From Cytophagales bacterium (GTDB lineage Bacteria; Bacteroidota; Bacteroidia; Cytophagales; Thermoflexibacteraceae), in NCBI GenBank assembly GCA_947457925.1, contig CANGYA010000004.1:1-57413 (forward strand): 57,413 bases of DNA. Direction: 5' to 3'. Both the position numbers and the translations under genes were made by a program. A model generated the notes under the pieces. The model had not been told where the DNA came from and ran no database searches. It saw nothing but the letters and a program-made list of their open reading frames with translations. Below, in pieces: positions 1 through 57,413 of this stretch. Numbering within the stretch: the stretch's first letter is position 1; every line of letters starts with the position of its first letter.

Positions 1-148
1 CTTTAAAAACTTATAGTGAAACTAATTTTTTTCAAAGAAATAAGTTTGATTGTCTTCAAGAAGCTCTATAAAGATGACATCTTTCTAAAAGATGTCATCT
101 TTATAGAGCTTCTTGAAGACTACGTATAACAATTCATAGCACGACACT
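1..148. repeat. MITE-like repeat, copy A (left end cut by window)
   Basis: This copy ends with AGCACGACACT (138-148), followed by A, so the element edge GCACGACAC is followed by TA. It contains a long hairpin at about 57-119 with GATGACATC/GATGTCATC arms. The same body, including the stretch ACTAATTTTTTTCAAAGAAA, recurs at 33320-33474 and in inverted orientation at 14852-15007. It carries no coding capacity. Confidence 0.75.
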
Positions 149-174
149 AACACTTACCAAGTTTTTTTTATTTT

Positions 175-807
175 ATGAACATGAGCATTGAAGAAAAAGC
201 CACACATATTTTACAAATTTTAGACGATTTATTCCCCGAAACACCTATTCCTTTGCAGCATGATGACGTATATACGTTACTAATTGCTGTATTGTTGTCT
301 GCCCAATGCACAGACGAGAGAGTGAATAAAATTACGCCTTTCCTATTTGCCAAAGCCAATAATCCTTCTGATATGCTCAAATTGAGTGTAGAGGAAATAC
401 GAGAAATTATCAAACCTTGCGGACTTTCTCCTACCAAATCAAAGGCTATTTATAGTTTATCAAAGGTATTAGTAGAAAAATACAATGGAAAAGTACCAAA
501 TACGTTTGAAGAATTGGAAGCCTTAGACGGTGTAGGACATAAAACGGCTTCGGTGGTCATGTCGCAAGGATTTGGTTTTCCTGCTTTTCCTGTGGACACA
601 CACATTCACAGATTGGCACGCCGTTGGGGATTGAGCAACGGAAAAAGTGTAGAACAAACTGAAAAAGACCTTAAAGCCTTATGCCCAATAGACCAGTGGA
701 ACAAGGCACATTTGCAAATTATCTTTTTTGGTAGAAAATATTGCCCTGCAAGAGGACATCAAAAAGAAAATTGTCCGATTTGTAGTTTGTATGGTGTAGA
801 AGACTAA
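175..807 (+). CDS. nth: Endonuclease III (DNA glycosylase/AP lyase)
   Basis: This is a base-excision-repair glycosylase that removes oxidised pyrimidines and cleaves the abasic strand. It has 210 residues, the usual family length. The helix-hairpin-helix segment LDGVGHKTASVV carries the catalytic lysine (K123), and VDTHIHR carries the catalytic aspartate (D141), matching K120 and D138 of the E. coli enzyme. The C-terminus has only three clustered cysteines (C190, C200, C203). The classical 4Fe-4S pattern C-X6-C-X2-C-X5-C is not intact because the spacing differs and no fourth cysteine follows. The cluster may therefore be absent or differently ligated. An in-frame ATG two codons later is an alternative start. 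The gene converges on the mlaE-like gene, with a hairpin between them. Confidence 0.93.
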   Translation: MNMSIEEKATHILQILDDLFPETPIPLQHDDVYTLLIAVLLSAQCTDERVNKITPFLFAKANNPSDMLKLSVEEIREIIKPCGLSPTKSKAIYSLSKVLVEKYNGKVPNTFEELEALDGVGHKTASVVMSQGFGFPAFPVDTHIHRLARRWGLSNGKSVEQTEKDLKALCPIDQWNKAHLQIIFFGRKYCPARGHQKENCPICSLYGVED

Positions 808-849
808 GATGAATAGCTATTACGAACAAAGTTATTGTAGGTGGACTAA

Positions 850-882
850 AAAAGGTGTAATCTTTAAAAAAGATTACACCTT
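850..882. terminator. Bidirectional hairpin between nth and the mlaE-like gene
   Basis: AAAGGTGTAATCTTT and AAAGATTACACCTTT form a near-perfect inverted repeat around a short A-rich loop. It lies between two converging genes, so it probably stops transcription in both directions. It belongs to the hairpin family found repeatedly in this window. Confidence 0.65.
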
Positions 883-910
883 TGAGTATTAAATATTTCA
901 GACTAACAAA

Positions 911-1660
911 CTATTGGCTCGTCAAGAACTGGGCTAAGAGTTGGGCTAATAAAAAGTCTGCTGCCAAAATAGCAATACAACTATTCGTTACGGCTTGTGT
1001 GCTGGCTACGCCTACTTCCAAAGCTCCACCATGCGTAAAGTAGCCTTTGTAAGCAGAAATACTTGTTACCAAGTACGAAAAAACAAAAGATTTGATAAAA
1101 GCAAAAGTTACACTAAACGGCTTGAAGTCATTGCGAAGTCCCATGATGTAGTCTTCGGGAGTAAGTAATTCCGCAAAAGTTCCTGCAAAATACCCACCTA
1201 CAATAGCCAAAAAGCCCGATAGAATCACTAACAAAGGGTACATGGTAATTCCTGCTATAATTTTTGGTAGTACCAAATAAGACGCAGAGTTGATGCCCAT
1301 GACCTCCAAAGCATCTATTTGTTCGGTAATACGCATCGTCCCTAACTGCCCTGCAATATTAGAACCAACTTTTCCTGCAAAAACAATGGCTGTAATGGTA
1401 GGGGCAAGCTCTAAAATGGTCATATCCCGTACTATCACACTGACAATATACAGAGGAATAAGAGGACTGACCAAGTTATAAACGGTTTGTACGGTAGTAA
1501 CAGCCCCAATAAAAGTAGAAACGATAGACACAATTATAAGAGAATCTATCCCAATTATCATGCACTCATCAAAATAGAGTTTTATATAAACCTTCAACTT
1601 TTCTCTATTCGAAAAAACTCTACCTATAAATAAAAGGTATTGCCCAAGACTTGTCATCAT
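911..1660 (-). CDS. MlaE-family ABC transporter permease
   Basis: This is an integral inner-membrane permease of the MlaE/YrbE family, which works with an MlaF-type ATPase and an MCE protein in phospholipid or hydrophobic-substrate trafficking. It has 249 residues and about five hydrophobic segments. The family signature around RITEQIDALEVMGI in the cytoplasmic loop is present. The ATPase and MCE partners that usually sit beside it are not visible: nth lies downstream, and a barrel protein ends just upstream on the same strand. The partners may be elsewhere in the genome. MM at the start gives two possible start codons (1660 or 1657). Confidence 0.9.
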   Translation of the reverse strand: MMTSLGQYLLFIGRVFSNREKLKVYIKLYFDECMIIGIDSLIIVSIVSTFIGAVTTVQTVYNLVSPLIPLYIVSVIVRDMTILELAPTITAIVFAGKVGSNIAGQLGTMRITEQIDALEVMGINSASYLVLPKIIAGITMYPLLVILSGFLAIVGGYFAGTFAELLTPEDYIMGLRNDFKPFSVTFAFIKSFVFSYLVTSISAYKGYFTHGGALEVGVASTQAVTNSCIAILAADFLLAQLLAQFLTSQ

Positions 1661-1724
1661 AGAATTAGTGGCGTAAACAATTTTTTGAGTAAAAGTACGT
1701 TATATTTTCTATTGTATGTATATC

Positions 1725-1757
1725 AAACGTATAAGGTTTTCAAAACCTTGTACGTTT
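1725..1757. repeat. Short palindrome, AAGGTTTT family
   Basis: AAACGTATAAGGTTTT and AAAACCTTGTACGTTT pair with one mismatch. Related palindromes occur at 24747-24775 and 27005-27039. It lies between two minus-strand genes and may act as a terminator for the gene at 1775-3463. Confidence 0.55.
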
Positions 1758-1774
1758 AAGCATTTTTAAGTTAC

Positions 1775-3463
1775 TTATTGCCCAACAGCCCCAAAACGCC
1801 ACTGCACACCTACCAAACCGTTGATGCCCTGCGTGTCGTAATAGGCATATCGTTGGTACGAGCCTAACAAATTATTGACTTGCACAAAAGCCGACCATTG
1901 AGGCAAAAATTGGTAGTGGGCAGACAAACAAACATCTACAATGCTACTCAACGTCTTTGTATTTTTGTCGTTATCTGTTTGGGCAAAGGCTGCAATGCCG
2001 TTGAGATTATAAATTTTTGCCCCTATACGCAATTTTTCATTGACAGAATAATCTGCATACAACGTATTTGTCCAAGTAGGGCGGTGAAAAGCTGCGGGCA
2101 AAGTTTGTACGTTATACGTGGCTATGTGTGTTTGTACGCCTGCTTTGAGTTGTTGTAAACTGACATTTAAACCTGCGTGCAACTGCCAAACGCCAATGGC
2201 TTCGGGTTCATAAGCTACCGTAAAACGGGCTGAATCTTTGGCGGTAGCACTGAAAAAGTACAAATTTCGGTAACGTCCATAACTGCTGCGTACATCAAAC
2301 GAAAATTCGGGAGAAATGTGTCCTCTTATGCCTAATTGTGCTTCCCATAATTGGTTGGTATGTAATAAACCTATTTGGTTGCCCAAAAAATTATTTTCAG
2401 TAGCTAATTGTTGCAAGCTGGTGCGTTGCGTAGTTCCGCTAAGTTGGGCGTAAACTTGTAGTTGTTGGGCTACTAATTGGTAGTCTGCCTTTAACAAAGG
2501 ATACAACCGAACTTTGTTTTGTGTGCTTGAAGTATCGGAGTCATACGCCACATTAAAACCTGCCTCTACACTCAACTGTTCGTTTCGCCATTGATAAGAC
2601 GGTTGCAAAGTAATTAAGTTACGACTAAGACGCACATTATTTAACGGCTCATTGTTGTAAATTGCCGAATTACCTTGTAAAATAACTTTAATTGCACTGT
2701 TTTTATTCAATGAATAGGTGGCAAAGGCTTGTAAACCTACATTGCTTTCTGTCAAACCTTTTCGGCTTGTGAACCTATATAAATTGAGGTTGCCCGCATA
2801 TTGAAAAGCTGTTTGGCTGCGGTTTTCATAGCCTATAGTTGCCTCTAAATTGTTGTAGGCTTGAAAAATATCATCTTCTTTGCTCAATCCGTTCTTGTAA
2901 TATTTATCAAAACCGTAGTAAGACATTCCGATACGTTGGTACGCCAAGTCTGCACGCAATTTGCCTTCGCCTATTTTGTAATAGCCCTGCACACGCAAAA
3001 GATTGTTGCTAACACCAGATTTTTCTTCCAATACACTGCCTCTCACAGACGACAAGTGCCGAAAATGTGCAGCCACACCGTACTGTTCTTGTGTAGGCAA
3101 CTGCCAATACCCTTCTACGTAGGGCGTAATATAATTACCAAAACCTGCTTGTAAGTAATTGGTATAAAGGGGTTTAGTTTTTTCTTGTGTAACTTCCTCG
3201 TCTGTTATGCTCAAAACATAGGGTTTTGCCACTAAGGAAAGAGGTGGTAAAGACAACACAACGGGAGTCGTGTTATAGGTTTGGGTAGTTTTGGGGCTGG
3301 GAATCGGCGTTTTGGTCATGCGGTTCAGATTCCGATTAGCCTTAGACAATTCCAAGACCTTATTTTTTTCTATAATCAATTCTTTGTCTTGTAAACCTTT
3401 GTCTTGCCCCATTGCCAAAAAAGGGGTAACAGAGAACAACAACAACGTGAAGTAGTTTTTCAT
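1775..3463 (-). CDS. Outer-membrane beta-barrel protein, TonB-dependent-receptor-like C-terminus
   Basis: This exported protein has 562 residues. The signal peptide MKNYFTLLLFSVTPFLAMGQ is followed by a polar, Thr/Pro-containing segment to about residue 90. The rest is rich in alternating beta-strand patterns with aromatic girdle residues. The segment FVQVNNLLGSYQRYAYY and the aromatic C-terminal strand (VGVQWRFG) resemble the end of a TonB-dependent receptor barrel. No plug domain or TonB box is evident, so it may be a receptor relative or a stand-alone barrel. The substrate is unknown. It is followed on the same strand by the mlaE-like gene across a palindrome; co-transcription is possible but not shown. 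Confidence 0.75.
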   Translation of the reverse strand: MKNYFTLLLFSVTPFLAMGQDKGLQDKELIIEKNKVLELSKANRNLNRMTKTPIPSPKTTQTYNTTPVVLSLPPLSLVAKPYVLSITDEEVTQEKTKPLYTNYLQAGFGNYITPYVEGYWQLPTQEQYGVAAHFRHLSSVRGSVLEEKSGVSNNLLRVQGYYKIGEGKLRADLAYQRIGMSYYGFDKYYKNGLSKEDDIFQAYNNLEATIGYENRSQTAFQYAGNLNLYRFTSRKGLTESNVGLQAFATYSLNKNSAIKVILQGNSAIYNNEPLNNVRLSRNLITLQPSYQWRNEQLSVEAGFNVAYDSDTSSTQNKVRLYPLLKADYQLVAQQLQVYAQLSGTTQRTSLQQLATENNFLGNQIGLLHTNQLWEAQLGIRGHISPEFSFDVRSSYGRYRNLYFFSATAKDSARFTVAYEPEAIGVWQLHAGLNVSLQQLKAGVQTHIATYNVQTLPAAFHRPTWTNTLYADYSVNEKLRIGAKIYNLNGIAAFAQTDNDKNTKTLSSIVDVCLSAHYQFLPQWSAFVQVNNLLGSYQRYAYYDTQGINGLVGVQWRFGAVGQ

Positions 3464-3621
3464 TCGGATTAGTACGGTTACAATTAGGTTTGTTTGACTT
3501 ACACAAATGTAACGGTTTTAGTCGTTTTTGCAAAGGAAGTGGACTTTTAGGTGGGAAAACATGGGGGAGGGATTTTGTAAGTTTTGAACTTTGGTAAGGT
3601 ATAATAAGAAATCAGATAATG

Positions 3622-3735
3622 TAAGTTGCGTAGCACCTGTAGAACGGACTTTAGTCCGTTTCTTATATATTTTGTGTTGCTAAATACGAAGAAACGGACT
3701 AAAGTCCGTTCTACAGGCAGCAACTACGCAACTTA
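3622..3735. repeat. REP-like palindrome, ACTTTAGTCCGT family
   Basis: Two nested inverted repeats are present: an outer pair TAAGTTGCGTAG/CTACGCAACTTA and an inner pair GTAGAACGGACTTTAGTCCG/CGGACTAAAGTCCGTTCTAC. It abuts the end of the Septu-like operon (stop at 3738). It belongs to the most abundant repeat family of the window. Confidence 0.8.
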
Positions 3736-3737
3736 GC

Positions 3738-4520
3738 TTAGATAATCTCTACATTTCCTTTCATAATCATGCTTGCATAACCTAAATTTTTGTAATCTTC
3801 GTCTAAATTGTCAAAATACTCTTGTAAATCTGGCTCATTATTCTTTACTTTTTGAGCCAACTTAAACAATTTGTTATAGAGTTTGATGTTCCATTCCATT
3901 TGCACCTTTCTTGAAGGCAGCAATTCTTTTTTCAAATTTAGATTAAAAATAGTAATGGTCGTTATTGCTTTTTGACGTTGCAAGTCATCAAGTTTTTTCA
4001 ATGGTGCAAGCACCACTACCTTTTTATTTGTTTTGGCATCTGCTTGAAAAATAACACGAAAATAGTCGTATGGATTTTCATGTAAAGGATTGATTAACAA
4101 AGGATAACAATTAGAAAATAATTTTCTTTTTTCGTAATTAATCAAAGGCGTTGGACTAAAAAAAGGAAATTCATCATTTTTTTCTATCCGATTGCAAGTG
4201 CCACAAGCCACATAATAGTTTGCGGTATGATAGGCATACCACCAAAATTCTGTTTTAGGTATATAATGTTCTACATCATAACTATTTATTTCATTCAATT
4301 CTTTTTCACAAATAGCACAACGCCTAACCTGCTTTTGCCAAAAAATGCTTTTGAGTATTTTCCATACATTATGCCCTTTGTAGTCATCAGTAACTATTTG
4401 GCTATTCTTTTTATACAATGTCAAAAGTCTTGTTGTTTTTTCTCTTGTATGTTCTTTGGCAAACTTTAGAAATTCTGCTACTAATTCTTCATCTGCAAAT
4501 ACAAATCTTAAATCTTTCAT
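3738..4520 (-). CDS. ptuB: HNH endonuclease, PtuB-like subunit of a Septu-type defence system
   Basis: This is a predicted metal-dependent DNase of 260 residues. The HNH/treble-clef core is visible at about residues 68-111: CAIC (C68, C71), DVEHYIPK (H85), then CGTCNR (C106, C109, N110). The start codon overlaps the stop of the upstream ATPase by four bases, indicating translational coupling. An HNH protein coupled to an SMC/OLD-like ATPase is the architecture of Septu anti-phage systems (PtuA plus PtuB). The N-terminal 60 residues are helical and charged, and the 120-residue C-terminal tail is unrecognised. No reverse transcriptase is adjacent, so this is not a retron-associated PtuAB. The assignment rests on architecture and motifs. 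Confidence 0.82.
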   Translation of the reverse strand: MKDLRFVFADEELVAEFLKFAKEHTREKTTRLLTLYKKNSQIVTDDYKGHNVWKILKSIFWQKQVRRCAICEKELNEINSYDVEHYIPKTEFWWYAYHTANYYVACGTCNRIEKNDEFPFFSPTPLINYEKRKLFSNCYPLLINPLHENPYDYFRVIFQADAKTNKKVVVLAPLKKLDDLQRQKAITTITIFNLNLKKELLPSRKVQMEWNIKLYNKLFKLAQKVKNNEPDLQEYFDNLDEDYKNLGYASMIMKGNVEII

Positions 4521-6205
4521 TGGTTTGTAAAAAGGGATTTTAAATCAATTTTATTGAGTTGTAAGTCAGAAAAACTAATGCCTTTATCACGCAAAAATTT
4601 AAGATATTGCCAATACAATTTATCGTGAATGGGTAGAGTTACCAATAAATCTTCTAATTCCTTGCCTAAGTCTTCTGCAATACTCTCATCATTTAGTTTT
4701 GCTTCTTGATACCTTTCTATTTTCCCCTGCAACTGCTCACTCACCAAACTATCCATTTCAAAATATTCTAACAAAACCAAAGACACATCTAAATCTGCGG
4801 TGGCGTGTCCTGTTTGGGTGGTTATTTGTCCGTCTTCACTAAAAACCAACTTCAACACTTCATTTTCTTTGCGGTTCAAAATCGCCATTGGGTTATGCGT
4901 AGTCAAAACAAACTGCATATTGGGCAATACTTTTAGCAGGTTATCCACAAAAACTTTCTGCCAACTTGGGTGCAAATGTCTATCAAATTCGTCTATGATG
5001 ACTACGCCTCTCATTTCCTTAAATACTTCGGTAATAGGGATTTTTACTTGTAAATGCCCACGCATAGCCATTAACCTACACAACATATCACCCAACAAAA
5101 TAACATTTGCCCGATAACCTTCACTAAGTTGGTCTGTATCTAAATTATCCCCTGCCTGATTGACAAAATAATAGCTTCTTTCTTCTACCAATTTGATTTG
5201 TATTAAATCTTTTGGTAGTAAATCATTGATGGTCAGGGCTATCAATGTTCTTATTTCTTTGGAATTATTGCGTATAGTTTCCTCTTTTTCCCTTTGTTCT
5301 TCATAATACAAATGGTTGAGAATATCTAAAATATCTACAAAATTATCATCAAAATTACGAAACAAAGACCTTGTAAAATAATGATTGGCATTGCCCAAAA
5401 GCATAGTCTTTACAAAATCTTGGAATTTATTTTTTTCGGCTTTGTTGTAAAACATATTTGTTCCATAACCCAAAATAATTATATCTACATATCCATTGAT
5501 AGCTTTGCTTTTGCGGTTGGCTAAAATCAAAGTTTCTTGTGGCGTTGCTGAAGTAGAAAAATTATGTTTTAAAATAGCCTTGTCTTTACCTATTCTAATC
5601 ATTTTTTCAAACTCTCTATCTTTGTCGGTATTGTCATCTGGCAATAAAGCCAAAGCTAAGGCTTGCAAAATAGTTGTTTTGCCCGAAGCATTTTTACCCA
5701 ACAGAATAGTAACTTCCTTATCAAAGTTGATAGAAAGTTGTGAGATACTTTTGAAGTCTGTTATCGTAAGTTGCTGTAAAGTATTGGCTACAAGTGAAGA
5801 AACAGCTACACTTTCAGGTACTTTGGGAACAATTTTTTCAAAATTTGTATAGTCAAAAGTCCTTTCATTACGTATTATATTCAACCAATTAGTTAATAAA
5901 TTAAATAAAGATTGAGACACTTTACTCATTTCTGTTCCAACAGCACCAGTACCTTCATTTAATTCAAATTGACTATATGGTTTACTACTATAATTTATCT
6001 GAACCCAACCAGAAGTAAATGGGTCAGGCATAAGACTTTTAATCCAAAAATAAAAACCACTCTCATTGTCTATCTCTGTAAAATAGTAGCCATCATCTTT
6101 CTGAATACAGTTTAAAATGCTTTTATATTGACTTACAAGCCTTTGAATAGCTTGTAATTCGGCTGCTGGTTTTTTATTAGGAGGCATATTAGTTTGCTTT
6201 TTCAC
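4517..6205 (-). CDS. ptuA: AAA/SMC-like ATPase, PtuA-like subunit of a Septu-type defence system
   Basis: This 562-residue protein has an N-terminal region of about 140 residues unlike any family recognised here, followed by an ABC/SMC-type ATPase. The Walker A motif is GKNASGKT (170-177), an ABC-signature-like segment LSEGYR lies near 360-365, Walker B is VVIIDEF (401-407), and a switch-type TTHNP lies at 435-439. The TLTITDFKSI-type start of the ATPase and the DRHLHPSWQ segment after Walker B are characteristic of the OLD/RecF-like group to which PtuA belongs. In Septu the ATPase assembles with the HNH partner and controls its nuclease activity. It is the first gene of a two-gene operon, with a 4-base overlap to the nuclease gene. 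Confidence 0.85.
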   Translation of the reverse strand: MKKQTNMPPNKKPAAELQAIQRLVSQYKSILNCIQKDDGYYFTEIDNESGFYFWIKSLMPDPFTSGWVQINYSSKPYSQFELNEGTGAVGTEMSKVSQSLFNLLTNWLNIIRNERTFDYTNFEKIVPKVPESVAVSSLVANTLQQLTITDFKSISQLSINFDKEVTILLGKNASGKTTILQALALALLPDDNTDKDREFEKMIRIGKDKAILKHNFSTSATPQETLILANRKSKAINGYVDIIILGYGTNMFYNKAEKNKFQDFVKTMLLGNANHYFTRSLFRNFDDNFVDILDILNHLYYEEQREKEETIRNNSKEIRTLIALTINDLLPKDLIQIKLVEERSYYFVNQAGDNLDTDQLSEGYRANVILLGDMLCRLMAMRGHLQVKIPITEVFKEMRGVVIIDEFDRHLHPSWQKVFVDNLLKVLPNMQFVLTTHNPMAILNRKENEVLKLVFSEDGQITTQTGHATADLDVSLVLLEYFEMDSLVSEQLQGKIERYQEAKLNDESIAEDLGKELEDLLVTLPIHDKLYWQYLKFLRDKGISFSDLQLNKIDLKSLFTNQ

Positions 6206-6325
6206 AAAAATAAAAAATACTTGTTTTGAATTGCTTTGTATTTACTGTTTATTTTTCTCATACTCATTAAGCAACTTTGGCAAGTTAGTTACTACCAACT
6301 TGCCAAAATCTTACACCGCATTGTA

Positions 6326-7762
6326 TCACTTTTTCTTTTTCACATTTTCCAAATACGTTTTGGCTACGCTGTCGTGTGGAAAAAGGGCTAAGGTTTTTTC
6401 GTAATATTCCACCGCCTTTTGTTCATTGCCTAATTGTGCGTACATACTGCCCAAATTGGAATATGTCCAAGACGAATTGGGATATTGCGTTGCATTAAAT
6501 TCCAACAGTTGAATGACTGTATTCGTTTTTTTGAGCAAACCGTAATATTCACTTAGCCCAATCAAAGCCCCTTCTGCAAAATCGTAATCATTTGCAGCGT
6601 TTTTTTGCAACTTTTTGTATTCTTCTAAACCTGCTTCAATGCCTTGATTATCAATAATTTTGGCTAAGGTTTGAGCAATAGATTTTTTGGGTATTTCGTA
6701 AGGTACATTGTGCAAAATTTGCAAAATACTTTTGGCTATATTTTCTACTTCCGTAGGCTCGGCATTTGCCAAAATCGTAACAAAATAGCCGTTTTCTTCT
6801 CTCAAAATAATAGCATTGAAACCATTGTAACCGCCTGTATGCCAAACGGTATTTACCTTTTTGTCTTTTGAAAGTTCTTGCGAAGTCATCAACCAACCAT
6901 AACCGTAATTATTTTGATTAGGCGTAAAAAGCAATTTTTTGTATTTTTCACTCAATAACAAATCGGTGTTCAATGCTTTGTGCCAAAGGTACAAGTCTTC
7001 AACAGTAGAATAAATTTGCCCTGTCGCAAAAACAGTGGTCATATTTCGGTATTCGCAATTCAACAGATTGCCCGCAGCCAAATAGCCTTTTGCTTTTTGT
7101 GGAATAATATTAAGGTCATTGTCTATGCCTGTGTTGTTCATTTTCAAGGGCTTACAAATTCGTTCTTGCAAATTGCTTTCGTAATTTTTGCCCGTTACTC
7201 TTTCCAAAATTACGCCCAAAACCACATAGCCAAAGCTGCTATAACGAAATTGCGTGGAAGGTTCAAACAACAAATCAATGTCCCAAAACAAGTGCATCAA
7301 CTCGTCAGGCGTATAGTTATTTTTGCTAAATTTTTGGTAAAAATCAGGGAAATAATGCACAATCCCCGATGTATGCGAAAGCAAATGATGAATGGTAATT
7401 TTTTCGGCTTTTTCTTTGGGGTATTCAGGAATAAAAGCCGAAATTTTATCGTCTAATTTCAATTTGCCTTCTTGTACTAATTGCAAAATCATCAAAGCCG
7501 TAAATTGCTTGCTGATAGAGGCAATGCGGAATTTAGTTTGTGGCGTATTGGGCTGCTGCCAATCAAAATCTGCCATGCCAAAACCTTTTTTGAGCAAAAT
7601 ATCTTTGCTGTCTGCCACCAAAACAGAAGCATTTAATTTGCCGTTTTGGGCATAAATTTCAAGCAGGTTTTCAATTTTTTTGCTCGTTTTTTGGGCAAAT
7701 GTCGTTTGAAAGCCCAATAAGAGAAATACAAGTAGGGTGGTGATTTTTATATTGTTTTGCAT
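6326..7762 (-). CDS. Exported serine hydrolase (beta-lactamase/class C family) with C-terminal TPRs
   Basis: This 478-residue exported protein has a signal peptide ending near FAQ24. The penicillin-binding/class C fold motifs are visible: the SxxK nucleophile motif SISK (S82-K85), a Tyr motif YSS at 174-176 in place of the usual YxN, and HTG (308-310). Residues 395-478 form about two tetratricopeptide repeats, giving a peptidase/esterase-plus-TPR architecture common in Bacteroidota. It probably acts as a periplasmic or surface peptidase or esterase; beta-lactam hydrolysis should not be assumed. It is the last gene of a three-gene minus-strand operon, six bases after the HExxH protein. Confidence 0.88.
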   Translation of the reverse strand: MQNNIKITTLLVFLLLGFQTTFAQKTSKKIENLLEIYAQNGKLNASVLVADSKDILLKKGFGMADFDWQQPNTPQTKFRIASISKQFTALMILQLVQEGKLKLDDKISAFIPEYPKEKAEKITIHHLLSHTSGIVHYFPDFYQKFSKNNYTPDELMHLFWDIDLLFEPSTQFRYSSFGYVVLGVILERVTGKNYESNLQERICKPLKMNNTGIDNDLNIIPQKAKGYLAAGNLLNCEYRNMTTVFATGQIYSTVEDLYLWHKALNTDLLLSEKYKKLLFTPNQNNYGYGWLMTSQELSKDKKVNTVWHTGGYNGFNAIILREENGYFVTILANAEPTEVENIAKSILQILHNVPYEIPKKSIAQTLAKIIDNQGIEAGLEEYKKLQKNAANDYDFAEGALIGLSEYYGLLKKTNTVIQLLEFNATQYPNSSWTYSNLGSMYAQLGNEQKAVEYYEKTLALFPHDSVAKTYLENVKKKK

Positions 7763-7768
7763 AAAAAA

Positions 7769-9163
7769 TTATTTTTTAGTTTGTAATCCTTCCAACCATT
7801 TTTCTGTCGGAGTTTGGTGTTGATTGAAAATATAAAGATGTGTTTTGTCATTCAGAAAAACAGTGTGCGTAAATTCCTTTTTTGCGTCATATTTCCACGT
7901 TTTGAGTTCAGGAAAGGCATTTTTGATAAGTGCCAACTGATTTTCGTGGTCTTTTGACACGATAACGATTTTGGTTAATGGCGTATTTTTCATTTTTTCA
8001 AGATTATTCGCCTCTATTTTGCCTTCAATTTCCATTGCATTAACATAAGAAAAAAATTGGCTGATGCTTGCAACATCTTTTGGGTTTTCGGACAAAATAT
8101 AACGATATGTAAAAATGTGAGTAGATTCATTGAGCCATTGCTTAAAATTTTGCTCGTACATTTGAACATAAGCATCAACAAAGGCTTTGTCAATGGCTTT
8201 ATTTTCTTTGAAATAAGTTTGTACGATAGGATATATTTTTTTTGCCATTTGATTGATGTAAGGGAAAAAATACCAATCATCAGCATAATTTTTCTCTCTA
8301 ATTGCCTCATACACAAAGCCATTTCCCGTAGCCGTAGCCAATACTTCATTCGATAATAAATAGGCATATTGGCTACAAACAGAAGGATTTTGACGAAAAT
8401 AAGCCTCAATATTTTGTTTTACTTGCAAAGGTTGTTCATCAAATAAAATATGAAAACTCTCGTGCATCATCACGCCCAACAGCACTGTGTAGTCCTCTTC
8501 GTTATCATAATTAGTCGGGAAAGCCCTTATCAAATAGTTATAAAAAGCCCCTGCCATAAAACCGTCTTCGGAGGGCAAAGGATAAAACACCAATTCAAAA
8601 GGAATGGATTTGTCCCAAACAGATTGGTAAAATTGCAAGCCTTGTTCAAACAATAGAGCCGTTTTTTGGCTATATACAAAATCTGAAAAAGCCTTGAGAT
8701 TTTTCTCAAATTTTTCTTGATTAGGCTTGTAAATCAATTCGTTATAGATAGGCGTAAAAACAGCAAGAATGTTTGTAAAGTGGATTAAATCTTCATTAGG
8801 AATTAAACCCATAGCCCGAATTTTAAAATCTTGCCAAGAGGTAGCTGCAATTAGATGTTTTTGAAGGGCATTATCTGTAAGCATCGGAATTTTTACGCCA
8901 TACGGAAAACCCGAAAATGAATACAAATAATTTATTTTGAGATTATCGAATTGGGTAAGCAAATCCAAATACTTTTTTTCGTGATATTGGGATTGTTGAA
9001 ATGCCTTTTTAAATGGATTTTCACCATATTTTCCCGAAAGATTTTTGACAAAATGATAAACCGCAAATTTTTCGGAATATTGGACATTGAAAGTAGCTTT
9101 TTGAGCAAAGGCTAAATTACTAAATTGTAGTAGTAGCCCTAAAAATAGAAGATGAAATTTCAT
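7769..9163 (-). CDS. Exported putative zinc metallopeptidase (HExxH), family unrecognised
   Basis: This 464-residue protein has a signal peptide ending at about residue 20 (LAFA-Q). The segment VMMHESFHILFDE contains HExxH (H234, E235, H238). E273 in NEVLATATGN lies about 35 residues later, where a gluzincin would place its third zinc ligand. Nothing else matches a family recognised here. It sits between a CarboxypepD_reg protein and a serine hydrolase, with gaps of 12 and 6 bases. It is therefore probably co-expressed with them as part of a secreted proteolytic or cell-envelope function. Metallopeptidase activity is inferred from the motif alone. Confidence 0.7.
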   Translation of the reverse strand: MKFHLLFLGLLLQFSNLAFAQKATFNVQYSEKFAVYHFVKNLSGKYGENPFKKAFQQSQYHEKKYLDLLTQFDNLKINYLYSFSGFPYGVKIPMLTDNALQKHLIAATSWQDFKIRAMGLIPNEDLIHFTNILAVFTPIYNELIYKPNQEKFEKNLKAFSDFVYSQKTALLFEQGLQFYQSVWDKSIPFELVFYPLPSEDGFMAGAFYNYLIRAFPTNYDNEEDYTVLLGVMMHESFHILFDEQPLQVKQNIEAYFRQNPSVCSQYAYLLSNEVLATATGNGFVYEAIREKNYADDWYFFPYINQMAKKIYPIVQTYFKENKAIDKAFVDAYVQMYEQNFKQWLNESTHIFTYRYILSENPKDVASISQFFSYVNAMEIEGKIEANNLEKMKNTPLTKIVIVSKDHENQLALIKNAFPELKTWKYDAKKEFTHTVFLNDKTHLYIFNQHQTPTEKWLEGLQTKK

Positions 9164-9175
9164 AAAATTAATAAG

Positions 9176-9997
9176 TTATTGTTTTACAGTGAGATACATA
9201 GATTCAGAAGCCCCTTTCATTTTTTTCCAAGTTCCCAAACTTACGGTTCTGGTGAAGGTACTTCCGCCAAACTGTGCGCCATAGGAAAACGAATAGCCTT
9301 TGCTGTCTTTTTCAGGTAAAAACTCGATAGCCACTACAAAGTCCTTTTCAAAAACCAAATTATATTCGGTCAAATCAATTTCTAACCAACCTTTGCTCAG
9401 GTCTTTTTTGCAAAGAATTTGTTTTTCGACAAGCCTTTCTGCGGGCATTTCGTCTTTCACAGCATAAAAATTGATGCGAAACGTAGCCGAATTTATATTA
9501 ATGCCTTTCAAATAGACATTCAGTTTTTGGATTTCAGAAGTCTTATTTATCTCAATGAGTTTACCCATTTCTACAATGTCTTTGCCATCTTTACTCGTGG
9601 CACTGCCCCAAAGAAAAGGATTGGTTGATTTTGTGCCTATGGTTTTGATTTTGGGTTTTTGTTGCACCACAACAACTTCTTGAAGTGCCAAAACCTTTTC
9701 TTTTAAGTAAAAAACAGCCGTTTTTTCTTGCATAATTTGTTGGATAGGCATACTCATTTCCTCAAAACCCACACAAGAAAAAGTAAGAGTGTCTTGGGTA
9801 TTTTCGGCTTTAAGAGATAGTGAAAATTCGCCATTTTCATTGGCTACTGTGCCTATGTTTTTGTTTTTAATGCCAATATTCACATAGGCAATAGGCTGCT
9901 GATTGGTTTGTCGTACAACTCCAGTCAGAATAGTTTGGGCATAAAGTTGTGTATAAATGCAAGCCAAACAGAGGGAAAAAGCAATAAATTTGAACAT
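9176..9997 (-). CDS. Exported protein with CarboxypepD_reg-like N-terminal domain
   Basis: This 273-residue protein has a signal peptide ending near LYAQ21. Residues 22-105 form the CarboxypepD_reg-like beta-sandwich typical of Bacteroidota: TGVVRQTNQQPIAYVNIGI, then GTVANENGEFSL, then DTLTFSCVGFEE. The remaining 160 residues lack a recognised domain but look beta-rich. The same sandwich often precedes TonB-dependent receptors, but no barrel follows here. It is the first gene of the minus-strand operon that continues with the HExxH protein and the serine hydrolase. Confidence 0.82.
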   Translation of the reverse strand: MFKFIAFSLCLACIYTQLYAQTILTGVVRQTNQQPIAYVNIGIKNKNIGTVANENGEFSLSLKAENTQDTLTFSCVGFEEMSMPIQQIMQEKTAVFYLKEKVLALQEVVVVQQKPKIKTIGTKSTNPFLWGSATSKDGKDIVEMGKLIEINKTSEIQKLNVYLKGININSATFRINFYAVKDEMPAERLVEKQILCKKDLSKGWLEIDLTEYNLVFEKDFVVAIEFLPEKDSKGYSFSYGAQFGGSTFTRTVSLGTWKKMKGASESMYLTVKQ

Positions 9998-10156
9998 TGT
10001 CGTATAAAGAGTTTCACTCTAAGACCACACAATATTCAAAAAGGTTGCATCACTGTAAGTTAAAAAAAGATAAACTCTTATTAGTAGAACAAATATAGTT
10101 TTGTCTATGTATTAAATAGTTCTTCATTTTTTTACTAATTAATAATCAATAAATTT

Positions 10157-11635
10157 TTACACCCCCACCCCCAACAATAACCTATCATCTGTTGGGTGGT
10201 TTCCTCCTTGCCATTGTTCCATCTCTTGTTGAACGGCAACTTTTTGTGCCGTAATTGGCGTAGTTTGCAGACTTAACAAGAAAGATTTGAGTCTTTTTGA
10301 GCCGTATTTTTTGGTGTCTGTGCCGTCGAATTGGTCTGTGATACCATCAGAAAAAATATACACCGAGTCACCTTTTTGTAAAGGGATAGTTTGGGACTCA
10401 AATGTTTTTTCTTCATAAAAAGCATTGCCTATAGGCAGTTTGTTGCCTTTGTGTTCGGTCAGTTCATTGTTGCGGATAAGGTACAAAGGACGTTGGGCAG
10501 CAGCAAAATAGAGGGTAGTTTGCTCATTTTCTTGTGTGAGTTGGCAAAAAGCTATGTCCATTCCGTCTTTGAGTTCCGAACTTTTGTCTTGTTTCAAAAG
10601 GGCTATGACTTTTTTGTCTAACACCGTTAGAGCTTCGGCAGGATTACTAATGTTTAGTTCTTTTACGATTTGGTGCAACATATTCACCCCTATAATTGCC
10701 ATTAAACAGCCCGGTACACCATGCCCTGTGCAGTCTGCTACAGCAAAAAATATGTTCTCTTGGTGTTTTTCTACCCAATAAAAATCTCCACTTACAATGT
10801 CTTTGGGTTGATAAAAAACGAAACTATTAGGCAATAGTTGTTCTAACTGTTCGGGGGCTACTAATGTAGCTTTTTGTATGCGTCTGGCGTAGTTGATACT
10901 ATCTGTAATTTGCTTTGTTTTTCTTTCTATCAATTCTTTTTGTGAAATAATATTATCTCTCTGTGCTATAATTTCTACATTAATTTGATTAATTTCTTCA
11001 TTTTTATTCAAAATATCATTATTAGCCGTTTCTATTTGTGTAAGGTATTTGTCATTTTCATTTTTGAACAAATGTGTAGCCAAATACAGAATAAAAAACG
11101 CCAATATAATGTTACTGTAGCGTAGATACTGCATAATATCCCCCACCGTTGCCAAAGATTCTGCTACGGAAGGTGCATAAAATAGGCTATTGTCTATGAT
11201 ATAATAGGTTACAAAAAATATAATGACATTATAAAGAAACAAAATGTATTTTTCTATAACACTTGAACTTAGATAAATAGCCAAAACAGCCGTAGCAAAT
11301 AATAATAAATTAATATTTTTATCTGCAAATAATATACAAAGAGCCAAAAAATTAAGAGGTAAATAAATAGCAGAAACGACTCTTGCCAACAAGTATTGAC
11401 GTTGGTAATTAAAAAAAATGATTATCAAGGCTAAAGAGGCTGTTGGCAGATTGGCAAAGATGCCCGAATAATGCTTTTTAATTATAAACGGAACAAGATA
11501 AGCCAAAACCACAATAAGTCCCACTAACCAAATTTGGTTAATCAACCGAACTTTTTGTGCCTGAGCAAATGACAAGTCCCTGCCTACACCAAGATTTGCA
11601 GCTTTGAGCCAATAAGTATGAAAAAGAGATTTCAT
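10157..11635 (-). CDS. Membrane-anchored SpoIIE/PP2C-type serine phosphatase
   Basis: This 492-residue protein has about six membrane helices in residues 30-200. A coiled-coil linker follows (about 200-250), then a SpoIIE-type PPM phosphatase domain (about 265-492). The metal-binding segments GDFYWVEKH, VADCTGHGVPG and IFSDGITDQFDGTD are all present. Such proteins dephosphorylate anti-sigma-factor antagonists or related partners in response to a membrane-sensed signal. No anti-sigma kinase or antagonist gene is adjacent, so the target is unknown. It is divergent from the UDP-glucuronate decarboxylase gene. Confidence 0.9.
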   Translation of the reverse strand: MKSLFHTYWLKAANLGVGRDLSFAQAQKVRLINQIWLVGLIVVLAYLVPFIIKKHYSGIFANLPTASLALIIIFFNYQRQYLLARVVSAIYLPLNFLALCILFADKNINLLLFATAVLAIYLSSSVIEKYILFLYNVIIFFVTYYIIDNSLFYAPSVAESLATVGDIMQYLRYSNIILAFFILYLATHLFKNENDKYLTQIETANNDILNKNEEINQINVEIIAQRDNIISQKELIERKTKQITDSINYARRIQKATLVAPEQLEQLLPNSFVFYQPKDIVSGDFYWVEKHQENIFFAVADCTGHGVPGCLMAIIGVNMLHQIVKELNISNPAEALTVLDKKVIALLKQDKSSELKDGMDIAFCQLTQENEQTTLYFAAAQRPLYLIRNNELTEHKGNKLPIGNAFYEEKTFESQTIPLQKGDSVYIFSDGITDQFDGTDTKKYGSKRLKSFLLSLQTTPITAQKVAVQQEMEQWQGGNHPTDDRLLLGVGV

Positions 11636-11866
11636 TTGTCTTAAATTGTGTTTTTCGCCTTTTTCGTTTACGTGATAAGGCTTGAAAAGTTCTAAACCTA
11701 CTACTAACTTTCTTCAAGTTACAAATTTCAAGCCTATCAAAGCACCAAAGAGAGAACTTGCAAGTCTATTCAGATTATTTTTATTTTCAGGATAAAAGAG
11801 CTACTTTTGTGCGGTACATATAGTTTTGGGTTTCACAAAAACAGCTATTTATTCTCTCTACTCACC

Positions 11867-12802
11867 ATGAAAAGAGTATTAATAACAGGGGCTGCGGGCT
11901 TTTTAGGTTCACACCTTTGCGATAGATTTATTAAAGAAGGGTTTTATGTAATTGGCATGGACAACCTCATTACAGGTAACATGGAAAACATAGAACACCT
12001 TATGCCCCTTCCACAATTTGAGTTTCATCACCATGACGTAACCAAATATGTGCATATACCGGGTGATTTACACTATATTTTGCACTTTGCTTCTCCTGCC
12101 AGCCCGATTGACTACTTGAAAAAGCCGATTCAAACCTTGAAAGTAGGTTCTTTGGGTACACACAACTTGTTGGGTTTGGCGTTGTCTAAGAAAGCAAGAA
12201 TTTTGGTGGCTTCTACGTCTGAAGTGTATGGCGACCCTACTGTTCACCCACAAAATGAGGAGTATTGGGGCAATGTAAACTGCGTAGGTCCCAGAGGCGT
12301 ATATGACGAGGCTAAGAGATTCCAAGAGGCTATCACAATGGCATACCACAATATGCACCAAGTAGAAACCCGTATTGTACGTATTTTCAATACTTACGGA
12401 CCTCGTATGCGTCTTGATGATGGTAGAGTGCTGCCTGCATTTATGAGCCAAGCCCTGCGTGGCGAAGACCTCACAGTTTTTGGAGATGGTTCACAAACAA
12501 GGTCTTTCTGCTATGTAGATGACTTGGTAGATGGTATTTACAGACTCTTGTTCAGCGACTATCATTTGCCAATGAACGTAGGGAATCCAAGTGAAATTTC
12601 GATGAATGATTTTGGCAAAGAAATTATTGCATTGACAGGCACAAAACAAAAATTGGTGTACCACCCACTACCACAAGACGACCCGAAACAACGCTGCCCA
12701 GATATTACGAAGGCAAAAGCTATTTTGGGTTGGGAGCCAAAAATAGACCGTAAAGAAGGTTTGAAAAGAACTTATGAATATTTTAAAAATAAGGTAAAAT
12801 AG
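11867..12802 (+). CDS. uxs: UDP-glucuronate decarboxylase (UDP-xylose synthase), NAD-dependent SDR
   Basis: This extended-SDR sugar-nucleotide enzyme converts UDP-glucuronate to UDP-xylose, supplying cell-surface polysaccharide synthesis. The N-terminal Rossmann motif is [10 protein letters not shown]. The catalytic motif is YDEAK, inside [14 protein letters not shown], which is characteristic of [13 protein letters not shown] and the C-terminal [12 protein letters not shown] also fit. Starting at the ATG at 11867 gives 311 residues with the nucleotide-binding motif at the extreme N-terminus. A longer frame begins at 11807, but the added 20 residues are not needed by the family. No sugar-nucleotide neighbours are seen. 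Confidence 0.92.
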
Positions 12803-12821
12803 GTGCTAATGCACTCATTTG

Positions 12822-12854
12822 AAAGATGTCATCTTTTGAAAAGATGACATCTTT
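12822..12854. repeat. AAAGATGTCATCTTT hairpin
   Basis: AAAGATGTCATCTTTT and AAAAGATGACATCTTT form a palindrome 20 bases after the uxs stop. It is the same family as the hairpins at 57-119 and 17970-18008. Confidence 0.75.
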
Positions 12855-12877
12855 ACGATTACTTTTTTAAGACTACC

Positions 12878-12918
12878 AAATAAAAAACACTCATTACTGT
12901 AATGAGTGTTTTTTATTT
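12878..12918 (+). terminator. Strong intrinsic terminator after uxs
   Basis: The arms AAATAAAAAACACTCATTA and TAATGAGTGTTTTTTATTT are perfect and the loop is three bases. A-rich and T-rich flanks allow termination in either direction. Confidence 0.85.
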
Positions 12919-13092
12919 GCCCTATCACAGCATTGAAAAATTTAACACTAAATTATACTTCAATAAACTACTGTTTACCAATTATTTAAGTAATTTTATT
13001 AAATCTAACGAAGGAAAGACATACAAAAAAAACAGCCGTTTCGTGCATAAATAAAAGATTTTTTTAAATTTGTTTTTCATAAAGCATTTGTG

Positions 13093-13722
13093 ATGAATAC
13101 ACCTTCCCATACAGAAGATTCGCCTCGCTATAGTGAAGGCGAAAAAAGTAAAATATTTAATGAAGAATTCATGCCACACATAACGGCAATGTATAATTTT
13201 GCCTATAAACTCGTGTTGGATGAAGATGACGCAAAGGATTTGGTACAAGATACTTATTTAAAGGCTTTTCGTTTTATCAACTCTTTCGAGAAAGGCACTA
13301 ATGCAAAGGCTTGGCTTTTTAAAATACTCAAAAACAGTTTTATCAATGAGTTTCGCAAGAAAAGTAAGCAACCTGCCAAAGTGGATTACCAAGAGGTAGA
13401 GCAAACTTACAATTCGGACTCTGTGGACGAGGACTTTACCGTAGATTTACGTTCAGAAACGGTACAAGAACTTATTGGCGATGAAGTTACGAATGCCCTC
13501 AACTCTTTGAGTGTGGAGTTTCGGACTATCATTATCTTGTGCGACTTAGAGGGTTTTACGTATGAAGAAATGGCAAAAATTTTAGATATTCCCATAGGTA
13601 CTGTCCGTTCAAGACTGCACCGAGCAAGGTTTATTTTACGCCAAAAACTCTTACTATACGCCAAAAACATGGGCTATGACACCTCCAAAACCGCAGAAGA
13701 AGGGGCAGAGGTAGAACTTTAG
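13093..13722 (+). CDS. ECF-type RNA polymerase sigma factor
   Basis: This 209-residue sigma-70-family factor has only regions 2 and 4. Region 2 includes EDDAKDLVQDTYLKAFRF and the -10-recognition part KAWLFKILKNSFINEFRKK. Region 4 is a helix-turn-helix, YEEMAKILDIPIGTVRSRLHRAR. The linker is acidic (about residues 110-130). A GTG at 13090 precedes the ATG at 13093, which is preferred. No anti-sigma gene is adjacent; pfkA follows after a palindrome and is probably transcribed separately. TAAATTTG at 13065-13072 may be its -7 element, but no good upstream TTG was found. Confidence 0.93.
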   Translation: MNTPSHTEDSPRYSEGEKSKIFNEEFMPHITAMYNFAYKLVLDEDDAKDLVQDTYLKAFRFINSFEKGTNAKAWLFKILKNSFINEFRKKSKQPAKVDYQEVEQTYNSDSVDEDFTVDLRSETVQELIGDEVTNALNSLSVEFRTIIILCDLEGFTYEEMAKILDIPIGTVRSRLHRARFILRQKLLLYAKNMGYDTSKTAEEGAEVEL

Positions 13723-13749
13723 TTTTTTTTATAGAAGTTATTAAAATTT

Positions 13750-13806
13750 GTAGCATAGACTTTAGTCTGTGTATTTACTATTTACACAGACTAAAGTCTA
13801 TGCTAC
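13750..13806. repeat. REP-like palindrome, ACTTTAGTCTGT family
   Basis: TGTAGCATAGACTTTAGTCT and its reverse complement flank a short loop. It fills the gap between the sigma-factor gene and pfkA. Confidence 0.8.
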
Positions 13807-13846
13807 AGAAAAAATACATTTTACAGTAAATCGAGATAAATTGAAA

Positions 13847-14818
13847 ATGAAAAAGATAGCCGTTTTTACTTCTGGTGGCGATGCCCCCGGTATGAATGCC
13901 TGCATACGGGCTGTGGTTCGCAGTTCATTGTTTTATGGCTTACAAGTGTACGGAATTTACAAGGGTTATAATGGCATGATTGCTGGCGAAATCAAAGAGC
14001 TACATTCACAATCTGTAAGCAATATTATACAACGTGGCGGTACGATTTTGAAGTCTGCCCGCAGCGAAGAATTTAAAACCAAAGAAGGCAGAGCCAAAGC
14101 CTATGAAAACCTGAAGACACATGGCATAGAGGGTTTGGTGGCTATTGGTGGTAATGGTACGTTTACAGGGGCAGAGCTTTTTCATGCCGAATATGGTATT
14201 CCGATTGTAGGCGTACCGGGTACTATAGACAATGACCTCTACGGAACAGACTACACGCTGGGTTTTGATACGGCGGTAAACACTGCCTTAGAAGCTATAG
14301 ACAAAATTCGTGATACGGCAGACTCCCACGACAGAGTGTTTTTTATAGAGGTAATGGGCAGAGATTCGGGCTATATTGCAATGGAGTGCGGTATTGGTGG
14401 CGGTGCGGAGATAGTCCTGATTCCTGAAAGAGATGACAGCATCGACAATGTGATTAGCACCTTGCGAGATGGTTTCAATAGGTCAAAAACTTCGTCTATT
14501 GTCATTGTGGCAGAGGGCGAAGAAATTGGCAATGCCAACAGCATAGCTCGTTTGGTCAAAAATAAATTGAAACAATTAGACATTCGGGTTACTACTTTGG
14601 GGCATATTCAGCGTGGCGGTGCGCCGTCTGGCTATGACCGTACACTGGGTAGCCGTTTGGGTTTGGCTGCCGTAGAAGGTTTGATGAAGGGCATGAGCAA
14701 TGTGATGGCGGGCATGGTCAATAACCAACTTATCTACACACCTTTTGGCGATACCATTCGCAAGAAAAAACAAATTAATCAAGATTTGATGCGGTTGGTG
14801 CAGATTTTAAGTATTTAA
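13847..14818 (+). CDS. pfkA: 6-phosphofructokinase
   Basis: This glycolytic enzyme phosphorylates fructose 6-phosphate at C1. Starting at the ATG at 13847 gives 323 residues, the usual bacterial length, with SGGDAPGMNA at the N-terminus. The catalytic segment PGTIDNDLYGTDYT, EVMGRDSGYIA and GHIQRGGAPSGYDR are all present. The nucleotide-binding motif, normally GGDGS/T, reads GGNGT here (codons near 14149-14163), replacing the aspartate that contacts Mg-ATP in the E. coli enzyme. The Gly of ATP-dependent enzymes is retained after it; PPi-dependent forms have Asp at that position. An upstream in-frame start at 13769 would run through the palindrome and is rejected. Confidence 0.95.
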   Translation: MKKIAVFTSGGDAPGMNACIRAVVRSSLFYGLQVYGIYKGYNGMIAGEIKELHSQSVSNIIQRGGTILKSARSEEFKTKEGRAKAYENLKTHGIEGLVAIGGNGTFTGAELFHAEYGIPIVGVPGTIDNDLYGTDYTLGFDTAVNTALEAIDKIRDTADSHDRVFFIEVMGRDSGYIAMECGIGGGAEIVLIPERDDSIDNVISTLRDGFNRSKTSSIVIVAEGEEIGNANSIARLVKNKLKQLDIRVTTLGHIQRGGAPSGYDRTLGSRLGLAAVEGLMKGMSNVMAGMVNNQLIYTPFGDTIRKKKQINQDLMRLVQILSI

Positions 14819-14836
14819 ACTTTGTAATTAGCTAAT

Positions 14837-15022
14837 TGTCTGACACTTTTTAGGGTTGTGCTATGAATTGTTATATGTAGTGTTCCAAAATCCCTATAAA
14901 GATGTAATCTTTCTAAAAGATTGCATCTTTATAGAGTTTCTTCAACACAATCAACTTATTTCTTTGAAAAAAATTAGTTTTGCTATGAGTTTTTAAAGCA
15001 CAATACTATAAAGTGTCAGACA
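14837..15022. repeat. MITE-like repeat, copy C, inside an outer inverted repeat
   Basis: The core (14852-15007) is the inverted counterpart of copies A and B, with degenerate ends AGGGTTGTGCT/AGCACAATACT and the internal hairpin GATGTAATC/GATTGCATC. It is flanked by a perfect 13-base inverted repeat, TGTCTGACACTTT (14837-14849) and AAAGTGTCAGACA (15010-15022). The 502-base gap 14819-15320 holds this element, the hairpin at 15211 and no recognisable gene. Confidence 0.75.
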
Positions 15023-15210
15023 TTTTTTTTAGTTGTAACCAATGAAAGTAAAAAAAGAGTTGCAGCATAGATTAGACTAATTTCTCTCTAAATGCTAAAA
15101 GCAGGAAAAACAGTAACTTAACTTAGAAAACTTAATTTATGCCATGTGGCGTGAGCAGTGGGAAAAAACTGATAAAGAATAAAGCAGTGATATGTTATTT
15201 AACTATTATA

Positions 15211-15261
15211 AAAGAAGTCATTTTGCGAGAGGTAGCACCTTTCAAAAAAATGACTTCTTTG
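15211..15261. repeat. Hairpin with conserved loop (TTGCGAGAGGT...)
   Basis: The arms AAAGAAGTCATTTT/AAAAATGACTTCTTT enclose the loop TGCGAGAGGTAGCACCTTTC. The reverse complement of the loop at 34569-34617 is nearly the same, while its arms have a different sequence. Confidence 0.65.
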
Positions 15262-15320
15262 TACTTAAGCACTTTTTTTGAAAATAAATACTAAATTAGC
15301 CCTACTTATATAGGAAGCCA

Positions 15321-16205
15321 ATGAAAAAAATCATCTTGTTAAGCTGTTTACTGTGGTATGTATGTCCACAATTTACCTTTGCACAAAACACCAACCCAGA
15401 CATTCAAAACCTATTGTTGGGCAAACGGTGGGGGTTGCGGTACTTTATTGAGCAAACCAATAATTTATATGATACCCTGATTCGGGTGCATGACTGCCAA
15501 AACGAATTTATAGAAATTACTGCCAATGGTCGTTTTTTATCGACAGACCTCCTCAAAGAAGGTCGTTGGTCATTGAACGGAGATTTGTTGAAACTCCGCA
15601 AAAGTTCGGGCGGGAAATACAAAAATGTACGCATCAAATATTTGACAAAAGACAGTTTGGTATTGGTAGATGACGAAGTAGCCACAGATGTTTTCATAGA
15701 AACTTACAAACTTTGCGACCTTACAGACACCACATTCATAGACACTCGTGAAATCAAAGAAGTGCGTAAAAGTTGGGGCATGACTGTAGGCGGGCAGACT
15801 TTTCGCGGAACTTTTGTGGAAGTAGGGCTTGCCAATGCCAAATTTGAGTGGAACAAGGTCTTTTATGCTGCCCACGTTGCCGTAGAAGCTGCCCCATGGC
15901 AAAATAATTATGGTATTTCTGCTAATGTATGGTCAGAAGATATTGCGTTGTACGGTATGGGGATTGTAAGTTATACAGATTTTCAAGATGCTATTGTGGG
16001 TTTTCGTCCTATGTTGGGGCTTAGTGCCAACCGCCTACTCAACCAAACATGGACAGCCCATATTGCCTACAGCTATACTTTCTTTCTTGGTTTAAAGAAA
16101 TTTGACAACATTAACCAACACGCCATTACGCTAAGAGCCTATATACCGTTTAGTAATAGTGTGAAAAAAGTACGCAGGATTATTAAACAAGGGGTAGATT
16201 ATTAA
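15321..16205 (+). CDS. Exported protein, lipocalin-like N-terminal region, function unknown
   Basis: This 294-residue protein has a signal peptide ending near FTFAQ. Residues 25-140 look like a lipocalin-type beta sandwich: GKRWGLRYF, then EFIEITANGRFLSTDLLKEGRWSL, then DSLVLVDD. This pattern is common in small Bacteroidota exported proteins. Residues 160-290 alternate hydrophobic and polar residues with aromatic ends, and could form further membrane-associated beta strands. It stands alone between repeat-filled gaps. Function is not assigned. Confidence 0.72.
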   Translation: MKKIILLSCLLWYVCPQFTFAQNTNPDIQNLLLGKRWGLRYFIEQTNNLYDTLIRVHDCQNEFIEITANGRFLSTDLLKEGRWSLNGDLLKLRKSSGGKYKNVRIKYLTKDSLVLVDDEVATDVFIETYKLCDLTDTTFIDTREIKEVRKSWGMTVGGQTFRGTFVEVGLANAKFEWNKVFYAAHVAVEAAPWQNNYGISANVWSEDIALYGMGIVSYTDFQDAIVGFRPMLGLSANRLLNQTWTAHIAYSYTFFLGLKKFDNINQHAITLRAYIPFSNSVKKVRRIIKQGVDY

Positions 16206-16210
16206 AGTTT

Positions 16211-16505
16211 TGTAGCATAGACTTTAGTCCAATGCTATTAAGCTAAGAAAAGTATTTTAAGTGCCGTAGGCACGTAATATTTATAGTAATGCTATTTTCT
16301 TCTATCTCAAAGTGCCGTAGGCACGAAACTATGTCGTGCCTACGGCACTTTAAAAGGGAATTGAGGTTTGTTTTTTCTATAAATATGTCGTGCCTAACGG
16401 CACTAAAAAATAATTTCTTAGCTTAATAGCATTGGACTTTAGTCTGTGTAGTAATTACTTGATTAACAAAATATTATATACACAGACTAAAGTCTATGCT
16501 ACAGG
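16211..16505. repeat. REP-like palindrome interrupted by a second element
   Basis: The outer element is of the ACTTTAGTCTGT family, with left arm TGTAGCATAGACTTTAGTC at 16211-16229 and right part from 16435 to about 16505. It is split by an inner element at 16230-16434. GACTTTAGTC stands on both sides of the inner element (16220-16229 and 16435-16444), consistent with a target-site duplication. This explains most of the 468-base gap 16206-16673. Confidence 0.8.
16230..16434. mobile_element. 205-bp MITE-like insertion with 20-bp terminal inverted repeats
   Basis: The ends are CAATGCTATTAAGCTAAGAA and its perfect reverse complement. Inside are four related copies, in both orientations, of the small palindromic unit GTGCCGTAGGCACG (near 16261, 16312, 16336 and 16388). 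It encodes no protein, so a transposase supplied from elsewhere would be required. Confidence 0.75.
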
Positions 16506-16552
16506 TTTTAATAGTATATATTTTTTGTCGTAATTAGTAATGTTTACAGATT

Positions 16553-16582
16553 TTGCAAACACGCAAAAAAAAATTATCTTTG
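16553..16582 (+). promoter_or_regulatory. Bacteroidota-type promoter for the KBL/SPT-like gene
   Basis: TTG at 16553-16555, a 19-base spacer, then TATCTTTG at 16575-16582 fit the primary sigma consensus of the phylum. A leader of about 85 bases would precede the GTG start. Confidence 0.6.
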
Positions 16583-16673
16583 CACCGTTTTTGTTTACCA
16601 AAACATCAACCAAACATCACAATTCGTTCATTAAGAGCATTTCATTTGTTTACTCAATAACAGGTTTATAGAC

Positions 16674-17945
16674 GTGGATTTATTTGAAAGATTAGTGCAG
16701 AATAAAGGACCTTTGGGTCAGCACTCAGGCGTAGCACATGGCTATTTCGCATTCCCTAAATTGGAGGGAGAAATTGGACCTCACATGAAATTTAGAGGCA
16801 AAGACGTATTGAACTGGAGCTTAAACGACTATATCGGTTTGGCGAATCACCCAGAAGTACGTAAGGCAGACGCAGAAGGAGCAGCTAAATTCGGTTTGGC
16901 GTACCCAATGGGAGCAAGAATGATGTCTGGCAACTCTGATATGATAGAGGAATTTGAGAAGCAATTAGCCAACTTCGTAGGCAAAGAAGATGCAATGTTG
17001 ATGAATTTTGGCTACCAAGGCATTATGTCTGTGATAGATGCTATTTTGAGTCGCCAAGATGCCGTAGTGTATGACTCTGAATGTCATGCGTGTATCATTG
17101 ACGGTTTGAAAATGAACTTTGCAAAACGGTTTGTATTCCCACATAATAACATCGAGAATTGCGAAAAACAATTAGAAAGAGCTACCAAGTGGGTACAAAA
17201 TACAGGCGGTTCTATTTTGGTAATTACCGAAGGCGTATTCGGTATGTTGGGCGACATGGGCAAATTGAAAGAAATTGTTGCCTTGAAAAAGAAATTTAAC
17301 TTCCGTTTATTAGTAGATGACGCACATGGTTTTGGCACTATGGGCAAAACGGGTGCAGGTGTAGGCGAAGAACAAGGCGTACAAAATGAAATTGATTTGT
17401 ACTTCTCTACTTTTGCTAAGTCTATGGCAAGTATTGGAGCTTTTGTGGCAGGACCGAAGGACGTTTTGATGTTCTTGCGTTACAACACAAGGTCACAAAT
17501 TTTTGCGAAAACCCTACCTATGCCAATCGTGTATGGTAACATGAAAAGATTGGAATTGTTGCGTACCAAACCAGAATTGAAACAAAAATTGTGGACTATT
17601 ACGCATGCCTTACAAAACGGCTTGAAGGAAAGAGGTTTTAAAATAGGTGTTTGTGAAACGCCTGTTACACCTGTATTCCTGAATGGTGGCGAAGTAGAAG
17701 CAGCAGGTATGATTGTAGATTTGAGAGAAAACTATGGCGTATTTACGTCTATCGTATTGTACCCTGTAGTTCCTAAAGGTATAATTTTGTTGCGTTTAAT
17801 TCCTACAGCTTCGCACACTTTGGAAGATGTAGAACGTACTATCAAGGCTTTTGAGGCGGTATCAGACAAGTTGAAAAGTGGACACTACGCAGAACACGGT
17901 ATGAAATATGCCATCAGCGTAATGCCAGCTACCACAAATGCGTAA
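16674..17945 (+). CDS. PLP-dependent alpha-oxoamine synthase (KBL / serine palmitoyltransferase-like)
   Basis: This 423-residue fold-type I PLP enzyme belongs to the alpha-oxoamine synthase group, which condenses an amino acid with an acyl thioester. Seen are NWSLNDYIGLANHPEV, YPMGARMMSGN, the cofactor-stacking region YDSECHACIIDG, LLVDDAHGFG, and the Schiff-base lysine in TFAKSMAS. The start is GTG at 16674, immediately followed by the conserved N-terminus; no closer ATG exists. In this phylum such enzymes make sphingolipid bases (serine palmitoyltransferase) or sulfonolipid bases (cysteate acyltransferase). The window does not decide between them, and 2-amino-3-ketobutyrate ligase is less likely without a threonine dehydrogenase nearby. 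Confidence 0.85.
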   Translation: MDLFERLVQNKGPLGQHSGVAHGYFAFPKLEGEIGPHMKFRGKDVLNWSLNDYIGLANHPEVRKADAEGAAKFGLAYPMGARMMSGNSDMIEEFEKQLANFVGKEDAMLMNFGYQGIMSVIDAILSRQDAVVYDSECHACIIDGLKMNFAKRFVFPHNNIENCEKQLERATKWVQNTGGSILVITEGVFGMLGDMGKLKEIVALKKKFNFRLLVDDAHGFGTMGKTGAGVGEEQGVQNEIDLYFSTFAKSMASIGAFVAGPKDVLMFLRYNTRSQIFAKTLPMPIVYGNMKRLELLRTKPELKQKLWTITHALQNGLKERGFKIGVCETPVTPVFLNGGEVEAAGMIVDLRENYGVFTSIVLYPVVPKGIILLRLIPTASHTLEDVERTIKAFEAVSDKLKSGHYAEHGMKYAISVMPATTNA

Positions 17946-17969
17946 TTGCTGTAGTGTGGGCTTAGTATT

Positions 17970-18008
17970 GATAAAGATGACATCTTTTTGAAAGATGTCA
18001 TCTTTATC
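17970..18008. repeat. AAAGATGACATCTTT hairpin
   Basis: GATAAAGATGACATCTTT and AAAGATGTCATCTTTATC form a perfect palindrome with a 3-base loop. It lies between converging genes and probably serves as a bidirectional terminator. Confidence 0.75.
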
Positions 18009-18078
18009 AACACTTTTCTACGACTACCCATATTTTTCAATACAAAACCACGTTACCTAAAGACAAGTTTTCTGAAAC

Positions 18079-18270
18079 CTACCTTGTTTTGTAAATTGCA
18101 TAAACAGTTACCCCCACCACAAAAACGATTTCTACTACCAAAATCACAATATTGAATAGCATTTTTTGCCTCATTTTCTTCCTGTGTGTAGCCAATAAGT
18201 CGTCAAATTGGCGTTTAGAGGGCGAAAAATCGGGGCTTGTTTTTCTAAATATCACTTTTTTATCTTTCAT
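18079..18270 (-). CDS. Small single-pass membrane protein downstream of an ECF sigma factor
   Basis: This 63-residue protein has a basic N-terminal half (residues 1-38, rich in Lys/Arg) and one transmembrane helix (about 39-60, NIVILVVEIVFVVGVTVYAIY). It lies 32 bases after the ECF sigma gene on the same strand and is probably co-transcribed. The cytoplasmic stretch SPSKRQFDDLLATHRKK is short for a classical anti-sigma domain but could contact the sigma factor. No function is assigned. Confidence 0.65.
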   Translation of the reverse strand: MKDKKVIFRKTSPDFSPSKRQFDDLLATHRKKMRQKMLFNIVILVVEIVFVVGVTVYAIYKTR

Positions 18271-18302
18271 CTATAGCATTCGTTGAAGTTAATTGATTAG
18301 GT

Positions 18303-18869
18303 TCATACATTCTTTTTGAGCTGTTCTTTGAGCCTTTCCAACAATCTATACACTCTCATTTTGGCGGTTGCCTCCTGAATCTCTAAGATAAAAGCTATTT
18401 CTTTAAAAGATTTTTCTTCATAAAACCGCAGCTGTAATAACAACAAATCATCTTGGTCTAAGTCAGACAATACTTTTGCCAATTCCGCTAAGGCTTCTTC
18501 ATTCACGTTTTCGGGGCTTTCGTCTGCCAAACGATGGGCAAAAGTTTCTTCTAAACTAATCACAGGTATAGTTTGGCTTTTTCTGTAGTACAAATTCACT
18601 TCATTAGTAGCTATTTTGTAAAGCCATGCAGAAAACGGTACGCCTCTGTCTTGGAAGGTATGTAGTTTTTCTAAGGCTTTCAGAAAAGTTTGGGAAGTAA
18701 TATCTTCTGCCACTTCAGCCTCGTTGGTACGCCTAAAGACAAAGTAAAAAATAGCTTGGGCGTATTTTTCATATAAATACTGGAAATGTTCGGGATTCCG
18801 TTTTGCACGTTCTACCCACGCCAATTCTTCTTGAATCAAGGCGGTATTGACTAAATCATACGCTGCCAT
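18303..18869 (-). CDS. ECF-type RNA polymerase sigma factor
   Basis: This 188-residue factor has region 2 with EAEVAEDITSQTFLKALEKL and AWLYKIATNEVNLYYRKS, and region 4 with LLLLQLRFYEEKSFKEIAFILEIQEATAKMRV. A promoter fitting the phylum consensus lies on the minus strand at 18893-18923. It is the first gene of a likely two-gene unit with the small membrane protein. It is divergent from the HxlR regulator; the two share about 130 bases of upstream DNA. Confidence 0.92.
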   Translation of the reverse strand: MAAYDLVNTALIQEELAWVERAKRNPEHFQYLYEKYAQAIFYFVFRRTNEAEVAEDITSQTFLKALEKLHTFQDRGVPFSAWLYKIATNEVNLYYRKSQTIPVISLEETFAHRLADESPENVNEEALAELAKVLSDLDQDDLLLLQLRFYEEKSFKEIAFILEIQEATAKMRVYRLLERLKEQLKKNV

Positions 18870-18892
18870 GCCGTCTGCAAAATGTTGTTAGA

Positions 18893-18923
18893 CAAAGGTA
18901 CGGAGAGAAAAGATTGTTTGCAA
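18893..18923 (-). promoter_or_regulatory. Promoter for the ECF sigma/small membrane protein unit
   Basis: Read on the minus strand, TTG (18923-18921), a 20-base spacer, then TACCTTTG (18900-18893) match the consensus. It is back to back with the HxlR promoter. Confidence 0.6.
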
Positions 18924-18930
18924 AAGATTA

Positions 18931-18962
18931 TTGGATTAGTATAATAGCTATGCGTACCTTTG
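18931..18962 (+). promoter_or_regulatory. Promoter for the HxlR regulator
   Basis: TTG at 18931-18933, a 21-base spacer, then TACCTTTG at 18955-18962. The TACCTTTG box is identical to that of the divergent sigma-factor promoter. Confidence 0.6.
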
Positions 18963-18998
18963 TAGGAAATCTTATCTCAACTAAACGCACCAATTACA

Positions 18999-19373
18999 AT
19001 GCCCGATTTTATTTACAAAGGAAAAGTCTATTACAACCCTGTGCAGTTGGTCATGGAACAAATAGGCGGTACATGGAAAGCCCCTATTTTGTGGCGTTTA
19101 CGCAACAAAGTGATGCGTTACAGTGAATTACGACAAGACATTCCACATATTTCTGATAAAATGCTTACGACCCAACTGCGAGAATTAGAAGCAGACGGCT
19201 ATATTCAAAGAAAAGTGTATGCGGTTGTACCACCCAAAACAGAGTATTCTCTTACGCAAGAAGGTGAAGAAATCATTGAACTTATTACGATTATTCGTAA
19301 TTATGGCTTAAAAATGATAGAAAAGTACAAAGAAGAACAAAATAATTCATCTCACAAGCCTCCCCAATCTTAA
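18999..19373 (+). CDS. HxlR-family winged-helix transcriptional regulator
   Basis: This 124-residue DNA-binding protein has the family pattern IGGTWKAPILWRL, RYSELRQDIPHISDKMLTTQLRELEADGYIQRKVY and PKTEYSLTQEG. Some HxlR regulators sense aldehydes or oxidants through an N-terminal cysteine. Here the corresponding position reads YYNPVQLV, without the cysteine, so that mode of sensing is unlikely. It is followed 40 bases later by cinA on the same strand, so co-transcription is possible. The target is unknown. Confidence 0.9.
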   Translation: MPDFIYKGKVYYNPVQLVMEQIGGTWKAPILWRLRNKVMRYSELRQDIPHISDKMLTTQLRELEADGYIQRKVYAVVPPKTEYSLTQEGEEIIELITIIRNYGLKMIEKYKEEQNNSSHKPPQS

Positions 19374-19413
19374 TCACATAGAAGACAATAATCATTTACT
19401 TACTTTCAAAAAC

Positions 19414-20685
19414 ATGAAAACTATCACAGCCGAAACCATCACTATTGGCGATGAAATCCTTTACGGACAAATCGTAGATACTAATTCCCATTTTTTCAGT
19501 GTAGCCTTAGACAAGGCAGGAGTAAAAGTTGTCCGAAGAACCTCCGTAGGCGACACCCGCAACGCCATTCTCAATGCCCTACACGCAGCCGAACAAACCG
19601 CAGACATTGTACTAATTACAGGCGGTTTGGGTCCCACAAAAGACGACATTACCAAAAAACTATTGGCGGAGTTTTTTGACTCTGAAATGTATTCAGATGA
19701 GGCAGTTTTGCAGCACGTTACAGACTTATTCACCTCACGAGGCAGAGCTATGAATGATTTGAATAAACTACAGGCTTGGTTGCCCAAAAAGTGTAAGGTC
19801 ATTCACAATGCTGTAGGTACAGCCCCCGGTATGTGGTTTGAACGGAACGGAAAAGTATTTGTATCTATGCCCGGTGTGCCACACGAAACCGAAAAGATGT
19901 TCACAGAAATTATTTTGCCCAAACTCCGCCAAACCTTCCAACTACCCGAAATTGTCCATAGGTTTATCAAAGTTATCAACATTGCAGAGTCTGCCTTAGC
20001 CGAATTGATAGAACAATGGGAAGATGCACTGCCCGAACACATCAAATTGGCATATTTACCCTCAAAAGGGCAAATTCGTTTGCGTTTAACGGCTATGGGG
20101 GCTTCGGCAAGTGTTTTACACCAAGAAATTGACGAGCAAATAGAGAAAGTTAAACCATTGATAACCAAGTATGTATATGCCTACGGAGAAGATGAAATAG
20201 AACAAACCGTAGCTAAATTATTGTTGGCACAAGGGAAAACCATTGCTACTGCCGAAAGTTGTACGGGTGGTTTGGTGGCTCACAGCCTCACGACCATAGC
20301 AGGAGCAAGCAAATACTTTTTGGGTAGTGCCGTAGTGTATAGCAATGCTGCCAAAGCCGATATTTTGGGCGTAAACCCTGACACCATCGAGGAATTTGGG
20401 GCGGTAAGTGAAGAAACAGCCCGCCAAATGGCAAAGTTTGCCCGCCAAAAGTTCAAAACTACGATTGGTATAGCTACTACAGGCGTTGCGGGTCCTGACG
20501 GCGGCACGCCAGAAAAACCTGTAGGCACTGTTTGGATAGCCTACGCAGACGAGAACGGTGTAAGTGCTAAGAAATTGAGTTTGACCAAAGATAGAATTTT
20601 GAATATCAATATGACCAAAAATTTTATCTTGAATTATGTGAGGATTAAACTCTTGGGTGGAGATGCTGATGCGTTGGTAAGGTAA
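19414..20685 (+). CDS. cinA: CinA-family protein: nicotinamide-nucleotide amidase with MoCF domain
   Basis: This 423-residue protein has two domains. The N-terminal MoCF/COG1058 domain (about 1-170) has ITIGDEILYGQIVDTNS, TGGLGPTKDDITK and MPGVPHE. The C-terminal CinA amidase domain (about 265-415) has TIATAESCTGGLVAHSLT and GIATTGVAGPDGG. The C-terminal enzyme deamidates nicotinamide mononucleotide in pyridine-nucleotide recycling, and the N-terminal domain has ADP-ribose pyrophosphatase activity in some relatives. Length and domain order are typical. Confidence 0.95.
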   Translation: MKTITAETITIGDEILYGQIVDTNSHFFSVALDKAGVKVVRRTSVGDTRNAILNALHAAEQTADIVLITGGLGPTKDDITKKLLAEFFDSEMYSDEAVLQHVTDLFTSRGRAMNDLNKLQAWLPKKCKVIHNAVGTAPGMWFERNGKVFVSMPGVPHETEKMFTEIILPKLRQTFQLPEIVHRFIKVINIAESALAELIEQWEDALPEHIKLAYLPSKGQIRLRLTAMGASASVLHQEIDEQIEKVKPLITKYVYAYGEDEIEQTVAKLLLAQGKTIATAESCTGGLVAHSLTTIAGASKYFLGSAVVYSNAAKADILGVNPDTIEEFGAVSEETARQMAKFARQKFKTTIGIATTGVAGPDGGTPEKPVGTVWIAYADENGVSAKKLSLTKDRILNINMTKNFILNYVRIKLLGGDADALVR

Positions 20686-20718
20686 ACTTTCATTAAATCA
20701 AAAATACTACATAAAAAA

Positions 20719-20764
20719 GTTGTTGTTCATAAAATAGACAGCAATCTATCTTATAAACAACAAC
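20719..20764. terminator. Terminator hairpin between cinA and the AraC-type gene
   Basis: GTTGTTGTTCATAAAATAGA pairs imperfectly with TCTATCTTATAAACAACAAC and is followed by T6. It lies between converging genes. Confidence 0.7.
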
Positions 20765-20790
20765 ATTTTTTATTCTTTTAAAAAATCAAA

Positions 20791-21762
20791 CTATGAATTA
20801 GCTGCTGCTAATGCTGCTGCTTCTGCTGCCTCTGCTGCTTCTTTTGCTTTTTTCTGTGCTTCTTTCTCTCTACGGCGGAGTTTCGCTGCTGGGATACCGA
20901 ACATCATTTTGAAACGGCGGCAGAAATAAGCTGTATCTTTGTAACCTACCATGATACCCACTTCTTTAATGCTTTCTTTAGAGTGTCTTAACAACTCTAC
21001 GGCTTCCTCCATTCGTTGGTACTCGATATAGTCTTGTGGATTAATACCTGTAAGCATTTTGAAGTACTGACCGACATAATCTTCCGATACTTGTGCTTGT
21101 TTTGCCAATACTTTATTAGATAAATCTCCCGACAAGTTTTCTTTGATAAAGGAGAAGATTTTTATTAACCTTGGGTCTTTGAAGTAGGTACTATTGGTTA
21201 CTAATTGCTCCACAAACATTTGATTTTTAATCAAATAGCGGATAATTTCGATAGAAATAAGGTCTGTATAATTCGTTATAGCTCTGCTTGTACCTGCTTC
21301 TGTTAGTTTAGATTCGGCTAAAATCTTGTAGATAAACTCGCCAATCACTAAGTTATCTTTTAAAACAAATGGGCTAATCTCCAAAGAAGAAAAGAAACTT
21401 ACACTGTCAAATATTTTTGCGTCAAAGTACAACAAGAAGAAGCTATTGTTAGAGTCTTCTTTATGTTGTGCCATAAATTTGGCGTGTTTTACAAGAAACT
21501 CCTCGTTGTGCAATTCAGAGGCAATGTCGTCTAAGCCTGCATTGTAGGTTATCGTACCGCCAACGCCAGCAGGAACAAAAATGCTACTTCCTTCGCCTAT
21601 TTCGATTTGTTCGTTTAATAATGCCTTACCTTTCTCAACGTAAACTAATAAATTGTTTTCGTCAAGTTGGTTTTTAACAGTAACAGGGTGTAAGATAGTA
21701 ACGTTGTTAAGTCTTGAAAACTTAACAGCCAAGGATTCAATTATGCGACTGTAATCTTCCAT
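20791..21762 (-). CDS. AraC-family transcriptional regulator
   Basis: This 323-residue regulator has two AraC helix-turn-helix motifs in about residues 205-300: LSNKVLAKQAQVSEDYVGQYFK, then IKEVGIMVGYKDTAYFCRRFKMMFG. The N-terminal 180 residues are a beta-rich sensing domain without a family recognised here. The C-terminus ends in a charged Ala/Glu/Lys-rich tail of about 28 residues (REKEAQKKAKEAAEA... to AANS), encoded by repeated GCT/GCA-type codons. A 506-base AT-rich region lies upstream. Confidence 0.9.
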   Translation of the reverse strand: MEDYSRIIESLAVKFSRLNNVTILHPVTVKNQLDENNLLVYVEKGKALLNEQIEIGEGSSIFVPAGVGGTITYNAGLDDIASELHNEEFLVKHAKFMAQHKEDSNNSFFLLYFDAKIFDSVSFFSSLEISPFVLKDNLVIGEFIYKILAESKLTEAGTSRAITNYTDLISIEIIRYLIKNQMFVEQLVTNSTYFKDPRLIKIFSFIKENLSGDLSNKVLAKQAQVSEDYVGQYFKMLTGINPQDYIEYQRMEEAVELLRHSKESIKEVGIMVGYKDTAYFCRRFKMMFGIPAAKLRRREKEAQKKAKEAAEAAEAAALAAANS

Positions 21763-22268
21763 GTGTATAAAAAAAGTAGTAGGTGAATGGATATATTAAT
21801 AAAATTTCACAAATTTTAAGTCAATCTTAATCAATTACAAATTTAGGATACAATTTTACGCAAAAAAATTCAAAATCAAAACCTAAAATAAAATTTTTTC
21901 AAGATTATTTTCATTTTTATACAAGTTAATACTACTTCTTTTAGTTAAGTTGTTTAACTTTTGGCTCTAAATAGTTAAATTCATATTCTTTAGAGTCTTT
22001 ACATTTAATATTTTTTAATAAAAAACAGCTTAAAGCCCTGAATATCAATGCAATTAGGTGCAAGTTAAAAAAGTACAATAAATAAAAAAAATATTTAATA
22101 CTTTTTTGAACGTAAACTATCCAAGAGCCTATTTCTGCGACAATAAGGGTTAATCCTAAAATATACTATAAAATTAAAAAAAGTCAAGTAAAAACTTGAC
22201 TTTTAGAAAAATATTTTGGTATGTTTTTCATTCTTGTTGTTGCAGATATTCATTTCAAGTGGGTACGA
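21763..22268. other. AT-rich intergenic region between two minus-strand genes
   Basis: This 506-base stretch carries the upstream region of the AraC-type gene and, at 22179-22204, the terminator of purM. It is very A/T-rich with many poly-A/poly-T runs. No gene, tRNA or member of the repeat families was recognised. Confidence 0.6.
22179..22204 (-). terminator. Terminator downstream of purM
   Basis: AAAAGTCAAG and CTTGACTTTT form a perfect hairpin with a 6-base A-rich loop and a T-run on the minus strand. Confidence 0.75.
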
Positions 22269-23435
22269 TTAGTAATAGAAAGTACCTTCTTGACTTGCAA
22301 TGGTTAGTTTTTTCTGTTCACTACCTTCCACATAGCCCACTATTTGTGCTGCCACTCCAAAGGAATTTGCAATTTGAATGATACCATCAGCATTTTTTTC
22401 AGCCGTATAAATTTCCATGCGATGCCCCATATTAAAGACTTGATACATCTCTTGCCATGCTGTTTGGCTTTCTGCCTGAATAATTTGAAACAATGGTGGT
22501 GTAGGGAATAAGTTGTTTTTGACTACGTGCAAATTCTCGATAAAATGCAACACCTTCGTTTGCCCTCCTCCCGAACAGTGTACCAACCCGTTGATTTCGC
22601 CCCTCATTTCATTAAAAATAGCCTTCATAATGGGTGCATAAGTACGAGTAGGCGACAAAACCAACTGCCCAACCGTAACGTCCAGCCCTTCTACTTTGTC
22701 TGTCAATTTTTTTGAGCCACTATACACCAAATTTTCAGGCACTTGGTTATCATAACTTTCGGGGTATTTTTGAGCCAGATATTTATGAAAAACGTCATGT
22801 CTTGCCGAAGTGAGTCCATTGCTGCCCATGCCTCCGTTGTACTGCGTTTCATAGTTACTTTGCCCAAAAGAAGCCAAACCTACAATCACATTTCCCGCCT
22901 TTATATTGGCATTGTCTATCACTTCACTGCGTTTGAACCGAGCCGTAACGGTACTATCTACAATCACTGTTCGCACTAAATCTCCTACGTCTGCCGTTTC
23001 GCCACCTGTGCTGTAAATGCCCAAGCCATGACTTCGCAACATTTCCAATACTTCCTCTGTACCATTAATTAAGGCAGCAATGACCTCACTTGGAATCAGT
23101 TTTTTATTACGCCCAATGGTAGAAGAAAGCAAAATGCCGTCTGTAACTCCCACACACAATAGGTCGTCTGTGTTCATGACTACGGCATCTTGGGCTATTC
23201 CCTTCCAAACACTCAAATCACCCGTTTCTTTCCAATACAAATAGGCTAATGATGACTTCGTGCCTGCCCCGTCTGCGTGCATGATATTGCAGTAATTGGA
23301 GTCATTGCCCAAAATATCGGGAATAATTTTACAAAAAGCCTTTGGGTACAAGCCTTTGTCTATGTTGCGAATGGCTTGGTGTACGTCTTCTTTGGTGGCA
23401 GATACGCCACGTTGCTTGTATCTTTCGTTAGACAT
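22269..23435 (-). CDS. purM: Phosphoribosylformylglycinamidine cyclo-ligase (AIR synthase)
   Basis: This purine-biosynthesis enzyme makes aminoimidazole ribonucleotide from FGAM using ATP. The chosen ATG at 23435 gives 388 residues beginning MSNERYKQRGVSATKED; an upstream ATG at 23459 would add eight residues. The PurM/AIRS fold is supported by HADGAGTKSSLAYLYWKE, DAVVMNTDDLLCVG, STGGETADVGDL and HCSGGGQTKVLHF. It is longer than the ~345-residue proteobacterial enzyme and resembles the longer form of Bacteroidota. It is monocistronic, with a terminator after it. Confidence 0.9.
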   Translation of the reverse strand: MSNERYKQRGVSATKEDVHQAIRNIDKGLYPKAFCKIIPDILGNDSNYCNIMHADGAGTKSSLAYLYWKETGDLSVWKGIAQDAVVMNTDDLLCVGVTDGILLSSTIGRNKKLIPSEVIAALINGTEEVLEMLRSHGLGIYSTGGETADVGDLVRTVIVDSTVTARFKRSEVIDNANIKAGNVIVGLASFGQSNYETQYNGGMGSNGLTSARHDVFHKYLAQKYPESYDNQVPENLVYSGSKKLTDKVEGLDVTVGQLVLSPTRTYAPIMKAIFNEMRGEINGLVHCSGGGQTKVLHFIENLHVVKNNLFPTPPLFQIIQAESQTAWQEMYQVFNMGHRMEIYTAEKNADGIIQIANSFGVAAQIVGYVEGSEQKKLTIASQEGTFYY

Positions 23436-23721
23436 GAGAATAGAGTTTTGCGACTGCAAAAGTTTGACTTTTTTTTGGTGTCTGCAATAAAATCTTTAGA
23501 CATTATTAAGGCTTTTGCGAAGTTTTAGGCAATCAAGTTATTTTTATATAATAAGCCGACATTAACCTATAAAGTTCTGCGAGTCTTAAAAATCACTACT
23601 ATAAATCTCTAAAATTTTTATAGCTTTTGTTAAATTTAAACAAAATAAAATATACTGTGTTTTGAATAATAGTTTTAATAAATTTTTACAATTTTGAACT
23701 AATCATTTAAAATCACAAGCA

Positions 23722-24714
23722 ATGAATCATCATTTTTATCAATGGCTACGCAATTACTTTGGGTTTTCACAAACAGAAATCAAAGGTTTTTTCTATTTGT
23801 CCATACTTTTTGTTGGTTTGTTAGTAGGTGTTTTGTACCTAAAATTCGTTGTGCCTACGACCCACTATGGCGAAAGTGAAAAAGCAGCCGATAAAGCCTT
23901 ATTGGTACAGTGGATAGATGAAATTAAGCAGGCACAAGCACAATTTGCAGCCCAACAAGCCCTTTACAAAGACTCTTTGCAAGAAGTTTATGAACAAAAA
24001 TATGCCAAAAAAGACTATAAAAATGACGAGAAATCGGAAAACAGTAAACAAATAGTAAAAAAACTATTTGTTTTCAATCCCAACATTGTTACAGTAGAGG
24101 AAATGCAACAATTAGGTTTTCCTAAGTTTTTGGCACAACGCATAGACAATTATAGACAGAAAGGCGGAAAATTTAAGTTGAAGGCAGACTTGCAAAAAAT
24201 TTACGGTATGCCCGCAGATTTATATGAACAGTTGTATAATTACATAGACCTTCCCGAAGAAAAAACGAAAGATACACCCAAAGAAGAAATTATTTTGACT
24301 AAAAACAACCTCCAAAAAGCCATAGACCTGAACCAAGCCGACACAACGGCTTTGATTAAATTGCGAGGCATTGGCAGTAAATTGGCAAATAGAATTGTAA
24401 GTTTTCGAGAAAAATTAGGCGGATTTTATGATTTTGAACAACTGAAAGAGGTATATGGTCTATCACCAGAAGCCATTGCCGAAATTCAGAGTAGATGCAC
24501 CCTGCCCGATAAACCTACAGTCAAACAACTGAATATCAATACGTCTGATGAAATTGCCTTAAAAAATCACCCATATATAGGCTACAAGTTGGCAGGTTTG
24601 ATAACGGCATACCGCAAACAGCACGGCAACTACAAAGAAATAGAAGATTTGCTAAAAATTAAGGTAATGACACAAGAACAGTTGGTAAAAATGAAACCGT
24701 ATTTAAGTTTATAG
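23722..24714 (+). CDS. Membrane-anchored helix-hairpin-helix (ComEA-like) protein
   Basis: This 330-residue protein has an N-terminal transmembrane segment (about residues 24-46, FYLSILFVGLLVGVLYLKFVV). A charged linker (60-110) follows, then three helix-hairpin-helix units: QLGFPKFLAQRIDNYRQKGGKF, LRGIGSKLANRIVSFREKLGGF and HPYIGYKLAGLITAYRKQHGNY. Such domains bind double-stranded DNA non-specifically. Membrane anchoring suggests DNA capture at the envelope as in ComEA, although this protein has more HhH units than ComEA. No other competence gene is adjacent. Confidence 0.85.
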   Translation: MNHHFYQWLRNYFGFSQTEIKGFFYLSILFVGLLVGVLYLKFVVPTTHYGESEKAADKALLVQWIDEIKQAQAQFAAQQALYKDSLQEVYEQKYAKKDYKNDEKSENSKQIVKKLFVFNPNIVTVEEMQQLGFPKFLAQRIDNYRQKGGKFKLKADLQKIYGMPADLYEQLYNYIDLPEEKTKDTPKEEIILTKNNLQKAIDLNQADTTALIKLRGIGSKLANRIVSFREKLGGFYDFEQLKEVYGLSPEAIAEIQSRCTLPDKPTVKQLNINTSDEIALKNHPYIGYKLAGLITAYRKQHGNYKEIEDLLKIKVMTQEQLVKMKPYLSL

Positions 24715-24746
24715 ATTTTTAATCTATTGATAATCAATTTTTTAGA

Positions 24747-24775
24747 CCTATAAGGTTTTAGAAACCTTATAGGTT
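24747..24775. repeat. AAGGTTTT-family palindrome
   Basis: ACCTATAAGGTTT and AAACCTTATAGGT are perfect arms around a 3-base loop. It lies between the HhH gene and holA. Confidence 0.7.
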
Positions 24776-24839
24776 TAGCTACAGAATAAAAACTTTCAAT
24801 TAATTTTGGGGGAGTTTTATTTATCAAACACCCAAACGT

Positions 24840-25865
24840 ATGCCCTTAAATGCTGCTGATGTGCTTCGAGAACTAAAAAGCAAGCCACAATACAACGCCA
24901 TCTATTTTCTACATGGCGAGGAGCCGTACTATATAGACAAAATAGCTGCTTTTATTGAAGAAAACGCCATTCCTCCTCACGAAAAGGGCTTTAACCAAAG
25001 CATTGTGTATGGTAAGGACGTAAGTATGAATGTCATTTTGGGAAGTGCCAAACGGTTTCCGATGATGGCACAAAGGCAGTTAGTAATGGTGAAAGAAGCA
25101 CAAGACATTTCGGATTTTGGGCAAGACAAAGCCAAAGAAATGCTACAAGCCTATTTAGAAAAGCCCCTACCCTCTACGATTTTGGTTTTTGCCTATAAAA
25201 ACAAAAAACTAAACGGCAATACAAAACTCTATAAAGATTTGGACAAAAAACAACTTTTGATAGAGGCTAAACCCTTGTATGACAACCAATTACCAAAGTG
25301 GATAACAGATGTAGTCAAAGAAAAAGGGCATAGTATTGGCGAAAAAGCAAGTGTATTGTTAGCGGAATATATCGGCAATGATTTGAACCGCATAAACAAT
25401 GAGCTGGATAAAATGTTGATTAATTTCACGACCAAAACAGAAATAACAGAAGAACACATTGCAAAATATGTAGGTGTGAGCAAAGAGTACAACACATTTG
25501 AGTTACAAAAAGCATTAGGACTAAAAGATATTTTGAAGTCTAATAAAATTGTCAATTACTTTGAGGCAAATCCTAAAAACAACCCTTTGATACCCATTAT
25601 AGCCTTGTTGTTTGGGTATTTTAGCAAATTGTTGTTGGTGCATCAGGCAAAAGATAAGTCAAAAGGTAATTTGGCTGCGGTCTTAAAAGTCAATCCGTTT
25701 TTTGTAGATGACTATTTGGTGGCTACTCGCAATTATCCTTTGGAAAAAATAATTAAGATTATTGGCTTTTTGAGAGAGGCAGACTTACGGTCTAAAGGGG
25801 TGGATAGCAATGCCGAAGATGGGCAAATTTTAAGAGAATTGGTATTTAAGATTTTGCATATATAA
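24840..25865 (+). CDS. holA: DNA polymerase III delta subunit
   Basis: This 341-residue clamp-loader subunit opens the sliding clamp for loading. The N-terminal AAA-like domain begins with YNAIYFLHGEEPYYIDKIAAFIEE. The middle shows LAEYIGNDLNRINNELDKM, a strong HolA signature, followed by TEEHIAKYVGVSKEYNTFELQKALG. The C-terminal helical collar domain contains LIPIIALLFGYFSKLLLVHQ. Length agrees with the family. It converges on the acidic protein gene, with a palindrome between. Confidence 0.93.
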   Translation: MPLNAADVLRELKSKPQYNAIYFLHGEEPYYIDKIAAFIEENAIPPHEKGFNQSIVYGKDVSMNVILGSAKRFPMMAQRQLVMVKEAQDISDFGQDKAKEMLQAYLEKPLPSTILVFAYKNKKLNGNTKLYKDLDKKQLLIEAKPLYDNQLPKWITDVVKEKGHSIGEKASVLLAEYIGNDLNRINNELDKMLINFTTKTEITEEHIAKYVGVSKEYNTFELQKALGLKDILKSNKIVNYFEANPKNNPLIPIIALLFGYFSKLLLVHQAKDKSKGNLAAVLKVNPFFVDDYLVATRNYPLEKIIKIIGFLREADLRSKGVDSNAEDGQILRELVFKILHI

Positions 25866-25869
25866 TTTT

Positions 25870-25901
25870 ACTATAGTGTGGGCTAAAGCCCACACTATAG
25901 T
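25870..25901. terminator. Bidirectional palindromic terminator
   Basis: ACTATAGTGTGGGC and GCCCACACTATAGT form a perfect hairpin with loop TAAA. It separates converging genes and resembles the GGGCTTTAG repeat at 32477-32518. Confidence 0.75.
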
Positions 25902-25911
25902 AAAAAATTGA

Positions 25912-26427
25912 TTAGTCTTCTGCTGGAAAATCATATAAAGTTTTATCCAATTTCAGACGGTTGTTATTGAAATCATCTACAAATTTGGTGATAACCGCAT
26001 CAGTTACTTCATCTACATTTAAGCAAATATCTAAGCCCACACCAAACTCTGCATCTGCATCTACTTTTGCAAACTCACTTACTTTGATAATTCCTTCTTC
26101 TTCTATCTCCGCCATGAGCAAATCCATGTAATCCAACTCGTCTTCTGTGGCATTTTCCATACCTTTTTCCTTGAATTTAGGATATTTTTTTACCATTTTA
26201 GCTTCGGCTGCTTCAAATAATGCCATTTCGTATTCCATACGCAAGGTGTACATAAAGGCATCATAGATGACTTCTTTCCCTTCGTGTTTGCCTACAAAAT
26301 AGAAATAAGCCGACTCTGCATCTCTGTCCTCGTCTTCGGGAATATCCAATACAAAATTTTTACGAGTACGTTTCATCTCGTCTTTTATTTCGGCAATAGC
26401 CTCTGGGCTGAATCCTTCATTTTTCAT
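25912..26427 (-). CDS. Acidic cytoplasmic protein of unknown function
   Basis: This 171-residue soluble protein is rich in Glu and Asp. It has no signal peptide or membrane segment. It appears largely helical in the middle (MEYEMALFEAAEAKMVKKYPKF) with a beta segment near the C-terminus. No family was recognised. It has a clean coding frame and its own terminator. It is divergent from the DUF983 gene. Confidence 0.7.
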   Translation of the reverse strand: MKNEGFSPEAIAEIKDEMKRTRKNFVLDIPEDEDRDAESAYFYFVGKHEGKEVIYDAFMYTLRMEYEMALFEAAEAKMVKKYPKFKEKGMENATEDELDYMDLLMAEIEEEGIIKVSEFAKVDADAEFGVGLDICLNVDEVTDAVITKFVDDFNNNRLKLDKTLYDFPAED

Positions 26428-26577
26428 GATAAGCCAGTATTTTGGGTGTTAAAATAAATAGTAAAAATGCTATTTGAATACAAGTAACGAAACTATTTCG
26501 TAAAAACTATTGTATTCCTTAATATTGCGACAAAGATACAAGTCTATTTTTTATTTTACTTAAACTAACTAATAAAT

Positions 26578-26973
26578 ATGGCAACTTCATTGATAGAAGG
26601 CGTATTTAACCATAAATGCCCGCACTGTAGAGAAGGTAATATGTATAAACACTCTGCCTTTAATGTCTTGCGTTATACCGAAATGCACACCGAATGCCCC
26701 GTTTGCAAGCAGCATTTAGAACCAGAACCCGGCTTTTACTATGGGGCTATGTTTGTGAGTTATGCCATTTCGGTAGCTATTATTATCACTACATTTTTTG
26801 CTACTTATTTTTTCCTCAAAAACCCACCTATTGAAACGTATTTGAGTATTATCATTCCAATTATTTTCTTGATGATGCCCCTCAATTTTCGTTACTCTCG
26901 TACACTGATGTTGTATTTGTTTGGCGGAATTAAGTATAGAGAGGATAAAACTGCGGGAAGTGTTGCAAAATAA
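26578..26973 (+). CDS. DUF983 family membrane protein
   Basis: This 131-residue protein has an N-terminal zinc-ribbon-like region with two CxxC pairs (CPHC and CPVC). The conserved stretch EPEPGFYYGAMFVSYAISVA follows, then two hydrophobic helices (about 60-82 and 90-108). This is the layout of DUF983 proteins. The molecular function is not known. Confidence 0.88.
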   Translation: MATSLIEGVFNHKCPHCREGNMYKHSAFNVLRYTEMHTECPVCKQHLEPEPGFYYGAMFVSYAISVAIIITTFFATYFFLKNPPIETYLSIIIPIIFLMMPLNFRYSRTLMLYLFGGIKYREDKTAGSVAK

Positions 26974-27004
26974 AGGTAACTGTATATCCATAATTTATTG
27001 ATTA

Positions 27005-27039
27005 CCAAACCTATAAAGGTTAAAACTTTATAGGTTTGG
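27005..27039. terminator. Palindrome between DUF983 and maf genes
   Basis: CCAAACCTATAAAG and CTTTATAGGTTTGG are perfect arms of a hairpin between converging genes. It belongs to the AAGGTTTT-like family. Confidence 0.65.
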
Positions 27040-27051
27040 GTAGCATTAGAA

Positions 27052-27630
27052 CTACATAAAATTCTCTTTCAATGCCTCATAAACCCTATGAATAGGCAAA
27101 CCGACTACATTAAAGTACGAACCGTCTATGCGTATAATCCCTGTCATACCTATCCACTCTTGTACGCCATAGCTACCCGCCTTGTCAAAAGGTTTGTACT
27201 GTGCTACATAATGGGCTATTTCCGCCTCGTCCAAGTCCCGAAAATATACGTCTGTGGTATCACTCAAAGCCACTTGTTTTTGCGTTGTAGTCAAACAAAA
27301 ACCTGTTACTACTTGGTGTTTTGCCCCAGAAAGTAAGGTGAGCATCGCTATTGCCTCTGCTGCGTCTGCGGGTTTGTTCAAAATTTTGTTGCCACAAATC
27401 ACCACCGTATCTGCCGTAATTAATAGTTCGTTAGGTTGCAATTCGGGTAAAAAAGCTGCTGCTTTGCGTTGTGCCAACATCACAGGCACTTCGGCAAGGG
27501 GCATAGCTGGCGAAAAACTCTCGTCTATGTCTTTCAAACGAATCTCAAAAGGTAGCCCCAAATCCTTTAACATACCTTGTCGGCGAGGAGATTGAGAAGC
27601 TAAAATTAGTTTATAGGGTAGTTGTAACAT
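27052..27630 (-). CDS. maf: Maf-family nucleoside triphosphate pyrophosphatase
   Basis: This 192-residue house-cleaning pyrophosphatase hydrolyses non-canonical or UTP/dTTP-type nucleotides to the monophosphate. Family motifs are LILASQSPRRQGML at the N-terminus, LITADTVV, and a C-terminal YGVQEWIGMTGIIRIDGSYFNVVGLP. Substrate preference cannot be decided by eye. Confidence 0.93.
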   Translation of the reverse strand: MLQLPYKLILASQSPRRQGMLKDLGLPFEIRLKDIDESFSPAMPLAEVPVMLAQRKAAAFLPELQPNELLITADTVVICGNKILNKPADAAEAIAMLTLLSGAKHQVVTGFCLTTTQKQVALSDTTDVYFRDLDEAEIAHYVAQYKPFDKAGSYGVQEWIGMTGIIRIDGSYFNVVGLPIHRVYEALKENFM

Positions 27631-27659
27631 ATAATAATTAGTTTTAAGAGAGCTAAACC

Positions 27660-27721
27660 TGTAGAACGGACTTTAGTCCGTTTAAGATACTTTCTTAAAC
27701 GGACTAAAGTCCGTTCTACAG
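27660..27721. repeat. REP-like palindrome, ACTTTAGTCCGT family
   Basis: TGTAGAACGGACTTTAGTCC and its reverse complement flank a short loop. It lies between maf and the decayed DUF4139 gene. Confidence 0.8.
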
Positions 27722-27731
27722 CAAATATATA

Positions 27732-28189
27732 TTATTTTTTATACTGCCTTTGGTTTTTCATGCGTTGTAGCGTAAGCGGCTTGCCTTTAGGGTGCTTAAT
27801 ATTGTAGCTCAACGCCATTGTTTGCGTTTCATTAGCTGCCAAATTCATTTTCCATGTCAATAAACCGTTGTCATCTTTGTCTGCCTTCGCAATATTCAAG
27901 ACTTCTACCTCAATTTCACTATTATACCAATTATAGATTAAGATACAGTCCAAAGATGTCATCTTTTTACGAGTGTAGCAACTTGCAATTTTGCTGTTTT
28001 TACAAAAGATGACATCTTTACACATTGAACTATCTACTAATTATAATTGGTATTACCCAACACAGGCACTTAGTCTTTTAGGTGCAGTTGTACGGGCAAG
28101 GCACTTGTGTTGTGTATCGTAATTCCGTACTCAAAAGTTTCGGTAACGGTGCTGCTCATAAACTTCTTGCTACTTAGGTATTTAACTGC
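27732..28189 (-). pseudogene. Decayed DUF4139 (mucoidy-inhibitor-like) gene, C-terminal remnant
   Basis: Read on the minus strand, 28189 to 28069 encodes VKYLSSKKF, TFEYGITIHNT and LPVQLHLKD, matching the DUF4139 core. The next codon is TAA where the family has Gln of DQVP. The following DNA is a MITE-like insertion (27925-28052). Coding resumes as NSEIEVEV, GLLTWKMNL, MALSYNIKHPKG and ends QYKK. An in-frame TAG precedes the remnant at 28190-28192. The open frame at 27732-28025 is only the C-terminal piece plus translated insertion sequence. Further upstream, minus-strand 28283-28405 has a short coding-like stretch, not assigned. Confidence 0.85.
27925..28052. mobile_element. MITE-like insertion in the DUF4139 pseudogene
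   Basis: The terminal inverted repeats are TACCAATTATA and TATAATTGGTA, flanked on both sides by TTA (possibly ATTA), as expected of a short target duplication. Inside, AAAGATGTCATCTTTT and AAAAGATGACATCTTT pair across a loop of about 45 bases. It carries no transposase. Confidence 0.75.
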
Positions 28190-28502
28190 CTAAAAGAAAA
28201 GATGTGTACATACAACAGGTATCCGCATAAGCAACTTCCATATAATGCCGTTTTGCTTACTTTTTAGGCAATAGTAGGTATATTTTCAATTGGTGTTACT
28301 ATTTTTTCTTGGTCATACGTAGCCCTTGCAGATAAAACTCAACTGGTTGCCTTTGGCTACTTTCAACACTCGGCTGCTGATACTGCCTTTGCTCTTGGCT
28401 AAGGCTACCCAACTATAGCTGCTTATAGTTATCTGATGTAAAGCAGAAAAAAAGCAACTTATTTTCAGTAACTTACGTAAAACAAAGAAAAAAGTAGCAC
28501 AC

Positions 28503-28532
28503 TTGCTTTTTTTGAAAAAAAACCTATTTTTG
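28503..28532 (+). promoter_or_regulatory. Promoter for phoH
   Basis: TTG at 28503-28505, a 19-base spacer, then TATTTTTG at 28525-28532. The TTG start codon follows 38 bases later. Confidence 0.6.
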
Positions 28533-28569
28533 TTTTACTTTTTAATCACCTAAAACCTTCAAAAAAGAT

Positions 28570-29529
28570 TTGATAGAAAAAATAATCACCTTAGAGAATA
28601 TCTCCTTAGTGGATTTCTTAGGTGCAGAAAACCGCAACCTGAAAGCCATAGCACAGGCTTTTCCTGAAAGTAAAATCATTTCGCGGGGGAATGAATTACG
28701 TATTAAGGGCAACACCGCAGAAATCGTACAAATTAATGACATTATCAACAGTTTGCTCGAACACTATAACAAGTATGGGCGGGTAAATGCTGAAGATGTG
28801 AGTACCTATTTGCGACAAGACAGCATAGACACCGTTTTTAAGGTAGATAATATGCAAGAAGACATTATCTTGTATGGAGCAAATGGGCAACCAATTAAAC
28901 CTCGTACTACCAACCAAAAACATTTGGTAGAAACGGTGTTCAAAAATGATTTGGTGTTTGCTGTAGGTCCTGCGGGAACAGGCAAAACGTATGTGGCGGT
29001 GGCGTTGGCGGTGAGAGCCTTGAAAAACAAACAGGTCAAAAAGATTATTGTTACAAGACCTGCCGTAGAAGCTGGCGAAAATTTGGGCTTCTTACCCGGA
29101 GATTTAAAAGAAAAAATTGACCCATATTTGCGACCTATTTATGACGCATTGGAGGAAATGGTGAACTTAGAGAAACTCAAGTTTTACCAAGAACGAAATA
29201 TCATTGAAATTGCTCCGATTGCGTTTATGCGTGGACGAACTTTGCATAATGCCTTTGTGATTGTAGATGAAGCCCAAAACACGACCTCTATGCAGATGAA
29301 AATGCTTTTGACTCGTTTAGGCACCAACTCTAAAATGATTATCACAGGGGACACAACGCAAGTGGACTTGCCCAAAAACCAAAAATCTGGCTTGGTAGAA
29401 GCCTTGTCTTTACTCAAAGGTGTAGAAGGCATTGGCGTATTAGAATTAGAAGCCAAAGACGTGGTAAGACACCGTTTAGTGAAGAAAATTATTGAGGCGT
29501 ATGACAAGCAGCCCAAAAATCAACAATAA
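28570..29529 (+). CDS. phoH: PhoH-family ATPase
   Basis: This 319-residue cytoplasmic ATPase of the PhoH family is linked to RNA metabolism by its KH-like N-terminus. The N-terminal region (ENRNLKAIAQAFPESKIISRG) is followed by Walker A GPAGTGKT and Walker B VIVDEAQN with TSMQMKMLLTRLG. GDTTQVDLP and the C-terminal VVRHRLVKKIIEAYD are diagnostic. The start is TTG at 28570: an in-frame stop lies shortly upstream, and the next ATG is about 105 codons in and would delete conserved sequence. Confidence 0.93.
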   Translation: MIEKIITLENISLVDFLGAENRNLKAIAQAFPESKIISRGNELRIKGNTAEIVQINDIINSLLEHYNKYGRVNAEDVSTYLRQDSIDTVFKVDNMQEDIILYGANGQPIKPRTTNQKHLVETVFKNDLVFAVGPAGTGKTYVAVALAVRALKNKQVKKIIVTRPAVEAGENLGFLPGDLKEKIDPYLRPIYDALEEMVNLEKLKFYQERNIIEIAPIAFMRGRTLHNAFVIVDEAQNTTSMQMKMLLTRLGTNSKMIITGDTTQVDLPKNQKSGLVEALSLLKGVEGIGVLELEAKDVVRHRLVKKIIEAYDKQPKNQQ

Positions 29530-29531
29530 AT

Positions 29532-29580
29532 ATATGGATACGTTGCCAATAGTCATAGACTTTGGTCAGCGTATCCATAT
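29532..29580 (+). terminator. Hairpin after phoH
   Basis: ATATGGATACG and CGTATCCATAT are perfect 11-base arms around a loop of about 27 bases that contains AGACTTTGGTC, a degenerate relative of the ACTTTAGTC repeats. Confidence 0.55.
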
Positions 29581-29619
29581 AAGTTAATTGATATTTTAAA
29601 CTGAAAAACTAAACAAGAA

Positions 29620-30453
29620 ATGGATAAAAAGTTATTAGGTTCTCAAACAGCCAAAGGAGGTTTTGCTAATGAACATGCTATTGTTGCCAAATTTAATGAA
29701 TGGAAAAGTGATAATGATGCACAAAATTGGTTGCAAATTATGGATTATGAACTCAGCCAACTTGATACGGTAACAGCTATCCAAATTCCTAGCAAAATCA
29801 AAAAAACTGATGCAAAAAGATACGGTGTAACAGAAATAGAATATGAAAAGTTTGTAAAATTTAAGAAAGCTGATGTTCAAATAAAACTAATTATTCAAAT
29901 TGGCGAAATAGTGAAAATAGAAAATTTATCTCTCAAAAAAGCAAATTCAAATGCAGATTTTAACCAAATAGACAAGAGAACAGTTAGTAATTATCAAGAA
30001 ATGTGGGGCTTTGATAACGAAGTGGCTTTGTGGCTTAAACTATTTTCAGGAGAACTATTAGTAGAAAACTATCCCAATTTGCTACAAAACCAAATTTTGA
30101 GAGAAACTAACAGAATTTTTATTGATGAAATGCCTAAAAATATTCAAGATAAAATAATCAATTTCTTTGATAAAAATCGTATCATTGTATTGGGAGATAC
30201 CTTACGTGGAAGAGGTGGGTTGGCAGCAGATTGGGTTTTAGTAACCAAACAAAATACAGATGATACAACCACTTGGATTTTAAAAGACATTAATACTGTA
30301 CTTAATTTTTACGGAAGTGGGGAAGTAAAAATATCGCCAAAAGGTAGTTTAACCGTTGGTAAGATTTTTATGCAACGTAAGGGCGGCACACCTGACCCAA
30401 CCAAATTACAATTCAAATTTAAACCTTGTGATTTATTTGACTTAGATTTATGA
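29620..30453 (+). CDS. Type II restriction endonuclease, HinP1I-like
   Basis: This 277-residue protein resembles R.HinP1I (which cuts GCGC) from recalled family sequence. Shared are the N-terminal LGSQTAKGGF with FNEWK, the segment FNQIDKR with YQEMWGFD, and a C-terminal block DTLRGRGGLAADWVLV, YGSGEVKISPKGS and MQRKGG. HinP1I uses an SDX(n)QxK-type active site. Here the aligned residues read AD (in FKKADVQ) and SLK (in ENLSLKK), keeping the Asp and Lys but not Gln. The stop overlaps the methyltransferase start by four bases, giving a coupled restriction-modification operon. Recognition of GCGC is a hypothesis. Confidence 0.82.
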   Translation: MDKKLLGSQTAKGGFANEHAIVAKFNEWKSDNDAQNWLQIMDYELSQLDTVTAIQIPSKIKKTDAKRYGVTEIEYEKFVKFKKADVQIKLIIQIGEIVKIENLSLKKANSNADFNQIDKRTVSNYQEMWGFDNEVALWLKLFSGELLVENYPNLLQNQILRETNRIFIDEMPKNIQDKIINFFDKNRIIVLGDTLRGRGGLAADWVLVTKQNTDDTTTWILKDINTVLNFYGSGEVKISPKGSLTVGKIFMQRKGGTPDPTKLQFKFKPCDLFDLDL

Positions 30454-31238
30454 TAGAACTCAATAAAATATATAATGAAAACTGCTTAGAAACTATGTCG
30501 AAAATGCCTTCTAATTTTGTAGATATGGTTTTGACAAGTCCACCTTATGACGATTTACGAAACTATGAAGGCTACCAATTTGATTTTCAGCCGATTGCAA
30601 AAGAATTGTTTAGAATAGTGAAAGACAATGGTATTGTAATTTGGGTAGTTGGAGATAAAACCGAAAACGGAACAGAAACAGGCACAAGTTTCAAACAAGC
30701 ATTGTATTTTAAAGAAATTGGCTTTAATTTACACGATACAATGCTATATTACAAAAATAATCCTATGCCCACCACAGGAAAACGATACCACCAACATTTT
30801 GAATATATGTTTGCTTTCTCCAAAGGAAGCCCTAAAACCTTTAATCCCTTAACGGAAAGCACAAAATATAGAGGCTTGGCTAATATGAAAAATAGAGGAA
30901 AAAACGGGAGTTTGGAATATGAGAAAGTTGCAAGAACCACAGAAAAAAAAATAGGAAATGTATTTTTTTATTCTATTGGTGGAGGAATTTCTACCAAAGA
31001 TAAAATTGCTTATCAACACCCCGCCATTTTTCCTGAACAGTTAGCCTACGACCAAATCTATACGTGGACAAATGAAAAGGAGTTAGTATATGACCCATTC
31101 ATGGGCAGTGGTACTACAGCAAAAATAGCCCAAGAAATGAGTAGAAAGTGGTTAGGTTCTGAAATTTCAAAAGAGTATGTAAAAATAGCAGAAGAAAGGC
31201 TTAAATTATTGATTAACAGTAAATCTTTTTATCAATAA
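30450..31238 (+). CDS. Type II DNA methyltransferase, amino-methylating beta class (probably N4-cytosine)
   Basis: This 262-residue methyltransferase has the catalytic motif IV TSPPY (29-33) before the SAM-binding motif I DPFMGSG (215-221), which defines the beta class. The Ser-Pro-Pro-Tyr form is typical of N4-cytosine enzymes, whereas adenine enzymes usually have DPPY. The region between the motifs (about 60-190) would contain target recognition. It is the second gene of the operon with the HinP1I-like endonuclease and should protect the same site. As I recall it, the HinP1I methyltransferase is of the C5-cytosine class, so this pairing would be a different combination. Confidence 0.9.
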   Translation: MIELNKIYNENCLETMSKMPSNFVDMVLTSPPYDDLRNYEGYQFDFQPIAKELFRIVKDNGIVIWVVGDKTENGTETGTSFKQALYFKEIGFNLHDTMLYYKNNPMPTTGKRYHQHFEYMFAFSKGSPKTFNPLTESTKYRGLANMKNRGKNGSLEYEKVARTTEKKIGNVFFYSIGGGISTKDKIAYQHPAIFPEQLAYDQIYTWTNEKELVYDPFMGSGTTAKIAQEMSRKWLGSEISKEYVKIAEERLKLLINSKSFYQ

Positions 31239-31365
31239 CTTAGCAGAACAGAAAATAAACATCAGCTAAGATAGGCTTTGCAAACGTGGAGCAAAGATGC
31301 TGAAGATTAAATAATTGAATATTAAGTAACTAAAAATATTATTATTTTACTTTATTAGTTTAATA

Positions 31366-31473
31366 GTATTAAACTTTAGTCCGTTTTTGTGTGTTTTACA
31401 TCAAAAAATTTGTTCTTATATGGAAAAATTCTCATTTTCATTGCTAAAAACGGACTAAAGTCCGTTCTACAGT
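31366..31473. repeat. Imperfect REP-like palindrome, ACTTTAGTCCGT family
   Basis: TAAACTTTAGTCCGTTTT and AAAACGGACTAAAGTCCGTT lie about 60 bases apart. The left arm has lost its outer part. It lies between the methyltransferase gene and the glycosyltransferase gene. Confidence 0.6.
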
Positions 31474-31500
31474 TACTACGCAACTATCGTTACTTATTCA

Positions 31501-32481
31501 ATGAAAATTTCTATTATCGTAGCAGCTCGCAATGAAGAACAGCATATTTTGGCGTGTTTGCAGTCCTTAGCAGCCTTAGAGTACGGTACACACACAATAG
31601 AAATACTCATAGGCGATGACCAATCTACTGATGCCACAGCCGAAATAGTCCGAAATTTCATCAAAAACTATCCAAAATTTCGCCTTATTACCATTCTCCC
31701 CTCCCCTACTCTACAAGGAAAAACCAATGCCTTAGCACAACTTTGCCAAAAAGCCACAGGCGAATGGTTTATCTTTACAGATGCAGATATGATTTTACCT
31801 AAGTTTTGGTTATTAAAAATAGTAGAAAAAATTACGCCTTCCACAGGTGTCATAGTGGGCTGTACTGTCCCCTACCCTACTAACTGGTGGGCTGCACTAC
31901 AAACTTTGGATTGGGCTTTGTACTTGGGTGTTATTCATGCTTTGTCTTTGCTGCACATTCCTATTACGGGTATGGGCAATAACATGGCAGTAGCCCAAAA
32001 AGCCTACAGACAAGTAGGTGGCTATGAACAACTGCCTTTTTCTTTAACAGAAGACTACCGTTTATTCAAAGCTATTACCTCACAAGGCTTTGATTTTCAG
32101 CAACTTTATGACAGAAATGTATTAGGTATGACACAAGCTGTACCCACTTGGAAAGAACTATTGGAACAAAGAAAAAGATGGTTAGCAGAGTTTCAAGAAT
32201 TTCCTTTGGGTATCAAATTGGGTATTTTGGGGCAAGGATTTTTTGTATTTTTGTTGCTATTTTTAGCATGGCTAAATCCTTTGTGGGCTGGTGGCGTATG
32301 GGCAGCAAGGTGTTTAGTAAGTAGTTTTTTATTAGGTATTTATTTGTATAAATTAAACTTATTAAAATATATTTTATACTTTATTTTTTACGAGCTATTT
32401 AGTTTGGTTTTTTATACCCATCTTGTAGTATTGCTTTTGCTACCCAAAAAATATAGTTGGAAAGGGCGGAGTTTTGTATAG
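31501..32481 (+). CDS. Family 2 glycosyltransferase with C-terminal membrane helices
   Basis: This 326-residue GT-A glycosyltransferase has IIVAARNEEQHI at the N-terminus, GDDQSTDATAEIV and the metal-binding FTDADM. The processive-type acceptor motif TEDYRLFKA and a QRKRW motif follow. Three hydrophobic helices occupy about residues 240-315. It probably transfers a sugar onto a membrane lipid or polysaccharide at the cytoplasmic face. Donor and acceptor are not evident and no cell-wall cluster surrounds it. Confidence 0.88.
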   Translation: MKISIIVAARNEEQHILACLQSLAALEYGTHTIEILIGDDQSTDATAEIVRNFIKNYPKFRLITILPSPTLQGKTNALAQLCQKATGEWFIFTDADMILPKFWLLKIVEKITPSTGVIVGCTVPYPTNWWAALQTLDWALYLGVIHALSLLHIPITGMGNNMAVAQKAYRQVGGYEQLPFSLTEDYRLFKAITSQGFDFQQLYDRNVLGMTQAVPTWKELLEQRKRWLAEFQEFPLGIKLGILGQGFFVFLLLFLAWLNPLWAGGVWAARCLVSSFLLGIYLYKLNLLKYILYFIFYELFSLVFYTHLVVLLLLPKKYSWKGRSFV

Positions 32482-32518
32482 TCTGTAGTGTGGGCTTTAG
32501 TCTACACTACAGACTATA
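32477..32518. terminator. Palindromic terminator, GGCTTTAG type
   Basis: TATAGTCTGTAGTGT and ACACTACAGACTATA are perfect arms. The hairpin overlaps the stop of the glycosyltransferase gene and lies between converging genes. Confidence 0.7.
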
Positions 32519-32531
32519 CAAAACAGCTACG

Positions 32532-33179
32532 TTATTTACCAAATCCAGCATGAAGTAATTTGAGTCCACCCACATCTTTATCTGTTAATAAAGGTAAGGC
32601 TCTTGTAATTTTCTCCATTTCCCAATCCCACCATTTTAGTTCTAATAAAGTAGCTATTTCATCGTCAGAAAACCTCTTTTTAATTTCTTTGGCGGGGTTT
32701 CCGCCTACAATCGTGTAGGGTGGCACATCTTTGGTTACGGTGGAATTGGTGGCTATGATAGCCCCATCTCCTATCTTTACGCCTGCCATAATGGTGGCGT
32801 TGTAACCTATCCAAACGTCATTACCTATCACAATGTTGCCTTTGTGGGGGTAGGTTTTGTTGTCCATTGCCCCTGCCCAGTCTTCGCCAAAAATAGCAAA
32901 AGGATAAGTAGAAACGGCATCTACCAAATGATTTGCTCCATTCATAATAAATTTTACGTCTGAGGCTATCATACAAAATTTACCAATAATGAGTTTGTCG
33001 CTAATAAAGTCAAAGTGATACTTTACATTTTTCTCAAAATTGTAAACGTCCTCAAAATCATCATAATACGTATAGTCGCCTACAATAATATTGGGGTTTT
33101 TGATAATATTTTTCAAAAAACAAAGCCGTTGGTAGTGAGGCAACGGAAAAATTTGGTCTTTGTCAGATATTTTGGACAT
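32532..33179 (-). CDS. Hexapeptide-repeat O-acetyltransferase (Vat/CatB-like)
   Basis: This 215-residue left-handed beta-helix acyltransferase belongs to the xenobiotic acetyltransferase group. It shows VGDYTYYDDFED, IGKFCMIASDVKFIMNGANH (with the conserved catalytic-type His), FGEDWAGAM, the hexapeptide repeats IVIGNDVWIGYNATIMAGVKIG, and VGGNPAKEIKKRF. Relatives include the streptogramin A acetyltransferases (Vat) and CatB, but many chromosomal homologues have no resistance role. Antibiotic inactivation cannot be concluded. It has no functional neighbours. Confidence 0.88.
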   Translation of the reverse strand: MSKISDKDQIFPLPHYQRLCFLKNIIKNPNIIVGDYTYYDDFEDVYNFEKNVKYHFDFISDKLIIGKFCMIASDVKFIMNGANHLVDAVSTYPFAIFGEDWAGAMDNKTYPHKGNIVIGNDVWIGYNATIMAGVKIGDGAIIATNSTVTKDVPPYTIVGGNPAKEIKKRFSDDEIATLLELKWWDWEMEKITRALPLLTDKDVGGLKLLHAGFGK

Positions 33180-33242
33180 AAGGATAAAGGAGATTTTTAA
33201 AACTTATTTTCTGTATTTTACGCCAGATAAGTAACAAGACAA

Positions 33243-33530
33243 AATTAAAGTACATTCGCCTTTAGTGTCGTGCCTTAAAATGTTATAGTAAATTTATAGA
33301 AACTTATCCGACACCTTTTAGTGTCGTGCTTTAACACTTATAGCAAAACTAATTTTTTTCAAAGAAAAAAGTTAATTGTGTTCAAGAAGTTCTATAAAGA
33401 TGTAATCTTTTCAAAAGATTACATCTTTATAGAACTTCTTGAACACTAAGTATAACAATTTACAGCACGACACTACAGGCGAATACATTGACTATCAATT
33501 TATTCGCCTAAAGGCGAATATACTTTAATA
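33243..33530. repeat. ATTCGCC palindromic repeat split by a MITE
   Basis: The left arm ATTAAAGTACATTCGCC and the right part ending in TTCGCCTAAAGGCGAATATAC correspond to an uninterrupted copy at 36762-36831. The element at 33265-33473 lies between the arms. This explains most of the 419-base gap 33180-33598. Confidence 0.8.
33265..33473. mobile_element. 209-bp MITE (copy B family) with TA flanks, inserted in another repeat
   Basis: The ends GTGTCGTGC and GCACGACAC are inverted and flanked by TA at 33263-33264 and 33474-33475, like IS630/mariner-type insertions. A second TAGTGTCGTGC at 33319 begins the 155-bp body shared with copies A (1-148) and C (14852-15007). The central hairpin is TATAAAGATGTAATCTTT/AAAGATTACATCTTTATA. 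It carries no coding sequence. Confidence 0.75.
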
Positions 33531-33598
33531 ATTTCCACTTACTTAAGTATATTTGCAAAGCAAAATTGATAACTAAAAATTACTAAACATTTAAACAA

Positions 33599-34471
33599 GT
33601 GGAAAAATCTCGCAAAGTAAAAGTTGGTTTGGTGCAAATGTCTTGTACCAAAGACAAAGCTGCCAACATAGACAAAGCCTTAGCCAAAACCAGAGAAGCT
33701 GCGGCGAAGGGTGCAGAAATTGTATGTTTACAAGAATTGTTTTCTTCTTTATATTTTTGTGATGTAGAAGACTATGAAAACTTCAAATTAGCAGAACCCA
33801 TACCCGGTGATACTACTTTTAAATTTCAAGCCTTAGCCAAAGAGTTGGGTGTAGTGATTATCTGTTCTTTGTTCGAGAAAAGAGCCGAAGGATTATACCA
33901 TAACACAACGGCTGTAATAGACGCAGACGGTAGTTATTTGGGCAAATACCGTAAAAATCATATTCCTGATGACCCCGGTTACTACGAAAAATTTTATTTT
34001 ACTCCCGGCGATACAGGCTACCAAGTATTCAAAACTAAATTCGGTACGATTGGCGTGTTAATCTGTTGGGACCAGTGGTATCCAGAAGGAGCAAGAATTA
34101 CGAGTTTGATGGGGGCAGAAATGTTGTTTTTCCCTACGGCTATAGGCTGGGCAAACCACCAAACTGCCGAAGTAAACCAAGACCAATACAACGCATGGCA
34201 AATTGTACAACGCAGCCACGCCGTAGCCAATGGCGTACCTGTGATTAGCGTAAACCGCACAGGCGTAGAAGGTGATATGATATTTTGGGGTGGCTCTTTC
34301 GTAACCAATGCACAAGGCAAATTGTTGTACCAAGCCTCACATGACAAAGAGGAGGTGCATGTGGCAGAAATAGACAAAGAACAGTCTGATTATTACCGTA
34401 CCCACTGGCCTTTCCTAAGAGATAGACGCATAGAAACTTATGAACCTATTTTGAAAAGGTTTATTGATTAG
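33599..34471 (+). CDS. aguB: N-carbamoylputrescine amidase (carbon-nitrogen hydrolase)
   Basis: This 290-residue nitrilase-superfamily enzyme converts N-carbamoylputrescine to putrescine, CO2 and ammonia in polyamine synthesis. The catalytic triad is visible: E46 in CLQELF, K119 in YRKNHIPDDPGYYEK, and C156 in VLICWDQWYPEGAR. TAIGWANH and the C-terminal YYRTHWPFLRDRRIETY are typical of AguB. The start is GTG at 33599, directly before the conserved N-terminus. Agmatine deiminase, its usual partner, is not in the window. Confidence 0.92.
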   Translation: MEKSRKVKVGLVQMSCTKDKAANIDKALAKTREAAAKGAEIVCLQELFSSLYFCDVEDYENFKLAEPIPGDTTFKFQALAKELGVVIICSLFEKRAEGLYHNTTAVIDADGSYLGKYRKNHIPDDPGYYEKFYFTPGDTGYQVFKTKFGTIGVLICWDQWYPEGARITSLMGAEMLFFPTAIGWANHQTAEVNQDQYNAWQIVQRSHAVANGVPVISVNRTGVEGDMIFWGGSFVTNAQGKLLYQASHDKEEVHVAEIDKEQSDYYRTHWPFLRDRRIETYEPILKRFID

Positions 34472-34568
34472 TATAAATGAATGAATAGTGAACTTGGGTA
34501 GCTGTTTTGATAGACGAGTTCACTATTTAATTTTGGTAGTGCCACACAAGTAATGCTATATAGGCAAA

Positions 34569-34617
34569 AAAGGTGTAATCTTTTGAAGGGTGCGACCTCT
34601 CGCAAGATTACACCTTT
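34569..34617. repeat. Hairpin with the same conserved loop as 15211-15261
   Basis: The arms AAAGGTGTAATCTT/AAGATTACACCTTT enclose a loop whose reverse complement reads TTGCGAGAGGTCGCACCCTT. That sequence nearly matches the loop at 15211-15261, although the arms differ. Confidence 0.65.
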
Positions 34618-34723
34618 AGCATTACATCTTTAAGACCACCTTAATTTTAAGTCAAAAATTCCCTTAAAAAAATATAATCTTTATTTAAGCCTATAAACCC
34701 CAGTCCTATCAAGCTTAAACCCC

Positions 34724-36709
34724 CTATTGTTTAGGCGTATTAGCCGTTTCCGTAGTAGTTGGGGGGGCAGTAGATAAGTACTGCGTCAAAGCCACAGATT
34801 GTTTGTTTTCTGTTCCTTTGGTGGTTTTCTTAGGCGTTTTGCTGTCTTTGGGTTCTTCCACTACCTTTTTCTTCTTAGCATTAACCATAAAGTTTTTGTT
34901 CATTATCTCCTCTTCCAAAGCCTTGCGTTTAGGGTCTTCATGGTTAATTTTGCCTTTCAAATATTTCTCTATCATCAAACTTGCAATAGGAGCAGCCCAA
35001 GTGCCACCAAAGCCCGAATTTTCTACATATACCGCAATAGCTATTTTAGGATTATTTTTAGGAGCAAAGGCAATAAAAACAGAGTGGTCTTCGCCATGTG
35101 GGTTTTGGGCTGTACCTGTTTTGCCACAAATCGGAATATCTTTGATGAAAGCCCTGCGTGCCGTACCTGCACTCACTACTTTTTCCATAGCATCTACCAC
35201 CGTATTGAAATGTGCTTTGTGAATAGGTACTTCGTGTTTTACTTTAAATTTGGGGTCAAGTTCCATACGGTCTTTGCCTTTTCCTCTAATGATGTGTGGT
35301 GTATAAAAATAACCACGATTTGCCATAATAGCAGCTACATTTGCCATTTGCAAAGGCACAACGCCCATTTCACCTTGCCCAATACTTAAAGAATAAATAT
35401 TACCAAAACGCCATTTTTTATTTTTAAATCTTTTGTCATAATAGGCTACCGAAGGAATATTTCCGCCTTTTTCATTGTGCAAATCCGTTCCCATTTTCTC
35501 ACCCAAACCAAAACTTAGCATATATTTATGCCATTTTGCCAAACCTATGCGGGTATCTTCCGAATTATTGTCAAATTCTCCACGTCTAATAATACGATTA
35601 AAAACTTTGTAGTAAAACGGATTACAAGAGTGTTGAATAGAACCTTTTACATCTAAGGGAGATTTATGTGAGTGGCATTTTACCACATCTTGCACACAAG
35701 GAATATGTGTCTGCGTTGAGTCTATTACCCCTTCTTGCAAACCAATTAGACATTGCACCAACTTAATAATAGACCCCGGTGGGTACAAAGCCATAATAGG
35801 ACGGTTAAACAAGGGTTTGTATTCATTTTCAACCAATTCCATGTAATGTTGCGAAACTTCTTTTCCGTTACCCGTCAAAAGGTTAGGGTTGTAAGAAGGG
35901 GCAGAAATAAGGCTTAAAATTTCGCCTGTGGCAGGTTCTATAGCCACCACACTACCAATTTTATTTTGCATCAGTTGTTCGCCATACCTCTGCAATTCTA
36001 AATCTACAGACGAGAACATTTCGTCCCCTACCAAGGGCAAAGTGTCATATTTTCCATTTTGAAAAGACCCTTTTACAATACGGTTTACGTCAACCATGAC
36101 ATAACGAGTACCACGTCTGCCCCGCAAATCTTCTTCATAGGTGGCTTCTATGCCTGTACGTCCTATTAAATCTCCTTGTTGGTAGTAGTTAGACGTATCT
36201 TTTTCCAAAAACTTTTTATCTACTTCTTTTACATAGCCCAACGCATTTGCCATGCTGTTATACTGATAATCACGTACACTCCGAGATTCTGCATACAAAC
36301 CCTGATAACTGTTCAATTTGTCTTGAATCGTAGCAAATTGTTCTGGTAAAATATGTTTGATAAACAGAGACGGTTTTACCCAAGAATAAGCTCTGGCTGT
36401 TTGATATTTTTCTATGAGTTCTTCTTTGGTAATATTAAAATCTTTACAAAATTGTATGGTATCTTTTACTTTAAATTCTTTGGGGACAATTACTAAGTCA
36501 AATACAGGAATATTTGCGACAATCAACTGCCCTTTTCTGTCATAAATCATGCCTCGTAAGGGGTGTTCTACTTGACGTAGCACCGTATTACTTTGAGCCA
36601 ACAGTTTGTACTCTGTACTCATGACTTGTATCGTAAATAGCTTTGCCATATACACCAACGCCACCAAGACAATAACAAACTGTATAATATATCTGCGGTT
36701 GTTTAACAC
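34724..36709 (-). CDS. mrdA: Penicillin-binding protein 2 (elongasome transpeptidase)
   Basis: This 661-residue class B PBP cross-links peptidoglycan during cell elongation. It has an N-terminal membrane anchor (about 7-28, YIIQFVIVLVALVYMAKLF) and a pedestal with LRGMIYDRKGQLIVAN and RTGIEATYEEDLRG. The transpeptidase domain has SxxK = SIIK (S313-K316, in YPPGSIIK), SCN as the SxN motif, and KTGTAQ. The C-terminal ~45 residues are a Lys/Thr/Pro-rich tail. The mreBCD and rodA genes usually near it are absent. Confidence 0.94.
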   Translation of the reverse strand: MLNNRRYIIQFVIVLVALVYMAKLFTIQVMSTEYKLLAQSNTVLRQVEHPLRGMIYDRKGQLIVANIPVFDLVIVPKEFKVKDTIQFCKDFNITKEELIEKYQTARAYSWVKPSLFIKHILPEQFATIQDKLNSYQGLYAESRSVRDYQYNSMANALGYVKEVDKKFLEKDTSNYYQQGDLIGRTGIEATYEEDLRGRRGTRYVMVDVNRIVKGSFQNGKYDTLPLVGDEMFSSVDLELQRYGEQLMQNKIGSVVAIEPATGEILSLISAPSYNPNLLTGNGKEVSQHYMELVENEYKPLFNRPIMALYPPGSIIKLVQCLIGLQEGVIDSTQTHIPCVQDVVKCHSHKSPLDVKGSIQHSCNPFYYKVFNRIIRRGEFDNNSEDTRIGLAKWHKYMLSFGLGEKMGTDLHNEKGGNIPSVAYYDKRFKNKKWRFGNIYSLSIGQGEMGVVPLQMANVAAIMANRGYFYTPHIIRGKGKDRMELDPKFKVKHEVPIHKAHFNTVVDAMEKVVSAGTARRAFIKDIPICGKTGTAQNPHGEDHSVFIAFAPKNNPKIAIAVYVENSGFGGTWAAPIASLMIEKYLKGKINHEDPKRKALEEEIMNKNFMVNAKKKKVVEEPKDSKTPKKTTKGTENKQSVALTQYLSTAPPTTTETANTPKQ

Positions 36710-37118
36710 AAGAGCCTACTGTAAAATTGTAAGAAAAAAATGTAATAAGTAAGTGGAGGTTATTAAAGTACATTTGCTTTTAGCCAAATAGCTTGATAGT
36801 CAATTTATTCGCCTAAAGGCGAATATACTTTTATTTTGTCTTAATTACTTAGATAGATTAAGAGGTAAGCATTTTTGACAAAAAAATAGTATTTGCCTTA
36901 TTTGAAACTTCGCAACACGCCAACAATTCCGCCCCACCTCACTAATGAATACGAAAAATCATGCAATTTTGCCATTTTTTTAAAGGAAAAACAAAGAATA
37001 TTTTACTTTTAACAGTGAAATAATATTTCTTGCAAAAAAGAAAATATTTTTGGGTAAAAACTATTGATAATCAATTATTTAGCAAAAGTAACTACTTTTG
37101 TATAGTTCTCTTAATTTT
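36710..37118. other. Intergenic region between mrdA and the GT-C/TPR gene
   Basis: This 409-base divergent gap contains the intact ATTCGCC repeat at 36762-36831 and otherwise AT-rich DNA. TACTTTTG at 37093-37100 could be the -7 element for the downstream gene, but no TTG at the right distance was found. No gene was recognised. Confidence 0.5.
36762..36831. repeat. Uninterrupted ATTCGCC palindromic repeat
   Basis: ATTAAAGTACATTTGC at the left and GCGAATATACTTT at the right flank a centre with TATTCGCCTAAAGGCGAATA. It is the reference for the split copy at 33243-33530. A shorter relative is at 40281-40319. Confidence 0.75.
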
Positions 37119-38801
37119 ATGCAAACTAAGAATTTTCAAACCACTACCGCCAATATTCCTACCTATTGGATTTGGATAGTGATAGGCATTACATTTTTGG
37201 CGTTTTCATCGGCTATCGGCAATGACTTTGTGAATTGGGACGATGAAACCTACCTAATCAATAACACTTATATTCGAGATTTGTCTTGGAATGGTATCAA
37301 AAAATTATTTACAGAGCCTATTGGAGAGTACAGTGTCTATCGTCCTCTTACGTATGTGAGCTACATGATAGAATATGCGTTGTGGGAACTCAACCCCAAA
37401 GGCTACCATTTTGTAAGTGTTTTATTGCACCTTATTAATACCTATTTGGTGTATCAACTCATTCTTAGACTTACTTCACAGGCTTTGTTGGCTCTCTTTG
37501 TGGCTTTGTTTTTCGGGATTCACCCTATGCGTGTAGAGTCTGTGGCTTGGATTTTGGCAAGAGTCGACCCTTTGTATGGTTGCTTTTTCTTGTTAGGTTG
37601 CCTCCAATATTTGAAATATATAGAAAAAAATAATTGGGTAAATCTGGTATTTACTTTTATGTTTTTCTTAGGGGCTATTTTTTCAAAACCTGCTGCCGTT
37701 GTATTTCCTGTGGTCTTGTGTGCCATAGACTTTTATTACCGCAGAGGTTTTACGGTAAAAGTAATGGTTGAAAAAATACCGTTTTTTTTGGCAAGTATTG
37801 CATTCGGTTTATACACTATGAAAGTACAAAAAGAAGCCATTAGTGATTTATCTACTGCTTTTACGCTATTAGACAGGTTTTTTATCTCGTCTTATGCCGT
37901 TGCTTATTACATCATCAGTTTGTTTCTGCCTTTTAATCTTAATTTAACAAATCCTCTGCCTGCCAAAGTGAATAACTTATTACCAATGACTTACTATATA
38001 GCTCCTGTGTTTTTGGCAGCTTGTATGGGGGCTGTTTTTTACTTCAAACAACACAGACATTTCTTATTATTTGCTTTTGCTTTGTTTCTTATCAATGTGG
38101 GCTTGGTCATACAAATTATTCCCTATGGGCAAGCCGTAGTAGCAGACCGTTATAGTTATTTGGCTCATATAGCTTTGTTTTTGGCAGTGGGCTATGTACT
38201 ACAAACTTTGCTTACTACCAAAAAAGAATGGAAACCTTCTATTCAAATAGGGGTAGTTGTGTTTGCACTTTTTTGTACTTTTCAAACATTTACACAAAAC
38301 AAAGTCTGGGCGAATAGTGCTACTTTTTGGACATACAGATTGACTAATGATAGAGAAGATTATTTTGCGTATTTTGGGCGTGGCAATTATCATTATTCAC
38401 AAAACAACATAGAGGCAGCCTTAACAGATTTTCAAAAAGCAGCCTCTTTTAACCGTCCTAACGGAGCTTTGTATAATAATTTGGGCTTTTGCTACTACCT
38501 CAAAGGAGATTACAGCAATGCTTTGCAGTGGTTTGTGCGGGCTACGCAACACACACCACAAGACGCAGAGGCACATAACAACAAGGGCAATGCCTTATAT
38601 ATGCTAAAAGATTTTAATGCAGCCATACAAGCCTATAACACCACTTTACAACTCAACCCTAATCACTTGGCAGCTATGGAATTTCGGGGTTTATCTTACC
38701 TGAATTTGCAACAAAAAGAACAGGCTTGTAAGGACTTACAGACAGCAGCCCAATTAGGCAATGCGGAAGCGGGGCAGTATTGGCAGCAGTATTGTAAATA
38801 A
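37119..38801 (+). CDS. GT-C-like multi-pass membrane protein with C-terminal TPRs
   Basis: Starting at the ATG at 37119 gives 560 residues. The N-terminal 390 residues contain about ten hydrophobic helices. The first extramembrane loop carries NWDDETYLINN, an acidic pair typical of GT-C lipid-sugar glycosyltransferases, followed by YRPLTYVSYMIEY. Residues 410-560 hold about four tetratricopeptide repeats (NLGFCYYLKGDYSNALQWF, NNKGNALYMLKDFNAAIQAY). The architecture resembles TMTC/DUF1736-type proteins. Protein O-glycosylation is plausible but unproven. A TTG at 37098 is an alternative start. Confidence 0.82.
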   Translation: MQTKNFQTTTANIPTYWIWIVIGITFLAFSSAIGNDFVNWDDETYLINNTYIRDLSWNGIKKLFTEPIGEYSVYRPLTYVSYMIEYALWELNPKGYHFVSVLLHLINTYLVYQLILRLTSQALLALFVALFFGIHPMRVESVAWILARVDPLYGCFFLLGCLQYLKYIEKNNWVNLVFTFMFFLGAIFSKPAAVVFPVVLCAIDFYYRRGFTVKVMVEKIPFFLASIAFGLYTMKVQKEAISDLSTAFTLLDRFFISSYAVAYYIISLFLPFNLNLTNPLPAKVNNLLPMTYYIAPVFLAACMGAVFYFKQHRHFLLFAFALFLINVGLVIQIIPYGQAVVADRYSYLAHIALFLAVGYVLQTLLTTKKEWKPSIQIGVVVFALFCTFQTFTQNKVWANSATFWTYRLTNDREDYFAYFGRGNYHYSQNNIEAALTDFQKAASFNRPNGALYNNLGFCYYLKGDYSNALQWFVRATQHTPQDAEAHNNKGNALYMLKDFNAAIQAYNTTLQLNPNHLAAMEFRGLSYLNLQQKEQACKDLQTAAQLGNAEAGQYWQQYCK

Positions 38802-38920
38802 ATGTTTGTGGTTTTTATTATGTCTAAAACTCCTTGCTGTGTTTAGAAGATTTGGTAGTTTGTTGAAACTAATAATTAGCATTTTCATTATCTTTGTTAA
38901 AACTAAAATATCATACAACT

Positions 38921-39565
38921 ATGCAAATTTCAACTTTTAAAGAATGGACACTAACCAAGTTAGAGAATACATTTGGTATCCAACAAATTTATGACAGAAA
39001 CTATGGTTTGTTAAAAAAATGGCAAGATTTATCTAAAACAATGCCTATTTCTGATTTTGAAAGAGAAACTTTACTCAATTTGCAAGAGCCTTTGGAATGG
39101 GGAGGTAGAGGTTGGAATGAATATGAATTGGAAAATAAGTTTATTAGCCCTGTGATTATGGCTGTAAAATTTGACGACAAAATTATTGGCTATTTTTTAG
39201 AAAGACCTTTAAAAGGAATTGTCGGAGATTATGAACTATCGGGTATTGTTGATGGAATGATAGCCAAAGGCGTAAGAGACCCTAATAAACCGTTTTTTTG
39301 TATGCACGAATATAAACGCAGTGTAGATAATGACGGACAACCCGATGCCCAAGCATTGGCTGCAATGTTGGTAATACAGGCAGAAGAAAATGGCAGAAAA
39401 CCTGTTTATGGTTTGTATATTGTGGGTTTAAATTGGAATTTTATGGTGTTGAACGGTAATGAATATTGTATTAGTAAAAGTTTTAATGCAGAAGATGAAG
39501 AAATTTTTGATATTTTCAGAATGTTAAAGGCTTTGAAACATATTATTAAAACGGAGTTGATATAG
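38921..39565 (+). CDS. PD-(D/E)XK-like nuclease-fold protein, tandem copy 1
   Basis: This 214-residue protein has no assigned function. It has a pattern compatible with a PD-(D/E)XK core: GDYELSGIVDGMIAKG (D111), then FFCMHEYKRS with ExK (E130, K132), then QPDAQALAAM (Gln/helix). It is followed 41 bases later by a paralogue of identical length and about 90% identity. The ATG at 38921 is chosen because the paralogue starts with the same MQISTFKEWT. TATCTTTG at 38889-38896 may be the -7 element. Confidence 0.75.
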   Translation: MQISTFKEWTLTKLENTFGIQQIYDRNYGLLKKWQDLSKTMPISDFERETLLNLQEPLEWGGRGWNEYELENKFISPVIMAVKFDDKIIGYFLERPLKGIVGDYELSGIVDGMIAKGVRDPNKPFFCMHEYKRSVDNDGQPDAQALAAMLVIQAEENGRKPVYGLYIVGLNWNFMVLNGNEYCISKSFNAEDEEIFDIFRMLKALKHIIKTELI

Positions 39566-39606
39566 CTTTTTTACTTATCTTTACCAAACCAAAACGCCAT
39601 ACAACT

Positions 39607-40251
39607 ATGCAAATTTCAACTTTTAAAGAATGGACACTAACCAAGTTAGAAAATACATTTGGAATACAGCAAATATTGGATAGGGATTATGGCTTGTTAA
39701 AAAAATGGCAAGATTTATCTCAAACAATCTCTATATCTGATTTTGAAAAACAGACCTTGCTCAATTTACAACGACCTTTGGAATGGGGAGGTAGAGGTTG
39801 GAATGAATATGAATTGGAAAATAAATTTATTAGTCCTGTTTTTATGGCGGCACAGTTTGATGATAAAACGATTGGCTATTTTTTAGAAAGACCTTTAAAA
39901 GGAATCGTTGGAGATTATGAATTGTCGGGCATTGTTGATGGTATGATAGCCAAAGGTTTTCGTGACCCTTATAAGCCTTTTTTCTGTATGCACGAATATA
40001 AGCGTAGTGTAGATAACGACGGACAACCCGATGCTCAAGCTCTTGCTGCAATGTTGGTAGTGCAGGCAGAAGAAAATGGTAGAAAACCTGTTTATGGTTT
40101 GTATATCGTGGGTTTAAATTGGAATTTTATGGTCTTGCATGGTAATGAATATTGTATTAGCCAAAGTTACAACGCAGAAAAAGAAGAAATTTTCGATATT
40201 TTCAGAATGTTAAAGGCTTTGAAACATATTATCAAAACAGAATTGATGTAA
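39607..40251 (+). CDS. PD-(D/E)XK-like nuclease-fold protein, tandem copy 2
   Basis: This 214-residue paralogue of the preceding gene differs at about 20 positions. The putative catalytic residues (D111, E130, K132) and the following QPDAQ segment are identical. The upstream bases CATACAACT before the ATG are also duplicated, showing that the duplication included the ribosome-binding region. Maintenance of both frames implies recent duplication or selection. Biological role unknown. Confidence 0.75.
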   Translation: MQISTFKEWTLTKLENTFGIQQILDRDYGLLKKWQDLSQTISISDFEKQTLLNLQRPLEWGGRGWNEYELENKFISPVFMAAQFDDKTIGYFLERPLKGIVGDYELSGIVDGMIAKGFRDPYKPFFCMHEYKRSVDNDGQPDAQALAAMLVVQAEENGRKPVYGLYIVGLNWNFMVLHGNEYCISQSYNAEKEEIFDIFRMLKALKHIIKTELM

Positions 40252-40280
40252 ATTTTTCGTAACTGCTTAGAAAGCTGTTA

Positions 40281-40319
40281 TGTATTCGCCTTTAGGTGAA
40301 TCAATAGGTATAGGCGAAT
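40281..40319. repeat. Degenerate ATTCGCC palindrome
   Basis: TATTCGCCTTTAGGTGAAT with a second ATAGGCGAATA nearby is related to the repeat at 36762-36831. It lies between the nuclease-like pair and the FAN1-like gene. Confidence 0.55.
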
Positions 40320-40379
40320 AGCTAATTGTTAGCTAAACAATTATGAATAAAATATATTTGCTGGAAAACAAAAGCCTAT

Positions 40380-42134
40380 ATGGTTGTACTTCCCCCGAAA
40401 TATTACTTAGATTATTTTGAGTTTTTGCTCCGTTTTGTGCAGCAACAGTACGGCAATTTATTGACCGAAGCCGAAAATCAATGGCTACAAACTTACTACC
40501 TACTACCCGAAGATGCTCGTTGTGCTTTTGTGCGAATGACCAACCGCAGGGGCTGTTTGTTTAGGTACTCAAAATTTTCTTATGCAGAAATAGAAAATAT
40601 ACCTATGTCCTTCCAACTACTTGTGCAACAAGGTTTTGCACAATGGCTGGCAGTAGCACATGAAGAACTGTATGCAGATATTTTAGAACTGTTTAATAAA
40701 GAAGAATTGTTGGGTTTGCTGGCTAAAATAGTAACCTCACCCCCAACCCCTCTCCAAATAGAGAGGGGAGATTTTGCATCAAGTTTGACCTTTAAAGGTC
40801 AAAAAAGCTCCTCTCCAAATGCAGAGAGGGTGGGGGTGAAGTCTTTACTCTCGATATTAAAAAAAGAAAAAATCAAAGAAATTCACTTATTTATTCAAAA
40901 AAATATCCCTTTTGCTGTATTTTTTGAGAGTATTTCCGAAAAAATTATTTACCAAAACCATGAAAAATTAATAGCATTTTTCCGTTTTCTATTCTTTGGC
41001 AATCAATACCAAGACATGACAGAGTTTGTGGTGAGAGATATAGGGGTAAGTAGATTTGAACAATTTGATAGCACAAAATTTGTCCCTTTATTTACACAAA
41101 GAGCCGAAGCCGAAGAAAAATGGGAGGTAATAGAAGCCTTGCGACTGTTTTATGAAATGAAAGGCGATGAAATTAGTCCTTTACAAGTATATGATTATTT
41201 TTATGCTTGGTTATTAAAAAATACGCCTAAATTCCAGACAAGTGCCGTTACACATAGTCGTTTGGTTTTAAAATTGGGTGAATGGTTAGAGAAAAATAAA
41301 TTGGCAGAGGAAGCAGCCGAAATTTACAGTTTTACGACACAAAGCCCTGCCCCCGAAAAACGCATACGTTTGCTACACAAAACAGGACAAACCGCCAAAG
41401 CCTTAGCCTTGTGCGAGCAACTCTTAGCCAATCCACAAAATGCAGATGAATTATTGTTTGCTCAAGATTTTTTGGCAAAACAAAGCACTAAACGAAGTAT
41501 TCGCACCGTTACGCAGCACCTCAAAGAGGCGGAGCAGATTACTATTTCCAAAGATTTTAAGTACAAAATAGAGTTAGGTACTATAGACTATTTCCAACAA
41601 CAAGGCTGGAATGGCATTTATGTAGAAAACTATGTGTGGCGGTGTCTGTTTGGTTTGGTGTTTTGGGACATTGTTTTTGATGTGAACATTCACCACCCTT
41701 TGCAACGCCGACCCTCTGATTTTTATTCACCGCAGTTTTTTGAGAACCGCCAAACCAAATTTGAACAACGCCTACAAAGTCTGGATAGTTTTGAGGCTTT
41801 ACAACAGTTATTGGCACAACGATACGAGGAAAAATGGGGGATAGACAACCCGTTACTACAATGGCACGAGGCAATGTTGCCTTTATGTTATTTGGTGGCA
41901 AGTTTAGTTCCTCTGCAAAGCCTGAAACAAGTGTGGCTAGAAATGGCGAAAAACCTACAAGTAGGCACAAAGGGTTTTCCCGATATTTTGATTTGGCAAG
42001 AAAAAGAAAAAAAGTATGCCTTTATTGAAGTAAAATCTATGACCGATAATTTGTCTGCCCAACAGTTATATTGGTTGCGTTTTTTTGAGCAAGTGGGGGT
42101 GCAGGCGAAGGTTTTGAGGGTGGATTTTCAGTAG
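40380..42134 (+). CDS. FAN1-like nuclease with C-terminal VRR-NUC domain
   Basis: This 584-residue protein resembles bacterial FAN1, a structure-specific nuclease linked to interstrand cross-link repair. N-terminal features are FVRMTNRRGCLFRYSKFSYAEI and a following helical domain. A TPR-like middle (about 280-380) leads to VWRCLFGLVFWDIVF and RRPSDFYSPQFFENR. The C-terminal VRR-NUC domain has GFPDILIW (D535) and FIEVKS (E550, K552). Residues about 118-154 are encoded by an in-frame repeat (40735-40841); without it the protein would be about 548 residues, close to normal length. Confidence 0.85.
   Translation: MVVLPPKYYLDYFEFLLRFVQQQYGNLLTEAENQWLQTYYLLPEDARCAFVRMTNRRGCLFRYSKFSYAEIENIPMSFQLLVQQGFAQWLAVAHEELYADILELFNKEELLGLLAKIVTSPPTPLQIERGDFASSLTFKGQKSSSPNAERVGVKSLLSILKKEKIKEIHLFIQKNIPFAVFFESISEKIIYQNHEKLIAFFRFLFFGNQYQDMTEFVVRDIGVSRFEQFDSTKFVPLFTQRAEAEEKWEVIEALRLFYEMKGDEISPLQVYDYFYAWLLKNTPKFQTSAVTHSRLVLKLGEWLEKNKLAEEAAEIYSFTTQSPAPEKRIRLLHKTGQTAKALALCEQLLANPQNADELLFAQDFLAKQSTKRSIRTVTQHLKEAEQITISKDFKYKIELGTIDYFQQQGWNGIYVENYVWRCLFGLVFWDIVFDVNIHHPLQRRPSDFYSPQFFENRQTKFEQRLQSLDSFEALQQLLAQRYEEKWGIDNPLLQWHEAMLPLCYLVASLVPLQSLKQVWLEMAKNLQVGTKGFPDILIWQEKEKKYAFIEVKSMTDNLSAQQLYWLRFFEQVGVQAKVLRVDFQ
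40735..40841. repeat. CACCCCCAACCCC palindromic element in frame within the FAN1-like gene
   Basis: CTCACCCCCAACCCCTCTCC near the left and GGGTGGGGGTGAAG at the right are inverted partners. Between them lie AGAGAGGGGAG, GACCTTTAAAGGTC (palindrome) and CTCCTCTCC. The element is translated as a Ser/Pro/Gly-rich insert without a stop codon. Confidence 0.8.
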
Positions 42135-42248
42135 TTGGTAAACACCTATTAATTTGCAATAAGGTATTAAAATGCCAAAACTACTAAAATTTATTATAAA
42201 CGGTTAAAGTTTTGTATATTTATGATATAATATAAAAAATAAAAAAAT

Positions 42249-43082
42249 ATGCTTGGTAACTTAGATAATGAAGTAATTTTTAAAAAAGCCTTTACAGACA
42301 AAACTGTATTTAAGGCTTTTGTGCGTGATATTTTAGGCATTGAAGTAGAAGTAGAAAAAATAGAAACTGAAAAGAAATTTGAGCCTAAAATTGGTTACGT
42401 TGATTTTGACAGCGTCGGCTGCCGATTAGACATTTTCGCTGAAACAGTAGATAAACGTATTTGTATCGAGATTCAACGTATTGAATATGACCACCATTTT
42501 GATAGGTTTCTACACTATTTTTTGATGTTGATTGCAGAGCAGCAAAAAAATAGTAAAGAATATGGTATAGACAGAACTGTTTATGTGATTGTTGTTTTGA
42601 CAGCACCTTATAAAATTAGTGAAAAAAATGGTAAGCCTATTTTGGACGAGGTTTTGTTATTAAACCTAAACCCACAGACCTTACAAGGCGAAATCAGAGA
42701 ATTATATGGACATCAATTTGTTTGTCTGAACCCCAATCACCCCAACAGCGAAACGCCAAAACAGATAAGGGACTGGTTAGATTTAATTTACCAATCTATT
42801 CATAGCCCCGAAAGACCTGTATTGAATATGCAAAATGAAGGCATCAGAAAGGCAATGGAATTGATAAGTTTTGAAAATTTGACACCCGAAGAAAGAAAAA
42901 ATGCTAAAAATAAAGAGGCTGCAAAAATTGTTTTAGCTAAAACAGAGCAGCACGCAAAAGAGGAAAATACACTTGAAATTGCGAAAAATTTTATTGCCAT
43001 AGGATTAGATAATTTTACAATAGCCAAAGGCACGGGCTTAACTGTTGAACAAATAGAACAACTACGTAATGGAAAAATCTAA
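42249..43082 (+). CDS. Rpn-family recombination-promoting nuclease (PD-(D/E)XK transposase-like)
   Basis: This 277-residue protein belongs to the Rpn/PDDEXK_2 family. The opening NEVIFKKAFTDKTVFKAFVRDILG is typical. The nuclease core is visible as CRLDIFAET (D61) and ICIEIQR (E74, Q76). The segment HFDRFLHYFLMLIAEQ follows, then a helical C-terminus. Related proteins promote RecA-independent recombination in E. coli and are sometimes called transposases. No terminal inverted repeats surround the gene, so it is not annotated as an insertion sequence. Confidence 0.88.
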   Translation: MLGNLDNEVIFKKAFTDKTVFKAFVRDILGIEVEVEKIETEKKFEPKIGYVDFDSVGCRLDIFAETVDKRICIEIQRIEYDHHFDRFLHYFLMLIAEQQKNSKEYGIDRTVYVIVVLTAPYKISEKNGKPILDEVLLLNLNPQTLQGEIRELYGHQFVCLNPNHPNSETPKQIRDWLDLIYQSIHSPERPVLNMQNEGIRKAMELISFENLTPEERKNAKNKEAAKIVLAKTEQHAKEENTLEIAKNFIAIGLDNFTIAKGTGLTVEQIEQLRNGKI

Positions 43083-43120
43083 ATGCTATTTCAAACAGTT
43101 ATTAAAGATTATTAAGGTTT

Positions 43121-43199
43121 TGTAACATAGACTTTAGTCTGTGTAATAATTACTTGATTAGCAATGTATTACAGACACAGACTAAAGTCTATGCTACAG
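43121..43199. repeat. REP-like palindrome, ACTTTAGTCTGT family
   Basis: TGTAACATAGACTTTAGTCTGTG and CACAGACTAAAGTCTATGCTACA flank a loop that contains TAATTACTTGATTA, also found in the copy at 16435-16505. It lies between converging genes. Confidence 0.8.
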
Positions 43200-43268
43200 A
43201 CCGTAATAACCTCTATTATAGCCTTACTATTTCTCAAAAATAGTAAGGCAACGTATAGTGATAATATT

Positions 43269-43910
43269 TTACTTCACTTGCTTCAAAACATCTATTAACA
43301 TGGGTTTAAAGCCACTCCAAAAGAACTCTACGGCTATTACCATCACAATTAAGCCCATGAGTCGCATCATTACTTTGTTGCCTGTTTCGCCCAACACTTT
43401 AATTATTTTTGAAGAACTCCACAAAATAATAAAAGTTAATAAAAACACTACGCCAGCACTACCCAGTAGTATTATTTTTTTATCTACACTTACAGCATCT
43501 TGCCATAATACAATCATATTGGTAATAGCCCCCGGTCCTGTAATCATAGGAATAGCCAAAGGCGTAATGGAAATATCATTGACATAGGTTTTTATCTCGT
43601 CATCAGATATTTTGGTGGTGTTTAGGCGTGCTTGTAACATATCTTGCCCTATGAGGAAGAACAAAAAACCGCCTACTACACGAAAACTATTGACAGAAAT
43701 GCCGAAAAAGTCAAACAACAACTGCCCCGAAAACGCAAAAGCTACTAAGGTCAAGTAGGCTACAATGGTGGCTTTGGTGGCGGTGGCATTGCGGGCTTGT
43801 GGGGTCAAATTGGCTGTCATGGTCATAAAAACAGGCATGACACTTAGCGGATTGATAAGGGTAAAAAACGAGGTAAATACCAATAATCCAAAGTTAAAAT
43901 ATTCAGTCAT
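43269..43910 (-). CDS. MarC/UPF0056-family membrane protein
   Basis: This 213-residue protein has six hydrophobic helices. Family features include NPLSVMPVFMTMTANL in the first helix region, LTPQARNATATKATIVAY, and PLAIPMITGPGAITNMIVL. MarC proteins are integral inner-membrane proteins; despite the name, a multidrug-resistance role has not held up, and the transported substrate is unknown. It is divergent from asd. Confidence 0.92.
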   Translation of the reverse strand: MTEYFNFGLLVFTSFFTLINPLSVMPVFMTMTANLTPQARNATATKATIVAYLTLVAFAFSGQLLFDFFGISVNSFRVVGGFLFFLIGQDMLQARLNTTKISDDEIKTYVNDISITPLAIPMITGPGAITNMIVLWQDAVSVDKKIILLGSAGVVFLLTFIILWSSSKIIKVLGETGNKVMMRLMGLIVMVIAVEFFWSGFKPMLIDVLKQVK

Positions 43911-44063
43911 CAGTTCGTTGGGGTTAAGTGTAATTGCCTACAAAAGTGCTATAAGTTTGGCAGTTTTTCAACAAAGTGCCTTCAATTTAAAGCTGAATAA
44001 GCCTACAATTGTTAAATTTTATGAATAAGCCTCTTAATTTAAACACCTCCCATAACTATTTCC

Positions 44064-44071
44064 TATTTTTG
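44064..44071 (+). promoter_or_regulatory. Possible -7 element for asd
   Basis: TATTTTTG fits TAnnTTTG, but no convincing upstream TTG was found, and the REP-like palindrome lies between it and the gene. Weak. Confidence 0.3.
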
Positions 44072-44105
44072 TGGTGCAGATTGATATAAAAAGAAAATTA
44101 CTCTG

Positions 44106-44168
44106 CTGTAGCTACGGACTTTAGTCCGTAGAAAATCATATTCTACGGACTAAAGTCCGTAGCTACAG
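44106..44168. repeat. REP-like palindrome upstream of asd
   Basis: CTGTAGCTACGGACTTTAGT and its perfect reverse complement flank a short AT-rich loop. It lies 28 bases before the asd start codon and would be in the leader if the upstream -7 element is used. Confidence 0.8.
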
Positions 44169-44196
44169 ATATAAACCCTATCTCTTAACAATTACC

Positions 44197-45186
44197 ATGA
44201 AAATAGCTATTGTTGGTGCTACAGGCTTGGTGGGCAGCGAAATGCTCAAAGTCTTAGCCGAAAGAAATTTCCCTGTAACAGAACTGTTACCTGTTGCCTC
44301 TGCAAAATCTGTAGGTACTACAGTGGCATTTAAAGGCAAAAACTACCCTGTGGTAAGCATGGAAGACGGCATTGCTGCTCGTCCTGCCATTGCTATTTTT
44401 TCGGCAGGTGGTTCGGTGTCTTTGGAATACGCCCCGAAATTTGCGGAAGTGGGTACGGTAGTCATAGACAACTCGTCTGCGTGGCGTATGCACCCCGATA
44501 AAAAATTGGTTGTACCCGAAGTAAATGCCCATGTATTGACCAAAGAAGACAAGATTATTGCTAATCCAAACTGTTCTACTATCCAAATGGTCGTGGTATT
44601 GAAGCCTTTACACGAAAAATATGGTATCAAGAGAGTAGTTGTTTCTACGTACCAATCTGTAACGGGAACAGGTAAAAAGGCAGTCGACCAACTAATGAAT
44701 GAAAGAGCTGGCGTAGAAGGTGCAAAAGCCTATCCGCACCCCATAGACCTCAATATTTTGCCACACATAGACGTATTTTTGGACAACGGCTATACCAAAG
44801 AAGAAATGAAAATGGTGAATGAAACCAAGAAAATCATGGGTGATGACAGCATCAAAGTTACGGCAACTACGGTGCGTGTCCCTACGATTGGCGGACATTC
44901 AGAGGCAGTAAACATAGAATTTGAAAAAGATTTTGACCTAACAGCAGTTCGCCAATTATTGACAGAGGCAGCAGGCGTAGTGGTAATGGACGATGTGAAA
45001 AACAACGTTTACCCAATGCCTATTGTGTCGCATGGCAAAGATGAAGTATTTGTGGGGCGTATCCGCAGAGATGAATCGCAACCTAACACCTTGAATTTGT
45101 GGATAGTAGCCGATAACCTCCGCAAAGGTGCAGCCACGAATGCCGTTCAGATTGCAGAATATTTGGTGAGCAAAAATTTGTTGTAA
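44197..45186 (+). CDS. asd: Aspartate-semialdehyde dehydrogenase
   Basis: This 329-residue enzyme reduces aspartyl phosphate to aspartate semialdehyde in the lysine/DAP, threonine and methionine pathway. NADP-binding GATGLVGSEMLKVL lies at the N-terminus. SAGGSVSLEYAP and DNSSAWRMHPDKKLVVPEVN are followed by the active-site cysteine in NPNCSTIQ. STYQSVTGTGKKA and VPTIGGHSEAVNIEFEK complete the family pattern. It resembles the Gram-positive/Bacteroidota type by length. It is a single gene between repeats. Confidence 0.96.
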   Translation: MKIAIVGATGLVGSEMLKVLAERNFPVTELLPVASAKSVGTTVAFKGKNYPVVSMEDGIAARPAIAIFSAGGSVSLEYAPKFAEVGTVVIDNSSAWRMHPDKKLVVPEVNAHVLTKEDKIIANPNCSTIQMVVVLKPLHEKYGIKRVVVSTYQSVTGTGKKAVDQLMNERAGVEGAKAYPHPIDLNILPHIDVFLDNGYTKEEMKMVNETKKIMGDDSIKVTATTVRVPTIGGHSEAVNIEFEKDFDLTAVRQLLTEAAGVVVMDDVKNNVYPMPIVSHGKDEVFVGRIRRDESQPNTLNLWIVADNLRKGAATNAVQIAEYLVSKNLL

Positions 45187-45213
45187 ATATAAGAGGCTAC
45201 CCAAAAAGAGTAA

Positions 45214-45288
45214 TTGTAGCATAGGCTTTAGCCTGTGAATATTTGGTTATCAATTACTTAGTTTACCACAAACTAAAGTCTATGCTAC
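45214..45288. repeat. REP-like palindrome after asd
   Basis: TGTAGCATAGGCTTTAGCCTGTG and AACTAAAGTCTATGCTACA are imperfect arms in which the two halves have drifted. It separates asd from the converging peroxidase gene. Confidence 0.7.
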
Positions 45289-45332
45289 ATTTTTGACTTT
45301 TTGGACAGATTCATGCTGCAAGCATCACTTTT

Positions 45333-46355
45333 TCACAATGCCCTCAAAAAACGCAACAAATCAGCTTGTTCTTTAGGGCTTAAAACAATCCCTCGCTGTG
45401 TATTTTTGACCAATAAAGTATCCAAAGTGCTTGAAAACTGTACGCCTGTAGTATAATGTTTAAGGACTTCTTCCAAACTCCCAAACCTACCATCGTGCAT
45501 ATAAGGGGCAGAATACGCAATATTACGTAGTGTAGGTGTTTTGTACTTAGCTTTGTCGGTATTTTTCTGCGTAATTCGTCCACGTCCCCAATAAACTTGT
45601 TCGTGTGCAGTGCTTTGGATTTCTGCATCTAAGCCGTTGTTATGAAAATTATTGTCTGTAAACAAAGGCAACCGATGACAAGGCTCACAATGCACCGCAA
45701 AGACTTTGAAACCTGCTAATAATGTGTCCACCTCCAACTTTTTGTTTATTTGACTATTAAATAAGTTCATTTTCCAATCATCATACACCGTTTTTTTTGG
45801 GCGAATTGTCTGTTGATACGCTGCTAAGGCTTGTAAAATATGAATAGTTTGCAAACTATCTGTACCAAAAGCATTTTTGAACAAAGGTAAATAATGAGGT
45901 GAATTTTGTAATTCTTGTACTAATAACTTGAGGTCTTTGCCCATTTCGTCGGGGTGGCGAAGAGGTGCTACAGCTTGCGAAGGCAAATCTTTTGCTCCTC
46001 CGTCCCAAAAATAGGCGGGCATTGCCTCCAAATAAAACAAAGTAGGCGTATGGCGAAGCAGTTTTTTACCACTTACGCCCAAATTACTCAAAGGCAAACC
46101 ATCTGCAAAAGCCTTGTCGGGTTGGTGGCAAGTGGCACAAGCTACTTTTCCGTTGGTGGATAATTTTTTGTCAAAAAAAAGTTCTTTGCCCAAAAATATT
46201 TGTGCCAAACTGTCGTTACTTTTTGTCAATTTGGTATTGTTCGTTAAAGAGGCTTGCCAATAAAAAGCCCTAAAAAGCCCTAAAAAAAGGCAAAAACTAA
46301 GAACAAAGCCCCAAAATTTGGGGTAATATCTCCGAAAACTGTTATTTTTGTTCAT
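45333..46355 (-). CDS. Diheme cytochrome c peroxidase (MauG/CcpA family)
   Basis: This 340-residue periplasmic protein has an uncleaved-type membrane anchor (about 13-33). Two heme c attachment sites are CATCH (73-77) and CEPCH (223-227). Family segments include [12 protein letters not shown] before the first heme, and [30 protein letters not shown] near the C-terminus. It probably reduces hydrogen peroxide using a c-type cytochrome donor, although MauG relatives carry out other oxidations. The start is 17 bases from the divergent DnaJ-TPR gene. Confidence 0.92.
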
Positions 46356-46372
46356 ACTGTTTCTACTTCGCT

Positions 46373-47506
46373 ATGCTGAACTATTACGAAATTTTGGGAA
46401 TTACTCGCACAGCCAATGCTGCCGAAGTAAAGGCTGCCTTCAAAAGATTGGCGATACAATACCACCCCGATAAAAATCCTAACAACAAGATAGCCGAAGA
46501 AAAATTTAAGTTAGTCAATGAAGCCTACCAAGTGTTACAAGACGACTACAAACGTGCTTTGTACGACCAACGTCTTTTGTATAAAGAAGAAGTGCGGAGT
46601 TACAACACTGCCCCACAGCCTGCCCGCAGCAACTATCCGCCTTCTGCCCGAAAAACCTATCACTACAAACGCAGAACCCCCAGTGGCAACTTTGCAAATT
46701 TACCCAAAGTACATTTATTGGCATTGGGTAGTTTCTTGATTGTGGTCATTTTATTTGCTTTGTGTTATCGGTTAATTGGTGTGTACCAGTCTAAAAACGA
46801 ATACCAAGCAGCTTTGTTATTCTACAAAAATGGCGAATACGAACAATCTTTTACCAAAGCCCACGAAGCCGTATTGCAAGACGACAAAAATATGTCTGCC
46901 TATTACCTACGGGGCTTGTTGTTACTCAATCATTTGAATAACCCACAACAAGCTGTTTATTGTTTCAGTCGTTGCCTCACATATGGCAGGCACATTATGG
47001 AAAAAGATAGTGAAAATTTGGGAACTTTGGCAGATTTTTATTTACAAAGAGGCATCTGTTTTTACAAAACAGGCTCGTACACCAACGCCATAGACGATTT
47101 TCAACATACCTTACAACTACGTACCGAAGACGAAACAGCATGGTTGTACTTGGGGCATACCTATTTGTATAAACGCAATGATTTCGCCCCAGCCTATACG
47201 TATTATACCAAAATTTTAGCCAAAAACCCTACAAATTATGATGCTTTGCTGGGTAAATCTATTGTACTTTTTCATCATCAACATTTCAAAAAAGCTGCTA
47301 AAGGTTTTGAGCAAATCTTACAACACAACCCCGATAGCCCCCAAGCTCGGTATTACATGGGGCGTTATTTTTTGGTACAAAAAGACAGTACAAAAGGCTG
47401 CGAATACCTGCAAATAGCCAAAGAGTTGGGCGTAGAAGAAGCCGAAGATATGTTGAAAAGGTTTAATAAGTTGTGTGTAACGGAAAAGACTGTGAGGAAT
47501 TTGTAG
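46373..47506 (+). CDS. DnaJ-domain membrane protein with TPRs
   Basis: This 377-residue protein has a J-domain in residues 1-66 with HPD at 31-33 ([10 protein letters not shown]), which stimulates an Hsp70 ATPase. A basic, Tyr/Pro-rich linker follows (70-110), then one transmembrane helix (about 114-134). The remainder is a tetratricopeptide array with about five repeats. The topology puts the J-domain in the cytoplasm and the TPRs outside, so it may link DnaK to envelope processes. No chaperone gene is adjacent. Confidence 0.88.
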
Positions 47507-47617
47507 GTTAGTTGGGGTGTTCTTAGTGCTTGTCATAAAATTTAATGTCCTAACAATCAAATATTTACACCTATAATACCTTTAACTTAAAAGATTTATA
47601 GGTGCAAACTATCTATT

Positions 47618-48028
47618 CTACACCCTAAACACTGGGATATTTGGGTGTTCGGGATTTACAATTAGTTTTTGTAATTTAGGGTGAATCAATACGTCCATTG
47701 CCTCCATAGGAATAGCTCCTAATAAAACTTCATTGCCAAGTACCAATACATCTACTGTAGCTTTACGGTTTTCAAAATGGATTTCTACGGGTTCTGCTAT
47801 AGCTACTTTTTCTTGTTGTCCATTTGCTAATTCACTTAATTCGTACCCAATAATTTCCAACCCTAATTGTAGTCTTACTTTTTCGGGTATCACCAGCATA
47901 TAAGCACCTGAATCTACTAAGGCATCAACTTGAATTTTGCGAATTGCTGTTTCTTCTATCTTTTTTCTCCGATACAATGCTATATCCATAGCATTGCAGA
48001 GTTCTATGTTTGCGTGTAGCAAGCCCAT
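47618..48028 (-). CDS. Retropepsin-like aspartyl protease family protein (clan AA)
   Basis: This 136-residue protein has an aspartic-protease-like core. VDALVDSGAYMLVIPEKV carries the DSGA motif, and GNEVLLGAIPMEAMDVLIHPK is the hydrophobic-hydrophobic-Gly element closing the fold. It lacks a signal peptide. Such small proteins are common in Bacteroidota and Cyanobacteria; their targets are unknown. It is convergent with the DnaJ-TPR gene. Confidence 0.82.
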   Translation of the reverse strand: MGLLHANIELCNAMDIALYRRKKIEETAIRKIQVDALVDSGAYMLVIPEKVRLQLGLEIIGYELSELANGQQEKVAIAEPVEIHFENRKATVDVLVLGNEVLLGAIPMEAMDVLIHPKLQKLIVNPEHPNIPVFRV

Positions 48029-48428
48029 AATTTTCTAACTTTAATTAGCTATTTAGTTTTGTAAAATTAATCATTTTTATTGATTTTATAGGCATTTACT
48101 AACTTTTTATAGTTATTTAGGTATGGACTTGTTTATTTGAAACATAATAACATAAGTTTGGCACACCAATAACACTATACAAAAGCAACTAAACAAGTCA
48201 TATATTAAAATCATCATTATTACCTTGCTACGTCATTGACCCTGTAATGCCAAAAATTCCTAATTATAATGTATTGGTGCATAAAATAGAAGAAAAAGCA
48301 ACGGTAGGGCTACAAATTTTGAAAGAGCTTTTATTAAAAGAGATAAATAGCTAAATAAAATAACTATCTCAAAACCCTTTTGCTATTTCGCCCCCCTTTC
48401 TTATATTTGAGATAAACCTCAAAAGCCT
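48029..48428. other. Intergenic region with a possible 35-codon ORF
   Basis: This is a 400-base gap. A plus-strand reading frame at 48247-48354 could encode a 35-residue peptide (MPKIPNYNVL to KEINS). In the same frame, codons extend upstream without a start codon to a stop near 48193, suggesting a gene remnant rather than a gene. No repeat family of the window was recognised here. Confidence 0.3.
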
Positions 48429-50177
48429 GTGTACCGTTATTCGCCTGTAGAACAATTACTGTCCCAAGATTTCCCGCCTGCGGTGCTGGAGGCACTATGG
48501 GGCTATTTAGCTACGTATCATCTTGATATTCAAACCTTTGCCCCTGCACAAGCTACACAAGACACTCTTTTACAACTGTGGTATGCCTTGTACCACCCAA
48601 GCCAATATTTGCCTTTGAGCAACTATTTACAGGCTGTTTTTGATAAAAATTTTGTGTGTAACGCAGAAAATACACACCTCTATTTCAATGCCTTGCACGT
48701 CATTGAGCCTCGACTAAATGCTGTAAGTTTAGAAAAAACCCTGCCCACAAGTTGGGAAAATCTGCCTTTGCGGTTTGAAAGAGATTTTTTGCTCAAAGAT
48801 TTGCCTATAGCTTTAGGCGAATTTTGGGAACAGCTCCTCGAACCCCAGCGAAGTATGGAAAGTGTAGTGGCAGAACTCCCCGCCAATTTGCAACAAAACG
48901 TAGATTATGTCATTGAATTTCCTTACTTAATTCATAATTACAAAGGCATAGTCATAGAAATAGACGGAGAAGCACACCTTACACCCACACAAAGGCACAT
49001 AGACGAGCAACGCAACCACTACCTCCGCCACCAACAGTGGTATGTGTTGCGTGTGAATACAGAGGATTTTAATATGCTACACAAGATTTTAGAGCCTCTC
49101 AAAACCTTTTTGCAGACAGATTACGGCAGACGTTTATCGGCTAATTATCAGTCGAGTTTGGCAAATCATGTAGAAGGACTTGATGCCCTACAACTTGTTT
49201 TAAGTCCTTTGGCAATAGGCAGAATACAACAAAGTTTGTTGGCGTGTTTGGTGCGTGGGCATTTGTCTTTGTCGGCTACGCAGTGGCGAATTGCGGTACT
49301 GGAACAAGACATTCCTGCTGCCTATCACGCCATAGAAGATTTTAAACTGCAAGCTGCCCGCCTATTTGCCATTGAAAACAAAGGGCGAAAATTACCCGAA
49401 ATAGACTTAACCATTATTACAACCCGAAAATACGAAACGGCTAAACTAAATAAAGGGCTTACAAAATATCTCTCTGCCGATTTCCAAAGTGCTACGCCCT
49501 TTGATGTGGTCATAGACTTGGCAATGTTGCAGCGAAAAGGGCAAAATTGGTTGGGCAAATTGGCTATACAGTACAAAACCGCCATTACTTTACGCAGCAA
49601 TTTTTATACAACGCCCAACCCTACACAAAACTTTGCGGTGTATTTGCCCACACTCAAAGACTTTTTTGTGCCGTCCCAACAGCCTACTGTTCGGCAAATA
49701 GCCCAACAATTAGCTATTGAGCATATTCAAATTCCTACCTTGCCCACTTTGCAATACGCAGACTTACGCACTTTTATTCAAAACACACTGCCCGAACTGC
49801 TCCGCCAACACCACCCATTAGAGTTACTCAATACCGTTTGGGTGCATTTGGCTTTGAACACGCAAGCAAGTACAAAACTATTGGCTGTAGCTGCTTTGGT
49901 GCATAATTTTGGTGCGTTGCAATACATTTTGGGCATACCTAATTGGCAGGAGCAAACCGAAAAATTACTTTTTGAAGGGCTGTACGAGTTGCATTGTACC
50001 AACAAACAAGACTTTGATACAATTTGCCAACTATACCATGAACAACTGTCGACTTTTGCTCCTCCACAAGCACAAAACTTAGTCAATCAAATTGTAGGGA
50101 AAATTACCCAACAACTTACCGCACAACCTCATTTAGAGTGGTTGAAGGGGTTTGTGAGGCAGTTTGTAGGGGTGTAA
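48429..50177 (+). CDS. Large protein with DUF559/Vsr-like nuclease segment, function unknown
   Basis: This 582-residue protein starts with GTG at 48429; no ATG lies near. Residues about 160-225 read YKGIVIEIDGEAHLTPTQ and NHYLRHQQWYVLRVNTEDF. This resembles the DUF559/very-short-patch-repair-like endonuclease fold, in which an acidic IEIDG strand is followed by a helix and a terminal RV strand. The flanking ~150 N-terminal and ~350 C-terminal residues are not recognised. It could be a nuclease module that normally acts with a helicase; the nearby helicase is on the opposite strand. Confidence 0.65.
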   Translation: MYRYSPVEQLLSQDFPPAVLEALWGYLATYHLDIQTFAPAQATQDTLLQLWYALYHPSQYLPLSNYLQAVFDKNFVCNAENTHLYFNALHVIEPRLNAVSLEKTLPTSWENLPLRFERDFLLKDLPIALGEFWEQLLEPQRSMESVVAELPANLQQNVDYVIEFPYLIHNYKGIVIEIDGEAHLTPTQRHIDEQRNHYLRHQQWYVLRVNTEDFNMLHKILEPLKTFLQTDYGRRLSANYQSSLANHVEGLDALQLVLSPLAIGRIQQSLLACLVRGHLSLSATQWRIAVLEQDIPAAYHAIEDFKLQAARLFAIENKGRKLPEIDLTIITTRKYETAKLNKGLTKYLSADFQSATPFDVVIDLAMLQRKGQNWLGKLAIQYKTAITLRSNFYTTPNPTQNFAVYLPTLKDFFVPSQQPTVRQIAQQLAIEHIQIPTLPTLQYADLRTFIQNTLPELLRQHHPLELLNTVWVHLALNTQASTKLLAVAALVHNFGALQYILGIPNWQEQTEKLLFEGLYELHCTNKQDFDTICQLYHEQLSTFAPPQAQNLVNQIVGKITQQLTAQPHLEWLKGFVRQFVGV

Positions 50178-50200
50178 CTCAAATAAAACTGCCATAAAAA

Positions 50201-50240
50201 TAAAGTTGTAGTATATTAGTTACTTTGTACTACAACTTTA
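50201..50240. terminator. Bidirectional terminator
   Basis: TAAAGTTGTAGTA and TACTACAACTTTA are perfect 13-base arms around a 14-base loop, flanked by A and T runs. It lies between the DUF559-like gene and the converging two-gene helicase operon. Confidence 0.8.
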
Positions 50241-50250
50241 CTTTTAAATT

Positions 50251-52188
50251 TTACTTTATGTTAAACAAATCATTAGCTATTTTTTCTTTTTCCTCAGACT
50301 TTATTCTATTGGTTTTAGTTCCTGAGAGATTTTCTATAAAAATTCGTCTTTGTAAAACTAAGTCATTTGGATATTTGGGTATTGCTTCAAAGGCTTTTTT
50401 TATAGAAAGTTGAAGTTGAGGATATTTACTAAGCACCCTTTCATAACTTTCTTTTAGCTTTTCTCTTGTGCTTTTACTCGGTAAAGATGTTGGCTTGTTA
50501 CTTGGTTGCACAAACGTAGGTTTAGCTGCAAATCTTTCCGTAACTTTTATTTTTAGTGTTGAGTAAACGCCATTCAAATACGTATCAACATCTATTTTTT
50601 TTGCCCATACTTGTTTTAAGTGCTTTTCATGGATAGAAGAAAACCCATTATATAGCCCCCATAAGGCTATGCCAATACGTTTTTGTGCAACTTGTTTAGT
50701 TTCTAAGTATTGGATAAGTTCGTCTAAATTATCTGATTTAACAAGAAAACACGCAAAATTCTTTAAAACTTCACTTTGTTGATTTTCTATTTGAAAAGCA
50801 CCAAATTTTTTAAAATATGTGTATAAGTTACGTAAATTTTGTGTCAATTCTTCATTAGCCCGAATTATTGGCTGCTTTCCAACAGTTTCAATAATTTTAG
50901 CTTTTTCTTCATTAGTTAATTCACTTGTATTAGCCCGTTTCATCTCCTCTTTGAACAGCACAGTAAAGATAATTTCTAAAAACTTTCCTTCTTGTTCAGA
51001 TAAATCGAAGTGCGGGTAATGAACCGTAATTGTTCCCTCTGGAGTAATAGACCAATACTTTGCAAAGTCAAATTCTTTAGGTGTACTGCTCGTATTCTGG
51101 CTTGTAAAAACCTCTTCTACTTGTCTTTTAAGGTCTGTTATTACTGTCCTAATATTTTCTGCCTTCCGTTCAGCGTATTCTGAACTAAAGCTAATTTGGT
51201 ATTTAGGTAATATTGTATATTCTTTTAACAAGAAAGTAATTTTTTCAAATGGATTTAGAAGCATTAATCTGCCTATCTCTTCAAAACTATCCAACTCAAA
51301 CATATATGCTTTTTGAGTACGCATTAAATCTGTAAACCATTCTATTTCTGGTTTCAGCATGGTTTCTCTGTTACGCTGGTTGGCAAGTTCTTGCGGAAAA
51401 ATAGTGTAAAAGATATTTTCTGCGGTTTTAATTAAGTTTAAAAGTTCTGTTTTGCTTTTCTCAACAGTATTTGTGGGCGGTGCTTGATAAAACTTATTTG
51501 GTTTTTCATAAGGGTTTTTAGGTTTAAAACTCTCTTTGGGGTTTTCTTTCATTACAATTAGAGAATTAAACGTAGTAAATGAGTTTGAAATAGCTTGTAA
51601 TACATTTAATAATTCTTTTTCGGTATTGCTCTTAACATTACTAAGACTCCCAATAACAAAACCATAAGATAGTCCTTTTAAATGATTAAAAAAATAATCA
51701 TTTTCTATAGTTTGCTCTTTGTGTGCATTAGTAATGTTTTGCAAAGGAAAATCATAATTAACAAATTTTGGCGTGTCTATCACCTTAAAACAGTTGCTAT
51801 ATTTTTCTAACTTAGGTGTCGTAAAATTTTGAGCAAAAATAAGTGTGTCTTGCTGTTGGCTTTCAGTTAAAAAAAGAATTTGTATGTAAGAAGGACTAAA
51901 ATAGATAGTTTTAGGATAAGCCCATACACCTTCTACTATGGTAGCTATAAGATTTATATCTAACAACTCCAAACTTACTTTTACATACATTACATCACTA
52001 TTAGATGTATAAGGTAATTCACTGTATAACAGTAAATTATCTTGTAGGTGCATTGCATCGATTGTGGTGTCTCTAAATGGTTGATTACCAAAATTGCGAA
52101 GTTGATAGTACGATTTAGGCGAAATACTCTCTGTTTCAAAGAGAGTATTAAAATTACGAGTAGATATAGGGATATAATAATTTTTCAT
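50251..52188 (-). CDS. Unrecognised 645-residue protein coupled to an SF1 helicase
   Basis: No family was recognised. The protein is soluble, without a signal peptide or membrane helix. Residues 1-210 look beta-rich, with a conserved-looking start (YYIPISTRNFNTLF). A Pro/Lys-rich linker lies at about 215-240. Residues 245-555 are mainly helical with many charged heptads. A second Pro/Ser linker precedes a basic helical tail. No Walker motif, HNH, zinc cluster or clear PD-(D/E)XK signature was seen. Its ATG overlaps the stop of the upstream helicase gene by four bases, so the two are probably produced together and may form a complex. Confidence 0.8.
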   Translation of the reverse strand: MKNYYIPISTRNFNTLFETESISPKSYYQLRNFGNQPFRDTTIDAMHLQDNLLLYSELPYTSNSDVMYVKVSLELLDINLIATIVEGVWAYPKTIYFSPSYIQILFLTESQQQDTLIFAQNFTTPKLEKYSNCFKVIDTPKFVNYDFPLQNITNAHKEQTIENDYFFNHLKGLSYGFVIGSLSNVKSNTEKELLNVLQAISNSFTTFNSLIVMKENPKESFKPKNPYEKPNKFYQAPPTNTVEKSKTELLNLIKTAENIFYTIFPQELANQRNRETMLKPEIEWFTDLMRTQKAYMFELDSFEEIGRLMLLNPFEKITFLLKEYTILPKYQISFSSEYAERKAENIRTVITDLKRQVEEVFTSQNTSSTPKEFDFAKYWSITPEGTITVHYPHFDLSEQEGKFLEIIFTVLFKEEMKRANTSELTNEEKAKIIETVGKQPIIRANEELTQNLRNLYTYFKKFGAFQIENQQSEVLKNFACFLVKSDNLDELIQYLETKQVAQKRIGIALWGLYNGFSSIHEKHLKQVWAKKIDVDTYLNGVYSTLKIKVTERFAAKPTFVQPSNKPTSLPSKSTREKLKESYERVLSKYPQLQLSIKKAFEAIPKYPNDLVLQRRIFIENLSGTKTNRIKSEEKEKIANDLFNIK

Positions 52189-53213
52189 ATCACTTGTAAT
52201 AGGTTATTGTTAAGGGGGTCAAGTAAGAAAGGAGTTATTTCATTAGTGTAAGTAATGATGAGATTTTCAGAGGTACGTGTAAGAGCCACATAAAAGGCTT
52301 TTTGCCAGAAATAATCGTCTATATCACTTTCACAAAAAGGTAAAAAAACAGTTTTAAACTGTAGACCTTTTGCACTGTGGTATGTCATTATATTCACAGT
52401 ATCCGACTTAAAGTCTAAGTTTTCTACTGCACTCTTATTTTTTGTATATTTAACACCTAAAGATAAACCTTTATCTTTTAGATAATTGAAGGTTTCAAAA
52501 ACTCCATCTATATTTCCCTCTTCTTCAGCCATATTTCTTGGCAACAATATCCCCACATCTTTGAGTTGTCTATCTTTGATTTGCTCTACTATCCAATCTA
52601 ACTCTTCACTTTGCGAGTCGAACTGCTTTACTATTGGCTTACTACCACCTGATTTTGTACACTTACTTACAATATCCTCATCTGGGTTTAGGTATTGGGC
52701 TACTTTTGCAATAGCAGGATAAAGGCGGTGATTACGTAATAGTGTTATCTCATCAAGTGCTGTAATGGATTTAATATCGTCCATACTAACGCAAGGGTCT
52801 CCTTTAGTAGTGTTTTCGTAAACTTGTTGTGCTGTATCTCCGAAAAACATGACTACTTTTTTTGCCTTATCTTTGAATAGATTAATATCTTCTTCACCAA
52901 AATCTTGTGCTTCGTCAATCATAATATAGTCTGCCGAAGGACAATCATATTTTTTCCATTCCCAAGCATATAATACCTTCGTGTCGGGAATATTAAGTGC
53001 TTGTACCCCCGAACTTATGAACCTGCGTAAAGCTTTAGTAAGAACAATAAAGTAAAATGTACCTTTTTTAGAAGCTTGAAGGTTTTTAGCTTTATGAACA
53101 GCCAAAAGGGTTTTTCCGCTACCCGCACTACCTGTAATCACTTTACTTTCATTTAAACGCAAAACATTTTCTTGAGGAATATCAAGAGGAACATTTATTT
53201 GCCAATCAGCCAT
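52185..53213 (-). CDS. Compact UvrD/Rep-like superfamily 1 helicase
   Basis: This 342-residue protein keeps the full set of SF1 motifs in a minimal form: Walker A GSAGSGKT (28-35), motif II DEAQ (100-103, in YIMIDEAQDF), motif III GDTAQQ (125-130), motif IV-like NHRLYP (161-166), motif V YHSAKG (279-284) and motif VI VALTR (309-313). UvrD/Rep/PcrA proteins are about twice as long, so the 1B and 2B insertions are missing. This makes it closer to DUF2075/UvrD-like ATPases fused or paired with effector domains. It is the first gene of the operon with the 645-residue partner and is divergent from an XRE regulator. Confidence 0.85.
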   Translation of the reverse strand: MADWQINVPLDIPQENVLRLNESKVITGSAGSGKTLLAVHKAKNLQASKKGTFYFIVLTKALRRFISSGVQALNIPDTKVLYAWEWKKYDCPSADYIMIDEAQDFGEEDINLFKDKAKKVVMFFGDTAQQVYENTTKGDPCVSMDDIKSITALDEITLLRNHRLYPAIAKVAQYLNPDEDIVSKCTKSGGSKPIVKQFDSQSEELDWIVEQIKDRQLKDVGILLPRNMAEEEGNIDGVFETFNYLKDKGLSLGVKYTKNKSAVENLDFKSDTVNIMTYHSAKGLQFKTVFLPFCESDIDDYFWQKAFYVALTRTSENLIITYTNEITPFLLDPLNNNLLQVI

Positions 53214-53255
53214 ATTTTTATAGATTTGTATAAAAAAACAACCACACTATTGTAA

Positions 53256-53286
53256 TTGTTATACGACAAAAAAAATTATATATTTG
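53256..53286 (+). promoter_or_regulatory. Promoter of the XRE regulator
   Basis: TTG at 53256-53258, a 20-base spacer, then TATATTTG at 53279-53286 match the Bacteroidota consensus. The TTTG of the -7 box is also the first half of the palindrome at 53283-53298. Confidence 0.65.
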
Positions 53287-53298
53287 TAAGATTACAAA
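53283..53298. promoter_or_regulatory. Putative operator palindrome overlapping the XRE promoter
   Basis: TTTGTAA-GA-TTACAAA is a perfect 7-base-arm inverted repeat with a 2-base centre. It lies across the -7 box and start region of the regulator gene. A half site, TTGTAA, lies at 53250-53255. An XRE protein bound here would block its own transcription and could affect the divergent helicase operon. Confidence 0.6.
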
Positions 53299-53326
53299 CC
53301 AAAAAATGTAAAACTTTCAATCAAAA

Positions 53327-53725
53327 ATGATTAAAATGAAGATAGGAAAGAAGTTAGCTGAAGAAAGAGAACTTCGTAAGCTCAATCAGGCAGAAATGGC
53401 AGATTTATTAGGTGTACCTCCTGCTACTTATTCACGAATAGAGAGAGGTGTTACTTCTGTAGATTTAGAAGATGTGATGCGTTTTTCAAAAAATTTAGAT
53501 ATTCCTATTCAAGAGTTTTTACCTGAAACAATTAATTTTAATCATAGTAATAATGAAAACGGTACTGTAGGTTTATTAATTGGGAATTTTTATCATTATA
53601 ATGATGTAAACTCACAAGTCCTACAGCTTCAAAATGAAATAGAAAAACTTAACCTTCGTATAGAGTTTTTAGAAAAAGAAAATGCTCATCAACAAAAAAT
53701 TATTGCTTTGTTGGAGGGGAAGTAA
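53327..53725 (+). CDS. XRE-family transcriptional regulator with C-terminal coiled coil
   Basis: This 132-residue protein has an HTH_3 domain in residues about 5-62: GKKLAEERELRKLNQAEMADLLG, PATYSRIERG, then DLEDVMRFSKNLDIP. Residues 95-130 form heptads with Leu/Ile spacing (LQNEIEKLNLRIEFLEKE), probably for dimerisation. It is divergent from the helicase/645-residue operon across 113 bases and is the likely repressor of that operon and of itself. The ATG at 53327 is followed by a second ATG at 53336. Confidence 0.9.
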   Translation: MIKMKIGKKLAEERELRKLNQAEMADLLGVPPATYSRIERGVTSVDLEDVMRFSKNLDIPIQEFLPETINFNHSNNENGTVGLLIGNFYHYNDVNSQVLQLQNEIEKLNLRIEFLEKENAHQQKIIALLEGK

Positions 53726-53730
53726 AAAAG

Positions 53731-53764
53731 CAAATGGTTGTATTTCTCTGAAATACAACCATTT
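53731..53764. terminator. Bidirectional terminator
   Basis: AAATGGTTGTATTT and AAATACAACCATTT are perfect arms around a 5-base loop, followed by T-rich DNA. It separates the XRE gene from the converging coiled-coil protein gene. Confidence 0.82.
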
Positions 53765-53779
53765 TGATTTTTTATTATA

Positions 53780-54595
53780 CTATGCTTCATTAGACCTTTG
53801 AATCGCATAAATCACAAACATCACAAACATCAACACCACCGTTAGCACCGCTATTAACTTCAAGACATCAGAACTTGTCATCTGTTCTTTTTTGTGCAAC
53901 TCCGCATCTGCTTGGACTTGTTGTAGTAGTTGTTGTTTGAGCAAATCGGCTTCTACTTTCAATTTGTTGTAGTCCATCGTAACCTTTGTTAGTTCACTAC
54001 GAGCCGTATTCAGTTCCTCAAACAATTTATTAGATTGGTATTGCAAATCTTTTTGCGAAGACGTAAGATTATGTTGCTTGTCATTCAAATTTTGGTTTTC
54101 AGACAACATTCGTTTCATCTCGTCTTGTGAGTCTTTGAGTTGTTCTTGCGTATTTTTCAATACCGCAATTTGCTCTTTATTTCTTTCTGTCAAAGACTTA
54201 ATTTCTTCATCTCTGTTGTGAATAATATCGTGTAGTTTGCGTTTGTCATCTCTCAACTCCCGAATCTCCGCCTCCAGCTTGTCAATACTACTTTCTTTGG
54301 CATCTATTTGGTTGCCTTTGCTGTCTAATTGGGCATCTTTACGAGCTAATCTTTCTTTCAAATCATTGAGTTCTTCTTTAAGTTTTTCGTTTGTTTTTTC
54401 CAATTTATGAATATCGTCTTCGTATTGTTCTTTAGCATCTGTGAGGTCAGATAATAAAGCATCTTTTGACGAGCCAAAACCAAAACCGGGTTTTGCTGCC
54501 AAATAGATAGCAACCACCAAGATAATAATGACAATCATGGCTGCATTTCTAAATTGTGGCTGTTTTACAAACTCATTACGGATATTATAGTTCAT
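53780..54595 (-). CDS. Coiled-coil protein with membrane helices at both ends
   Basis: This 271-residue protein has a transmembrane helix near the N-terminus (about 18-34, AAMIVIIILVVAIYLAA). A continuous coiled coil of about 200 residues follows (40-238, Glu/Lys/Leu heptads), then a second transmembrane helix at the C-terminus (about 245-265, LIAVLTVVLMFVMFVIYAI). Both ends would be in the same membrane, with the coil on one side. No family was recognised. It is possibly structural in the envelope or a membrane-remodelling scaffold. Confidence 0.75.
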   Translation of the reverse strand: MNYNIRNEFVKQPQFRNAAMIVIIILVVAIYLAAKPGFGFGSSKDALLSDLTDAKEQYEDDIHKLEKTNEKLKEELNDLKERLARKDAQLDSKGNQIDAKESSIDKLEAEIRELRDDKRKLHDIIHNRDEEIKSLTERNKEQIAVLKNTQEQLKDSQDEMKRMLSENQNLNDKQHNLTSSQKDLQYQSNKLFEELNTARSELTKVTMDYNKLKVEADLLKQQLLQQVQADAELHKKEQMTSSDVLKLIAVLTVVLMFVMFVIYAIQRSNEA

Positions 54596-54749
54596 GGCTA
54601 AAAACTTAAAGCATTACTTGAAGTAAAAGTTTCTATTTAACTTATTTTCAAATCTTTGTGTAAATAAAGAAAATTGATTACAAAGTTACAAATTTTTGAC
54701 TCGAAAAATTAAGCTATTAGCTAAAAATCTATAGTCATAGTAATACTCT

Positions 54750-54812
54750 AAAAGTTCTATGGTTTGAGATGTAATCTTTTAGAAGTATTACATCTCAAAC
54801 CGTAGAACTTTT
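54750..54812. repeat. Long hairpin between two minus-strand genes
   Basis: AAAAGTTCTATGGTTTGAGA and TCTCAAACCGTAGAACTTTT pair over 26 bases with one mismatch. It includes the GATGTAAT/ATTACATC core of the hairpin family and can terminate the M16 peptidase transcript. Confidence 0.7.
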
Positions 54813-54825
54813 AAAATAGCCAAAT

Positions 54826-56058
54826 TTATTGTGGCAAATAGCTCAATAAAGTCAGTTGGTTTTCTGCCAAAACTTCATTGGCTACTTCGCACAGAGTTTC
54901 TGCACTAAGGGCTTCTATTTCTTTAAACACATGAGGCAAACTTTCAATATTGTCTAAATCCAATAAACTTTTACCAAACATCAGCATCAAACTTAAATTA
55001 CTTTCTTCGCCCATAGCCAACTGCCCCATCAGTTGCCCTTTGGCTTTGTGTAGCTGCATAGCCCCCAATTTTTTATTTCTTAAATGAGCTAACTCTTTTA
55101 GTACCAAATCTATACTCTTTTCCATTGTATTTTTTTCCGTACCAAAATAAATACTCAACTGCCCCGTATCTGTAAATGGGTGGTAGTTAGATTCTATGGC
55201 ATAAACCAAACCATGCTTTTCTCTTAAAGTCATATTTAGCCTTGAATTCATACTATTTCCGCCCAAAATATTATTGAGAAGTACCAAAGCTAATCTTTTC
55301 GGGTGGTGCAGCGAATACGCCACTGTACCTATCATACAATGTGCCTGCGAAATGGCTTTAAGTTGTTGTACTTGTTGGGCTTCGTAAGTAGTAATGTTTT
55401 TTCTTTGCGTTGTTCCTGTATAAATAGGTATGTCTTGCAAATATTTTTCTGCCCATGCAAATACTTTTTTAGTAGGCAAAGGACTCACTACCGAAAACAC
55501 TAATTGTGAAGTATTCAGATTTTCGTGGATAAACTGCTGCAAACTCGCCTTATCAAAACTCTGCACACTTTCCATTGTCCCCAAAATATTATAGCCCAAA
55601 GAATGGTTTTTGAACATCAAAGCATCAAACTCGTCTTGAATCGCATCTGCGGGGTCGTCTTGGTACATAGACATTTCTTCCAAAATCACATTTCGTTCTT
55701 TCGCCAATTCTTTTTCGGGAAAAGTAGAAAAAAACGTAATATCTGTTAATAAATCCACTGCTTTCTCGAAGTGTGGGGCTAACAAAGACGCATAAAAACA
55801 AATTTTTTCTTTGGTCGTGTAGGCGTTAAGTTCTCCGCCCACGTCTTCTAACCGAGAAAGAATGTGGTATGCCTTGCGTTTTTGCGTGCCTTTAAATGCC
55901 GTATGTTCCCAAAAATGAGCCAAGCCTTGTTGGTGTGGTTGTTCGTCCCGACTACCAATATTGAGAATAAAGCCACAATGGGCAATTTGCGTATGAGGAA
56001 CTTGTTTGTGTAGGATACGAATATGGTTGGGTAAGGTCAGGATTTCGTAATCTTGCAT
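54826..56058 (-). CDS. M16-family zinc metallopeptidase
   Basis: This 410-residue peptidase of the pitrilysin/insulinase family has the inverted zinc motif HxxEH as HFWEH (48-52, in GLAHFWEHTAFKG), and the third ligand is probably E128 (in NVILEEMSMYQDDP). ELNAYTTKEKICFYA and the C-terminal half with GGNSMNSRLNMTLREKHGLVYAI fit the family. No signal peptide is seen, so it is probably cytoplasmic, as for the single-chain M16B type. It is single, where many genomes have a tandem active/inactive pair. Confidence 0.93.
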   Translation of the reverse strand: MQDYEILTLPNHIRILHKQVPHTQIAHCGFILNIGSRDEQPHQQGLAHFWEHTAFKGTQKRKAYHILSRLEDVGGELNAYTTKEKICFYASLLAPHFEKAVDLLTDITFFSTFPEKELAKERNVILEEMSMYQDDPADAIQDEFDALMFKNHSLGYNILGTMESVQSFDKASLQQFIHENLNTSQLVFSVVSPLPTKKVFAWAEKYLQDIPIYTGTTQRKNITTYEAQQVQQLKAISQAHCMIGTVAYSLHHPKRLALVLLNNILGGNSMNSRLNMTLREKHGLVYAIESNYHPFTDTGQLSIYFGTEKNTMEKSIDLVLKELAHLRNKKLGAMQLHKAKGQLMGQLAMGEESNLSLMLMFGKSLLDLDNIESLPHVFKEIEALSAETLCEVANEVLAENQLTLLSYLPQ

Positions 56059-56147
56059 ACAGGTTTGAGGGGGTGTTTACACATGAGCAGTATTTTAAAA
56101 TTGCACAAGCCGAATTTGTGCGGGCAGCATTCAACATTACAAAGTTC

Positions 56148-56224
56148 TGTAGCATAGACTTTAGTCTGTGTATTTAATGTACTGAAAATCAACTACTGAT
56201 AACACAGACTAAAGTCTATGTTAC
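56148..56224. repeat. REP-like palindrome, ACTTTAGTCTGT family
   Basis: TGTAGCATAGACTTTAGTCTGTG and CACAGACTAAAGTCTATGTTACA flank an AT-rich loop. It lies between the M16 gene and rpmA. Confidence 0.8.
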
Positions 56225-56272
56225 AAATCTTCATAGCTTCTATTGTAGAAAAATGCTGTAACTCTTGAAACA

Positions 56273-56310
56273 ACAAAAGATGTAATTTAGTGCTAAATTA
56301 CATCTTTTGT
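56273..56310 (-). terminator. Terminator after rpmA
   Basis: ACAAAAGATGTAATTTAG and CTAAATTACATCTTTTGT are perfect 18-base arms with a 2-base loop, just downstream of the ribosomal protein operon. Confidence 0.78.
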
Positions 56311-56331
56311 ACTAAGAGTGTCAAAGACAAA

Positions 56332-56598
56332 CTATGCTTGAGCCTCCACAGGGATAATAGACACGAAAGATTTACCTTCGTAACCTTTTTTGAACTCAAC
56401 TTTACCATCTACCAAAGCATACAAAGTGTGGTCTTTACCAATACCTACGTTTTTACCCGGTTTGTGTTTAGTACCTCTTTGTCTTACAATAATATTGCCT
56501 GCTATGGCTGTTTGTCCACCAAATAATTTAACGCCAAGTCTTTTGCTTTCTGACTCTCTACCGTTCTTTACTTTACCTTCGCCTTTTTTGTGTGCCAT
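56332..56598 (-). CDS. rpmA: 50S ribosomal protein L27
   Basis: This 88-residue protein of the large subunit lies near the peptidyl-transferase centre. The diagnostic start [20 protein letters not shown] and the [23 protein letters not shown] block are both present. It lacks the N-terminal cleavable extension of Firmicutes L27. It follows rplU by 63 bases in the conserved L21-L27 order. Confidence 0.97.
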
Positions 56599-56661
56599 GG
56601 TCTTATAATAATTTTTTGAGTGGTAATTAAAAAGAAATAATTTGATAAATCACATTGTTTA

Positions 56662-56973
56662 TTAGAAAGCAATGTTTTCAATCATGATTTTAGTGAAGTC
56701 TTGTCTGTGTCCATTCAATTTCGCATGACCTTTTCTGCGTTTTTTCTTGAATATCAAGACTTTCTCACCTCTCACGTGGGCTAAAACCTTAGCTGTTACT
56801 TTCGCACCCGATACTGTCGGAGTTCCAACGCTAACGGTGCCGTTATTTTCTGTCAATAACACCTTGTCGAAAGTTAAAGTATCACCTTCGTTAGCTTCTA
56901 AACGGTGTACGTACACATAACGGTCTTTTTCTACCTTGAACTGTTGTCCGGCGATTTCTACAATTGCGTACAT
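56662..56973 (-). CDS. rplU: 50S ribosomal protein L21
   Basis: This 103-residue protein has MYAIVEIAGQQFKVEKDRY at the N-terminus and VLIFKKKRRKGHAKLNGHRQDFTKIMIENI at the C-terminus, as expected for L21. It is the first gene of the rplU-rpmA operon, with a consensus promoter at 57054-57083. The obg gene, often third in other phyla, is not adjacent. Confidence 0.97.
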   Translation of the reverse strand: MYAIVEIAGQQFKVEKDRYVYVHRLEANEGDTLTFDKVLLTENNGTVSVGTPTVSGAKVTAKVLAHVRGEKVLIFKKKRRKGHAKLNGHRQDFTKIMIENIAF

Positions 56974-57053
56974 GATTTCTTAATGTATAAATGTTGATTG
57001 AATGAGCAAAAACATAAAGAGAAAGCCCTCAAATAGTTTTTGCGAAAAGTCTG

Positions 57054-57083
57054 CAAATATATGCTAAAAAAATGGAATAACAA
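57054..57083 (-). promoter_or_regulatory. Promoter of rplU-rpmA
   Basis: On the minus strand TTG (57083-57081), a 19-base spacer, then TATATTTG (57061-57054) match the phylum consensus. A leader of about 75 bases follows. Confidence 0.7.
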
Positions 57084-57129
57084 AGGCTACAGGGAAGTAG
57101 AAAAAAATTAATTTTTTTTGCGTATTTTT

Positions 57130-57159
57130 TTGGAAGTCAAAAAAAAGCCCTTACCTTTG
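57130..57159 (+). promoter_or_regulatory. Promoter of tRNA-Thr
   Basis: TTG at 57130-57132, a 19-base spacer, then TACCTTTG at 57152-57159. The mature tRNA starts 37 bases later. Confidence 0.7.
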
Positions 57160-57196
57160 CAACGCAATACAGCAAACGAGGTGCTAATAAATAAAA

Positions 57197-57269
<73 letters not shown>

Positions 57270-57274
57270 CAAAG

Positions 57275-57306
57275 AACCCACTTAAAGCAAATTTAAGTGG
57301 GTTTTG
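57275..57306 (+). terminator. Terminator after tRNA-Thr
   Basis: AACCCACTTAAA and TTTAAGTGGGTT form a perfect 12-base hairpin with a 5-base loop and a short T-run. The remaining 107 bases to the window end hold nothing recognisable. Confidence 0.85.
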
Positions 57307-57413
57307 TGCTTTTATTTAATCCAAGTAACGGGAAGACCGAAATTTTCGGTTGTGATAAAAAATGTATGATTTGTAATTTACTGATAATCAATTATTTAAT
57401 GGAACACTGATGA

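Follow-up and report, generated by a model that had tools for sequence, protein, structure and literature searches.

The stretch of DNA that we analyzed (the window) is 57,413 nt long and comes from a Cytophagales bacterium (GCA_947457925.1, contig CANGYA010000004.1, positions 1-57,413, forward strand). The site described here is intergenic: an upstream open reading frame ends at 16205 and a downstream one, aminotransferase-like as named from its sequence by reading and not via a family search, starts at 16674, both on the + strand. Between them lies a 293-bp palindrome (16211-16503) whose outer arms (16211-16229 and 16485-16503) are 100% complementary; the strand from 16205 to 16510, folded as DNA, had a z score of -20.5 relative to shuffles. 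Within this palindrome is a smaller, non-coding element of 205 bp (Table 1). The preliminary description had given it perfect 20-bp terminal inverted repeats bounded on both sides by the same 10-mer, and this was borne out: the ends are identical over their first 21 bases and, together with the flanking 10-mers, form a wider inverted repeat of 52 nt at 85%. Allowing 3 mismatches, the window contains the 20-mer end two times (shuffles, mean 0.03). Folded as RNA, the element had a z score of -17.6 relative to shuffles. Four internal units of one type had also been reported. All four are there, three of them exact (GTGCCGTAGGCACG) and one with an extra base (TCGTGCCTAACGGCACT, 16388-16404).

Table 1. 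Features of the nested locus and of the uninterrupted palindrome used as its reference
Feature	Position	Strand	Basis
Left arm of outer palindrome, a GTAG-tagged REP unit, TGTAG-CATA-GACTTTAGTC	16211..16229	+	GTAG at 16212-16215
Target duplication (best reading), 10 bp, copy 1, GACTTTAGTC	16220..16229	+	a copy's own two flanks resemble each other more than shuffled pairs do
Non-autonomous element (MITE) with IS4-type ends, 205 bp	16230..16434	.	paired inverted ends, genomic copies
Left terminal inverted repeat, CAATGCTATTAAGCTAAGAAA	16230..16250	+	same ends on IS4-family insertion sequences L148 and L157
Putative Y1-type module, first hairpin AGTGCCGTAGGCACG and conserved neighbor AATATTTATAG	16260..16286	+	aligns with left side of C14 tnpA
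Central palindrome, arms 16309-16326 and 16334-16351	16309..16351	.	loop occupies the place of tnpA in the C14 copy
Putative Y1-type module, last hairpin (CTATAAATATG TCGTGCCTAACGGCACT)	16377..16404	+	aligned with right side of C14 tnpA
Right terminal inverted repeat	16414..16434	-	agrees with left end
Target duplication (best reading), 10 bp, copy 2, GACTTTAGTC	16435..16444	+	direct repeat of 16220-16229
Remainder of REP dimer: rest of left unit, loop, inverted right unit with terminal CTATGCTACA	16445..16503	.	empty-site comparison with 43121-43199
Uninterrupted REP dimer, empty-site reference	43121..43199	.	at least 42 genomic places of this type

The outer palindrome is a dimer of GTAG-tagged REP units, of which the genome holds hundreds. 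The exact pattern GTAG-N4/5-GACTTTAGTC was found 394 times in the genome (0 for the reversed pattern), with the GTAG tag at the base of a short stem, and the units among those listed often form +/- pairs. As had been proposed, removal of the 205-bp element and one 10-mer regenerates an intact palindrome: the resulting 79 nt are identical to 43121-43199 at 72/79 positions, ungapped and at equal length, and the palindrome at 56148-56224 is of the same kind with a different loop. With 40 of the 337 candidates scored, intact palindromes of the 43121-43199 type number at least 42 in the genome. A search for an orthologous empty site next to the aminotransferase gene downstream found none; among the 30 loci compared, the upstream gene was matched only in the window's own locus and was not adjacent in the 29 others. 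The sections of PMC3733652 on GTAG-tagged REPs and their RAYT genes give the tag, a short stem and inverted dimers as marks of this superfamily, and the outer palindrome is alike in all three and in its hundreds of copies. It differs in that no RAYT gene flanked by the outer REP was found: none of the three Y1 genes found in this genome has this REP in its flanks. In those same sections, Bacteroidetes are named just for CGTC repeats. Upstream of one of the Y1 genes (C80:13266-13607) we observed CCCACGA..TCGTGGG hairpins, one of them GTAG-tagged and one with a GACTTTAGTC core. The outer REPs may have their source in this gene or be connected with it.

The inner element is repeated in the genome. 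Allowing 3 mismatches, its 20-bp end is matched 62 times (control 0), and the loci that we examined contain 31 paired elements of 153-309 bp. Among the 13 family genomes searched, the ends were found in only this genome and its one congener, the sister species, in which 27 paired elements were examined. The flanking 10-mer is nearly constant: both flanks lie within 3 mismatches of GACTTTAGTC or GACTAAAGTC in 23/30 elements here (L073, at a contig start, has no flank and was left out of the 31) and in 23/27 in the sister species. For these counts, copies with identical 20-bp flanks were counted once, and for the ends CTGTGC, CCGTGC, GCACAG and GCATAG the 10-mer was taken one base inward. Past the 10-mer the flanks differ among copies (TGTAGCATA.., CTGTAGCTACG.., TGTACCACA.. 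and ..CCCC), and a GTAG or GTAC tag stands at the expected position in at least one flank of 21/31 elements here and 15/27 in the sister species. The closest copy, at C129, is 99% identical to the window element and sits in another host palindrome, of another REP type, the identity stopping inside the 10-mer. A nearly constant 10-mer with differing sequence beyond it, together with the C129 copy, argues for insertion into a preferred target and not for one large element. Identical flanks in all copies had been named as the outcome that would overturn the nested reading; the 10-mer comes close to this, but the sequence beyond it does not. In two copies the end itself is interrupted, by a 14-nt GTGGGGCTGCCTAA insert in L075 (1564-1600, C49) and by a similar GCAGCCCC stretch in L071 (C24:26740-26770).

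To compare the two flanks of each copy, we scored the 57 elements of both species against shuffled partners. Direct flank identity averaged 7.68/10; with shuffled partners it was 6.89 (sd 0.13; p = 1e-4), and the excess held when the two species were taken separately (p = 2e-4 and 3e-4). Where the core is a variant, it is that variant which is duplicated (GACTTCAGTC in L080, GGCTTTAGTC in L143), and duplications were also seen at sites that do not resemble the core (GTCTTCGACC in L151 from the congener, GGGTAGCCTT in L173 from another Bacteroidetes MAG). These results, with the differing outer flanks, support the earlier proposal of an element within an element with a 10-bp target duplication. 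Matches of 9-10/10 were seen in the direct register in 23/57 elements and in the inverted register in 12/57, L129 scoring in both; in the sister species, direct and inverted registers won 13:13 with 1 tie. The inverted cases and the 13:13 split need later recombination or another mode of insertion. As the core is self-complementary except at two central bases, the inverted-register copies may have arisen by later loss or exchange of REP arms. A target duplication of about one helix turn is a mark of IS4-family MITEs, and the 57 elements show 10-bp direct repeats above shuffled partners, with the 12 inverted exceptions.

Imperfect flank matches were seen in other genomes (8/10 in L118, 9/10 in L141, 9/10 with a 2-base offset in L150, and 9 bp in L124), L148 from Reichenbachiella versicolor is without a direct duplication, and the flank of L157 is cut by a contig end. 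At the 17 junctions outside the genus, self-complementarity of the 10-mer was 2.24/5 as compared to 1.26 for random 10-mers of the same loci (p = 0.0005), several of these junctions coming from one MAG and therefore not being independent. Since these ends are accompanied by different 10-bp duplications in other places, and since they are carried by two-ended IS4-family insertion sequences, GACTTTAGTC is most readily interpreted as the duplication of a palindromic target site for which there is a preference.

When 84,980 species were scanned, the end turned up in 64 stretches, of which 47 belong to the Cytophagales MAG JAAFKA01. The sister-species set was drawn from these 47, and the remaining 17 supplied the junctions used for target symmetry. 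Two of the stretches hold insertion sequences with the 20-bp ends on both sides and an IS4-family transposase, one of 1563 bp in Reichenbachiella versicolor (L148) and one of 1432 bp in a Planctomycetota MAG (L157); a third, from Fulvivirga (L163), has an IS4-family transposase and one end. All three transposases score over the NCBIfam NF033592 (IS4) cut-off and carry the YREK motif Y-2-R-3-E-6-K. A further element (L124, 1275 bp) contains a broken open reading frame below the NCBIfam IS4 cut-off. The window element thus has its ends in common with IS4-family insertion sequences, as expected of an IS4-family MITE, and we refer to ends of the CAATGCTATTAAGCTAAGAA type as IS4-type. A 219-bp element with the same ends was seen in the gammaproteobacterium Pseudomonas sp. 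Irchel s3h17 (L150, 6572-6790), and single ends occur in further phyla too, so that the end sequence reaches far beyond Bacteroidota.

The subgroup features reported in sections of PMC2266710 agree with this assignment. Duplications there are of 10-13 bp in subgroup IS4 and 8-10 bp in IS4Sa, as compared to 10 bp here; the window ends agree at 6/7 positions with the IS4 end consensus -AATR--------WTW---- (position 14 is C) and at 3/3 with the IS4Sa consensus CA------T; and the 1432- and 1563-bp relatives have the YREK motif. The window element differs in that it is itself without a transposase.

The full-length insertion sequence with the same ends that had been predicted does exist in other genera, but it was not found in this assembly. 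No L148-like transposase was detected in this genome at E values up to 1, and no NCBIfam IS4 match over the cut-off was obtained in the 13 genomes of the family. As the assembly consists of 329 contigs, with several element copies at contig edges, the source may be unassembled. The three DDE_Tnp_1 genes of the genome were considered as an autonomous source and rejected: they have other inverted repeats of their own, and a search near them allowing 5 mismatches found no CAATGC-type end. The end pattern had 0 matches in viral contigs.

The interior of the element looks like a derivative of an IS200/IS605-type (Y1) element. At C14:25460-26082 the genome carries a gene for a 153-aa IS200/IS605-family transposase (tnpA; PF01797, 1.9e-30; NF033573, 84.7 bits over a cut-off of 55) with hairpins on both sides, the organization of a Y1 HUH transposase between hairpin ends. 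The left surroundings of this gene aligned with 16260-16328 of the window (score 74) and the right with 16334-16425 (score 99), as compared to 39 or less for shuffles; the interior being an inverted repeat in its own right, reversed controls also reached 74. The alignment gap falls at the central loop, so that the module resembles a Y1 element minus its gene. No IS4-type ends were found around the C14 gene with up to 5 mismatches. We redefine the third level of nesting claimed in the preliminary description as a putative deletion derivative of an IS200-type (Y1) element and not merely four repeated units. A Y1 element is not expected to make a target duplication, so the insertion of this layer is presumed.

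The stems of the module vary (GTGCC, ACCCC, AGTCC and GTTCC) with pairing kept: the 31 elements contain 90 perfect 5-bp stems of 8 kinds, as compared to 6 or fewer in shuffles that kept base composition alone. Units of the GTGCC type number 74 in the genome, 49 in paired elements and 25 elsewhere, many of the latter in one-ended, degenerate or contig-edge copies. A known RNA family was considered for the module and rejected: no Rfam family was matched at gathering score, and the 21 weaker matches, the best being mir-252 at 32.6 bits versus 45, are what any hairpin gives. Free-standing palindromes of the module's architecture, without IS4-type ends, were noticed at L107 (C58), L084 (C89), L104 (C230) and L083 (C84), with the sequences TGCCGTTAGGCACTACATATTGGTAGAAA.. 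and AGTCCGTTAGGACT... We also noticed a 13-14-nt insert, CAATTCCATTGYGG (variant CAGTTCCACTG..), in the 3' arm, directly after the loop, of level-3 hairpins with unrelated stems in both species (L086, L089, L101, L105, L106, L111, L116 and others). It occurs 13 + 15 times inside elements and 7 times outside them in about 0.6 Mb, 4/7 also in such hairpins by eye, and was found 0 times in 226 kb of other genomes' loci.

The cargo differs between the two species. The two flanks of the Y1 gene at C14 have matches in 20 and 21 of the 31 elements here and in 7 and 8 of the 27 in the congener. On the other hand, flanks of the congener's Y1 gene (L221) match 19/27 elements there on each side and 0/31 here; four other Y1 loci gave 2/31 on one side (two loci) or none (two loci). 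The L221 product scores 53.1 for NCBIfam IS200, just below the cut-off of 55, and passes the Pfam Y1 cut-off. The cargo is of GTGCC type in this species and of CAACC type in the sister species, and the flank matches indicate that the two species have different Y1-type cargo between shared ends and at a shared target. No Y1 gene was found inside paired IS4-type ends in the sister species, where 12.5 kb held one end only. At that locus (L241, C35:14000-26500) a Y1 gene lies amid tandem hairpin units of about 150 nt and 32-33-nt repeats (GATTTTAATGCGGATTCACGTGCTTT...), with an IS4-type end and a REP as the border on one side.

The explanation that we favor, and regard as highly probable, is a stack of three layers. 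The host is a REP dimer, built of GTAG, a short stem with the GACTTTAGTC core, a loop and the same unit inverted. Into the core of its left unit a cut-and-paste DDE transposase, supplied in trans, would have inserted the IS4-type MITE, duplicating the 10 bp of the core. If this transposase favors palindromic 10-mers, many of which lie in REPs, nearly all copies would come to share the same duplication. The interior would be an IS200/IS605-type (Y1, HUH) element, organized as hairpin, spacer, central palindrome, spacer and hairpin, from which the transposase gene was deleted at the loop of the central palindrome. At the level of sequence, this explanation draws on the ends, the copy number, the differing outer flanks, the direct duplications above chance, the IS4-family relatives and the interior Y1 match. 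Mobilization would belong to the past, through an IS4-type transposase now absent or unassembled; the nesting order of the second and third layers, and deletion as the origin of the third, we infer.

Three other explanations were weighed against it. The whole 293-bp palindrome could be a single large element, with the outer arms part of its ends and the 10-mers an internal symmetry, as the near-constancy of the 10-mer beside the element and its inverted orientation in 12/57 copies would suggest. We give this very little credence. There are several types of outer flank, which stop where the REP stops, the REP stands without the element in hundreds of places, ends without GACTTTAGTC exist in other genomes, and direct matches exceed shuffled partners; decisive are L173 and L151, in which the ends have unrelated flanks and their own duplications. 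The array as one element was rejected on such copies together with the differing outer flanks. It could also be speculated that the copies spread not by transposition but by recombination or gene conversion among abundant palindromes, for example by template switching on hairpins. Beyond the inverted flanks (12/57), this would account for chimeric ends at which the REP runs straight into the element (GACTTTAGTCTGTGCTATTAAGC at C212, C99, C12 and C14) and for tandem elements with one common core (L114); however, it is improbable given that variant cores and unrelated 10-mers are both directly duplicated, and given exact ends kept across phyla on IS4-family insertion sequences. Recombination may well act later on inserted copies.

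Another possibility, which concerns the third layer, is that the interior hairpins are structured cargo (an RNA or terminator, for example) that arose within the MITE and was afterwards taken up by the Y1 locus. The 90 stems of 8 kinds, in which sequence varies while pairing is kept, are what selection on structure would produce, and 49/74 GTGCC units reside in paired elements. This is nevertheless unlikely, as the same architecture stands on both sides of the C14 Y1 gene without IS4-type ends, module-like palindromes at C58, C84, C89 and C230 also lack such ends, and no Rfam family was matched at gathering score. A gene-less Y1 element inside an IS4-type MITE inside a REP dimer is the reading that we retain.

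Each of these layers is of a known kind. Palindromic elements derived from IS200/IS605 are known as PATEs. As treated in parts of PMC3733652, these elements and the TIRtrons with their TIRYT genes have a Y1 gene between inverted, partly self-complementary, dispersed repeats, as here. They differ in that the repeats here mostly travel inside an IS4-type MITE. A preference of IS4-family elements for symmetric targets is known from IS231A and IS10/Tn10. The window element is like them in its symmetric targets and unlike them in the sequence of the preferred site; the target specificity of IS231A is mentioned in parts of PMC2266710. Another close likeness is to ISRm22 of Sinorhizobium meliloti (IS4 family, subgroup IS4Sa), all of whose tabulated copies (10/10) lie in REP palindromes, according to sections of PMC1525189 and PMC2266710. 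It has REP palindromes as target and, in the same sections, inserts at the axis of the palindromic consensus, some copies having hybrid, non-matching repeats like those seen here. In contrast, ISRm22 carries a transposase and was reported with 6-bp repeats (PMC1525189), whereas here a MITE with 10-bp duplications, in another phylum, has cargo of a second transposon type. We found no paper on nested MITE/REP/Y1 combinations in the open-access papers searched, and the stacked arrangement with exchangeable Y1 cargo is apparently undescribed as far as our literature searches reach.

These data suggest how bacterial intergenic palindromes build up: REPs concentrate palindrome-seeking IS4-type insertions, and the element then spreads the hairpins of a Y1 transposon. 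Three repeat classes that are usually catalogued separately are joined in one hierarchy, which offers a ready test of palindrome-based target choice and a warning that constant sequence beside a MITE need not belong to the MITE. More tentatively, the IS4-type ends could be a general vehicle that acquires the Y1-type hairpin module that happens to be active in a given host, a possibility that we consider doubtful at present. If true, one small element would be the substrate of two unrelated chemistries, DDE at its ends and HUH inside; REPs would be a landing site as well as cargo, and the 13-14-nt hairpin insert within the cargo would be a fourth layer. The swap of cargo between these two congeneric species amounts to a natural experiment that asks if Y1 modules multiply by traveling with a DDE element.
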